From contig PSQN01000003.1 of assembly GCA_002989075.1 (NCBI GenBank), positions 1,236,865-1,300,864 on the forward strand: 64,000 nucleotides of DNA, given 5' to 3'. The translations under genes were made by a program, and so were the position numbers. Below the pieces are notes generated by a model. The model was not told the DNA's origin. It saw only the letters and a list, made by a program, of their open reading frames with translations, and did no database searches. Source of the DNA: Arthonia radiata (Eukaryota > Ascomycota > Arthoniomycetes > Arthoniales > Arthoniaceae). Shown here piece after piece: positions 1 through 64,000 of this stretch. Positions within the stretch are counted from its first letter, which is position 1. Every line of letters begins with the position of its first letter.

Positions 1-3000
1 TACAAACTTAAAGAAGCGGTCTACAACTATAAGAATTAAATTAACAATGTCTCCGTTCTTTAAAAAAACTATCGGTAGTTTAACAATAAAGTTTAAGAAT
101 AGGTTCTTAAAGAGGCCAATTAGAACCAATATCGCCGCTATTTCGCTATATAGCTTATACCTCTTTATAGCTGTCTGTTAGTATATATTGTATTTAGCAA
201 TAAAGTTCTTAATATATATTACTATCTTTTCTTACGTATATTTATGTCTTAGAATTTTAAGAGTCTTCTTAACCTTAAAGTAGCTAATAAGCTTATTATT
301 ATAATTTCTGCTTATAATTTTAAGCTTTAACGTAGAGTATTCTAATATCTAGATTTTACTATCTTAGCGCAACAACCTGTAGCTATTAACTAATTATTTT
401 ATATACTTTAGAGACTTAGAGTTCGAGTTAGGCCCTATTAGGGCATCTAAGTCGATTCGACTCGTACAGCGCTTTCTTATACCGGCTTAACGGCGATCTA
501 TTACCGTTTTATTACTTTTACTGACTTTTAGTCTTAGTTAATAATTTTAACTTCGATACTTTCTGCTTTATAAAGGCGTCTCTCTGCTGAGCTTCGAGGA
601 TTAAGGTCGCGAGACCCCGAAAAGTATTATCGTAAGCTGTTTTGAGAGCGGTAGCTGTAACTACCTTAACTCGTAATACGAGAGCTACCGGAAAAGGCTC
701 TGTATTAGTAGAGGAAGATAGACACGTTTCTTGCTTCTAAACGTTCTATATAAAGTCTGTATCTAACTCTAATCTACCTTCGATTTAGACTACAGTTGCG
801 TTCAAAGTTTTAGATCGGTAGCTAAACCGCTAATAGTGTTTAAACTAATTTTTAAGCAATATAATTAAGACAGCAATTATACCTTCTTTTGGGCTAGAGG
901 ACTCTTTCCTAGTACTCGGCAAAGTAGCACCTCTCCTAAGCTTCTGCTATAGACTCGGCGATATCTTATTGGCGTTATCTTCCTTTGCTCTACGTAAATT
1001 CTTGTAATCTAAATAACGCGACGGCGCGTCTACTAGGTTCTTACTATTCGTACGGTATAGTATTTTAAAGTTAAATACTAATAGGTCTTTTACCTAGCGC
1101 GTCTATTAGCAAGACAATACTTTCGTTGTTATAAAATACTATAGATTATTGTAGTCTGTTACGACCTTTACTAAGTGCTATACACTAATAAGGTAATAGC
1201 GCTAGTACTTAAAGCTAGTCTATATTGCTATAAGCTCTTTATTATAGATATTATATCTTAGCTTAGCGTCTATAAATTTCTTTAAAAAGAACGCTACCGA
1301 ATACAGGTATATATCTACCTTATTATTAGTATTAGTTCGAGCGGTGTCCGCTATATCTAGTATAGATAAGCTTAAGTTAATATTTAACGGCAATAGTAAT
1401 CGGCTATCTTCTCTTAGCTAAAGTAAGATGCCTACTATTATAAAGTCTAATGCGTTAGTTATTAAAACGATCGACAGTACTAGGTTAAAGTACGTTAGCA
1501 CTAGTATATTTATAAAGGCTTGCTTTAGCACTTTAAAAGCTTCTTGTTAGGCTTTGCTCTAGACAAACTTAACGTCTTTCGTTAGTACGTTTATTGGTAC
1601 TACGATGCGGCTAAATCTATAGATAAATCGCTAGTAGAAGTTTACGAATCTCAGAAAGAACAGAATCTGCTTTGCGGTAGTAAAGACTAGCTATTCGGCT
1701 ATAGTCCGCACTCTTTTTAGGTTTATTTCGATATTATTAACTTTTACGGTAAACCTTAGGAAAGAAACCTTAATAATGTAAAATTAACACTTAAACAGCT
1801 TTGTAAATAAACCCTATTTATAGAGCCTTCGCAGGACTTCTTTAATATAGTCTTTATAGCTTTCCTCCTCTTCAGAGAAAATTAAGATATTGTTTATATA
1901 AACGATACATACGGTATCAACAAGATTATCTATAGCTTTATAGATGTATACCTAGAACGTAGTAGGGGCGTTTACTAGTTTAAAAGACATTACTAGGTAT
2001 TTATAGTGCCTATATCGGATACAAAACGCTGTCTTCTACTTATCTCCTTTACAGATACAGATACAGTAATAGGCATCGTAAAGATTAAGCTTTGTAAATA
2101 CCTTCGAGCCTTATAGACGATTAAGAATCTTAGAGACTAGCGGCAATGCGTAGCGATTCTTTATAGTTATATTGTTTAAACTACGGTAGTTAACATATAG
2201 TCTCAACGATCTGTCTGCCTTAGATACGAATAGAACTAAGACACCCGCCGGACTAGTAGACAGTTATATTTATCCTTTCTTAATTATAGCATTTAGATAC
2301 TCTCGAAGCGTCTTTAGCTTATTCTACGATATAGAGTAAATTAGCTTATATAGAGGTTCTATGCTATCCTTAAGCTTAATCTTATAAGTATGCTTACTAA
2401 GCGGCGCAAGCTTACTCGATAGTTCTTTTGAAAAAATATCTTTATATTTAGCGTACTAAGGAGAAAGCTTATCTCGCTTCTCTACTTTCTTAAGCTTACT
2501 ATTCGAAGTCCGGTCTAGCGGCGAACTAACGTCTAATAAGACCGCTATTTAATACTTATAACGTTTATCTGCTTCTATCTATAGGACTGTAGAGTAGTAC
2601 AGTTCGCCTTTTTATAAATATATTAAAATTACGTCTTTATTAACGATCTTAATAGATTTAGCTCCTGCTACCCGTTCTTCGGGCACAGAAAGGTTTCTCC
2701 AAGCAATTGTTCTTATCGCCCAGCTAATCTAAAGCTTAACTTACTTAAGCTATAGATATCCTAAGACGAGGCTATATCCTATAAAGTTGGCTAAATATAG
2801 ATAGAGTTGGTAATACCGTTCCTCTCTATATACGTCTCTTACAGTTATATTTACGTTATAAGCGCTATAAAGCTACAGCTTATTTTTATTAAGGAACTTA
2901 GTATACAGAAGCTTTACTCTGTATAATTTTTACTATCCTCTTTTAAGCACAATACGATAATTAATAAGGTTAATCTCTGTACTAGAATCTACTAGCACAA

Positions 3001-5090
3001 GGACCTCTTGCAGCGATCTACTTAGCTGTACTAAGACTTTAATTCGTTCTTACCGTTAATCGACAGCCCTAAGCTTTAGAGACACAAAACTTATTCTTAA
3101 AGTGTTGGAAATTAACCAACTAGCTGGTTAGCCAGAACCCTCAGGGGCCCAGAGTATTGGACAGGTCCTATCAGCTGTCCCGGCCTAGAATAGAACAAGC
3201 CTTTTACCTAAAGGATCGGGCCTAGTAGCCCGGGCCTAGGACAAAAAGGAGCATTGCACGACCCGTCCTAGACAGCTGGCCCGTAGTCTAAGACAACACG
3301 GGATAGACTGAGACTAACAGTTTTAGATAGACGGAATTACCGTCTTGTGCGGTAAGTTACGGGTTATCTGGCCCCTATCAAAAGAACAGATATCTAGTAA
3401 GTCCTGCACGGGCCGCTAGACTTAGATATATAAGCTAGGATCCCGCTAGAGGATTCTAGCTAACAAGACAGACAACACAACAACAGCTTCTCTTTGTTAC
3501 TGAGTATTGTACCTGTAACAAGCCTAAGTATTGCACTAGTCCCAAGCTAGTCTCGTCTTCCTACTCTTTATAGTAGTATCTTTCTTCTTCCCTGCACCCT
3601 TTTTAACATAAAGTCTATCGTTTCCCCGCTTAACTAGCGTTAAATTAATACTAGTTTAGAACGTAGTACATTTAGTAATATAATACCCTTTCTAATTGTA
3701 TATAAAGCAGGTAATATTTGCCTTACTGTATATCGACCCTAGTTGCCCCTATATAGCAGAGCTATTGTCTCTTTATTGGACCAGTAAGTTGCCTTGTTTT
3801 TAGTATAAACTACCTTGTCTGCGGCCCGACCCCTATAGAAATGCTCTAGCGTTATAATTACTATAGTTTGTACCCAATCCGCTACCGAAGCGATCTCAGT
3901 TTATATTAGTATTGCGGGCGTCTTGCGATACACTACAATCAATATTTATATATTAACGAACTTTCTTTAGAAGCTCGTTTGTGTCTTTAAGTAGGTTTTT
4001 TAAGAGACCTTGCTTAATTAGCTTCGCCTTAATTTATAAAGGTAAGCGCGTATAGTAGAATACAGCCCAATTCGGGTCCGATATCTTGCTACCTAGCAAC
4101 TTAGTTTCTTCGTTCTATAGAAAGCTCAGAAAGTTCTTAAGCTTCTATATTAAACTCTATATTAATATAAAGAACCTTTCTACGTTAGCTATAGTAGCTG
4201 TAGCTAGGTCGATAATATATTCTATTATCTATCCTTTAAAGTACGCTTATACGTAGAGCGACGTCTTCTTTTTATTCTTTTCGGCGTAAGTTTGCTATCT
4301 ATCTGCTAGGTCTCTAAGAAGTCTTAAACGTACTAAATAATAATATAAACGTTGTCGGGGTCCGATACGTTAGCTATCTAAAATCTTTTCTTAATAGTTT
4401 AAGTCTATCGAGTGTCTATAGAGCTTATAGCTCTCTCGAGCTTAGACGCCTTTTTCTTAAGAAGCTCGTTAATCTAGCTTTAAAGGCTTAAATCGCTTTA
4501 TAGCTGCTTGCTATTAGCCTCTAAATTATAGACGGACTAGAGCTTAACTTTAAGTATTCGCTTTTCAAGCTTAAGCTTCTTAATAGTGTGCTGCTACTGC
4601 TGTACTAGCAGTTTTTATCTTAGCTTTTATACTTTAACGCTTAAAAAGGCGCTAAAGAGGGATTCTTTGCGGTTAAAGCCTTGATAGGCCCCTTCGTCGT
4701 CGTTATTGTTTTAGTTTAGACTATTGTCCTTTCTAGTTCGCGATCTGCTCGGTATCTGTTCGCCGGCTTATAAGCCCTCTTACTTATTATTGTCGCTAAA
4801 TTCTATATAAGGGTTCTAGTCTTCTTTAGCGTTGACTATATTTTGCTACGCTCTATATTCTGCTTGTACAGCGGATATAAAGCGACTACCGCCGCATACT
4901 TAGTTCCTTGCTCGTTCTCTTCGAATACGGTACTTGCCAGCACCGGCCATCAATTAATTTTAATATTATTTATTTTAACGCGTATACGGAGTCTCAGCTA
5001 TACTCGATTATACCGAATTAACCTCTAAGCGACGTTAATAAGGTGCCTAACTACCGGCCGCCCCCCTCGTAGGTTTAGAATAATTAGAAT
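1..5090 (-). mobile_element. Ty3/Gypsy LTR retrotransposon fossil, interrupted, left end outside window
   Basis: On the minus strand I recognise a reverse-transcriptase core near 1,860-1,930, an RNase H segment near 1,200-1,260 and an aspartic-protease-like segment near 2,960-3,010. This right-to-left protease, RT, RNase H order is the Gypsy layout. The stretch from 3,609 to about 5,090 is probably gag, judged by position only. The element is broken many times over and strongly AT-shifted. A solo Copia LTR with its own target duplication is inserted in it. No LTR of its own was found, so the right limit is approximate and the left part lies outside the window. Confidence 0.65.
3103..3608 (+). 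repeat. Solo LTR of the Copia family, nested in the Gypsy fossil
   Basis: A block of about 506 bp begins TGTTGG and ends TTAACA. It is flanked on both sides by the direct 5-bp repeat TAAAG (3,098-3,102 and 3,609-3,613). The same sequence recurs as both LTRs of the Copia elements at 6,672-12,597 and 27,025-39,782 and as a solo copy at 10,574. No internal Copia sequence is attached, so this is a solo LTR, normally left by LTR-LTR recombination after insertion. Confidence 0.9.
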
Positions 5091-6666
5091 ATAATCTGGA
5101 TATAGAGCAGAGAGCAGTTAGATAGCAAAAAGGGTCTAAATAGGCTCTACTAGTGTTCAAGCTAATTATTAAGGAGACTAGAAAGGGATGCGTCGACTAG
5201 AGAAAAGATATCCTCCTAGAATCGTAGTCTTCCTAAATAGACAACATTCCGTTCTAATTCGCTATCGGGACGTCTATATATTACAGTATGTTACTAGAGC
5301 GCTTATATCTTCTAGCTATCTTAAAAAGTTAGGTAATATTTATTATTATAGCAGCAACAATAATAAAATTTTTAAGCTAACTAAGGTTTTCTTAACGGCT
5401 TTAACAATAGTATAAGGCGTAAGTCTACGTATAATAGCCGTAGATTTAATTTATATACATTTTATCTATAAGAACAACTTTTTAAAATACGTTTAAAGGC
5501 TTAGAATATATAAAAAGTATATATATAGACTTACGTTATCTTTACAAAGCTGCTACAGCCTTTTTTTGGGCATAAATTAGCTTTAAAACGCGTATAAAGC
5601 TAAAAGAGCTAGAAGTATAGTATATACAATATATTTTATAACAAATTTACTACTATTGCTAATATATTATAGATCTATTCTAAATACTTATAGTCTATAA
5701 TAGCTTAATTCAACAATCTTACTAAAATCTCAATATAGATAGCGTCTTAGTCTACTATTATTAATATTCCCTACTACATTAAATACGTTCTATGCTATAG
5801 CTCGTAAGCATTCTCTATTTCTTTACTAAATATACTAATTAATATAGTACCTCTAATAAAGTATAGGCTACTAATAGTACCTACAATAAATCTAGTATTG
5901 CCTCGTATTTCTAGTATAAGTTAAAGAAATTATCTTATAATTCTCTCTTAAAAGTCTCTAATAAGTATTACTGCGCTTTTAATATATCTTTAGCCTTACT
6001 CTGTATCTATAGTAAGACTACTGATAATAATAATGCTTGCTTCTACCGTTATATTACTTTATTAAGTACGCTAAAGCCTTAACTATCTTATATAACGTAT
6101 ATATAAGTTTATCTTTTTCCCTTTATTAAAACTACTAACTTTTTATAGATAATAGAGTAGAATAAGCTTTATATCTATAATTGTAAAGAGCGTAGTAAGG
6201 CTTATAAGTTAGTAAATAATACTAACTACTAGCGCCTTATTAATCTTAGTATCGGTCCTACTAGCAACGTTAAACCTACTAACAACATTATTATTAATAA
6301 GGATCTAGAGCTTAGTATGCTATAAGTAATAACTGTCGCTTAAGAGCGTTAGTATTACTTTAGTACATTATTTCTTCTAACCGGTATAACGCCTAGTCTT
6401 ATTAGTATCTAGGTATATATAACTAACTATAGCTCCTCTATATAAGTACCTATATAAGTATTATACTATTACTTTTTATTCTTTTTTCTGTTTTAAAGAA
6501 TATATAGAAAGAATTAAGACTCTTATATTCTTTTTAGCTTCTTAGCCTTAGATACGCGGCCTTTTCTTCTAGTAATTAGCTAGTATTACTTCTCCTAGTA
6601 TTTCTTTAGCATATTAGGTACTTCTTTAAGCTCTTCTTCTAGTAGCTACTTATTATAATCTAGAGA
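5091..6666. other. AT-rich RIP-affected stretch, no recognisable element
   Basis: About 1.6 kb between the Gypsy fossil and the Copia element. It is AT-rich with very frequent TpA steps. The longest ATG-started frame (5,188-5,415, plus, 75 codons) resembles nothing I know and is probably chance. This stretch was continuous with the DNA now at 12,603 before the Copia element inserted, so it may be the end of the older Gypsy relic or a separate DNA-transposon remnant. Neither can be shown from the sequence alone. Confidence 0.4.
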
Positions 6667-6671
6667 CTAAT

Positions 6672-7179
6672 TGTTAAAAAAGGTGCAGGGAAGAAGAAGA
6701 ATACTACTACAAAGAGTAGAAAGACGAGACCAGCTTAAGACTAGTACAATACTTAGGCTTAGTACAGGTACAATACTTAGTAGCAAGGAGAAGCTGTTGT
6801 TATATTGTCTGTCTTATTAGCTAAAATTCTCTAAAGAAATTCTAGCTTATATATCTAAGTTTAACGGCCTATATAGAACTTACTAGATATCTGTTCTTTT
6901 AATAGAAGCTAGATAACCTATAACTTACCGTATAAGATAGTAATTCTGTCTATTTAAAACTGTTAGTCTCTAAGTCTGTTCTATGTTGTCTTAGACTATA
7001 GGCCAGCTGTCTAGAATAGGTCGTATAATACTTCTTTTTGTCCTAGACCCGGGCTACTAGGCCCGACCCTTTAGGTAAAAGGCTTGTTCTATTTTAGACC
7101 GAGACAGCTGGTAGGACCTGTCCGATACTCCGGGCCCCTAAGGGTTCCGGCTAACTAGCTAGTTAGTTAATTTCTAACA
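6672..7179 (-). repeat. Copia 3' LTR (left LTR of the minus-strand element)
   Basis: 508 bp, the reverse complement of the block beginning TGTTGG. It matches the partner LTR at 12,090-12,597 along its whole length with scattered transitions. The inner side abuts a short purine-rich tract (on the minus strand) expected for plus-strand priming. Confidence 0.9.
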
Positions 7180-10100
7180 CACCTCCTTAATCGACTAGTT
7201 ATTTTAGTCGAATTATAAGCTAATTTAAGTTCTAAACGTTAGTATTTTAGCCAAGTCAATCGGTTTTATTAAACCGTCTGCTAATTGTTCCTTTGTAGAA
7301 ACGCATTTGAGCTCTATTTAGCCTGCCTAAACTTTTTCTCTAACATAGTGATACTGTATATCAATATGCTTAGATTTAGCTTAGAAGGTAGAGTTTTTTG
7401 CAAGTTCTTTTGCTAAATTGCTGTCGATAAGTAACAGTTTTACCGGCAAAACCGGGGTCTCCGGTCTAATTTAACCGGCTTGCCCGGGCAAATATATGCT
7501 TGCCTGGTACATTAGAGCCCGCCAAGTCTTTTTATCCGCAGACTTTTTAAAAGTACCCGCTAAAACGGTAGTAATCGAATTTCCTTCGAAAATCCCAGAC
7601 AGTTTGGTAGCAATTAATTAGATAAATGACTGTTCCTTTATAGCTTCTTTAAGGGCTATATATTTGGCCTTACAAGAGCTTAAGGCGACCGTTTTTTGTA
7701 GCTTCGAATTCTAGCTAAGGGCTTCGTTCCTAAGTAGAAAGATATAGCCGGTAGTTAATCTCCTAGTACCAAGGTCCCCCCCCCAATCTGCGTTACAATA
7801 GCCGGTTATACCGTCTATCAAGAAAGATTTATAGTAAAGGCCAAGATTAGGAGTTTTATCTAAGTAAGCCTAAAGGCTACTTAAAACTCTCTAGTGCTCT
7901 TCGCTAGGATTCGACATATACCGGGCTAGTAGGCTAGTTATAAAGGTAATATCGGGTCTTATCTTTGTTATTAGATATAAAATCGACCCAATTTATTGCT
8001 AATAATTAGAAATATTGGCACTACTAGCTTGGTCAGGATTCGGTACCAATTTTGAGCCGACGGGTTGCGGTATTTTTCCGGGCATTCGGCCGTTTTTCTT
8101 CGAGTATTTGATAAAAATTTTAGCCAAATAAGTCGACTGGTCTAGGCGAATTGTTTTCGCCGGGCGATCTCGAGTAATTTTAATTTCTAGGAACTTACTA
8201 ACGTCTCCTAAGTTCTTAACCGTAAGAGTCTTGTTTAGTTCCTAATAGATTCCAGAGATTGTTTCGATAGAATTAGATACAGCTAATACGTCGTCTATAT
8301 AGGCGATTAAAATTGCCTGCTTTCTGGTTCTTTAAATATAAACCGACTAATCGGATACTAGGGGTTCGAAACCTATTCCCCTTAGTAATTCTCGAAGATA
8401 GGCTTTCTACTGTTGGTCGGCCTGTTTTAGACCGTAAAGGGCCTTCTTTATTCAATAAACTTTATTAGTTCCGTTAGATAGGCCAGTTAATTGCTCGACA
8501 TAGACAATCTCGTCTAAGTTTACGTTAGAATAAGCTAATTTTACGTCCCATTGCTTTATTTCTTAGTCTTTCTCTGCTGCTAAGGCTAGTATAAGCCGGT
8601 AGGTAATTAAATTTACTATAATTACAAAGGTCTTTATAAAATTGAGGCCGGGTCTTTGCTGGCAGCCCTTAGCTACCCAGCGGGCTTTAAAAATCGGCTC
8701 GCCCTCCGGGGAGTACTTAATCTTCGGTACCCAGCGCCCTTTTAGCGCCTTTCTACCCGGCGGCAGCTTAGTTAATATCTAGGTTTCTTAGTTAGCTAGC
8801 TCTTTAAGCTCCGACTATATTGCGTCTAGCCAAGAAGGCCAATCCTTGGATACCCTTATTTCTTTTAAGTTAGTAGGCTCTTTAGTAACTGCAACTAAGG
8901 CCTGTTCGGCATATTGTTCTAGGTTATTGTAGAACTCGTTAAACTAATTTTTGTCGGCGTTTTTGTATATAAAATCTATTTCCTAGGCGCATTCGATATC
9001 TACCCGGCTAGGGTCTTTGGTACTTCTGTAATCTAACTCGGTAGAAAGGTTAGACTCGTCTAGAGCTCTAGTTTGGTGTAGTTTTTGTTTAGATTCGTCC
9101 GCTAGTTGTTAAGATATAGAAGAGATATACTGTTTCTTATACAGAGGACCCCCTCCTTTATCGAGAGATACCTCCCTATTTTCTTAGAATTCAGCGGTTG
9201 AATTTAGCTTGCTTTTAAACTCAACTTCTAGTTGTTCTTTAGGCTCTTTAGAAATACTCTCGGTTAATCGATTAACCGTAGATCTCCGTAGATCCCAAAC
9301 AAATTTTCCTTTCTAGACGTAGACGTCTCTCCCCCAGTAAACCTTCCAGTTATTAGGGTCTAAGAGCTTATATTGGTTCGATCCGTAGCCTATTAGAATA
9401 TAAACAGTTACTCTTGCGTCTAGTTTCTTTAGTTTAGGTTCTTTAAGATAAGTAACTGAGCCCCAGATTTTAATAGTACTGACATCCGGTTTTTTGCCGT
9501 ATTTTACTTCGTACGAGGTAATAAACCCCAGTAGTCCGGTATAGAGAGTCCTGTTATAGATATAGATAGCTGCTTTTAGCGCTTTACCCTAATATATTTA
9601 GGGTAGCCCGACAGTATAAAGCATTGCTCAAACTTTACTAACAATTGTTCTATTAAAGCGTTCGGCTCGTTCGTTTTGCTGAGAGCTATACGGTATAGAT
9701 ATCGTTAGAATAGCTTCTTTTTGTTCTAGAAGCTGTTTTACCCGGCCTTCTCGGTATTCTTTTACGTTGTCTGAGTGTAATCTTTTAAAAGAATGCTCGG
9801 ACTGCGTTTCTTCTTGAGTAATATAGGTAGATAGTGCATCAAAAACCTAGTCTTTAGACTATAGTACCTCGATAGTTGTATACCGGGTTTTATTGTCTAT
9901 AAAGCTAGTAAATAATTAACCTTTGAAAGGGGTTTGCGGTACAATTGGCCCGCAAATATCTAAGTAGACTTTTTCTAAATAATTGGCCAATTCGTCCGGA
10001 GTTTCTCGGCTAACTTTAGCCGTTGCCTTTGCTTTAAAGCAAATTTAGCAATTATCTCCTAATTTGTCCGAATAATCTGTTTCTAGGGCAACCTTTTTAA

Positions 10101-10573
10101 GCTGTTTTAAGGCGTTTTCGCCTATATGTCTTATCCGTTGATGTTAAAGGTCAGTTTTCGAAGAAATAGTGTAGAGAGATCGAACTATATTAATAGTCTG
10201 AGCTTCTATTACTATTAGGCCGTCAATATACCGCCCCTCGGTAGTTAGTTGTCCGGCCCAATCAACTTTTAGCTTGTTTTGGCCAAAAGTTACCTTACCT
10301 CCCCTCTTTCTAAGCTTATTAAAGCTTAGGAGGTTAATTCCAAATTCCTTAACAAACAAAACTTCGTCTAGAACAATTATTTTGTTCTTAAAGAATAGTT
10401 TTGCTTTGCCTGTCTATAAGGCTCGAATTGACTTCCCCCCTCCCCAACAAATAATCCGGTTAGTTGGCCGGATATCCGTTAGAAGGTTAATATTCGAGCA
10501 AATATAGCTTTTTAAGCTTATATCAAGGATCCAAGAATTAGTAGAGTAATTGACTCTATCTAGTAATACTGTA

Positions 10574-11080
10574 TGTTGGAAATTAACCAACTAGCTAGTT
10601 AGCCGGAACCCCTAGAGGCCCGGAGTATTGGACAGGTCCTACCAGCTGTCTCGGCCTAGAATAGAACAAGCCTTTTACCTAAAGGGTCGGGCCTAGTAGC
10701 CCGAGCCTAGGACAAAAAGAAGCATTATACGACCCGTCCTAGACAGCTGGCCCGAAGTCTAAGACAACACAGAATAGACTTAAAGACTAATAGTTTTAAA
10801 TAGACAGAATTACTGTCTTATACGGTAAGTTACGGGTTATCTAGCCTCTATCAAAAGAACAGATATCTAGTAAGTCCTATACGGGCCGCTAGACTTAGAT
10901 ATATAAGCTAGGATCCCTCTAGAGAATTTTAGCTAACAAGACAGACAATATAACAACAGCTTCTCCTTGCTACTAAGTATTGCACCTGTATTAAGCCTAA
11001 GTATTGCACCAGTCTCAAGCTGGTCTCGTCTTCCTACTCTTTGTAGTAGTATTCTTCTTCTTCCCTGTATCTTTTTAACA
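10574..11080 (+). repeat. Solo Copia LTR nested inside the Copia element
   Basis: A 507-bp LTR, TGTTGG to TTAACA, in the orientation opposite to its host element. It is flanked by the direct repeat CTGTA (10,569-10,573 and 11,081-11,085). Host Copia coding sequence runs up to both sides, so it inserted after the host element and later lost its internal part. Confidence 0.92.
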
Positions 11081-12089
11081 CTGTAAAGCATTGTTCTTCT
11101 TGTAGGTTGGAACTGTGTACAGAAAATATTAAAAAATCGGTGTTTTTGGAGCTTTTGTTGGAATTTGGCTAGAGGTTTGGGTATTTTTTCCAACAAGTTG
11201 CTGGTTTATGCCCCTTTTTGTTACAAAAGGGGCATTTTTCTTGGTTTTTACTTAGAGATTTTAATTTTTCTCCGGTCCTTTGCGTTGATTTGTTGTCTAT
11301 TGCAGTAAAAACCTTTTCTACTAGGGTACTACCGCGGATTCGGCGAAACTCGTCTATAAGTTAACTAAATAAGTCTTATAGACTTATATTGCTAGTCGTT
11401 TACCGGTAGCTTTGGCTAATAATAGCCATCGTGTGCTCGTATTCGGGGGTCAGATTGTAGAGGACGTAGGCAGCTACTACCTTGTTGGGTAGTACTAGTC
11501 CTCGGGTTACTAAATTGTCCGTTAATTGCCTAATTTTAGCAAGGTAAAGCTTAAGGTTTTTTATCTTACTAAGTATAGTACTAAAGAGCTCCTTGCAAAT
11601 TAGAAACTCAAAACTAAAACCTTTCGATTCGTATAACCTTTTTAGACTATTTTAAAGCTCTAGAGAGTTATAAATCCCGTTTGTTTAAATAAGAAGACTG
11701 TCCTCTAGAGTTAGTCGAATAAGGGCTACTGCCCTTGTTGATCGTTTCTGGCGGCTAGCTTCGGTAATATCTCTAGCTAAATAGCCGGAAAAAGGGATTA
11801 TAACATTACTGTAGCCCTTTTCAGTTAAAAGGGCCTCCATTCAAATCGACTAAATGTCCCAATTAGTCGAGCCCTTGAGTTTAGGAATCTTATAGAAGGA
11901 GTCTATAGCCGAATATATAGTCGGAGATTTCTAAAAAAAAAGAAAATTCTGTTCTAGTAGTTAAATTGAGCTAAAAATTTAGAGTCGATTGGTAATAGGA
12001 TCGTTTAGAGGTGCCGATAGGTGTCGTAGAGGATATATTTTCTAAAAAGGAAATTTAAAAGGAATTGATGCTAACTCGGGCTTATAACC

Positions 12090-12597
12090 TGTTAAAAAAG
12101 GTACAGAAAAGAAGAAGGATACTACTACAAAGAGTAGAAAGACGAGACTAGCTTAAGACTAGTACAATACTTAGACTTAGTATAGGTACAATACTTAGTA
12201 GCAAAAAGAAGCTGTTATTATATTATCTGTCTTGTTAGCTAGAATTCTCTAGAGAGATCCTAGCTTATATATCTAAGTTTAGCAGCTTATATAGAACTTA
12301 CTAGATATCTGTTCTTTTAATAGAGACTAGATAACCCGTAACTTACCGTATAAGATAGTAATTCTGTTTATCTAAAACTGTTAGTCTCTAAGTCTGTTCT
12401 GTGTTGTCTTAGACTACAGGCCAGCTGTCTAGAATAGGTCGTATAATACTCCTTTTTGTCCTAGACCCGAGCTACTAGGCCCGACCCTTTAGGTAAAAGC
12501 CTTGTTCTATTCTAGACCGAGACAGCTGATAGAACCTGTTCGATACTCTGGGCCCCTAAGGGTTCCGGCTAACTAGCTAGTTGGCTAATTTCCAACA
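12090..12597 (-). repeat. Copia 5' LTR (right LTR of the minus-strand element)
   Basis: 508 bp, the partner of the LTR at 6,672. On the minus strand it is followed directly by a primer-binding site that begins GGTTAT and continues with AAGCCCGAGT. This is close to the complement of the anticodon-arm half of initiator tRNA-Met, the primer type known in many Copia elements. Confidence 0.9.
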
Positions 12598-12602
12598 CTA
12601 AT

Positions 12603-15303
12603 TGAGCTAGCGTACAAGATACTTATCTTCTAAGTATATAGTACGGTAAGTAAGAATCTATTTAACCTTCTATAATATATCTCTAGGGTTAGCTATCTCC
12701 TATACTAAATCTAGTTAGTATCCAGCGTAAGGTTAGTATAGCTTAAGTAGGCTTATATAAAAGATATTATAGATTCTCCTTATACCTAGCAGCAAATTAA
12801 GACAATATATCTACCTTTCTATAGGCTCTAGAACTTTAAACAGGTCTAGGAACTTATTATTAAGCTTTTTAAAAGGCCGCGTAGTTTTAATATTCTTTAT
12901 AGAAAGAAGAATATACTTACTAGTAGAATACTCTTTTACTATATAGCGCTTATTATAGTACTTAGCCTACTACTTCTAAGACCGCCGTAGGCGCTCTATT
13001 ACCTCTATAATCGCGGCTTAGTAACGTTCTACTAGCGTAACTATATTAGGATAATTATAGTTACTATTCTTAGACGCGTTCTTTTATCTAGGATCTAGTA
13101 TACTATTTAGAAATATTAGTTTATAGTTGAACGCTAATATAAAAGGAGACTTTCTAGTTACTATATAAGAAGCCCAATTATAGATGTATTCTACTACTAG
13201 AAGTAAGGTAATCTAATTGTCCTAATAGTAGGAGTAGAAGTATCGTAGATACTACTTAATAGATTAATTCTAACGTTTAGTTCAACTATCTATCTATAGG
13301 TAAAACGTAGTACTTAGCCTCTTCTTTACCTTTAGATAGATAAGAAAGGTTTACTACTACTTAAAGATAAATAAACTATCTTAATCTAATATAAAGTCGT
13401 CTAGCGGACCTATAAGGTTATATACCGTAATTTATAAGACAATATTAGCTAGAGCCTAGGCCATAATCTCTAAGGATACGGCGCGGTGTTAGACTAGCTT
13501 TATAAAGCGGTTATATAGTATAAGAATTATATTATAGCTGCTTACAAGAGGTAAGCTAATAATAAAGTCTATTAACACGCTCTATAGTAGCTCTAAGAGT
13601 ATAGAGAGTAAGATAAGTAAGCTATATAGCTTATATTTAGATACTTTAGTTTGTTAGTAGATATTATACTTACTAATATAGTAGTTAACGTTGTTCTTAG
13701 TACCCTTCTAGTAGTACTTTTATCTTAAGACCTTTAAATTTATCTTAATACTAAGGTAGCCTACCTCCTAAGTATTATAGTTTTGTCTTAAAAGCTCTAT
13801 ACGTAGTACTAGAGAATAAGGAATCTAAAAACGTTTATAGTATTAAAGTATACCTTAGTAGCGTCTCTAATCCTTATTAAAAGCTTATCTAGCCTATTCC
13901 CCCTCCTCTTCTTATTTCTATAGCTCTTTAGAGGCGTCCCTCCGTTGTATCGTATTAATAAAGATAAGAAGAAAGTTAATAGATTTAGTAAATACTGTTT
14001 TAGTATAGGTAGCTACTACTATTTATACTTATAGTACGAGACATATTGACCTATTAGTACTAGAAAGGGGTATATTTACTATGCCCTCTTCCTATACTTG
14101 CTCTAAGATCTATCCTAGGAGGCCCTAAATCTATGTAATAGAAGGTAAAAGTCCTAATACGCTAGAATTATATCTTAAGGTAGTATATATTGAAACTAAT
14201 AAAGCTACTATACTAGTAACGTTTACGTTTACTAATATTACTAGTAAAGTAGACCTAGTAGAGTTATCTTCTCTACCCTTACTAGTAGTATATATCTAAT
14301 TAATTACTAAATCTAGAGTTTTAGCGAGCGATTACCGTAAAGTAGGTAATATTAAGTTTTAGCTAATTTATTGGTCTAATTTATGTTTATAATTAGATTA
14401 ATACAACAATCTATCTATAGGATTAGTTACCTTCTTCTTATACTTAATTTTAAAGTTATATACTAACAAATATTTAGCCTACTGTATCTAATGGCCGCTT
14501 AACTTCTTAGTAGTTATAAAGTACTTTAGATTGTTGTAATCGTACTATACGCGTATAGTATACAACGTACCTTTAATATAGTACTAGAACTACTTAAAAG
14601 CTTTAATAATAGTAGGAAGCTCCTTATTATAGGTATCGTAGTTTAACTTGGTACCCTATAACTTCCTTAAAAAGTATACTACTAGATGCTAGTAGACTTA
14701 GATGTTACCGTTACGCTAGCGTTCTATACCCGCGTCTAGTCTACTATGCAGCTAAAGTAGAATAATACTAATAGCGTAGCCTAAGATAGTAGTTATAATT
14801 ATATACTAGAGATAAAGATTATAGTATATTAAAATACTAGCTTTAAAGAATAATTTTAGAAGCTTTTAGAATACCTATTTGTAGGCGTTAATCTATTTAA
14901 AGATAGAAGATAGTAGTCCCTTTCCTTTTATATAGGTAGCTAGATTATTACTATCTTTCTTACAGTAGCTCTAGATAAGATTATTTAAAGGAGCGATAAT
15001 ATTTATATATTTAAATATAAATTTATAGTAAAATCTAGTAAACTCTAAAAAGATAAGTATGTTATATATATTCTTAGAACGAGGCTATTTAAGGATAGTT
15101 GCTACCCGCCCTTTCTCTATTTTAATCTCTAACGTCGTTACTATAAAGCTAAGAAATTCTACTATAGTAGTAAAGAACTTATATTTAAAAGCCTTTATAT
15201 ATAGATACTATTCCCTTAAGCGCTAAAGAACCGCTTAAATATACTTAATATAAGCCTTATAAGTTTAGAAATAGATTAGTGTATTATCTAGATAGATAAT
15301 ATA
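12603..15303 (-). mobile_element. Older Gypsy LTR-retrotransposon fossil, 3' portion
   Basis: On the minus strand I recognise part of a reverse transcriptase at the right edge (about 15.1-15.3 kb), RNase H near 14.4-14.7 kb and integrase near 13.1-14.0 kb. The RT is cut exactly where the plus-strand Gypsy element at 15,304 begins and resumes at 23,068, so the two pieces are one relic split by insertion. It is very heavily decayed with many breaks, and its own LTRs were not found. From nesting it must be older than the element that splits it. Confidence 0.72.
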
Positions 15304-15753
15304 TATTATGATCTTACTCTATTAGCCTAGTACAGAGCTAAGCGCAGTCAGCCTTATTAGAGCATTATATAGTATACCCAACGACTCCGATATAGCAACG
15401 TCGGCAATATTGCTGTGTCGTAGTAGAATCCCGACTACGCGACAAAAGAATTATTAAGACCGTTAAATATAGAGGAACATACTTTTGTACCTTAAACTAT
15501 ATAGTTAGACTAATAGCCAATCTTAGAATAAACTTTAGTCTATTAACTTAATATTTAAATATAAGTTCTTTAACTATATTTAAGTAACGTACTTTACCTT
15601 TTATCTACTTTAGTTAAGCCTCTCTTACCTTTAGTAATCTATTTTACCTCTCTTGCCTTTTAGTCTCTAGTATACAAGATACCTACTACTAAGATTAATA
15701 AGTATATAAGGTAAGTGAGCCTTAGTTCGGTCTACCTAGCGACCGGCGTTATA
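15304..15753 (+). repeat. Gypsy subfamily B 5' LTR
   Basis: 450 bp, paired with 22,618-23,067. Its last ~300 bp (R-U5 side) also match the LTRs of subfamily A (16,687, 29,989 and 36,857) in reverse orientation, while its first ~150 bp do not. Confidence 0.88.
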
Positions 15754-16686
15754 CTTTAATAGACTCGCTATAAAAGCAGAGAAAGTAGATTAGTTATGTT
15801 TACTACTTTAATACCTAATAGCCGCGACGCTACGGACAGATTAGCCAATAGAATGGCTAGTACAAGTAAGATATCGGACGTTAATACTAAGATAAGAAAA
15901 AGCTTCTTAAATAAACGTGCTAAAGTTACTTTATTCTTAATACGCTTAGCTATATACTTTAAAACTTATAAAGACTAGTTCCTAAACGACACTACTATAG
16001 TTCTATTCGCTACCTCTTATATAGATAGAAATGCTTATAAGTAGGTTAAGTACTATCTTAACGATTTTCTATTTACTCTAATAAAGAGCAGGCGCGAGGA
16101 TACCGACAAGTTCTTTACTAGCTTTATCTTCTTTTAGAAGAAGCTTCGTAAAATCTTTAGATAGACCGACGCTAGACGCGTCGCTACTAGAAAGCTTAGG
16201 AACCTTAAGTAGATAGGACTAGCAAGCAGGTACGCCGTCGAATTTATATAGTATGCTAATTAAACAGGATAGAACAAGAAACCACTTATTGAGACGTTTT
16301 ATGAAAGACTTAAGGATTATATTAAGGAAATAATCTATATTTGTAAAGAGAAGTTTAATAATCTCGATAACTTTATATAACGAGCAAAGAAGATTGACGA
16401 CAGTAACTTCGAAAGATAGATAGAAAAGAAGGGTAACCCTACTAATAGGTTCTATAGAATAAAGAATCGAGCAAACTTATAATAAGATTGAGACGATCTA
16501 ATAGAGTTAGATTTTATTAAGCCTCGAGAGAAACTAGAGAAATAGGAAAGAGAACATAGAATAAAGAATAAGCTATACTTATATTGCAGGAAACTAGGGC
16601 ATTAAGTTAAGAAATACTGTTTTAAGAAACAACAGTTTAATAGTACTAGACAAAACGGGCACAACAATCGACCTTAGAAGCCCCGC

Positions 16687-17157
16687 TGTAACGCCGGTCG
16701 CTGGGAGAACTAAACTAAGGCTCACTTGTCTTGTGTGCTTATCGACCTTAATAGTAGGTATCTTGTGTGCTAGAGACTAAAAGGCAGGAGAGGCGAGACA
16801 GATTATAGAGGGTAAGAGGGGCTTAACTAAAGTAGACAGAAGATAAAGCACGTTATCTAAATATAGTTAAGAAACTTATATTTAGATATTAAGTTAATAG
16901 ACTAAAGTCTATCCTAAGGTCGGTCATTAGTCTAGCTATATAGTCTAAGGTATATAGAGAAGTTCCTCTGTGTCTGTTAACCCGACAATATCTATAGCGG
17001 GTTTGTAGGGAATGTAGGCCTTTATAGCCGTCTTGTTCGATAATGCCTATAGCGGGTTTATAGGCTTAGTCGGGAATCCTGCTTGTAGGGCTAAGGTGAC
17101 TGGCGGTGGTTAATGCTTGAACGTACGCTAGGCCGTCTGGGGCTGGTGCTCGTAATA
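16687..17157 (-). repeat. Solo Gypsy LTR (subfamily A) nested in the subfamily B element
   Basis: A 471-bp LTR flanked by the direct repeat CCCGC (16,682-16,686 and 17,158-17,162). It is the same length as the two LTRs of the element at 29,989-37,327 and in the opposite orientation to its host. It keeps noticeably more G+C than the other copies, which suggests a younger insertion or weaker RIP. Confidence 0.92.
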
Positions 17158-20100
17158 CCCGCTTTCTGCGACAATAGTTCAATATAACTATTTAGACGCA
17201 GGGAGACAACGGCTACAATAAGGCGATAAAATTACTAGCAGCCTTCTCCGACCGTTGGTATATAGACCTAATCGAGGGTCGTCTTCTGCAAGAATTAGGT
17301 CTTTTATAGAAGATTATTTAGAACTAGTATAAGTACGTTACTAAACTAACTAAAGAGCAAAAGAATATCTACTAGAGTGCCTTCTGTAACTAAGATAACA
17401 CTTACTAGGTTTTATCTAACAAGAAGTATAATAAATAAAACTTATTTAACTTATATAAAAACTAGAATACAGACAGTAAGTTATAAGAAGAAATAAAGGA
17501 ACGACAAATAAAAAGAGAACAATAAAATCTATAGAACTAAAACAACATTAACCGCACTATTCCGAGACAGTAGGTACAAGATATCGTTACACTATATAAA
17601 ATACTATTCTAAACTATATACTACGATAACGATTGTACGACCCACAAATTTAACAAATTGGGATTAAAATGGTAGCCGAGGAAACTAACATCTCCGAAAC
17701 AAGGTTCGATATAAGAACTAGGCCTTACCCAAGGACGATCTAGATTACCTTATTTAGAAACCTAAGGGAAATTTAAGGAAGAACAGACTATAGAGGCTAA
17801 GCAAGATAGCAGCTATAATGCGTTATAGACAAGATAACAACTTAAAGACAAAAATATAGATTCTAATAGTACAGAATTCTCGCTCAAAAACGATACTAAT
17901 TAGAAAGAATAAACCCTAACCCGTTGGAAAGGAATAATATAAAGACTTTATTAGTTAGCCTTCTACAATAGAAAGTTAAGCGCTAATAAAGATATTAATA
18001 ACATTCTAGAATATATTTACTTACGCCTACAACGACTAGTAAACTATCTTATTAAAGGTCTAGAATTACGTAGTCAGTACTAATATCTTTAACTAACAAT
18101 ATACAACCTATAGACACAATAGATTTTAACTAGCGATAGTTATATAATTAAAGTAGAGATCGTAAACAATAAACTAGACGTTATAATAAAAGTAGTATTA
18201 GAACACTCTATATAGGAATTCTTACGGTAGATTAACTAATAATAGGTTCTAGTACTTAGAATACTCTAGAACGTATACAATTAACAGAAAAAAGACTAGA
18301 CCAACTACTTCGAGGGCAGTAGTACCGGCCCGTCTAACGGTTAGACTCTCTAAAAGTTTAGCTCTATATAAGCTTAGCTGCTTACAGAACATATCTACAT
18401 ACTCGGGCAACAATAAACTACCGAAACATTGAAATTATAATCGATTTAGGCGCAACAGGCAATTTTATTTTAATACGCTGTGTTAAAGAGTATCAGATAT
18501 AAATATAAAAGAAGAAATTATCTTACGCACTGTCTAGATTTTAAGGGATAGAAGAAAGAGTCGACTACGAGACTTTGCAAATAGGTATAATAATTAAGGA
18601 CTATTAGAAAGAAATTACTTATAATATTATAGATATTAACCAGTATTATGCCGTACTAAGTATACTTTAGTTACAATAATATAATCTAGAAGTAAATTAG
18701 AGAACTAAGAAACTCCTTTTTACTAGATACAAGCACTCTAGACAAGAGTCGTTCTACGAAATAGATACTCTATAAGCTATTTTTAGTAGTAAGGATAAGG
18801 AGTACGATAAAGAACTTATACGGGTTAGTACTACTATACTCTAACACTCAGACATTCTATAAGAGGAGTCTAACGCAGTATCTTGTCTGTAGCTAACTAT
18901 ACGCAAGTATAAATAAAAGACAACTATACGCCAACGATTCTATACGACGACAAGTACTCAGTTAATTACTAAGATACTTAAAAAATACGATCAATTTTAA
19001 TATCTATTTAGAGAAGCTAAGCTAAACTTAGCTCTTCTAGAGTATAAAGCGTAGGATTATACAATACCTTTATAAAAGAGCAAGACGCCAACATTCGGTC
19101 TAATATACTTTCTATCGGAAGTAGAAAATTAAGCGCTCCGCGACTATCTCAACAAAAATCTTAAGAAGGGATTTATTTAGAAATTAACATTACTAGCCGG
19201 ATATCTAATACTCTTTGTATCGAAGAAGAATAGTAAACTACGACTTTACGTAGATTATAAATAACTAAACAGAGTAACTATTAAAAACTAATACTCTTTA
19301 CTACGCATTAACGAAATAATAGATTAATTATACGACACGTAATAGTTCACTAAATTTAATCTACAAGGAGCTTATAACTTAATTTATATAAAGAAAGGTG
19401 AAGAATAGAAAACAGCCTTCTATACCAGACACAGACTTTTTAAGTATTACGTTATACTCTTTAGACTAATAAACGCACTAGCATTATTTTAGAAGCTAAT
19501 TAACAATATACTTAGTAATTACCTAGATATATTTATAACTGCTTATCTAAACAATATCCTAGTATACAGCTATATACTAGAAGAATATAAAGAATATATT
19601 AAGAAGGTATTAGAAAGATTGGTGCGTACTAATTTACAAATCGATATCGAGAAAATCTAGTTTTACTAACAATTCGTCGAATTTCTTAGATTTATAATTA
19701 CCGAGTACGGTCTTTAAATAGAAGATTCGAAGATTTAATCCGTTCTAACTTAGCCTATACTAAAGAATATAAAACAATTGCAACAATTTTTTAGTTTTGC
19801 TAACTACTATAGGCGATAGATATCCAACTTTAGCCGAATTATAGTACCACTGTCTTAACAGACAAAACAATCGATAGAATTCTTCTAGACATAAAAAGAA
19901 CAATTAGTATTTAGAAAGCTTAAGGAAGCTTTTAAGATTAGACCTATACTAGCAATATTTAACCCTAACCTACCGATTATTATAGAAACAGACGCGTTAG
20001 ACTATATAATTAAAGCATATATAAGTTAAAACAACAAGAAAAGAAAGCTTAGACCAGTAGCTTTCTACTCAAGGAAAATGTTACTTACAGAACAGAACTA

Positions 20101-22617
20101 TAATATTTACAATAAAGAGCTCTTAGCCATTATAGCAGTATTCGAGATATAGTAAGTTTACCTAAAAGAAGCAAACTATATAGTTATAATATACACAAAT
20201 TACAAGAATCTAACCTACTTTATAACGATAAAGAAACTTAACTACAGATAAGTTAGATAGTTAGAAACTATAGCTCTATACAACTTTATTATTACCTATA
20301 AAAAGGGTTCTAAGAACGATAGAGCCGACGCTCTAAGCTAACGTTTAGATTACCTTAATAACAAGAAACACGTCGAGTACGCAATATTCTAAGAATATAA
20401 TAACAAAATTAGATACAATTAATTAGCTATAACAATTAAATTTGTTATCGAACTAGACAGCCGAATTCCGAATATTCTGAACGACTCTAAAATATACTAG
20501 GAAAATGAGAAACAATACCTAGGACTAACTAAGAACAATAAGGGCTATTATAAATTCTAAGGCAAAATCTACGTTCCAAGAAATCTAATTTAATATATTA
20601 TTAGTAACTTCTATAATAACCCAACAAAGAGACACAAGGGCATCGATAACACTATAGAAAAGATTACGAGAATCTACTATATCCCGAGAATCCGGCACTA
20701 CGTCGAAAATTATATTTAAGAATACAACGTATACGCAAGAACTAAGCACTCAAGGCATTTACTATACAGTAAACTATAGTTACTAAAAACACCCGAAAGA
20801 CTATAGAATATAGTCTTACTAAACTTTATTACTAAGTTACAAATCTCTAAGGATCCGCTTACAGAAATAGCTTACAACGCTATCCTAGTTATATACAACA
20901 AACTAATAAAATACGCATACTTTGTATCTTACAAGGAAGCTAGCAATTTAGAACAATTAGTATACACATTCCTTTAAATTATCCTAGCTAACTATAGTCA
21001 ACTACAAAGAATTATCTTAAATAAAGACTAAAAATTCGTCTTACAATTTTAAACATCCCTAATGCAATAACTAAAGACAAAATAAAAAATGTTTACGTTA
21101 TTCTATCCGCAAACAGACGGACAGACAGAACAAACAAATTAAATACTAGAATAGTACCTCTAAGCATATATTAACTACCAGCAAAACGACTGGGTACAAT
21201 TACTACTAGTAGCGCAAGCCGCGCACAACGATACTAAAAACAATACAATAAAGATAACTTCGTTCTATACTTTATATAGCTATTACTCTCTTTAGAGAAG
21301 ACAACTACTAAATACTACAGAAAATAAAATAGCTACGCGAATAGCTATAAATATAAGAACCCTGTATCTATAGTTAAAGTCTAACAGCGAGTTTATTAAC
21401 GAACGAACCAGAAGATAGTATAACAAGTCAAGAACAACCCCGAACACAAGCATAAAAGAGAGGGGAAGAGCTTACTTGCTTATAAGAAATATAAGAACTA
21501 TTAGACTAAGCAAAAAACTTAACTATACTAAGACAGAACCGTTTAAAGTCTTACAGCAATTAAGACTTATAATATTTAGACTTAAACTCTCGAAGACGAT
21601 AAAAATACATCCTATATTCTATATAGCGCTGTTAAAACTAGTCTACTTCTAAGAAGTAGAACGACCCAATCCAGAAATCCTTTCTAACAACCAAGAACCC
21701 GAGTATAAGGTCGAAACGATTCGAGCTTATAGACAATACCGAGGCAAACGACAGTATCTTATAAAATAGAAAGGATACTCTAAATACGAAAACCAATAGG
21801 AACTGGAATGAAACCTGACTAACTATAAAGACACTATTCGACAATATTGGAACTAAAGTGTTAGTTGGTCGTAGTATCGACAACACCCTAATTTACTACC
21901 TGGTGTGCCTTACCGACACCTAGGTTATCCGCAAACGAACCAGCCTACTATATTAGAGATCTACTACCCAATTCCGAGTACAGATCGTTACAAAAATCTA
22001 TACTTAGGCTACTCGGTACATCTACAATATTACTACTAAATATAGCCGCGAGCCATTCTTTCTCAAACAGTATATTATTTTAATCTATTTTGTTCTACGT
22101 CTGGGCGCGCAATCTTTTAAGCTTCTTCTTTAAATCTACTACCGCCGCTTTAATAGCTTCGCGCTGCCTTTTCGCCGCACTAACAACTTTCTTTCCTTCC
22201 GCTAAACGCTTACGTTACCTCTAAAGGGTATTCAATACGCGCAAGTACTAAGAACAGATACTCTAAGCTAAAATTAGTTAAACTAATATAAAGAACAGAC
22301 GTAGGATAGAAACTAACTATTCTTTAACGACGGACAAACGTTACACAACTTCTTGTCGCGAGTATATATAAAACACGATGCCTTCCTAGACTTTAGAATA
22401 TACTTCTTATCTAAGTAAGAGCAACAGAAATATGGAGGCATCTCTCGGCCACAGACTTTAGTAAGAATAATATTAATCTTAAGCGCTTTATTAGCGTTAG
22501 AAGCCTTCTTAACTTTAGATATAACAACTTATAGAACTAGGTCTACTATAGGACAACAACGAGGTTTTAATGTCTTTAGGGCCGTCGAGAACAACTAGCC
22601 TTAAAGAGGAGACCTTA

Positions 22618-23067
22618 TATTACAATCTTACTCTATTAGACTAGTATAGGGCTAAGCGTAGCCAGCCTTATTAGAACATTATATAGTATACTTAATAACT
22701 CTAATATAGCGACGTCGGCAATATCGCTATATTATAGTAGAATCCCGACTACGCGACAAAAGAATTGTTAGGACCGTTAAATATAGAAAAACATACCTTT
22801 ATACCTTAAACTATATAGCTAAACTAATAGCCGACCTTAGAATAAACTTTAGTTTATTAACTTAATATTTAAATATAAGTTTCTTAACTATATTTAAGTA
22901 ACGTACTTTATCTTCTATTTACTTTAGTTAAGCTTCTCTTACCTTTAGTAATCTATTTCGCCTCTTCTACCTTTCAGTCTCTAGTACACGAGACACCCAT
23001 TACTAAGGTCAATAAGTATATAAGGTAAGTAAGCCTTAGTTCGGTCTACCTAGCGACCGGCGTTACA
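22618..23067 (+). repeat. Gypsy subfamily B 3' LTR
   Basis: 450 bp, the partner of 15,304-15,753, preceded by an A/G-rich tract near 22,600-22,614 and followed by target repeat ATATA. Confidence 0.88.
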
Positions 23068-25560
23068 ATATAAATAATATTAACTATACTAGTAAGAGTA
23101 CAGTAGATATAAGACTAAAAGGTAGTAAAAGTATTTACTAAGCTAAAGGGTATAATAAGGTATTTAAAATAGCTATATCTAGTCTTAAAGGTAGTCTTCT
23201 ACTTATTATATTTATAGATCTAGATACGGTAGTATATATTATATAGATTAAGCTTTATAAAGAAGTATATACCGTCTAAGCGGTTAAGGATCTTGCTTAC
23301 TAAAGGTAAGGAATAGCGGTTCTTAATTATAATGTTATTTAATCTATAATAGTTAATATAGAGACCTAAGATCCTATTGTTCTTAGAAATAAATAAGATA
23401 GAAGCGCCTGCTAGACTCTTACTAGGCTAAATCTAACTACATTAAATAGCGTTATTAAAGTATTTCTTAAAAACCTTAAGCTTATAGAGTAAAAGGTTAT
23501 AGATAGGTAAGTTTAGTACATTACCTATTATTTTAATTATATAATTGAGATCTAGATAATTAGGCGTAAGTTATCTAGCTAACTCTTTACTAAATATATT
23601 AAAAAAGTTCTAAAACTCCTTTAGTAATAGAGCGTCTATAGTAAGCGCGTCTAGTTTAGTAGTAGTCTAGGCCTAGGCCGCCGCCGTACTAACTATAGCT
23701 CTAGACCGGCTAGAGGTCGGTTTACTATAGGGTAGTATATCCTAAAGAGGTCTATTAGTCTATATGTTAGTAAAAAGTTTATCTAAAGTAGCTAAAAGTA
23801 CCTACTTATATATATCTTAGCTATACTAAGTAATAGTACTAATAGTAAATAAAATTAATAGGTCTACTACTTAAAACTAGAGTATCTTAAGTATAATATT
23901 ATACCCTTGAAACTAAATAATATAAAAGACTTACTTATTAATCTAGACTACGCTATTAGCGTTAATAATATAAATCTCTTCCTTAACGGCTCTAAAGAGA
24001 GGATAGCTAGACTTATTGAAGAGGGTTATATAGGAGACAGGAATAGTAGTAATAGGGATACTAACTTTAAGTTAGAAACAATAGAAAATAAGATTAACTT
24101 CTATGCTATAATTAAGTAGGTAACGTACGCTTCTTTAAGCTAGCATTTTTATACTACTAGAGCTAAAGAGCTTAACAGCGTCTACTAGATAGAAGCTAAG
24201 AGGTTTACTATTAGAACTAAGAAGTCTATACATAGAGGCTACGTTTATAAATAGTACCTTAATAGCTAAATAAGAGATAATACTATTAGTATCGATATCT
24301 AGTATAAGTACTACTAGGTTCCTCTTATTCTACTTACCGTTAAAATAGTTATAGAAGAGATATTCTTTCTATTATACTTATAGTATATTACCTATTAAGA
24401 GCCTAAAGACGGTCTACTATAGCTATAAGGCGGGCGTAAGCCGGCTCTATAGTTATATCGCTAGTAGTTTAACTCCTACTTCTAACCTTACTAAAATAAA
24501 TCCTATAAAGAAGCTTAGAACTATAAGCGTTACTTAGAGGCGCGCCTATAGGCGCTATAGCTCTAGCTCTAACTTAACCTGTACTAGGCTCCGCTCTAGG
24601 ACAATAGTATAGTCTTCTTAATAGAATAACCTATATCTTAAAGGTCCTTACTAGTATTATACTAGCTAAAGATACCTCTTTTTATAATCTTATTCTATAT
24701 ATTAAGTAGAAGCTTTATGTACGTATATATTTTATACAGCTTCTTAGATAGCTATTTAGGTAAGTAGCTCTTATTAAAAAGGATAGTAGACTACTAGCTA
24801 CGTACTATCTTATTATATATATTATAGTCTAAGAACTATATAGCGAGTCTAGAAATATATAAAGTAAGATTAATAGCCTAATTCTTAGTAATATTAAAGA
24901 CTTACTATAGCGTAATATTACTAGGGCTACTAAGGAGTACTTACTTCTAAGTATAAAGACTTTTATAGATAAGGCCTTATAATACTTAGATAGTAATATA
25001 GTTACTAATATTAGTAGTTATATTAGTAAGATTAAGGCTTATTATCTTAAGCGTTATTTAAACATCTTATATCTAGTATCTTACCTTATTGGTATCCTTA
25101 TTAGATAGTTTAGAAAGGTTCTTCTTAGACAATTTATTATATTTTTCTTCTCTAGAGTCTAATAATAAGCTAGTAGAGGAGGTATAGAATCTCTTATAGC
25201 CCTTTTAGAAGTCTTAAAGGTTAATAATAAAGTTCTTCTATTTATTAACTTTAAATAGTTTATCTATATAATAAGGGTTACTTAGTAGTAGAAGAGTATA
25301 CTTTATCTCTATATAGTTAGCTATAGCCTAGAGTAGAAGCGCTTTAGTATCGTTACTAGGTTAGATTATATTAGATATAAGGCCGCTATCTAAAGAGGTA
25401 TTCTTACTAGAACTAGTATTATATCTAGTAGACGATAGTAAGTAGTTACTAGTAGAGCCTTCCTCTATACTATTATTATTACTATAGTTAAGCTTATTCT
25501 CTAGTTAATCTATAGAAACGTTATAGATTATTAATACCGTTATTAAAGCTAGCTAAGGCT
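23068..25560 (-). mobile_element. Older Gypsy LTR-retrotransposon fossil, 5' portion
   Basis: Continuation of the relic at 12,603-15,303. The N-terminal part of the reverse transcriptase reads on the minus strand from about 23.07 to 23.5 kb, followed to the right by presumed protease and gag (about 23.6-25.5 kb), the latter assigned by position only. It is extremely AT-shifted with many breaks. The right limit is approximate because no LTR is recognisable. Confidence 0.65.
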
Positions 25561-27019
25561 ACGCTTAGATACGTCTTAGTAGTATACAGGGCAACAATAG
25601 TAAAAATAGATAAAAATTTTAATAAATTTAACTAATCGTACTTAAAACTATTCTTCTAAAGGAATAAGAGTTATTTAAATTATAGAGTAGATAGTAAATA
25701 GAGCAAAGTATAATATATCCGCTAGATAATAGATAAATAACTAAGAAGTAAGAAAAGAATATAGATAGACGCTTCTATATACTAGACGCCTCTAGGCCGA
25801 TCTAGGTTCGGAACCGCTTTAGTTCTGGAGCGAGCCTAGGGCGGCCGTAGTACGGCTACAGTACTATAATTTATCTACTTTTTAAAAAGTACTAGCTTAT
25901 TATATAGATCTTTAACTAAATTAAACATAAATCTTTATAGCTAAATAAGAACTATTTACTACAAAACTCTAAGCTATCTAATAAATTAAGCTTAAATATT
26001 AATAAATATATTATAGTACTATATATTATATATTTTTAGAAGCTTGAGTAGCTAAGAATTATAATAAAAGTATATTAAATTATACTACTCTTAATAAAGT
26101 CTTTTATTAAAGTAGCTAAGTATACTTATATATATAGAGGCTATTTTAGATCTAGTATTTCTAAGAATTAGTCTTAAGAAGCTACTATTAAAATATAAAA
26201 TTATTCTTTACTAACTTTAAGAGCTATTATAAACTAGTTAAATTAACCTACTTATTATCTTAGCTTAATTACTTACTATTAGTATTACTTAAAGTATCTT
26301 AAAAGATCTTAATAGCTAAAATTAACTAGCTATATTACTACTTATAGAGTTTTATTAACTTTTATTACTACTATTTAGTAAGGTCTTTAAGCTACAGTCT
26401 AACTAAGTTAGCTTTAGTAACTATATAGAAGTAGTCTATATATCTATTATAGTCTATCTAACTAAGCTTCTACTATATATTAACTAAATTATTTTATCTA
26501 ACTTAGAAAATATATTTAATATTATAAAGATTAATACTAAAGCTAAATATAACTATTATATATATTACTAAGTATTAATTACTATTAAATATAGTTAAAA
26601 TAGTCTTTTATATATTCTCTTATAGTTAGCTATAATATAGCTAAATAATACTATCTATTAACTAAACTAGTAATCTAAGCTATATTAACTATACTTAGAT
26701 TTAAGTAATAAGAATAATATCTCTTAATATCTTTTATATATAAATAATTATCTTTAGTAGTTACTTATTAGCTTATTATTAAGCTATATTATATAGTAGT
26801 TAGATAATATACTGCTAGATAATCAAAAGGCTTATATTAAACTTTTTTTACAAAATTTAGACTAATATTACTTAAATTAATTAATATTTAAATAATATAT
26901 ATACTATTTTTAAATATAAGCTTAGACTTTAACTTATAAAATATTAAAATTAGAAGTATAGCTATAGTTATAAAGAAAACAATATAGTTTAATAATAAAT
27001 ATTAAAGTATACTAAGTTT
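25561..27019. other. AT-saturated low-information DNA
   Basis: Mostly A and T with constant TpA steps and almost no CpA/TpG, read by eye as end-stage RIP. One small G+C-richer island survives near 25,785-25,860. No repeat boundary, coding region or RNA gene can be recognised. It probably contains the 5' end of the older Gypsy relic plus other destroyed repeats. Confidence 0.5.
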
Positions 27020-27024
27020 AAAAA

Positions 27025-27532
27025 TATTAGAAATTAATTAACTAGCTGGTTAGCCGGAATCCCTAGGGGCCTAGAGTATTGGATAGGTCCTACCGGCTAT
27101 CTTGGTCTAGAATAGAACAAGCCTTTTATCTAAAGGGTCGGGCCTAGTAGCCCAGACTTAGGACAAAAAGAAGTATTATACAACCTATCTTAAATAGCTG
27201 GCTTGTAGTTTAAGACAACATAGAATAGACTTAGAGACTAACAGTTTTAAATAGATAAAATTTTTGTCTTATACAGTAAGTTATAGGTTATCTGGCCTCT
27301 ATTAAAAAAAATAGATATCTAGTAGATTCTATACGGGCCGCTAGACTTAAATATATAAGCTAAGATTTCTTTAGAGAATTTTAGCTAATAAGATAGACAA
27401 TATAATAATAGCTTCTTCTTATTACTAAGTATTGTATCTATACTAAGTTTAAGTATTGTACTAGTCTTAAGCTAGTTTTATCTTTCTACTCTTTATAGTA
27501 GTATTCTTCTTCTTCTCTATATCTTTTAAATA
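27025..27532 (+). repeat. Copia 5' LTR, heavily mutated
   Basis: About 508 bp, aligned end to end with the LTRs at 3,103, 6,672, 10,574 and 12,090. Both termini are altered by transitions but remain recognisable by position. Confidence 0.85.
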
Positions 27533-29988
27533 AGTTATAAGTCCAGGTTAGTACTAATTTCTTTTAAATTTCCTTCTTAGAAAATATTTTCCCTATAACA
27601 CCTATCGACGCCTCCGAACAATCTTATTATCAATCGACTCTAAATTTTAAGCTTAATTTAACTATTAGAACAGAATTTCCTTTTTTAAAAAATCTCTGAC
27701 TATATATTTAGCTATAGACTCCTCTTATAAGATCTCTAAACTTAAAAGCTTAACTAATTAGAATATTTAATCAATTCGAATAGAGGCCCTTTTAACTAAA
27801 AAGAGCTACAGTAATGTTATAATCCTCTTTTCCGGCTATTTAGCTAAAGATATTACTAAAGCTAGCCGCTAGAAACAGTCGACAAGGGTAGCAGCCCTTA
27901 TTTAACTAACTCTAGAGAACGGTCTCCTTATTTAAATAAAGGAGATTTATAACTCTTTAGAGCTTTAAGATAGCCTAAAAAGGTTATACGAATCAAAAGG
28001 TTTTAGTTTTAAGTTTCTAATTTGTAAGAAGCTCTTTAGCACTATACTTAGTAAAATAAAAAACCTTAAGCTTTATCTTGCTAAAATTAAACAATTAACG
28101 GACAATTTAGTAACTCGAGAACTAGCACTATCCAACAAGGTAGTAGCTACCTACGTCCTTTACAATTTAACCTCTAAATATAAGTATACGGTAGCTATTA
28201 TTAGTTAAAGCTACTAATAAACGACTAGCGATATAAGTTTACAGGACTTATTTAGTTAACTTATAAATAACTCTCGCCGAATCCGTAGTAGTACTCTAGC
28301 AGAAAAGGTTTTTACTGTAATAGACAACAAATTAACGTAAAGGACCGGAGAAAAATTAAAACTTCTAAGTAAAAACTAAGAAAAATGCCCCTTTTATAAC
28401 AAAAAGGAGCATAAACCGGCAACTTGTTAGCAAAGATATTTAAATCTCCGGCTAAATTTCAATAAAAGCTCCGAAAACACCGATTTTTTAATATTTTCTG
28501 TACATACTTCTAACCTACAAGAAGAACAATGCTTTATAGTATTACTAGACAGAGTTAATTACTCTATTAATTCTTAAATTCTCGATATAAGTTTAATAAG
28601 CTATATTTGCTCGAATATTGATCTTTTAACAGATATCCGGCTAACTGACTAAATTATTTGTTAAGGAGAGAAAAAGTTAATTTAAGCCTTACAAACAGAT
28701 AAAGCAAAACCATTCTTTAAGAACAAAATAATTGTTCTAAACGAAGTTTTGTTTGTTAAGAAATTTAGAATTAACCTTTTAAGCTTCGATAAGCTTAAAA
28801 AGAGAAAAAGTAAGGTAACTCTTAGTTAAAACAAGCTAAAAGTTAATTAAACCGGACAAATAACTACTAAGGGGCGGTATGTTAATAGTCTAATAGTAAT
28901 AGAAGCTCAGACTATTAACACAGTTCAATCTCTCTATACTATTTTTTCGAAAATTAATCTTTAATACCAATAAATAGGACATATAGGCGAAAACGCCTTA
29001 AAACAGCTTAAAAAGGTTGCTCTAAGAACAGATTATTTAGACAAATTAGAAGATAATTGCTAAATTTACTTCGAACCAAAGACAACGGCTAAAGTTAGCC
29101 GAAAACCTCTAGACAAATTAATTAATTATTTAAAAAAAGTCTACTTAAATATTTGCGGGCTAATTGTACCGCAAACCCCTTTTAAAGGTTAATTATTTAC
29201 TAGCTTTATAGATAATAAAACTCGGTATATAACTACCAAGGTACTATAGTCTAAAGACTAGATTTTTAATACACTATTTATTTATATTATTTAAAAAGAA
29301 ACGCAGTTCGAGCATTCTTTTAAAAGATTATACTTAAACAACGCAAAAGAATACCGGAAAGGCTAAGTAAAATAGCTTTTAGAACAAAAAGGAGCTATTC
29401 TAATAATATTTATACCGTATACCCCCCAGCAAAATAGATAAGCTAAACGCTTTAACTAAACAATTGTTAGTAAAGTTTAAGCAATACTTTATACCGTCGG
29501 GCTACCTTAAATATATTGAGGTAAAGCGCTAAAAGCAGCTATCTATATTTATAATAGGGTCTTTTATACCGGATTACCGGGGTTTATTACCCCGTACAAA
29601 GTAAAATACGGTAAAAAACTGAATGTCAGTACTATTAAAATCTAGGGCTTAGTTACTTACCTTAAAGAACCTAAACTAAAGAAACTAGACGCTAGAGTAA
29701 CTATTTATATCCTAATAAACTATAGATCAAACTAATATAAGCTCTTAGATCCTAATAACCGGAAGGTTTACTAAGAAAGAGACGTCTACGTTTAAAAAGA
29801 AAAATTTGTTTGAAACCTATAGAGATCTATAGTTAATCGATTAACCGAAAGTATTTTCAAAGAGCTTAAAGAACAACTAAAAGTTAAGTTTAAAAATAAG
29901 CTAAATCTAACCGCTAGATCTTAAGATAATAAGAAGGTATCTCTTAATAAAGAAGAGAGTTCTCTGTACAAGAAACAGTATACCTTTC

Positions 29989-30459
29989 TGTAACGCCGGT
30001 CGCTAGGAGAACCGAACTAAGGATTACTTGCCTTGTGTGCTTATCGACCTTAAGGGTAAATATCTTGTGTACTAGAGACTAAAAGATAGAAGAGGCGAAA
30101 CAGATTATAGAAGATAAGAAGGGCTTAACAGAAGTAGATAGAAAATAAAGTACGTTACTTAAACATAGTTAAGAAACTTATATTTAAATATTAAGTTAAT
30201 AAACTAAAGTTTATTTTAAGATCGGCTATTAGTTTAGCTATATAGTTTAAGATATATAGAGAAGTTTCTCTATATTTATTAATCTAACAATATTTATATT
30301 AGGTTTGTAGGGAATATAGGTCCTTATAGCCGTCTTATTTAATAATGCTTACGACGGATTTATAGGCTTAGTCGAAAATAATGCTAGTAGAGCTAAGATA
30401 ACTAGCGGTAGTTAGTACTTAGACGTAAGCTAAGCCGTCTAGAGCTGGTATCTGTAACA
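29989..30459 (-). repeat. Gypsy subfamily A 3' LTR
   Basis: 471 bp, the partner of 36,857-37,327 and of the solo LTR at 16,687-17,157. Confidence 0.88.
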
Positions 30460-33400
30460 CAATTTCCCTTTTCTAGTTAAATTGTCCTTAATTAACCTTT
30501 AGCTCGTTAAATACTTATAAGTTACGTATTGTTTTTTCTTCCGTAACTAATCTGTAAGTCGCTATACCTCGTATAAAGTCTGTTGCTGTGGGTCCTAACA
30601 AAAAGTATAGCTAATACCTGCTAATTGAAGCCTACAGTATCGAAATGCCTCCTTATTTTAAATATATATCGACTAAAGAGAGGTGTGTAGTATAGTTTGG
30701 GAAGGCAATGTGCTCGGTATATACTTAAAATAAGAAGAGTTGTAATTTATGGGTATCGATAGCAGATAGTATACCTAATTGTTGTTTTTCTGTAGTACTT
30801 AAAATTAATGTAGTTGCAGCGCGTTTAGTTTATTCTTAATATTCCTTTTAGTTAGCTGCCCTTTAGCATACAAAGCGCTAATTACGTGCGTTAAAGGCTT
30901 AAACAGCAGCTTTAATTGCGGCTGTGTAGTATAACTAATTTAAGGTCCAAAAGTTAAAAAAGAAGGTTAAGAAGACTCGTGCTCGGGTAGTATTAAAGCT
31001 AGCTTAAAACGAATTGTTGAAGTAAGAGGAGTTAGCCGCGTCGATAGCTAACAGCAATATATTTAAATGCTCGAGTAGATTATTTATTAACTTTTAAGGT
31101 AACCCTTACCTAAAGTTAGGTAGTAGTTCTATAACGTAGTAAGCTAGTTCGCTTAGAGGTAACCTAAATACTAGTAGCGCGCATTAAATAGTAGATTAGA
31201 ACGTTAGTGCTGCTATAACTAAATAACATTCTAGTTCCAATACTATTAAATAGTATCTTTATAGTTAATTAGGTTTTATTTTAGTTCCTACTAGTTTTTA
31301 TATTTAGAGTATCCTTTCTATTTTATAATATATTGTTGTTTGCCTCGATATTGTCTGTAAGCTTAAATCGTTTTAACTTTATACTCGGGTTCTTAGTTAT
31401 CTAAAAGGATTTCTAAGTTAGATTGTTCTACTTTTCAAGAATAGACTAGCTTTAACAGCACTACATAGAATACAGAATATATTCTTATTGTCTTTAGAAG
31501 TTTAAGTTTAAACGTTATAGATTTTAATTGCTGTAAGATTTTAAACGGTTCTGTCTTAGTATAGTTAAGTTTTTTACTTAGTCTAATAGTTTTTAAGTTT
31601 TTTATAAGCAAGTAAGCTTTTCCCCCTTCTTTTATACTTATAGTTGGGGTTGTTCTTAACTTATTATACTATTTTCTAGTTTGTTCGCTAATAAACTCGC
31701 TGTTAGACTTTAACTACTAATATAGAGCTTTTATGCTTATAGCTATTTATATAGCTGTTCCGTTTTCTGTAGTATTCTATAGTTGTCTCCTCTAAAGAGG
31801 GTAGTATCTATGTAACGCATAGAACGGAGTTATTTTCGTTGTATCGTTCTTTATATTATTATACGCAGCTTGCGCAACTAGTATTAACTATATTTAGTCG
31901 TTTTACTAGTAGTTAATATATACTTAGAGATACTGTTCTAGTGTTTAATTTATTCTCTCTATTTATTTATCGGTCTATAGATAAAATAAGATAGATATTT
32001 TCTGTTTTGTTTCTAATTGTTGTATTAAGGATATTTAAAATCGTAAGATAAATTTTTAGTCTCTATCAAAGATAATTCTTTATAGTTAACTATAGTTAGC
32101 TAGAATAATCTAAAGGAATATATATACTAATTGCTCTAAATTACTAGCTTCCTTGTAAGATACAAAGTACGCGTATTTAATTAGTTTGTTGTATATAACT
32201 AGGATAGCGTTGTACGCTACTTTTATAAGTAGATCCTTAGAAATTAGTAACTTAGTAATAAAGTTTAGTAAGACCGTATACTATAGTCTTTCAGATATTT
32301 CTAGTAGCTATAGTTTACTATATAGTAAATGCTTTAGATGCTTGGTTCTTACGTATACGTTGTATTCTCGAATATAATCTTTAATATAATGTCGAATTCT
32401 TGGGATATAGTAGGTTCTAGTAATTTTTTTAATAGTATTACCGATGCCTTTATATCCTTTTGTTGGGTTATCGTAGAAGTTACTAATAATACGTTGAATT
32501 AAATTCCTCGGAACATAGATCTTGCCTTAAAATTTATAATAGCCTTTATTGTTCTTAATTAGTCCTAGGTATCGTTTCTCGTTTTTCTAGTAAGTCTTAG
32601 GGTCGTTTAAGATATCTAGAATTCGGCTGTCTAGTTTAATAACAAACTTGGTTGTTATAGCTAATTGATTGTATCTAATCTTATTATTGTGTTCTTAGAA
32701 TATTGTGTACTCGACGTGTTTCTTGTTATTAAGATAATCCGAACGTTAGCTTAGAGCGTCGGCTCTATCGTTCTTAGAACCCTTCTTATAAGTAATAATA
32801 AAATCGTATAGAGTTATAGTTTCTAACTATTTAACTTGTCTGTAGTAAAGTTTCTTTGTTGTTATAAAGTAAGTTAAGTTCTTATAGTCTATATATACTA
32901 TAATTATATAGTTTACTTCTTTTAAATAAACTCGCTATATTTTAAATACTGCTATAATAGCTAAAAGCTCTTTATTATAAATATTGTAGTTCTGTTCTAT
33001 AAATAATATTTTTTTTGAGTAGAAAGCTACTAGTCTAAGCTTTCTTTCTTTGTTGTTTTAACTTATATATACTTTAATCGTATAGTCTAACGCATTTATT
33101 TTTATACTAATTGGTAGGTTAGGGTTAAATATTGCTAGTATAAATTCGATCTTAAAAGCTTTTTTAAGCTCTTTAAATACTAATTGTTCTTTCTACGTTT
33201 AAGAGAATTTTATCGATTATTTTGTTTGTTAAGATAGTAGTGCTATAATTTAGCTAAAGTTAAATATCTATCGCCTATAGTAGTTAATAAAACTAAGAAA
33301 CTGTTATAATTATTTTACATTCTTTAGTATAAATTAGATTAGAACGGATTAAATCTTTAAATCTTCTATTTAAAGACCGTACTCGGTAATTATAAATCTA

Positions 33401-36400
33401 AGAAATTCGACAGATTGTTGGTAAAACTAGATTTTCTCGATATCGATTTGTAAATTAGTACGCACCAATCTTTCTAATACCTTCTTAATATATTTCTTAT
33501 ATTCTTCTAGTATACAGCTGTATACTAGAATATTGTTTAGATAAGTAGTTATAAATATATTTAAATAATTACTAAGTGTGTTGTTAATTAGTTTTTAAAA
33601 TAATACTAGTACGTTTATTAGTCTAAAGGGTATAACACAATACTTAAAAAGTCTGTATCTGGTACAAAAGGCTGTTTTCTATTCTTTACCTTTCTTTATA
33701 TAAATTAGGTTGTAGGCCTCTTATAGGTTAAACTTAGTAAACTATTATACGTCGTACAATCGATCTGTTATTTATTAATATATAGTAAAGAATATTAATT
33801 TTTTATAGTTACTCTATTAAGTTGTTTATAGTTTATATAGAGTTGTAGTTTACTATTCTTCTTTAGTATAAAGAGTATTAGGTATTCGGCTAGTAATATT
33901 AATTTTTAGATAAAGTCTTTCTTAAGGTTCTTGTTAAGATAGTTGCAGAGCGCTTAATTTTCTGCTTCTAATAAAGAGTATATTAGATTAAACGTTGGTA
34001 TTTTGCCTTCTTATAAAAATATTGTGTAATCTTATGGTTTATATTTTAGAAGAGCTAAGGCTGGCTTAGCTTTCTTGAATAGGTATTAAAATTGATTGTA
34101 TTTCTCGGGTATTTTAGCAATTAACTGAATCCCTGTCGTTGTATAGAATTATTGACGTATAGTTATCTTTTGTTTATACTTACGTATAGTTAGCTATAGA
34201 CAAGATACTGCGTTAGACTCCTCTTATAAGATATCTGAGTGTCGGAGTATAGTAGTACTAACCCGTATAAGTTCCTTATTGCGCTTCTTATTCTTACTAC
34301 TAAAAATAGCTTATAAGGTATTTATTCTATAGAACGACTCTTGTTTAAAGTACTTATATCTAGTAAAAAGAAGTTTTTTAGTTCTTTAATCTACTTTTAA
34401 GTTATATTGTTGTAACTAAAGTATACCTAGTACGGCGTAGTACTAGTTAATATCTACAATATTATAAGTAATTTCTTTCTAATAGTCTTTAATTATTATA
34501 TTTACTAATAAAGTCTCGTAGTTAACTCTTTCCTTTATTCCTTAAAATTTAAACAGTATATAGAGTAATTTCTTTTTTTGTATTTATATTTAATACTCCT
34601 TAACGTAGCGTATTAAAATAAAATTGCCTGTTGCATCTAAATCGATTATAATTTTAATATTTCTGTAGTTTATCGTTGCCTAAGTGTATAGGTATATTCT
34701 ATAGGCAGCTAAGCTCGTATAGAGTTAGGCTTTTAAAAGGTCTAACCGTTAGATAAGCCGGTACTACTGCCCTTAGAGCAGTTAATTTAGTCTTTTTCCT
34801 GTTAATTATATACGTTCTAGAGTATTTTAGATACTAAAACCTATTGTTAGTTAATTTGCAATAAGAATTTCTATATAAAGTGTTCTAGTACTGCTTTTAT
34901 TATAACATCTAGTTTACTGTTTACGATCTCTACTTTAATTATATAACTATTACTAGTTAAAATTCGTTATATCTGTAAATTGTATATTGTTAGTTAAAGG
35001 TATTAGTACTAACTACGTAATTCTAAACCTCTAATAAGGTAGTTTACTAGTCGTTGTAGGCGTAAGTAAATATATTCTAGAATATTGTTAATATCTTTAT
35101 TAGCACTTAACTTTCCTTTATAAAAGGCTATCTAATAAAGTCTCTATATTATTCCTTCTTAACGAATTAGAGTTTATTCTTTCTAGTTAGTATTGTTCTT
35201 AAGAGAGGATTCTATACCATTAGAATCTATATTTTTGTCTTTAAGACGTTGTCTTGCCTATAACGCATTATAGATACTATCTTACTTAGCTTTTATAGTC
35301 TATTCTTTCTTAAATTTTCTATAAGTCTTTAGGTAAGGTAACTTAGGTCGTTCTCGAGTAAGGCCTAGTTCTTATATCGAACCTTGTTTCAGAAATATTA
35401 GTTTCTTTAGCTACCATTCTAATCTTAGTTTGTTAAATTTATAGATCGTATAATTATCGTTGTAGTACGTTGTTTAAAATAGTGTTTTATGTAGTATAAC
35501 GGTATCTTGTATCTACTACCTTAAAATAGTACAATTAACATTATTTTAACCCTGTAAGTTTTGTTGTTCTTATTTTATTTATCGTTCCTTTATTTTTTCT
35601 TATAACTTACTGTCCGTATCCTAGTTTTTATGTAAATCGAATAAGTTTAGTTCGTTGTACTTCTCGTTAGAAGTAACCTAGTAAGTATCTTTCTAGTTAT
35701 AGAAGGTACTCTCGTAAATATCTTTCTGCTTCTTAGTTAGTTTAATAACGTACTTATACTAGTTCTAGTTAATCTTTAGTAGAAGCCTTAATTCTTAAAG
35801 AAGACGACCCTTAGTTAAATCTATATACTAGCGGTTAAAGAAGGCTGCTAGCAATTCTATCGCCTTATTGCAACTATTGTCTCTCTATATCTAAGTAGTT
35901 ATATTAAACTATTGTTACGGAGAGCGGAGCTTTTAAGACTAATTATTGTGTCCGCTTTATTTTGTACTATTAAACTATTATCTCTTACAACAGTATTTCT
36001 TAACTTAATGTTCTGGTTTTCCGTAATATAAGTATAGCTTATTCTTTATTCTATATTCTCTTTTCTAGTTATTTAGTTTCTCTCGAGGCTTAGTAAAATC
36101 TAACTCTATTAGATTGCCTCAATCTTGTTATAAGTTTGCTCGATTCTTTGTTTTATAGAATCTATTAGTAAAGTTACCCTTCTTTTTTATTTATCTTTTA
36201 AAGTTGCTGTCGTTAATTTTCTTTACTCGTTATATAAAGTTATTGAGATTATTAAACTTCTCTTTATAAATATAGATTATTTTCTTAATATAATTCTTAA
36301 GTTCTTTGTAAAAGGTCTTAATAAGGGGTTTCTTGTTCTATCCTATTTAATTAGCATACTGTATAAATTCGGCGGCGTACCTGCTTACTGGTTCTATTTG

Positions 36401-36856
36401 TTTTAGATTCCATAGTTTTCTAATAGCGACGCGTCTAGCGTCGGTTTGTTTAAAGATTTTATAAAGCTTTTTCTAAAAGAAGGCGAAGCTAGCGAAGAAA
36501 TTATCGGTATCCTTGCGCCTACTCTTTATTGGGGTAAATAAGAAGTTATTAAAATAGTACTCAACCTACTTATAAGTATCTCCGTCTATATAAGAGGTAG
36601 TAAATAGAACTATAGTAGTATCGTTTAAAAACTAGTCTTTGTAAGTTTAAAAGTATACGGCTAGGCGTATTAAAAATAAAGTAACTTTAGAATATTTACT
36701 TAAAAAGCTTTTTTCTATCTTAGTGTTAACGTTCGATATTTTACTCGTACTAGCTATTCTGTTGGCTAACCTGTTTATAGCGTTGCGGCTGTTAGGTACT
36801 AAAGTAGTAGATATAACTAATCTGCTTTCTCTACTTTTATAGCGAGTCTGTTAAAG

Positions 36857-37327
36857 TATAACGCCGGTCGCTAGAAGAACTAAACTAAGGCTTACTTATC
36901 TTGTATGCTTGTCGACCTTAGAGGTAAATATCTCGTATACTAGAGACTAAAAGGTAGGAGAGGCGAAATAAATTATAGAAGGTAAGAGAGGCTTAATAGA
37001 AGTAGATAAAAGATAAAGTATGTTATCTAAATATAATTAAGAAACTTATATTTAAATATTAAGTTAATAGACTAAAGTCTATCTTAAGGTCGGCTATTAG
37101 TTTAGTTATATAGTTTAAGATATATAGGAAAGTTCCTCTATATTTATTAATCTAATAATATCTATATCGAGTTTATAGGAAATATAGGTCCTTATAGCTG
37201 TCTTGTCCGATAATATCTACCGCGGGTTTATAGACTTAGTCGGGAATAATGCTGGTAGGGCTGAGATAACTGGCGGTGGTTGGTACTTAGACGTAAGCTA
37301 AGCCGTCTAGAGCTGGTGTCCGTAACA
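36857..37327 (-). repeat. Gypsy subfamily A 5' LTR
   Basis: 471 bp, same length and layout as 29,989-30,459. The host Copia sequence resumes immediately at 37,328. Confidence 0.88.
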
Positions 37328-39271
37328 CTCACCTATATCTTAATAACTAGCGGACAAATCTAAACAAGAACTATACTAAACTAGAGCTTTAAATAAGTCT
37401 AACCTTTCTATCGAGTTAAATTATAGAAGTACTAAAGACCTTAGCCGAATAGACATCGATTGTATCCAGAAAATAGGTTTATGTCCAAAAACGCCGACAA
37501 AAATTAGTTTAACGAGTTCTATAATAACCTAAAATAATACGCCGAACAAGCATTAGTCGCAGTTACTAAAGAGCCTACTAATTTAAAAGAAATAAGGATA
37601 TCTAAGGATTAGCCTTCTTAGCTAGACGCAATATAGTCGAAGCTTAAAGAGCTAGTTAACTAAGAAACTTAGATATTAATCGAGCTGCCGCCAAATAGAA
37701 AGGCGCTAAAAGGGCGCTGAGTACCAAAGATTAAGTATCTTCTAGAGAGCGAGCCAATTTTTAAAGTCCGCTGGATAGCTAAGGGCTGCTAGTAAAGACC
37801 CGGCTTCGATTTTATAGAGACATTTACGAATATAATAAATTTAATTATCTACCGGCTTATTTTAGCCTTAGCAGCAGAGAAAGACTAGAAAATAAAGCAA
37901 TAGAACGTAAAATTAGCTTATTTTAACACAAAGTTAGATAAGATTGTCTATATTAAGCAACTAACTGGTCTATTTAACGGAACTAATAAAGTTTATTAAA
38001 TAAAGAAGGCCCTTTACGGTCTAAAACAGGCCGACCAACAGTAGAAAGCCTATTTTTAAGAATTACTAAGGGAAATAGGTTTTAAACCTCTAGTATTCAA
38101 TTAGTCGGTTTATATTCAAAGAACTAGAAAGCAGGCAATTTTAATCGTCTACGTAGACAATATATTAGCTGTATTTAATTCTACTAAAACAATCTCTAGA
38201 ATTTACTAAGAACTAAATAAAACTCTTATGGTTAAGAACTTAGAAGACGTTAGTAAGTTTCTAGGAATTAAAATTACTCGAGATCGCCCAGCAAAAACAA
38301 TTCGCCTAGACTAGTTAACTTATTTAGCTAAAATTTTATCTAAATATTTGAAGAAAAACGGCCGAATGCCCGAGAAAATACCGCAATCCGTCGGCTTAAA
38401 ATTGACATCGAATTCTAACTAAGCTAGCAGTACCAATATTTCTAATTATTAGCAATAAATTAGGTCGATTTTGTACCTAATAACAAAGACAAGACCTAAT
38501 ATTGCCTTTATAACTAGCCTACTAGCTTAGTATATATCGAATTCTAGCGAGGAGTACTAGAGAGTTCTAAGTAGCCTTTAGGCTTACTTAAAAAAAACTC
38601 CTAATCTTAGCTTTTACTATAAATCTTTCTTAATAAACGGTATAATCGGCTATTATAACGCAGATTAGAGGAAGAACCTTGGTACTAGGAGATCGACTAC
38701 TGGCTATATCTTTCTACTCAGAAACAGAGCCCTTAGCTAAAATTTAAAGCTATAAGAAACGGTTATCTTAAGCTTTTATAAGGCCAAATATATAGCTCTT
38801 AAAGAAGCTATAAAGAAACAGTTATTTATCCGATTAATTGCTATCAAACTTTCTAGAATTTTTAAAGAAAATTCGATTACTACCGATTTAGCGGGTACTT
38901 TTAAAAAGTCTGCAGATAAAAAGACTCAACAGACTCTAACGCACCAGACAAGCATAGATTTGCCCGGAAAAGCCGGTTAAATTAGACCGGATACCTCGGT
39001 TTTACCGGTAAAACTGTTACTTACCGACAGCAATTCGGCAAAAGAACTTACCAAAAACCCTACCTTCTGAGCTAAATTTAAGCATATTGATATACAGTAT
39101 CACTATATTAGATAAAACGTTTAAGTAGGCCAAATAGAGCTTAAATACGTTTCTACTAAGAAACAATTAGCAGACAGTTTAATAAAACCGATTAACTTAG
39201 CTAAAATACTAAAGTTTAAAACTTAAATTAGCTTATAATTTAGCTAAAATAACTAGTCGATTAAGAGAGTA

Positions 39272-39782
39272 TGTTAAAAATTAACTAACTAGCTAGTTAG
39301 CCGGAACTCTTAGGGGCCCGGAGTATTAGACAGGTCCTATCGGCTGTCTTAGTTTAAAATAGAACAAGCCTTTTATCTAAAGGATCGGGCCTAGTAGCCC
39401 GGATCTAAGACAAAAAGAAGCATTATACGATCTATTTTAAACAGCTAGCCTGTAGTTTAAGACAACATAGAATAAACTTAGAGACTAATAGTTTTAGATA
39501 GACAGAATTTTTGTCTTATACGGTAAGTTACGGATTATTTAACCTCTATTAAAAAAAGAAACAGATATCTAGTAAGTTCTATATAGACCGCTAGACTTAA
39601 ATATATAAGCTAAGATCTCTCTAGAGGATTTTAGCTAACAAGACAAACAATATAATAATAGCTTCTCCTTATTATTAAGTATTGTATCTGTATTAAGCTT
39701 AAGTATTGTACTAGTCCCAAGCTAGTCTCGTCTTCCTACTCTTTATAGTAGTATCCTTCTTCTTCCCTGCACCTTTTAAACA
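39272..39782 (+). repeat. Copia 3' LTR
   Basis: About 511 bp, the partner of the LTR at 27,025, with a purine-rich tract just upstream. Confidence 0.86.
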
Positions 39783-40475
39783 AAAAAATATAGAATAAAA
39801 GAACTTTTTCTATTTACTATAAACATATAGTTTATTAATAGTAAGAAGATAGATAGCTTTATAGAAAAAAGGCTACTTAATTATATTTTAAAAGAAGATA
39901 TTACTTAATATAATTTTAGAACTAAGCTATATATATATATACTTTCTATCTATAATCTATTAATAGCTCTTCTTACTATTAATTAAACTATTTAATATAA
40001 ATAGCTATACCTCTTAAAGCTACTATATTATTTTATACTAATTATTCTTAATTATCTTTAAAAGACTAATAATTAATACAATTCTTAGATTTAGTATATA
40101 AGATAGACTAAATACTTAAAAGATAAGTATCTTTCTAAACTTATATTTTATAACTAATATAATATATTACTAAACTTTTAATATCTTTAAAGCTTTAAGC
40201 TACTTAACTCTTATCTATTAAATACTAAATAGCTATTTAATTAACTATATAAAGATAAAAGATAGATAGATTAGTTAAATAGTATTAATAGAGGATACTA
40301 TATTAGTATCTTTAGTATATATATATATATTACTATACGTAACTAAGATAGTTCTTAGGCTTTTTTAGTTAGAACTTTTATATAGTTAGAAATATAAGGT
40401 ATTATTAACTTAGTTAACATACTTTTTAATTGAATTTTAACAATTAGAATAGTATTTAGTTAATAAGACTAAAAA
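39783..40475. other. AT-saturated edge of the repeat block
   Basis: About 0.7 kb of A/T-dominated DNA with TA repeats (for example near 40,318-40,332) and no recognisable element. It forms the right margin of the RIP-affected block, ending abruptly at about 40,475. Confidence 0.6.
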
Positions 40476-41164
40476 AGATGCTATCAGGCCCTAGACCCTT
40501 TAGGCTTCTACTACCTAAAGGGGAATAGCGTGGTAAACACGCACGGGCGCCCAAGGGTCTGAGCGGGCTGAGACTACGATTCATGGGAGGCGGAGAATTC
40601 TTCTTGCAATTTCCAAACTTCAGAAATATCGAGCAAATAAACCCCGTTCATTGAGTTACATTCAACGTGATCACATTCGCTAACTATGGTCTAAGCTGTT
40701 CGCAGCCTCTATTTACCTCTTCTACACGCTCACGGTCGATGCGTACGGATCTTGGGAAATATTCAAGCAATATAACCAATGTTGACGCAGGTGCGGTGGA
40801 CGGCTGGAACCTGAGCATAAGATTGAATATACTGCTGGGGCATCACACGAGAGCAAAAACAGCTCTTGCCATACATGCCTTTCCAAAACGAGCTTGGGCT
40901 CGCAGCGGATCGAGCAACGGCAAAGACATTAAGAAAGACATTTAGAAGTATGAAGCTATCTGTGCAGCAAGATTGAGGAAGAATACTCCCTTTTGGACGC
41001 TATACGTCACGACTGCATGGAAACAGTTGAGAACGTTCAAAACTCAGCGGGTCGACAATCGGGTAAGACGTCAGCGAGCATTGTCCACGTTTTGCACCTG
41101 GCGTTCTCTCTCAAGTAGAGTAATATCTTTGAGCGCTGTTACCAGCATAGATCTACCTAGTTCG
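40476..41164. other. Boundary and intergenic DNA with nested inverted repeats
   Basis: Composition becomes ordinary genic DNA here. CCCTTTAGG (40,496-40,504) and CCTAAAGGG (40,514-40,522) form a 9-bp stem with a 9-base loop. A wider inverted repeat pairs AGACCCTT (40,493-40,500) with AAGGGTCT (40,553-40,560). A plus-strand frame at 40,667-40,945 lacks support from any family. The rest is likely the 3' flank of the SAT4 gene. Confidence 0.5.
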
Positions 41165-42174
41165 CTACATTTGCTTGGAAACGGTCAGGATCGCTATATG
41201 GGTATCGACAACTTGATCTGTTTCTTGTCCTCTTGCTTGTTCGAACACAATATTCCTCTCAACAGTCATCGTAACCGCACGCGAAATAAGCTTGATAATG
41301 TCATGGGCAGAGAAGGTGATTATGGAGATCATAACTCCCAGACTTGAAAGCAGTCCGAGGTAGCTCTTGGAGTATGTGAAGTCTGGCGATACCGCGAGAG
41401 ATACTGCCTTCAACCTCAGCGCTGTGATTACGACGACTCTGGCGTCGTTCAGCTTCAAAGCATGCGTTCTGGTCTCAACACATGCACTTACACGATCCCA
41501 CAGTTCATTGTCGCAAACAGTCCCACTTTTCGCAACAGCGGCAGATTCACCCGGAAGAGATAACCAGGGACTGCGCAAATGCTCACATCAAGCAACAGCC
41601 CGCAGCTTTCAAGAACCACGTACGAGATGACCTGGTCGCCGCACATGCCAAGTGTTCTTGGGTCCCATTGGGCCCGAAATGGATGACAAATGAGGAATAT
41701 TTCAAGGACACATGCAAGTCCGTGCAACGCACTCAATACGCCGATGATTGCGCACGCGAGGCGTATCCTCTTTTCCCTCACAAAGGCGAATCGGAGAAAT
41801 AAGCATGCGGTAAGTCGGAACAGGCCATTGGCAATGCCCCAGAATGCCTCGCTAATAAGCGTGGACTCCACATTGTCAGCAAACATGCCATATAATAATG
41901 GTGGTTGATCTACCTTTGCTGCCAGGGTGACCTGCCTCTCCGTAAGGTCTCGCTGATGCTCGCCTTGGCCTTCATCAATGATTGCCCAAGTCGTCTGAGC
42001 AGTAAGAGCAATTCCAATAATGAGGGTAGCGACAAGAGTGCTCTGGTGCATATACCATATGCCATTACGTCGGACTTGTATGAATATTATCGGCACTGTC
42101 AACGCCGTCGTAAATAATGCCATACTCCAGCTCACTGCAATGGTTACTTCAGCGAGCTTGGTTGATAAATTCAT
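41165..42174 (-). CDS. SAT4-fold (rhodopsin-like) integral membrane protein
   Basis: Two exons: 42,174-41,492 and 41,438-41,165, with a 53-bp intron (donor GTAAGT, acceptor CAG, CTGAAC branch-like site) and intact phase, giving 318 aa. The ATG at 42,174 is the first in frame. Several hydrophobic segments span the protein, with TM1 at about residues 10-30 and the last near residue 275. The segment after the splice, VITALRLKAV followed by SYLGLLSSLG, and the LDVSICAVPGYLF segment before it are typical of the fungal SAT4 family (Pfam Rhodopsin_dom_fun), usually seven-pass plasma-membrane proteins related to PTH11-type receptors. The function of most members is unknown. It diverges from the monooxygenase gene across ~720 bp, so they could be co-regulated. 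The C-terminus is short, so a further 3' exon cannot be excluded. Confidence 0.8.
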
Positions 42175-42895
42175 CTTGAAAGACAAATACGGCGCAACTA
42201 ACAGGTGCAGCGACTACAAATATCGAAGACGTTGAGCTGCTTTTAGCTATACTGAAGCATTGAGGCATTGTTGGGCATCATATTGGAAGGCTGAGTATGG
42301 TTACAGAAATGAGAAGGCAGATGCGCTGATGCAGTCACCCTCTATGTAGACTTGGCCTGCTGGATCAGATTCATCCACTTTTTGCCAGACCATGTTGCCC
42401 TACCTGTGCTACTAGGAATGTTCTGCAGTCAATCACAGTACGTGTATGCAGTACATCACCCCTGCATAAGTGATGTCCGCTTTATCTGCCTTGCACATGC
42501 CAAGTACGATGTTCTTCTCTCTTCCAATCAATTATTGAATTTTACTATCAGCTGCTGAGATTACCATGTGAAATCACATAAAAACGACTCTGGAGGTACA
42601 CATGACAAGCTGAACAAACTCAGGGGGTCTGCTCTACAGCATTTGATACATCGCTTATCTTGGTTATCTGTTTTCCTGATGCAGCTTAGCGTGATAGTCC
42701 TCCCGCATTTCTTCCAAGCGACGGCACGGACGGGCTTGCCGTACGAAATCTGCTAGTACGGCTACGACGACCATCAACTAATGATTGCTCATTCAACCAT
42801 GGATTTTGCAGATCGACAGCGACGGTTGTAGATCACGCTAATGATTCGCTTGATTGTGTTAGTCACCTGTGAAACAGGTACACACAGACATTAAG
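42175..42895. promoter_or_regulatory. Shared divergent promoter region
   Basis: 721 bp separate the start codons of the SAT4-type gene (minus) and the flavin monooxygenase gene (plus). No coding region is supported inside. It must contain both promoters; I recognised no definite TATA box or factor site. Confidence 0.55.
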
Positions 42896-44665
42896 ATGTC
42901 CCGCCTTGGGGGCGCACAAAGTTTTGACGTCGTAGTCATCGGCGGAGGGCTTTACGGCATACAAGCCGCCCGTACCTACCTTGAGATACATCCAGACGCC
43001 AGCTTGCGCGTGTTTGAAGCAAGCAGTTGCGTCGGAGGTGTTTGGAGCAAGGAGCGTATGTACGATGCGTTCTGGACGCAGACGCCCTTAGGTATTGGCG
43101 AGTTTTCAGACCGGTCAATCACCTCTGTACCGTGGAGTGAGACCGAGTACGGCTTCTTTGCGGCAAGACATCTGAGTGAGTACCTGGAGGAATACGTGGA
43201 ACATCATTCGTACGATGGGAAGACTTTAGCGTCACGCATAGACCTGCGTACGGCCGTCACGTTGGTGAGAAAAGCAAGCAGTGGAATGTGGGAGATGCGT
43301 GTGAAGGGTCGCGACATGCCCGTCTTCGCGAAGAAGATCATTGATGCGTGTGGCATGACGTCCAAGCCAAACATTCCCTCAATCAAGGGCAGTGATGCAT
43401 TCCCAGGACTCATGATCCATCACCGGGATTTTGGCAGTTCGAACATTGTCACATCCGAAAAGTGTCAAAGGATCGTTGTCCTCGGCGGCGCCAAGTCAGC
43501 TGCAGATGTCGCATACGCGTGTGCAAAGGCGGGCAAAACCGTGCATTGGATTATTCGCCGTTCAGGGAGTGGTCCTTGCGCATTCGTTCCCGCAAAAGAC
43601 AGTCCTCTCTACAATAATTCCAATGAGTCGATCTACAACAGATTTGCGGCGCAGTTGCTCGCCAGCATATTCACAAAGCCTAGTTGGCTGCAGTATCTCC
43701 TCCATCAAACAGCAATAGGCCGCCGACTATTCTCCCGATTCTGGGCCAGCAACTATGCGGGCGTCCTCGATCAAGCGAACTACGACAGACCAGATGGGAA
43801 AGCGAATGGCTATTACAACCTCAAGCCTGATACCCCTATCTTTTGGCAGAATGACAGCACGAGCGTCAACCAACGCAAGGACTTCTTTGACGTTGTTGCG
43901 AGGAAGATTAAGGTCTATCGAGAAGATGTGCAGGAAATTAACGCAAGTGCCATTGTACTCGCAAATGGTCAGGAGTTGGAAGCTGATGCTGTTGTTTTCG
44001 CTACGGGTTGGTCATCAGAGAATGACATCTACGATCAAGAACTTTGTTACGAGCTTGGGCTACCAGTTCGCAGAGACTATTTCGAGAAGCTTGATCTGGA
44101 CGAGTGGGCTGGTTTTGATCGAGACACGGAAACCCAAGTGCAGAAAAGCTTTCCGATCCTGCAAAGCCCACCACCATACTACAAACCAGGGAAGAGCATG
44201 ACGCCGTTCCGGCTGTACAGAGGCATCGTTCCCTTCAAGGACCCTCTTACTAGCTCAACCACCACTCAGAGATCCATCGCTTTCGTTGGCCGCATCATGC
44301 TCGGCAATAACTTCCGCGCTGCTGAGGCGCAATCCCTGTGGGCTGTCGCAGCACTCGACGGTACGCTCGATCTCACTAATCATGATCGCATGAAGCGCGA
44401 CATTTCAGCAGTAGCAACGTGGAGTCGGCGAAGATATCTAGCCAAAGGCCAGCTGGGCAATTATTGCTACTATGACCTAGTACCGTACACGGATCAGTTG
44501 CTAGAGGACATGCGGCTGTCGAGTCACTTACCGCGATGGCCGTGGCAACGGCTGTTTCGACCAACTGTGGCAGCTGAGCTGCGAAACTTGATCAATGAGT
44601 ACAAGCAGAACGACGGCCCTGAGAAGACGAAACAGCAAAAGATTGGGTATCCTCTGCAATCATGA
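42896..44665 (+). CDS. Flavin-containing monooxygenase-like FAD/NADPH oxidoreductase
   Basis: Single exon, 589 aa from the ATG at 42,896 (the open frame extends a little upstream without an ATG). Visible parts: FAD-binding Rossmann loop GGGLYG at residues 16-21 after a VVVIG strand; the FMO-type signature FPGLMIHHRDF (FxGxxxHxxxF) at 169-179; a second dinucleotide loop GGAKSA at 197-202, as for NADPH; and an ATGW segment at 369-372. These identify a class B flavoprotein monooxygenase that uses NADPH and O2 to oxygenate a soft nucleophile or ketone. The substrate cannot be read from sequence. No signal peptide is seen, so it is probably cytosolic. The length is normal for fungal members, which often sit in secondary-metabolism loci. 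Codon use and composition match the neighbouring genes, and the frame is intact, so RIP has not reached it. Confidence 0.85.
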   Translation: MSRLGGAQSFDVVVIGGGLYGIQAARTYLEIHPDASLRVFEASSCVGGVWSKERMYDAFWTQTPLGIGEFSDRSITSVPWSETEYGFFAARHLSEYLEEYVEHHSYDGKTLASRIDLRTAVTLVRKASSGMWEMRVKGRDMPVFAKKIIDACGMTSKPNIPSIKGSDAFPGLMIHHRDFGSSNIVTSEKCQRIVVLGGAKSAADVAYACAKAGKTVHWIIRRSGSGPCAFVPAKDSPLYNNSNESIYNRFAAQLLASIFTKPSWLQYLLHQTAIGRRLFSRFWASNYAGVLDQANYDRPDGKANGYYNLKPDTPIFWQNDSTSVNQRKDFFDVVARKIKVYREDVQEINASAIVLANGQELEADAVVFATGWSSENDIYDQELCYELGLPVRRDYFEKLDLDEWAGFDRDTETQVQKSFPILQSPPPYYKPGKSMTPFRLYRGIVPFKDPLTSSTTTQRSIAFVGRIMLGNNFRAAEAQSLWAVAALDGTLDLTNHDRMKRDISAVATWSRRRYLAKGQLGNYCYYDLVPYTDQLLEDMRLSSHLPRWPWQRLFRPTVAAELRNLINEYKQNDGPEKTKQQKIGYPLQS

Positions 44666-45347
44666 GCCTGACATTGCGGCAAGAAGACCGGGCCTTTTCT
44701 CTGCGTCCGTCCTTGAGACCAGCCCTTTTGTTAGCGGTCAGACGCAATATGCCAAACAAGATCATCGAAGCGAAGGTAAGACCCAATAGCGCTCTGTATG
44801 GACAAGTCCGCGCAGAAGACCATAAAACTCATCTCAAACCCAATGATTGTCAAAAGGTCGCTGAATGCGCTTTGCTCTACAGGGGCGCGAAACTTTGTAC
44901 TGTGTAAAGCAGTCGTTCAGTAAGAATCAAGCATCATCTGTAATGTATGTAAGCACAATTAGGGCTATAATAGCTGACTTATGACAACAAGATTGAGCAC
45001 AGTGAATCCGCATTTACATTCAGAGGATATAGACGCGCTAACCACACGGCTCACGTCCAAGATACGCTAAAGGAGTTGAAACGGGACCTCGCATCACTAA
45101 AAAACTCGCATCGCAAGGAAAGTTGCATGACTAAGGAACTCGCATCACTAATTCCAATTGCCATCGATAAAAAGGGCCAACCTATGTTTGGCATATCTCT
45201 TGTCCACCACAGCGGATGAAAAAAAATCGACAGGTCAGCAAGAACAGCGCGAGCCGTTCAGCCAAAGATGGCCTCTAAAGAAAACGTCCCTCGTGCCATC
45301 CCGTCAAAAGGAAGTTTCGAGCCCAATAATGACCTGCATCGTCGAAC
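44666..45347. other. Intergenic, no gene seen
   Basis: Contains short frames only. The pentadecamer AACTCGCATCACTAA-like motif occurs twice near 45,080-45,150, a small imperfect direct repeat. The region should hold the monooxygenase 3' end and the promoter of the DUF3431 gene. Confidence 0.4.
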
Positions 45348-46253
45348 ATGCGGTCTTCGAGGTACTTGTTCTTTCTGTTTACAGCAGCATTGTTGGTCCT
45401 CACGCTTGTCTGGCATTGCAGCGACAATGAGCTTCTCTATCCCAAGCGGTCTCAACCAGCCTCAAAATCAGGCCAGCAAACCAACACAAATTCTGCGACA
45501 GCGATAGCAAGGGCTAGTAGCCCGCAAAAGGCCGTCGTGCTCGCAGCGCACGAGGGTCAGGACATCGCATGGCTGGATGAGCTTGTTGAGTAAGCCACGC
45601 ACTCTATAAGGTCAGACATCTTCTGAGCAGTCTTCGTAGTTGGAGTTCCCACGTCTATACTTTCAACACCACCGCCGTGTCATCTATAGACAACCTCACC
45701 GTAGCTCAGGCTTATCTCAGCTTTCTCATCGAGTTCTACGAGAACCTACCGAAGACTGTCGCGTTTGTGCATCAGCTCCAACGTCATACGGTAGGTGTCA
45801 CCGCCCTATTTTCGAGGACGAAAACGCTTGCAGCCGGCATCCGAGCCCTTGGCTCTTGCACAGACTGGCTCGATCGTAATCACTATTTCTCACCACTGAC
45901 ATTTTATCCAGAGGGATCGTAACGCTCTCTCACCAAAGGCCATCGTCATCTCTCTTACGCATCTCCGGACCGACGCCATTCAGAGACGAGGCTACTCAGA
46001 CCTTATCTGCGCGAGTGCACATGATTTTCAACGACAATGCAGTGATCAGCATACTCCCATCGAGCAGCTGATGCACGTCTTAATAGCAACTACTTCGAAG
46101 TCAGTAAACCCCCGAAGGAGCGCTGGCTCAATGCAGTTCGCAGCGAGCAGAGAGCAGATGCGGAGGAGAGAGAGGTCGTATTACAAGCGAGTACTTGCGT
46201 CGCTTGAGACGAACGACCAAGATCTCGAGGGCGAGGTCCAGTGTCTTTGGTGA
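45348..46253 (+). CDS. DUF3431 family protein, single N-terminal membrane anchor
   Basis: Proposed exons 45,348-45,589, 45,631-45,790 and 45,912-46,253, with introns of 41 and 121 bp (donors GTAAGC and GTAGGT). The phases match throughout and give 247 aa. Residues about 5-22 (RYLFFLFTAALLVLTLVW) form a signal anchor, suggesting a type II membrane or secretory-path protein. Family-like segments follow: VVLAAHEGQDIAWLDEL, then NLTVAQAYLSFLIEFYENLP and FVH, then LRTDAIQRRGYSDLIC, then MQFAASREQMRRR near the C-terminus. These correspond in order to the fungal DUF3431 domain, whose function is unknown and which has been compared to glycosyltransferases. The 41-bp intron is unusually short. The usual C-terminal tail after the E-x-L-W segment is missing or diverged, so the gene may be truncated or decaying. 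Confidence 0.6.
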
Positions 46254-46689
46254 GTTGCTGACTTTCTCTCACGAATTTGGTGCATATCGTCGGCTATGCG
46301 CGGCCATGGCCAGCGAGCTGCGATGTCTTGACAAAGGCAGTTTTTGAGGATAATGAAATCTTTACTGACTTAGTGATCCCAGGCCTTTGGTTTTCGCAGC
46401 CGACGGCGTGGAATATGAAGACGAAGAGACGTGCTGGTGTGAGCTTTACGAACCGTGGTGAGAGATTTCCGAGATGAAATGGACATGCTATGATGATATT
46501 TACATACACAAAACCCGACAAACATGACTCGAGCAACTTTTCTCATTCGTAAAGAACCAACAATAGCTACAACCTCCATTTACCAGACGGTCTAAAAACC
46601 TCTTTCGAAGCACCTGGCTCTCATCCCACACATTTAGATTCTTCACTTCCTCTCAACACCTCAAAACCTCACATCCCCACTCAAAGGCA
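46254..46689. other. Short intergenic between convergent gene and pseudogene
   Basis: No supported gene. The last exon of the DUF3431 gene could continue here but no clean splice acceptor in frame was found. Confidence 0.35.
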
Positions 46690-48819
46690 AATTATACCTC
46701 GAGCTCCTCTCCATCTTCACCGTCACCTCCCCCACCTGCACCCAATTCCGCCTCCCCGTACCCCACATACTCACATCCCTCCTCACCAACACCGCCTCAA
46801 ACCGCTGCGTCTGCCGGGCGCGCCGCCTGAGGCCAGTAGAGGCTGTGGGCTCGAGTCGTTGTAGCCGTCAGGCAGCCACTGCTCGGGCGGAACCCCATAG
46901 TTTTCAGCACCTGAGGCTTCGCTCGCGTTCGAGGAGCTGAGGTACGGATACAGATATATCTGATACCCCTTCTGCGCGATCTCAGGGGGCGTTGTGTAAT
47001 CGCCTAGATCGGTCGATCGAGTCTCATTGCCAAACCTCGGCGCTGGGCCCGTCATTCCACTAGCTGGCGCATACGGCGGCGTGTCCAGCTTCTCGATGCT
47101 GATTTCACTGTAGGAGAAGCTAGTGTAGCTGAGCACGTACCCGAAGTCGTAGATTGGCTTGATGGAGTGCATTTCGAAGTGACGGTAATCGACGTCAAGG
47201 CCAGAAATGTCGACTTACGGCGCGCCATCGCCGTTGTTCTATGTAAGAGTGGGCCGCGACGTAGTCTTCTTTCGTCCTGCCTAGTGCGAAGGGAAGACGA
47301 TGGCGTTGCGGATAACGGCGACGTGTCTTTCTTGGCCTGTGAGCGAAAGGGCGCCTTCGTGCTTCAGAAACAAGGTAGACGTGGCGCCAATCTCTCGGAT
47401 GAGCGCGTTCGTGGATCGTTTTCGCACGGGTATATCTTTGTTCATTAGTTCCAGGCGGGCTCGTAACACTGGACGGGCGCGTACTTCTCCTCCGTCCACG
47501 CGTCAAATGTCACAGGTTTATGCACTTCATCCCGCCCCATCTTGAAGTACACGGTCATAATGCAGACACATTTTTCATCCAGACGTAATGCAGACACATT
47601 TTTCATCCAGACGTCACTCAGACATCGTCCCATTGAGGACGGCGGGCGTCATGTTGGCGCCCCAGTACGAGCGGCCGGAGACGGGCTCCGTGTCGTAATG
47701 TCGAGGTCTGCGAAGGCGCTGCTGGCGCCGGATTCCTGTGGCCCCCAGTCGGACATGACGAGGCCATGGAAGGCGAGCTCGTTTTGAGGAGGTGGTTCAG
47801 CGTGTAGGAGTTGGCTGCTGAGTAGCTGTTATTATTTTAGTTGTAGGAGGCCATGATGGCGCCTGTCCCGGCTTTCATTACGTAGGCGAAGGGTCTGCAG
47901 GGCGTGTTGAGTGGGCATGGTGCTCAGCAGCACCAACATTAGCGGCAGCATTCACCACAAAAAGAGCTCTTGCATCGTCCGATCATCGAGATTCTCACTG
48001 ATGCTTTCGGTTATGGTGTGATTGTTAGGCAGCGCTTCCGAGACCTATATTAAACGCTCCTGCTCTTGCTCATTTGCGAGGCAATGCTTTTTCGTCGCTA
48101 TCACGCCATTACTCTGGATGGCCTTCACTGCCGGGCCTACAATCTCGCCGGAGAGGCACGGGTCAGGACTGAAGCACTCATATGCACGCTCAGACTCTGG
48201 AAAGAGGCCAAGAGGCGAGACTACAGGTCGAAGTAAAGCATCTGCGCCCAGATCGCGGTATTCCTGTCCTTGAGCTGCGCCTCTAGCGTGGGCTAGGCCA
48301 CGACCCCAAGTCGCACCGATGTTGATGCCGCCAGGGAAGGCGAAACCGAACTCAGCTGTGCTAGTCAGAAAAAGCGATGTGACTGCTGGAAATGGCGAGC
48401 GTACCGAAGCTTACATTCAAGGGTGTATCCTGCAAGCAGATGGCATTGAAGCCCAGCCGTAGTATCGAGCCTGTATTGTCGAGACAATGGTCGCCGAAGT
48501 ATCTGCACTTTCAGTTAGGAATTGCAGGTGCTCTTGGACTGATCGATTGCCATACCCAGTGGAGGTAGTCAAGTTGACTTTCTCCAGCAGCGTGAGTTCG
48601 CTGACGAATGCTGTCGCTTTAGCGTATGCCCCAGCCCAGTCATCCGCTCCCGTTGTCCATGGTGAAGGGTATCCGGGTGGGGATCCAGCAAACTGCTGAG
48701 ACGAGCAGCTCTGCAATGTCCTATTAGCATTCCATCCCGACCAACTCTCGCTTCTTTGAGTTGCTACTCACAGCAGCCCATAGACCCAGGAGAAAGCAAC
48801 TACAAGCCAATGAGATCAT
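46690..48819 (-). pseudogene. GH3 beta-glucosidase, decayed
   Basis: The 5' third is still a good gene model. Exon 1 (48,819-48,772) encodes a signal peptide MISLACSCFLLGLWAA. Exons 48,710-48,556, 48,502-48,405 and 48,355 onward are separated by introns of 61, 53 and 49 bp with CTAAT/CTAAC/CTGAC branch sites and matching phases. They encode the secreted GH3 N-terminal pattern: SPWTTGADDWAGAYAKA, LTLLEKVNLT, GSILRLGFNAICLQDTPL, FAFPGGINIGATW and ANEQEQE. Then comes an in-frame TAG at 48,047-48,045. Beyond it, GH3 pieces (VMSDWG with the nucleophile Asp, SYWGANMTPAVLNGT, FGYVLSYTSFSYS of the fibronectin-like domain, and RRDVSMW near the end) occur in different frames. The whole is about 2.1 kb, shorter than the usual 2.5 kb or more. 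A functional copy would hydrolyse terminal beta-glucosides outside the cell. Confidence 0.85.
47558..47613. repeat. Perfect 28-bp tandem duplication in the GH3 pseudogene
   Basis: Two adjacent identical copies (47,558-47,585 and 47,586-47,613) of a unit starting TAATGCAGACACA. The unit length is not a multiple of three, so it adds a frame change in the relic. Confidence 0.9.
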
Positions 48820-50145
48820 GTTGATACGCTCTACAATGCAGTAAAAAGGCAAGCACGCGTTTTTCACATGCCTCAACAGCGAAAAGCATTTCCTTGTAGC
48901 CACTCCGATCCACTGCATCGCGGATCCTCCCACCACAAACACAGCCAAACAACAGCACGTGTCGCCTCATAACTTCACTTCAGCCATGCTCGGCGTCAAC
49001 CATCATTGGCCTCAAAGAACAATTATCTTGCGATTACGGCTCATCCCAATGTGTTTTGAGTCGGTGACCACGCGAGGCCGACTGGAATGGGCATTTATTT
49101 TTGTGGGTTGTTTGGATATATCATACGGCGGTGTCGAATGCATGCCGAAGACAGAATTAGTTGCGAGCGGTACAGGTAACTCCCGAGTAGCTCGGAGATT
49201 CATAGTGATAGCATGGGAGAGCATGAGATGAGGGCGCCTTGTGGCGTATAGCAATACTGCGCGAGTGGCAGAGCGCCGGGTTCAGTTTGAGATGGCTGTG
49301 ACGTTGATCGTTCCTAATGACTTTAGCACTGTGTATGAGTGACTCTTGGTAATGGTCTGTATTGACCGGAACAGCGCAATCCCATGGATGGTGATCAGCA
49401 GAGGGCATGAGCTAAGGAAGTAGGAAGGCACGGAATGAAGGCACTGCCAGACATATTCTTTCTAGACTGTAGACCTGCACATTCATATTTCATGGCATAT
49501 TCTCGAGGAATAGCGTATGCCTCGTACAGACAGAACTCTTGGCATCGCTGGTGAGGTGGCAAAACGCTGCACTGCACCTCCTCCCTTCTGACCGAGATCT
49601 TTCATCTAGAGAGCATCAGCAGCTCTTCCAGTGAGTCTTCTGGTGTCACGCAGATGTCTTGCAACGTGTTCAGGATCTTTTTGGTTCCTCAGATGTCGCC
49701 GATGGCAGGGTACGAGAGATGGTGAGCGATTTTGAGCAAAAGTCCCCCGCGGCTTAAATAATTGTAGACGTCAAGTGAGCACACACAGCATGTCGATTCT
49801 TCAACATATGAGAGAAAGTCTTGCGACGTCAGACCTTCGACGCATCTGAACATCTCGTAAGAGTAAGGGTACCTCTATTTGAACGCTGGAAGCATTGCTT
49901 GGCATCTCAAAGTGCTGGTTCGCTGAAGCACGAAAAACGATGGAAAGCTTGATGTCAGAATCATTTGGTCTATCACCTATCTCACAACACACATGCAGCT
50001 CAGATGCCATTCGAGGCACATCAGCTGACCATGCTCGCTCATATCCAAGATCCCAAGCAGAGATCCAACCGTCATTCCATCGTAATATAGCACATGATCG
50101 TTATCACCACCTTATACACACCAACCTCGAACTCGCTTCCACAAT
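48820..50145. other. Intergenic, no gene seen
   Basis: About 1.3 kb with only short unsupported frames on both strands. It includes the former promoter of the GH3 gene and the 3' flank of the zinc-finger gene. No tRNA or repeat was recognised. Confidence 0.4.
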
Positions 50146-52482
50146 CTACTCAGCGACACCAGCGAAGAAGTCGTCATTGCCGCTCTTGTTGTACGCCGAC
50201 AGCGTCGAGAAGAGCTGGAAATCATCACCAGCGAACTGCCCGCCGTAAGCCGCACTCGGGAGCTCGTTCTCGCCCATGGAGCTGGCAGCGGGGCTGTTGG
50301 AAAGGTCTGGTGGACTGCCTGGTGGGGTTTCATGGCCGGCTTCGTCCATTGATTGCCTGCGCTTGGTGGGGCTGGGGAAGCCAGTGCTGTAGGCGTTGCA
50401 CGGGCTAGCTGGAGGAGTGAAATGATGTGTGATGTCCTGGCTGAACATGACGGTGTTGTCCTTGAGTTGCGGCATCGGAGCGCTGATGTGGTCTGCGAAA
50501 GTGGAGTCAGATGCGGCCGACCCCGGTTCTCGGAAAGGCAGATCCATGTTGCATCCATTTGCGAAGACGTGCTGTGGCTCAGTGCTGAAGGAGTGTTGTG
50601 TGGTGTCAAAAGAATGTTGGGTATCATTGAAAGAATGGGAGTGGTCAGCGTTGTGCTGACCGTTGTTGAAAGAATGTTGCTGGGTGCTTGCGAATGAATG
50701 TTGAGCGGTGGTGAATGACTGCTGGGCAGGCTGATACTGATCAACAGTATCGGAAGCTTGCAGAGTGGGGATGTAAGTTTGGTTGATCGAGATGGTCTGG
50801 TTGACGACGGCCGTCTGGCCGTGCGGAGCGTATTGTTGAGCAGCTGCATATGCAGGATCCATGCGCCGAGGTGATCGAACTGGTGAGCCCATGGCGCGAG
50901 CAGCAGCCTCTGCAGTCTGTCTCTGCTGTTTTCGGACGACTTTCTTGGGACTCGACTTGGTGATGCGACCCTCGTCAATGCTCTGAGGACGGTCCTTCTT
51001 GGGGCGCCCGCGCTTGGTGGGACTCCTGACGAGATGGGGGTTCTCCTTCTTCAGGTGCGCGCAGGAGTTGCGTTGGATGTGACGGTCCAGGGCATCCTTG
51101 CGGGAGTTCGCAAAGCCACATGGGCAACTGAACTTATCCTTGCACAAGTGGATCAAGGAATGGCGCTTGGCGTCGTGCGGACGCGTGAATGATTTGTTGC
51201 AAATCAAGCATCCGAACGGTTTGTCCTGAAAGTGAGCCTGTATGTGGTTCTTGCCGTTCTCCGGACGAGCAAAGTAATGACCGCAGCCGTCGAAAAGACA
51301 TTTGAAGCGCTCCTTGGGATTGGGGTTGTTCTCCTCGACCAGATGCTGCATGAGCTCAGCATTGGTCATCGCGCCTGCTTTCCTCTCGATGATGTTCGGG
51401 ATCTCGTCAGAGTCTGAAGCACTGGGGCTGGCGCCTTCTGAAGTTGAGTCTTGCTCGAGCGACTCATCGTTCATCTGAGTATCTTGCGTGTAGGCTTCCT
51501 CGAAGTGCATCTGGGAAAACGAGGCGCCGAGGGCCTTGGAAGGTGACTGATTGCAGCTGAAGTCGACCGAATTGCGGTTGCTGGTGTGATTGCTGTGAGT
51601 TGCAGCGTTGATGAAATCCATGTTATCTCCCGAACCGTTGTCACCTCCACCGACGGATCCAACGTGTCCGCGAGGGCTCGTCATTACAGAGCTTGTCAGG
51701 TCGACAGCTTCTGACTGGACTTGGTGTGGAGGGGTACTTGGAATGAACGGTGTGGGGTGGTTTGATGATTCTGACATTTGGTTTGCAGGTGTACACGGCC
51801 TTTGGCTCCAACCACCCATCGGACGGAAGTCGACCATACTTCGGGATGAATTTGGTCGCTGTCCGTCGTCGGAGTTGGCAGCTTGGTGTGGTCCAAAAGA
51901 CTGTGTGACTGTTTGAGGTCCCATGTCGCTCTGCGACCTCTCAATGGGTAGAGCCGTGTGATTGCCGAAGCTTGCTTGCGGTGCGAACTGAGTATTCCAG
52001 AAGGCATCGAGTCGCTCGTGAGCAAGCTGTCTCGCGATCTCCATCGAGGCCATGGACTGTTGAGATGATGGCCCGTCGTGAGGCATGTATTGGACGGCTT
52101 GCGCCATGTGTGGGTATTGCTGCATTGGCTGTGGCAGCTGCTGGTGTGAGTATTGTGGAAGTCCCGGTCGGGGGCATTGCGCGTGCGCAGTTGCTGTTAT
52201 CTGATGCTGACTGAAGTCAGATCCGCTGTCGTTAGTGAAGGTACCTACCATTGAAGGCGGCCCGCTCTGGAAGTATGGTGCGTATTGTGGTTGCTGTTGT
52301 CCGTGGGGACTCGATGAAGTTGCGTTGCCGAAGTATGCGCTGGTCGAGTCTGAGTATGGTTGCTGTGGTTGATCCAGAGGAGCTGTGATTAGTAAATTGT
52401 TGCCATCGAAGGATGTGGTTGTCGGAGCGTGTGCAAGATCCTGGCTGAAGCCGTGAGACTGGGAATCTTGGGTCGCGGACAT
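50146..52482 (-). CDS. C2H2 zinc-finger transcription factor, Swi5/Ace2-like
   Basis: Single exon, 778 aa from the ATG at 52,482 (context GCGATGTCC). An in-frame ATG at 52,521 would add 13 residues and is the alternative start. Residues 394-474 hold three finger units: CLFDGCGHYFARPENGKNH, then CLICNKSFTRPHDAKRH, then a CPCG-type unit ending in DALDRH and an NSC. The spacing and the CPCG third finger are characteristic of yeast Swi5/Ace2 and their filamentous relatives, which bind DNA and regulate cell-cycle or morphogenesis genes. A basic RGRPKK AT-hook-like patch follows at about 490-500. The N-terminal ~390 residues are Q/S/P-rich and disordered. Residues ~587-640 carry repeated QHSF units. 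It diverges from the ubiquitin-S27a gene. Its exact targets are unknown. Confidence 0.85.
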   Translation of the reverse strand: MSATQDSQSHGFSQDLAHAPTTTSFDGNNLLITAPLDQPQQPYSDSTSAYFGNATSSSPHGQQQPQYAPYFQSGPPSMVGTFTNDSGSDFSQHQITATAHAQCPRPGLPQYSHQQLPQPMQQYPHMAQAVQYMPHDGPSSQQSMASMEIARQLAHERLDAFWNTQFAPQASFGNHTALPIERSQSDMGPQTVTQSFGPHQAANSDDGQRPNSSRSMVDFRPMGGWSQRPCTPANQMSESSNHPTPFIPSTPPHQVQSEAVDLTSSVMTSPRGHVGSVGGGDNGSGDNMDFINAATHSNHTSNRNSVDFSCNQSPSKALGASFSQMHFEEAYTQDTQMNDESLEQDSTSEGASPSASDSDEIPNIIERKAGAMTNAELMQHLVEENNPNPKERFKCLFDGCGHYFARPENGKNHIQAHFQDKPFGCLICNKSFTRPHDAKRHSLIHLCKDKFSCPCGFANSRKDALDRHIQRNSCAHLKKENPHLVRSPTKRGRPKKDRPQSIDEGRITKSSPKKVVRKQQRQTAEAAARAMGSPVRSPRRMDPAYAAAQQYAPHGQTAVVNQTISINQTYIPTLQASDTVDQYQPAQQSFTTAQHSFASTQQHSFNNGQHNADHSHSFNDTQHSFDTTQHSFSTEPQHVFANGCNMDLPFREPGSAASDSTFADHISAPMPQLKDNTVMFSQDITHHFTPPASPCNAYSTGFPSPTKRRQSMDEAGHETPPGSPPDLSNSPAASSMGENELPSAAYGGQFAGDDFQLFSTLSAYNKSGNDDFFAGVAE

Positions 52483-53811
<1,329 letters not shown>

Positions 53812-54018
53812 TAGCCATGTCAATCACATCTGGATCGCATCGTCCTTCAAAGCCCTCGGGACTGTATCACATGTCGTCAGACTGGTTCAATGTACATGAC
53901 ATGTGCTATGTGCAATATGGGTCTGTCGTGTTCGTCGTGCGTCATCAATGCTGACAACGTTTTGAACCGTAGCTCATCAATCGTTTGAACATGCTTCGTA
54001 AGTCGTACTGTCCCGCTC

Positions 54019-55535
54019 TTAGCCCCCTCGCTCATCTCCGTCTGTTCTAGGCATTGCTCCCAGCTCGATGTTTGCGTCGCCACTATGTTCTTGTTCTCCA
54101 TGGGCGGTGTCATGCATAAGTCCTACACTCTCCTCTTCGTGACCTCTCGCCTCCTCGCCCGCGTCAATGACGCTAACCTTCTGCACCGCAACCACGACAG
54201 CCCCACCCAGAATCAAAGCACTGCCACATATGCTCAGTGGACTAGGCACCTGACCCCAGACACCCAAATCCGCTGCCAAAGCGAGGATCATCTGGACGTA
54301 GATCATGTTGTTCGCTCGACTGCTCTTCTCATACGCCAGCCCGGCTGTCAAGAGCACTTGGAAGATGAACCCACTGGTGCCCAGAAAGAACAGTAGCAAC
54401 CACTCTCGCATTGAACGAGGAAGCACAAACGGGACGCTCGGCACGAATACGAGGGCTACACCAGAAACAATGGTACACCACATGGCGAAGTAGTTCACTG
54501 AGATGAAAGGATGGGCGCGCTTGCCAATCCAGCGGATCGTGGTGTATGCTACCGCAGCACCGAGGACCCCGACCATTGCCATGCCGACGGATAAGAGGCG
54601 CTGATGTGGACTTGCCCGAGTGGGAGCATCTGGGGAGCGTCGATGAGTGCCGTCTCCGGGTGTGGTCTTCTCATCTTGAATGCTTTTGTCGGTTGTCGAA
54701 AACAGCGCTGCTGGTCTTGCGATTAGCACCACGCCAGCAAGACTGACGAGTGCTGCAATCTGTTCAGTCCTTGTGTATGGCTGCTTCAACACCTTGCTGC
54801 AGACGTAACAAGCTAGCGGTGGTCCGAGGAAGCTCAACACAGTGGCGTCAGCCAAGGGAAGGTATTCGAGGGACCAGTAGAAGCCGAACACGCCGAAGAA
54901 GCCACCTACACCACGCGCAACTAGTAGTATGCGGACGTTGGGAGCACCAAAAGGGTAATGCTCAACTTGTGCATACCACATATAGATCATCGCGAGGGTG
55001 AAGGTTATCGACATGCGAACGAAGAGGATTTGTAGAGGGTCCATGCCAGGCTCATGTTCGGTGCCCCGTTCCAGAAGGCGCGTGGAAATATCTATTGCGG
55101 TGTGTTAGCACTGGCTCAGCGAACAACAGCCGCGCTCAACATGGGAAGCGCACTCATTGTTACAGCGAAGAGTTGGGAGATGAGCACCAATGCGACACCC
55201 TTGTTGCGCACCCAGGACTGCCGAGCTGCCCGCTTCCAGCGCGCCGACCTTGTGTGATCTTTCTCATCATCCAATCTTAGCGTGCGCAAATGATTCGAAC
55301 GCCGGTCTTGGGAGTGATGAAGCCGTAGCTCTGGCAGGTCGTCCGCGGAGAGTATTGATAAGGTATCGGGCGAGTCTGGTCTGCTATGGGGTGCGAGGTA
55401 CGACTGGTGTGAATTGACTTTAGCCAAGCCGTCTATGCCAGGCTTGGAGTCCTGATCATTGCTGATGGCGTCGACGCCGGCTTCTACAATCTTGTTGCTG
55501 GCTTTTTCATTTGGTCGCGTGCTATCTTGTGTCAT
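54019..55535 (-). CDS. EamA/DMT-superfamily membrane transporter
   Basis: Two exons, 55,535-55,154 and 55,091-54,019, give 484 aa. The 62-bp intron (GTGCGC ... CAATAG) has a CTAAC branch site, and splicing at phase 1 restores the family pattern VTMNISTRLLE followed by MDPLQILFVRM. About 100 hydrophilic residues precede TM1 (GVALVLISQLFAVTM). Two EamA repeats follow with about ten membrane segments; the helix LADATVLSFLGPPLACYV ends the first repeat and ANNMIYVQMILALAADLGV the second. A charged linker of about 40 residues separates the halves, and a hydrophilic tail of about 50 residues ends the protein. This layout matches fungal drug/metabolite transporters (SLC35G-like). The substrate is unknown. 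It converges on the ubiquitin gene with 268 bp between stops. Confidence 0.87.
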
Positions 55536-55658
55536 GATGACGAGAGACGGAGGTGGGGCGCGTGAGACGAAAGGAGACAGCAAGCACTCTACAAGTCTTG
55601 GGATGCATTTGTACAGCACACTGTATACAACATGTACATGAGAGGCGGACGAGATGAG

Positions 55659-56177
55659 TCAAAGAAGGCGAAGCCGTGCCGCGGGTCGCTCTTGTGCCTG
55701 CGTTGAGTGGAGTTTGAACTCTGTAGCGAGGACGTCAATGATTGCTTCTCGCTGCCTCGGCTCATCCAGTCCCGAGTATTTGGAGCTAGCCACAACGAGC
55801 AGCCCCGTGAATGTCCACTTCCTCTGCTCGTGGATGATCTTTGATACTTTGCAACTCATGACGATGCATGTAAGAAGACTGCGGAGACATGCAACACATT
55901 CTTGAAAACATCTATCAAAAAGCGGGAAAATGATTTCCACCGGCGTAATGCTGCAAGATAGAGTCTTTTTAAAGTGAAGGTTGCCCCTGAAATGCCACGC
56001 GATCACAGTGAAAGGTGGGAGCACAGGATGAGCCATGCCTTGCAGTCGAGACCACTGTGGGCCTGGTACTCGTGACTGACAATGCAGAGATAATGTAGTT
56101 GACTTGTGATGTGAGCCCGAAGCCTCGCGCTTTTGGCATAGGCACTTAGCATGCGACGAGGAAATGCTTCTCAGCAT
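55659..56177 (-). CDS. Uncertain ORF, 172 aa, with weak BolA-like segment
   Basis: An ATG-started frame just upstream of the transporter on the same strand. Residues about 121-163 (a run around LLVVASSKYSGLDEPR, then REAIIDVLATEF, then LH) loosely recall the second half of a BolA fold (V-S-x-F-x-G ... R-x-R ... L-x-x-E ... H). The typical upstream histidine motif and downstream T-P-E are missing. The first 100 residues resemble nothing. It may be a decayed or spliced gene, or chance. I would not rely on it. Confidence 0.2.
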   Translation of the reverse strand: MLRSISSSHAKCLCQKREASGSHHKSTTLSLHCQSRVPGPQWSRLQGMAHPVLPPFTVIAWHFRGNLHFKKTLSCSITPVEIIFPLFDRCFQECVACLRSLLTCIVMSCKVSKIIHEQRKWTFTGLLVVASSKYSGLDEPRQREAIIDVLATEFKLHSTQAQERPAARLRLL

Positions 56178-56900
56178 ACAGTATTAGAACAGCACATGTA
56201 CGGGCACTCGCCTCCAATCAGAAAACCAAGACGATGCTGAAATATGAGAAGCTGCACATCGTTGTCTATCGAAAGCGGTTGTTCTCTTATATCACGCAGC
56301 TGCTTGTAAATTCTACAGGATGCCAGAATTATGATTACAAGCAAGGTGAAACTTGGGCGTAAACATGCGCCTAGCCAGATCGAAGGATAGCAAACCTCTA
56401 CGATCAAAGGCGCTGCATATCCGTGGTCAGAGGTGGCAGTTTTGCCTATTCCCTCATCCATTCGGCAATCAGGCAGGACCCGGCCCAAGATAACGAAGTA
56501 ATGACAATCCATGAACGGCCGCGACTGCAAAATATGACTGCATGAAGGGTGAGACCCAAGATGTCAGCACAGCCTCTTCTGAAGTTTGTTCCGGTCCCGA
56601 CCAAGATTATTTCAGGCAGCGCCAGCACGTCAGCTGTCAGACGATGATTTCGAGGCCACAAAACAGAAGGTGTGAAAGCTCTATGGCTTGTTCTTCGCAC
56701 GCCTACTGAGCCTTGCTAGTCGGTGGATGTCGCCAGGGTCGCGTCGCGTCGCGTCGGGAGGGTTTCACTTCCCCCACCTGGTCGCGCCCCAACACGCGTT
56801 TCAAACACGACAAACGCGCCCTCATCTCCATGACGACGCTGGAAGCCTCTAGAACCTGCCGATCAAGGTCACATGATTGCTGGAGCCTTGCTGGCGCCAA
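56178..56900. other. Intergenic, no gene seen
   Basis: Short frames on both strands without support. A small run of the pentamer GCGTC (GTCGCGTCGCGTCGCGTCGG) lies near 56,739-56,758. Confidence 0.35.
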
Positions 56901-57150
56901 GCCTTTAGCCGCATAAATGTTTTTCTTCCGCGCTCATCCTTCCTTCCTCCTCCTTCACACTTTCATCAATCATCTTTCACCACTAGCTTCTTCCTCCTTC
57001 TTTGACCTTTCCCCATTCTTCCCAACATCACCATCTCACCAGCCTCTCCATCATACCAACTTCATCATCTCCGCAACCTCACCATCTCACCGATCTCAAC
57101 CTCACCATCTCACCAAACCCAACCTCATCTTCCCGGCATCGACACCTCCT
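56901..57150 (+). promoter_or_regulatory. Pyrimidine-rich tract with CACCATCTCACC repeats
   Basis: About 240 bp that are nearly all C and T on the plus strand, with the motif CACCATCTCACC recurring three times or so near 57,028-57,115. Long CT-rich leaders of this kind often lie just upstream of strongly expressed fungal genes. No convincing coding region follows, so a non-coding transcript or a lost gene is possible. Confidence 0.35.
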
Positions 57151-57775
57151 ACCGTCCGCAACGACGGTAAACTACGCGTCGTGTGAGTCAGGTTCCGACG
57201 TTAAACAAAGCGAGGCCGGAGCTTCTGACAGTCTTGCACCGTCATCGGAAGCTGTCCGGGTCTGACAGAATCCCGTTACTGTCCGGCAACTCCCTGTCAA
57301 CGAGTCGATGTTTGCCAGTTTTTCTCGTACAAGCCGAAACTGGACGTTCTTTGGCAGGTTTCTCACGCATCAGACAACTGCACGACTCACCACCCGCGCA
57401 GCGGTGGTCGGGATTGGCGCACTCGTCAGTGCTCGGCTGACTGTCACCGTTAGCGACAGCCGTCGTCTTGTCCATTCTCGACGACAACAACGAATGGATC
57501 GGCTTTTTGAAAGTTTCCCCGTCCCCGCAAACTTCTCGGCGAGTCGCCTCCGATATGGTGGCCGGCATGGAAAGACTGCTGCGACTTCCCGGGTGATGAC
57601 AGTGTCTCCCTCGTCAATCGAGTCTGTCCGGCCAGCTGCCTCCGATATGGTAGCCGGCATTTGCACAGGTTCGTTAGTGCACGTGTCAGCCTGCCACCGT
57701 AATCGAGGTCGGTTATCTGCAAGTCCTTGACGTAACAAAAGACTTGCCGGCCGCAACGCCGCTAAACTACGTCTG
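57151..57775. repeat. Segment bounded and filled by short direct repeats
   Basis: A ~20-bp direct repeat of the form CGCAACGaCGgTAAACTACG occurs near 57,157 and again near 57,751 (as CGCAACGCCGCTAAACTACG). Inside, CTCCGATATGGTgGCCGGCAT occurs twice about 91 bp apart (near 57,548 and 57,639). No coding domain is recognised. It may be a small degraded non-autonomous element or a local duplication. Confidence 0.4.
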
Positions 57776-57875
57776 CACGAGTTTGCCTTCGCGTGGCGCA
57801 GATGTTAGTAGTCGGACTTGTTCGATGAACTGAAAGCTCTTCCATGAATCAATCAACTTGACCTTGCTCTTCGAT

Positions 57876-57926
57876 CTTCTTCTTCTTCTTCTTCTTCTTC
57901 TTCTTCTTCTTCTTCTTCTTCTTCTT
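57876..57926 (+). repeat. (CTT)17 microsatellite
   Basis: Seventeen uninterrupted CTT units. Translated, it yields an artificial poly-leucine run. Confidence 0.97.
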
Positions 57927-58100
57927 TATGCGTCTTTCAAGCTGCATCCTGTGACTTTCTCAGCATGCTCGTATTCGCTCGCTATCAAATCTGCTGCTGG
58001 CGTCTCCTTCATCTCCGCATGTATCAACACAACGACTTCAGCATCTCCACAAAATGAGCAACACCCTTCTCATCACCGCTTTGTTCAAGATGTCGCTTTG

Positions 58101-58265
58101 AACAGATGTAAGGCAAATGCAAGTTGCTACTGCGGCCAACAGTATGGCTCGTCATGTGAACGCCTGGCTATCATTGGAACCGAGAAATGCAACTGCCCTT
58201 GGGGTGAGCTGCGTGGTGACATGCTGTACGTTCTCTGTGGAACTCTCAATGATGTCGACCTCAGA
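58101..58265 (+). CDS. Possible exon of a cysteine-rich small protein
   Basis: Between the microsatellite and the minisatellite, a non-repetitive open stretch encodes seven cysteines in about 45 residues (C-x6-C-x-C-x6-C-x10-C-x-C-x12-C, including SCYCGQQYGSSCERL). This spacing is typical of small secreted or EGF-like proteins. No in-frame ATG lies upstream in this frame, so a start exon with signal peptide would have to be joined by splicing, and I could not find one. It could be a relic or chance. Confidence 0.28.
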
Positions 58266-58504
58266 TCTTCCTCAACTCACCTTCCCAGCCATCGCGCTGG
58301 CTTGAGAACCTCCTCATCAAGCCCCATTCTGACCTCGCCAGCTCCGTGCTTCTTTGCAGGCCTGTTCGAAAATACCACTCTGCACCCCACCACGCTCTCC
58401 TCCTCCGAAGCCGCTCCATCTATCTCTCCTTCCCTCTTTCTTAGTATCTCCAAGACCGTTACACGATCTCTTACGGAACTGCACCATGGCCTCTCCGGCG
58501 ATCT

Positions 58505-58848
58505 CAGATCTCTCTACCTCCGGTCCTCCGCCTCTCGTTCTACGCAGCCTTTCGTTCTTCGCAGCCTGTATTGCTCCGCAGCGTCTCCTTGTCCGCAGCT
58601 TCTCGATATCCGCAGCCTCTCGACCTCCGCAGCCTCTATTGATCCACGTCGTCTCCTTCTCCGCAGCCTCTCGTCCTCTGCAGCCTCTCTTCTCCGCAGC
58701 CTCTATCGGTCCACGGCGTCTCCTTTCCCGCAGTCTCTTGTCCTCTGCAGCCTCTCGTCCTTCGCAGCCTCTCGCCCTTCGCAGCCTCTCGCCCTTCGCA
58801 GCCTCTCGACCTCCGCAGCCTCTCGACCTCCGCAGCCTCTCCTGCTTC
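58505..58848 (+). repeat. 17-bp minisatellite
   Basis: Many imperfect copies of a unit like GCAGCCTCTCGCCCTTC, cleanest between about 58,750 and 58,845. Because 17 is not a multiple of three, all three plus-strand frames translate the same 17-residue cycle (Ala-Ala-Ser-Arg-Pro ... Leu-Arg-Ser-Leu). Long overlapping open frames appear on both strands here and should not be taken as genes. Confidence 0.9.
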
Positions 58849-60127
58849 TATTTGTCCACTTACTCTGCTGTTCCGCCTCTTCTCCACCCCTCTCGACCTC
58901 CAAACACTCACGGTCTTCAGACTCTGTAGACGCTTTAGGTTCTCCACTAGGAAGATCACCCCCTGGAGCAATAAGGCCGGCAATGGCAACGTTCTCGAGT
59001 AACCACTCCAGTCAAAGCGGCGCCCGAGCCGTGGAATCTGGGTCAGTGCCAGTGGAGATACCTTCGAGATGGCCTGAAGAGGCACCTGACGAGACACACG
59101 GATGCTCTGAGACCTACTCGAAGACGATGTATTGATCCAATTTGATCGAGAAAGTGAGATGGCCGTAGCATCCAGCTGTCAGACCAGAAGTGTCTAGCGC
59201 ATATCAGGGCATAGGTCATCAAAGCTAGACGAAGAAGCGAGGAAAGTGAGATGCAAATGCGGTGTGTTAGTGCGCAGGATTTTCTAAAAGGTCATCGATG
59301 CAGCAGTCATACCAGCGATTATTGACTACAATCCTGACTCCATCGATCATCGCTGGCGCTTCGATCGCTTGAGGGCGCTTCACCGCTTACAGGCGGATAG
59401 ATGTGGGTTCTGTGGATCTTATCTGCAGCTATTGCGGAGGTGACAGTAAAGCATTGATACCAGCGGCATACGGTGCCAAAACGGAGCTCAAGGTAAAGCG
59501 CCGGCGGAAGCAAGATCGTAAAAGGCCGCAAGGAGGCACACGGGAATGCTCTGGAATCTACCACCTCGGCAGCTTCACTCAAGATCGTAAAACTTTGCGG
59601 ATGTCTAGCCTCTGCATTCATCCTTTAGAACCGCACTACCTCAGAACTGCAACTAGTTTTGACAGCTTTGTGTCCGCCCTGCCCAGCCGCTGCGATGAGC
59701 CAGTGCCCCACCGCGGGACCTTGTAAATGCCTGTGCACAGACTGTGGATAGATGCTGATGAGCTGCATCCGACGATCGTCTCCTTCCAATCGAGAGGTAA
59801 GTGCAAGTCGACATTAATGGTGTAAGCCGAGCCAGGAGGAGACCATGTGATGCACGGTCTACTTGCCGATATATATCAGCTATAGCAGGAAAGACGTGAC
59901 TTGGAGTAAGAAGAAAATGCTGCTCGGAAAGGTTAGAAGTCATTTCCAGACATGGTTAACCTACAATGACGACTGACTGCACAATCGGCGGGGTATTTGC
60001 TGCTCTTTCTGATCAAGCATCCCGGGCAAGGTTCCAAATAAGTCAGGGTTTTTCAGGTCAGGTTGAGTCAGGACCCCAATATGACTCAGGTGAGTCGGTG
60101 ATAAGGCCAACCCTGATTTGAGCCGAC
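58849..60127. other. Intergenic, no gene seen
   Basis: About 1.3 kb with short unsupported frames. Near the right end (60,064-60,135) several TGA(G/C)TCA-like sites cluster: TGAGTCA at 60,064-60,070, TGACTCA at 60,082-60,088, and variants beside them. These fit the bZIP (AP-1/Gcn4/Yap) core, though an imperfect short repeat would look the same. Confidence 0.4.
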
Positions 60128-60457
60128 TCATTCAATAGCCTGAGCATCCGTCCTCGACTGTTCCGGACACTGGCATCCCTCTGGAGGCATTCCATAACGG
60201 GAGTGGAACCAGTGAAGCTCTGATTCTTTGTACCACCACCAGAAGCCACCCTGAGGTGCAATATGTCGACGAACCCATCCAGTAAGATCCTCAGGGGGAT
60301 CCTTTTGGACGTAGAAACGCGTTCGCATGGGGTCGTTTTGGTCTACCGCTACGGGATGGCCTCGTTCCGGATGAACGTGGAACGCCGCCGCCTCAGGCTG
60401 CTCAACTGTGCCGGTTGGCACGCCAGCTTGAGTGGAAGGATCGACTGGATGTGGCAT
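60128..60457 (-). CDS. Small protein, unknown family, copy 1 of 3
   Basis: 109 aa from the ATG at 60,457. The start context (TCTAGGATGCCA) closely matches that of copy 2 (TCAAGGATGCCA), which supports this start. Residues aligned with the other two copies: FHVHPERGHP, a D-Q near the middle, RFYV, then W-x-x-R-H and the tryptophan run GGFWWWYKESEL. The other copies have (G)xxWWF or HWF at the same place. No signal peptide or membrane segment is seen, so a cytosolic or nuclear site is more likely. This copy is the most diverged and has a longer tail after the Trp block, ending CQCPEQSRTDAQAIE. A conserved upstream block lies at 60,616-60,690. I do not recognise the family, and no function is claimed. 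Confidence 0.55.
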   Translation of the reverse strand: MPHPVDPSTQAGVPTGTVEQPEAAAFHVHPERGHPVAVDQNDPMRTRFYVQKDPPEDLTGWVRRHIAPQGGFWWWYKESELHWFHSRYGMPPEGCQCPEQSRTDAQAIE

Positions 60458-60615
60458 CCTAGATGAGATGGGCTCGCTGTTAATCAATGATGTTATAAAG
60501 CTATACTACTCAGGCTGTTGATGAGAAGCAGATAGCGGACGAAAGAGTAGAGCTGCACACTATAATGCTGCATTTAAGTATCATAAAGCGCAGTCTTGTT
60601 TTATATAGTTGCGAA

Positions 60616-60690
60616 ATGTTGACACGTTAGGTGCAAGCGCAACAGACGCCGGGTGGATCTTCCAAAGTGACAGATTTCAACGGTGGATCA
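60616..60690 (-). promoter_or_regulatory. Duplicated upstream block, copy 1
   Basis: 75 bp, about 82% identical by eye to 61,837-61,911. It shares ATGTTGACACGTT, AACAGACGC and GGTGGATCA. It lies about 160 bp upstream of the start codon of small-protein copy 1, just as the partner lies about 190 bp upstream of copy 2. Its position suggests a promoter or 5' leader carried along in gene duplication. Confidence 0.7.
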
Positions 60691-60707
60691 CTGTGGGGTA
60701 GGTCTGA

Positions 60708-60749
60708 GGGCAGCCCAAAACCAAAGCCTAAATTCAAATTGGGCTGCCC
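60708..60749. other. Perfect 11-bp inverted repeat (hairpin)
   Basis: GGGCAGCCCAA (60,708-60,718) and TTGGGCTGCCC (60,739-60,749) pair perfectly around a 20-base AT-rich loop. It sits next to the conserved upstream block of copy 1. It could be a transcript hairpin, a terminator for an unseen gene, or a binding site. Confidence 0.8.
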
Positions 60750-61216
60750 CGTAGTGTTCTCCGGTCCACCGGATTTTACCTGCTGTTGGGGTATATTTCG
60801 AAAGATATGATAGCAACATTAGAGCTGGCAGAACAAAGGTAGGATACAAGATGGAAATACTCTATCACATATTTGTGCGGCGCTTGAAGCCAAGCATGGT
60901 TTGAATATTAAAAAGATGGCTTTGGTGGTGCAAAGAACTTGACCACTTCGAACGCCGTCAGCGACAGAAAGGCGTTATGGAGTAAGCCTGCGATGTGGCC
61001 ACCTTTGCAGAAACAGATTGGAACTGAGGCTAGGCTAAGATCGGAAAATGGAGACTGCGAAACATATTGAATGCACATCGGTGATATTTAGTGCCCTGAA
61101 TCCTAAAAGATCATGGAACTACGGGCTCCGGTAGTCATGTTCCAGAACGCACAGCAGCACGCGTCACTGAAATATCGAAACCGCGCAAGCCAGATTGTAG
61201 AAAGAGGATGCATTGC
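60750..61216. other. Intergenic between small-gene copies
   Basis: No gene or repeat recognised. Confidence 0.35.
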
Positions 61217-61320
61217 TACTATCGAGAGACGACGCAGTGCAGCACTATCTCTTCGAGCATCTCGTTGCCATATGTTTCAGCGTCGGCCGGCAAGTGATCC
61301 TCTCACGGGAATATCGTCCA
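61217..61320 (-). repeat. Shared 3' flank of small-gene copies 2 and 3
   Basis: About 100 bp homologous to 63,647-63,750. Both contain CTATCGAGAGACGACGCAG and AGTGATCCTCTC. It covers the end of copy 2 and its 3' flank, which shows that whole gene segments, not only coding sequence, were duplicated. Confidence 0.8.
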
Positions 61321-61645
61321 AATCTGGCACAGGCGGTGGCGGCGGTACATCAGCGTGGTGAAACCACCATGTGTGGCCCTGGATCCGATGAGACGACCAA
61401 TTGTCGGGTGACGTTTCAGGGGACGTGTTGTAGCCGATGACCAGCCGGTTTGTGCGTTGGTCGAAATTTCCGGGAGTGTTGTTGCGACGAAGGTGAAACC
61501 ATTGTGCGACATGCGGCTCATGACCACCGACGTGGAACCAATCCTCATGTCCAGCCCAGAATTTTTGGAGCGCGGTATCGTGGGTAGATTTTCTAACACC
61601 TTGCTGGCTTACAACCGTTCCCGAACCTGGGGGAAAACCTGGCAT
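61277..61645 (-). CDS. Small protein, unknown family, copy 2 of 3
   Basis: 122 aa from the ATG at 61,645. Features shared with copies 1 and 3: DTALQ, FHVG, a TN or Q-x-x-N segment, VIGY or VVGY, then W-x-x-H-x-x-x-G-x-x-WWFHHADVP. The last block is tryptophan- and histidine-rich (HTWWFHHADV). A PPPPPVP proline run and a basic end follow. It has no signal peptide and no cysteines of note. Relative to copy 3, the frame continues about 20 residues further. The upstream block at 61,837-61,911 and the 3' flank are shared with the other copies. The family is not known to me. The conserved Trp/His pattern, with drift elsewhere, suggests purifying selection on a compact domain. Confidence 0.6.
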   Translation of the reverse strand: MPGFPPGSGTVVSQQGVRKSTHDTALQKFWAGHEDWFHVGGHEPHVAQWFHLRRNNTPGNFDQRTNRLVIGYNTSPETSPDNWSSHRIQGHTWWFHHADVPPPPPVPDLDDIPVRGSLAGRR

Positions 61646-61836
61646 CCTTGATGAGAGAAATCGTCGGTAATCAGTGCCGCGTAGGGGCCTCAGGGGGTTT
61701 TGCTGTTTAGGCTGTGAGCGAAGGATATGTCATGGACGGGAGATAGATTGAGTATATGGAAGCAGAAACGCGCCGACAGCAGTAATACTATGTTCAAGCA
61801 TGGTAGAGCAGCGCCAGTCTTATAGGTAGCCGTGAC

Positions 61837-61911
61837 ATGTTGACACGTTGGGCGCAATTGTAACAGACGCTGGGTAGATCTTCCTAAGAGACAGCTCTCG
61901 CCGGTGGATCA
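61837..61911 (-). promoter_or_regulatory. Duplicated upstream block, copy 2
   Basis: Partner of 60,616-60,690; see there. It lies about 190 bp upstream of the start of small-protein copy 2. Confidence 0.7.
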
Positions 61912-62390
61912 ATGCGTGCGCAACGGCCATGCTGAAACGTGTACTGAACAAGTCACTGAGCCAAAACTAGCCAGGTGGCTCAATAAACTCTGCTTTGCTC
62001 CTTGTCCTGTCGGAACGTGGATCTGCGTACAGGCTACGTATCTTGCAAAGATACATAAGCTGATTATATAAGATTTGTAGCGTCGTTTGCCTTGACGAGG
62101 GTGGGCAAATGAGCCACCACGGCCCCCAACGCTAGCGTCTGCTGAATCGTGCAATTTGACAAAAAGTCTCCTTCCCGGCATTACCGTCAGTGTCTGGAGG
62201 GAACGTATATCAACATATCTACAAGAATACGTATGGGTATTATGGCCCTAACTACGTACTTACAGCTGTTCTCTTTTTCCCTAGAATTCACAACGCCTGT
62301 TGTATCATACCAAAAAATGGCAAGCAACAGAAATAGAGTTCAAGCTAGCGGTAGGGGCGGCAGAGGAAATTAGGACGACTGAGGTGCTCG
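61912..62390. other. Intergenic, no gene seen
   Basis: No supported gene, repeat or RNA. Confidence 0.35.
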
Positions 62391-62829
62391 TCAACTTTTT
62401 TCTGTTCTCTTCTTTGGAGTGAGCAGGAAGAGCAGTGGTTTCTTCGAAGGGTGAGATGCCTTTTTCCCTGAAATCTTGGAACTATCGCACCGTGTTGAAC
62501 TAGAAATGGTGGTAGGCATGTCGTTAGCAAGGAGAGAAAGAACCGCATCGCTAGCCTTGAGAACCTCTGGATCGAGCATGTCCAAGCCGTTACGGTGGGC
62601 TTCCCAGATACTGCACTGAGGCCACCTCACCATATTGTGGTGAATTGCCGTACCGTATCCCTGCAAACACTGCATCTGATGAAGGCAGCGACGTAGTCTC
62701 AAGGACGCTACCTTCTACGCGCAGGAGGTCACGCCTTCGAATCGGGCTCCAGCAGAAGTAATGAACGATACCGTCTTCTAGTAGGCTGTCGTCAATCGCC
62801 AAGAGCAGCTTCTTCAGCCTGAGTGCCAA
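62391..62829 (-). CDS. Possible two- or three-exon gene of unknown function, partial model
   Basis: Two open stretches on the minus strand can be joined in phase: 62,829-62,719 (LRLKKLLLAIDDSLLEDG, then FCWSPIRRRDLLR) and 62,660-62,391 (GYGTAIHHNMVRWPQCSIW, then a Lys/Ser-rich tail). They meet across a 58-bp intron with acceptor TTTGCAG and a weak donor GTAGAA. No ATG opens the first piece, so another 5' exon would be needed; a CAG acceptor lies just upstream. The family is unrecognised. The tail ends in a basic KPLLFLLTPKKRTEKS. Confidence 0.25.
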
Positions 62830-63759
62830 GGCCGCTGACGATGTCAGTAAGCTTTGGGAGTCGGCCGGTGCTCAATCGGGTCCGATGCATTCCTAGTGAT
62901 GTCGAGAGATACGCTTTTAGTCAGCGGCAGGAGATGTATAGGGACGGGAGTAGTATTGGACTTGCGAGAGTCCCAAGTGTGCGAGAACGCATATTTGAAA
63001 GGATTCCGGGCGTGTTGGCCCCGGGATCCCAAGGAGGTCAAACGTTCCTTGTCTGATTAATGAACGCTTTCTTGTCGTGGCTGAGTAAGTATTGAAGAAT
63101 GAATACATAAACGGTGAACACTCAGCAAAAGCGGACGCGCGCTCTGCGGAGTCGCGGACCCTGATCGGCATAGGGACTGCGACGTCAAGCCATGGCCAAG
63201 TCAGACTCGGTCTACGTGGAAGACTAGCACTGGATGCTTCTAGATGAGCGGAGTACGAAGTAATCTTTGTAAGGAGGGGCTTCGTATCTCAAGACCTCGA
63301 ACTTCAGCCTGTGCCGACCGAACTCGACTCACTCCGGCGCGGCCACATCGAAGTTTTGTACGACATGCTGCATGTTGTTCATTTTCTCAGTATGCTCAAC
63401 ATACTCTTTCAAGTCATCTCTAATATTGCAGAGGCTGTTAGTCCTCATCACAACACTAAACTTCGTCAGCCGTCCTCACGCCGTACCGCAACACAGCAAT
63501 CAGGGCATTCTCCGCCAAGTCTCCGTCTTCCACTCCAAGACTCACACACACGCATCTGGTACGTTACTGAAGCCCTTTACAGTACTCTCAACCGCCCACA
63601 CGTAAGGCCAAAAAAGTTGACCATCCAAATAATCTTGATTACTGCTATCGAGAGACGACGCAGTGCCGCACTAAGTCTACAAGCATGTCGTCGCCAGAAA
63701 GTTCAGTCTCGACCGAAGAGTGATCCTCTCCCAGTGGACCCATTCCAATCCGTCCGATC
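62830..63759. other. Mostly intergenic; 3' flank of copy 3
   Basis: Short frames only. The right end (63,647-63,750) is homologous to 61,217-61,320. Confidence 0.4.
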
Positions 63760-64000
63760 CTATCGCGGCAAGTCAGCGTCGCGAAACCAATGTGTGCCAA
63801 CCCTGGTGTGGTGACGCATCCATCCCCGCGTATCCGCAGGGGCGGACGTGTAGCCGACGACCGTCTGGTTGGTGCCCTCGTCTGTCGTCCTGGGAGCGCC
63901 GTCACGCCCAACGTGGAACAGCCGACCGGCGGCGTGCTCAACTCTTTGAAGTGCAGTGTCTTGACCTCCGGGGTTGTTGCCGTTCTGACGGCCACCTCCG
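63760..64000 (-). CDS. Small protein, unknown family, copy 3 of 3 (5' end outside window)
   Basis: 79 codons are visible; the start lies beyond the right edge. It aligns with copy 2 over DTALQ, LFHVGRDGAPR, a TN segment, VVGY, GWMRHHTRVGTHWFRDADLP, and then stops after one further Arg. The nucleotide similarity to copy 2 continues past this stop, so copy 3 ends earlier (or copy 2 reads further) within homologous DNA. A glycine- and asparagine-rich stretch (GGRQNGNNPGG) precedes DTALQ at the edge. The family is unknown. Confidence 0.5.
   Translation of the reverse strand, partial: GGGRQNGNNPGGQDTALQRVEHAAGRLFHVGRDGAPRTTDEGTNQTVVGYTSAPADTRGWMRHHTRVGTHWFRDADLPR

What the first reader, a model, noticed from the sequence alone, without database searches (positions are those of the whole stretch)
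60128..64000. Three-copy array of an unrecognised small protein family with a Trp/His-rich block
Three minus-strand frames within 4 kb share an ordered set of residues: FH(V/L), a D/Q-N region, (V/I)GY or RFYV, then W-x-x-x-H and a closing (G)-x-x-WW(F) or HWF block followed by A-D-(V/L)-P. They also share start context and flanks. Conservation of scattered Trp/His positions with drift elsewhere argues for real, selected proteins. I know no family with this pattern. It is the best candidate here for an undescribed system.
Basis: partly seen in the sequence, partly recalled or inferred. Interest (0 to 1): 0.75.

Follow-up and report, generated by a model that had tools for sequence, protein, structure and literature searches.

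The report
Three tandem copies, unknown fungal gene
A stretch of what looks like a fungal chromosome carries three neighbouring copies of a small, fast-changing protein gene that matches no catalogued family; the genes look real, but private gene families are, as far as I know, common in fungi and what this one does is unknown.

Summary
Three minus-strand ORFs are tandem paralogues: A 60128-60457 (109 aa), B 61277-61645 (122 aa), C 63760-64107 (115 aa; its start lies 107 bases beyond the window). B-C likeness is strong, A-C modest, A-B not significant alone. A is tied in by C, by its start (MPHPVDPS, as in C) and by promoter DNA. A promoter motif drawn from these genes has 6 genome hits at up to one mismatch, 5 of them here. 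B and C share a 3' element found nowhere else in the genome at up to 3 mismatches. B-C substitutions preserve protein only in the annotated frame (z 3.1). Codon usage is coding-like. dN/dS is about 0.5 (B-C) and 0.6 (A-C, interval reaching 1.04). Promoters and 3' modules are better conserved than the coding sequence. No match in Pfam or NCBIfam, only chance-level PDB sequence hits, no relative in low-sensitivity scans of bacterial/archaeal and viral collections. Structure predictions failed (pLDDT 42, 49). Most likely a lineage-restricted, co-regulated family of small soluble proteins with a Trp/His-rich core. Fungal proteomes and RNA-seq, which would decide novelty and expression, were not available. 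Real, but of an ordinary kind. A 29-ORF single-strand array of another unrecognised family lies 14 kb away.

The parts
60128..60457 (-). Gene A, single open frame, 109 aa plus stop, starting MPHPVDPS
   Evidence: codon log-likelihood highest of its six frames
60598..60693 (-). 5' block of A, 79% identical over about 98 bases to B's and 73% over 90 to C's; holds a TATATAA-like box
60666..60685 (-). Promoter motif CACCGNNGARANCTGTCNCT of A
61212..61304 (-). 3' module of B (end of coding sequence and 3' flank), 79.6% identical over 93 bases to that of C
   Evidence: no reading frame favoured, z at most 1.16
61219..61240 (-). Identical 22-base 3' element of B and C; two sites in the genome at up to 3 mismatches, these two
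61277..61645 (-). Gene B, single open frame, 122 aa plus stop
61817..61914 (-). 5' block of B shared with A and, less, C, with a CCTATAAG box
61887..61906 (-). Promoter motif of B
63638..63730 (-). 3' module of C matching that of B
63645..63666 (-). The 22-base 3' element at C
63760..64000 (-). Gene C, window part; its ATG is at 64107 in window numbering (115 aa plus stop). Its promoter, beyond the window, has three copies of the motif in a 50-base tandem repeat

Best explanation
A tandem array of three co-oriented paralogous genes of a fungus, each an uninterrupted frame of 109-122 codons behind a related TATA-type promoter. Shown: common descent, a promoter motif nearly private to the array, a shared 3' element in B and C, coding-like substitution (B-C) and codon patterns, no hydrophobic leader from the ATGs used. 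Inferred: the genes are switched on together under one condition and make soluble intracellular proteins with a variable, probably disordered N-terminus and a small Trp/His-rich, probably beta-rich module of about 55 residues (E..FH...P..D...Y...P..W....W) that works by binding a partner. The copies diverge fast in coding sequence while the regulatory flanks are kept, so after duplication the same expression programme seems retained with different binding surfaces, as in lineage-specific families involved in recognition or condition-specific responses.
For: B-C homology E 8.1e-7 in 33.5 Mb; A-C 2 of 3000 and B-C 0 of 3000 shuffles. Nucleotide-guided B-C alignment: only the annotated frame keeps amino-acid similarity, z 3.14; the other five z at most 0.76. 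Codon log-likelihood A 0.096, B 0.080, C 0.216 against 62 local ORFs taken as noncoding (mean -0.096, sd 0.093, max 0.161). There the controls overlapped the background set, so it was repeated with separate stretches and without the two array ORFs in training: in one split 0 of 30 control ORFs reach A, B or C, in the other 1 of 32 exceeds A and B and 0 of 32 C; the annotated frame is best of six for all three each time. NG86 dN/dS B-C 0.60/1.20, bootstrap 0.19-0.89; A-C 0.73/1.20, bootstrap 0-1.04. Promoter motif: 5 of 6 genome hits at up to one mismatch lie in this array. 3' element: 2 of 2 genome hits are B and C. B-C identity over ungapped columns: promoter -250 to -131 81 of 115, leader -70 to -1 49 of 70, N-terminal coding part 63 of 126, core 96 of 171, 3' module 71 of 90, beyond it 48 of 120. 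Maximum 11-residue Kyte-Doolittle mean in the first 40 residues: 0.13, 0.41, -0.45.
Against: A-B similarity alone is at chance level (1150 of 3000), and C finds A only at E 0.025 among 1826 local ORFs. The A-C interval of dN/dS reaches 1.04. The core-only B-C estimate (54 codons) is closer to neutrality: NG86 0.59/0.86, LWL85 0.67/0.76, with codon positions about equally conserved (0.54, 0.59, 0.57). The frame test was made for B-C only. The promoter motif was drawn from these promoters, and its reversed control has 3 hits. Both structure predictions are unusable, so 'beta-rich binding module' is a guess from residue pattern and low-confidence strands. An upstream exon is not excluded: C's frame is open for 36 residues before its ATG. 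No expression or population data.
Confidence: 0.72

Rival explanations
1. Decaying duplicates: one real gene (perhaps C) and two relics on the way to pseudogenes; similarity is leftover from duplication.
For: The dN/dS interval for A-C reaches 1.04; codon positions of the B-C core are about equally conserved; C carries a stop before a stretch that resembles B's tail, so the C-terminus is not conserved; A lacks the 3' module.
Against: All three frames are intact after a synonymous divergence of about 1.2; in-frame similarity is kept between B and C; codon usage is coding-like in all three; promoters are kept in all three.
Confidence: 0.15
2. Effector- or recognition-type proteins: a fast-diversifying family acting on a host, competitor or non-self partner.
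For: Coding sequence less conserved than its own promoter and 3' module; tandem array; no family match; near a second highly divergent array.
Against: No hydrophobic leader in any of three; two cysteines in A, none in B and C; dN/dS below 1 for B-C, not above; nothing known of expression during any interaction.
Confidence: 0.1
3. Noncoding repeat: the conserved units are promoter/3' regulatory or mobile-element DNA and the frames are incidental.
For: Promoter and 3' module are more conserved than the frames; the 3' module shows no favoured frame; a palindromic element upstream of A has a 53-base relative at 83% on contig C1.
Against: The motifs are nearly or wholly confined to this locus, not dispersed; apart from that palindrome, DNA of the array finds no dispersed copies; frame-specific conservation.
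Confidence: 0.05

Closest known systems
IGY small secreted proteins (IGYPs) of Dikarya (PMC4367982; abstract and section list seen)
   Same: Small, highly divergent fungal family kept together by a few residues; B has VIGY and C VVGY in the core.
   Different: IGYPs are secreted, with IGY at the N-terminus and a uniform gene structure; here the GY is central, A lacks it, and no secretion signal is seen. The sequences were not compared.
Lineage-specific tandem small-gene families of filamentous fungi in general (recalled)
   Same: Tandem copies, related promoters, fast divergence, no Pfam domain.
   Different: Promoter and 3' module conserved more than the coding sequence is less usual, as far as I recall; not compared quantitatively here.
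The neighbouring 29-ORF 'LPLEII' array (L006:3822 to L008:6978)
   Same: Nearby local array of a divergent, uncatalogued family.
   Different: Other protein, other strand, F-box-like start by eye; no promoter DNA shared with A, B or C beyond two matches of B's promoter (12 and 27 bases, E 0.87).

Membership tests
Any Pfam-A family | Score above chance with a curated profile | tested here: not met
   0 families for 3 of 3 proteins up to E 10 (one search had C only in part)
NCBIfam families | Profile match | tested here: not met
   0 families for 3 of 3 members up to E 10
Proteins of solved structure | Sequence-profile match to a PDB chain | tested here: not met
   3 hits up to E 10, best 0.63: a nanobody twice and a cytochrome c oxidoreductase chain, judged chance
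IGY small secreted proteins | N-terminal secretion signal | tested here: not met
   No hydrophobic N-terminal stretch by a simple hydropathy scan, not a dedicated predictor
IGY small secreted proteins | IGY at the N-terminus | tested here: not met
   VIGY/VVGY lies in the core of B and C; A has RFYV
Lineage-specific tandem paralogue family | Co-oriented adjacent copies with significant similarity | tested here: met
   A-B not significant on its own
Lineage-specific tandem paralogue family | Absence from related species | not testable with these tools
   No eukaryote collection held. Bacterial/archaeal and viral scans gave no relative (0 of 118 and 0 of 40 pattern matches confirmed)

The most novel reading that the evidence does not exclude
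An undescribed, lineage-restricted protein fold, carried by a three-gene array whose regulatory DNA is conserved while its coding sequence diversifies, and forming with the adjacent 29-ORF divergent array a local hotspot of gene-family birth that supplies variable recognition proteins.
Probability: 0.12. Interest if true: 0.6.

Novelty: new member of a known kind. Interest (0 to 1): 0.3.

Why it matters
If confirmed, it adds one more uncatalogued fungal protein family and a tidy case in which promoters and 3' ends of duplicates are kept while the coding sequence changes faster. It would not change a general picture. It might if the core proves to be a new fold or a recognition locus.

Tried and rejected
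Intron or second exon: the B/C 3' module reads alike in another frame (EDH...HCVVSR, ending in TAG), which suggested a spliced C-terminal exon. GT-AG joins of 40-400 bases that would reach it were enumerated on both genes. B has a candidate of 49 bases just after the core (GTACCG...AGAG, no branch site found); C has no GT donor at that place. By my judgement no splice model is shared, and no frame of the module is favoured by its substitutions (z at most 1.16). Read as the end of the coding sequence plus 3' untranslated DNA.

Fourth copy on contig C13 (E 0.504): it lies opposite a 503-aa open frame that looks like a beta-lactamase/transpeptidase-type enzyme (recognised by eye; no family search made). 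Rejected as chance.

Structure: two AlphaFold2 runs with three-row alignments gave mean pLDDT 42.2 (B) and 49.2 (A); no fold search was made on them.

Called a fungus because of a fungal rhodopsin domain, RIP-like composition and an ORF that looks Zn2Cys6-like by eye, for which Pfam gave no match at 0.001. The species is unknown.

Literature: five searches (15 of 36, 10 of 135, 3 of 3, 5 of 5 and 0 of 0 papers listed) showed no paper recognisable as this family; only listings with the starts of abstracts were seen, plus the abstract and section list of PMC4367982.

Full report
What was examined. The window lies at C9:1236865-1300864 of a 33.5-Mb, 16-contig genome. It looks fungal: a fungal rhodopsin domain, with FMO-like, EamA and ubiquitin-S27a genes, and a first 40 kb that is AT-rich with TA/AT ratios of 1.63-1.94 against 0.47-0.87 in the rest (4-kb bins), as repeat-induced point mutation gives (recalled). 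The species was not identified.

The three frames. A is 60128-60457 on the minus strand, from its first ATG, beginning MPHPVDPS (the start at 60487 is a TTG). B is 61277-61645. C is 63760-64107, its start in L005 beyond the window, also MPHPVDPS. B finds C in the genome at E 8.1e-7, C finds B at 4.6e-5, and A finds only itself. A hybrid query of 69 residues recovers C, B and A, A at E 0.0022, and nothing else up to E 10; it is partly circular because it contains their residues. Among 1826 local ORFs, B finds C at 1.8e-8, A finds C at 0.0016 and C finds A at 0.025; the best other hit of any query is 0.043. With one partner shuffled, 0 of 3000 reach the B-C score, 2 of 3000 the A-C score and 1150 of 3000 the A-B score. 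The three-row alignment has 13 invariant columns.

Flanks. A and B share a 5' block (79% over about 98 bases), A and C a weaker one (73% over 90), and B and C a 3' module (79.6% over 93). Genome-wide, B's upstream DNA finds A's but not C's and C's finds only itself. A DNA-level alignment without protein guidance lines up promoters, TATA-like boxes, start codons and, for B and C, the 3' module. The promoter motif CACCGNNGARANCTGTCNCT, drawn from these promoters, has 6 genome hits at up to one mismatch: 1 at A, 1 at B, 3 at C and 1 on C10; the reversed-pattern control has 3. The C copies sit in a 50-base tandem repeat (2.8 units). The 22-base 3' element has 2 hits in the genome at up to 3 mismatches, B and C; control 1.

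Are they genes? On the nucleotide-guided B-C core, amino-acid similarity exceeds a substitution-preserving null only in the annotated frame (z 3.14; others at most 0.76). A protein-guided version gave z 3.56 but is biased towards the frame. A was not put to this test. Codon log-likelihoods are 0.096, 0.080 and 0.216, against a mean of -0.096 (sd 0.093, max 0.161) for 62 local ORFs assumed noncoding. Because those controls overlapped the background set, and two of eight training ORFs came from the unrecognised array, I repeated it with separate stretches and six training ORFs: 0 of 30 controls reach A, B or C in one split; in the other 1 of 32 exceeds A and B, and none C. The annotated frame is the best of six for all three in every version. 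dN/dS by NG86 is 0.50 for B-C (bootstrap 0.19-0.89, 80 codons), 0.60 for A-C (0-1.04, 75 codons) and uninformative for A-B (21 codons). A 54-codon core-only B-C estimate is higher, 0.68 by NG86 and 0.88 by LWL85. So constraint is present but weak.

Coding against flanks. In the B-C alignment, identity over ungapped columns is 81 of 115 in the promoter (-250 to -131), 15 of 24 at -130 to -71 (mostly gaps), 49 of 70 just before the start, 63 of 126 in the N-terminal coding part, 96 of 171 in the core, 16 of 34 after it, 71 of 90 in the 3' module and 48 of 120 beyond. The coding part thus changes faster than its promoter and 3' module. Regulatory constraint on the flanks explains this as well as diversifying selection on the protein does; dN/dS gives no sign of the latter.

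What it is not. 0 Pfam families for 3 of 3 proteins up to E 10, 0 NCBIfam, and only chance-level PDB sequence hits (best 0.63). In the bacterial/archaeal collection 118 pattern matches and in the viral collection 40 gave 0 confirmed relatives; these scans used one and two short peptide patterns and are of low sensitivity. No hydrophobic leader was seen from the ATGs used; an upstream exon is not excluded. AlphaFold2 gave pLDDT 42.2 and 49.2, too low for any fold comparison, which was therefore not made.

Mechanism. The best reading is a co-regulated set of small soluble proteins with a Trp/His-rich core that binds something, kept in three diverging versions. Common descent, related promoters and coding nature are shown to the degree given above; co-expression, intracellular location, fold and binding are inferred, and the biological role is open. 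Rivals are relics of duplication, effector-like or recognition proteins, and noncoding repeats with incidental frames.

Surroundings. Beyond the window, 29 plus-strand ORFs at 77.8-101.0 kb in window numbering (L006:3822 to L008:6978) match one profile built from 10 of them (28 at E 1.9e-6 or better, one at 0.0012; no minus-strand hit up to E 1). Their shared start, LP(L/M)E(I/L)I, looks F-box-like, but only 1 of 14 members scanned touches PF12937, at E 0.022, and a profile of the 14 finds no significant PDB family (best a protein disulfide isomerase, E 0.011). No plus-strand DNA similarity within that array passes 1e-6, so it is old or fast. It shares no promoter with the three genes. A single member used as genome query recovers only itself and 3 others up to E 0.01, which shows how insensitive the genome counts here are.

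Verdict. It is a small uncatalogued gene family of a known kind, with novelty among fungi untested.

Noticed in passing
L006:3822 to L008:6978 (77.8-101.0 kb in window numbering, beyond the window): 29 ORFs, all on the plus strand, of one divergent family starting LP(L/M)E(I/L)I, F-box-like by eye but with no significant Pfam match; perhaps a better lead than the present finding.
   Followed up: partly
window 1-40000: AT-rich stretch (GC 0.24-0.39 in 2-kb bins) with RIP-like dinucleotide ratios (TA/AT 1.63-1.94) and no complete open frame of 170 aa or more; may be a centromere or a RIP-mutated repeat block.
   Followed up: partly
window 60708-60749: Perfect 11-base inverted repeat GGGCAGCCCAA/TTGGGCTGCCC upstream of A; a 53-base relative at 83% and a second partial copy lie on contig C1. 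Perhaps a small dispersed hairpin element.
   Followed up: partly
window 57858-59135: A 425-aa listed ORF overlaps a TCT run (57875-57926) and a 17-base tandem repeat (58530-58841, 18.4 copies); the frame is probably an artefact of the repeats.
   Followed up: no
L005:292-436: 50-base tandem repeat (2.8 units) carrying three copies of the promoter motif upstream of C.
   Followed up: partly
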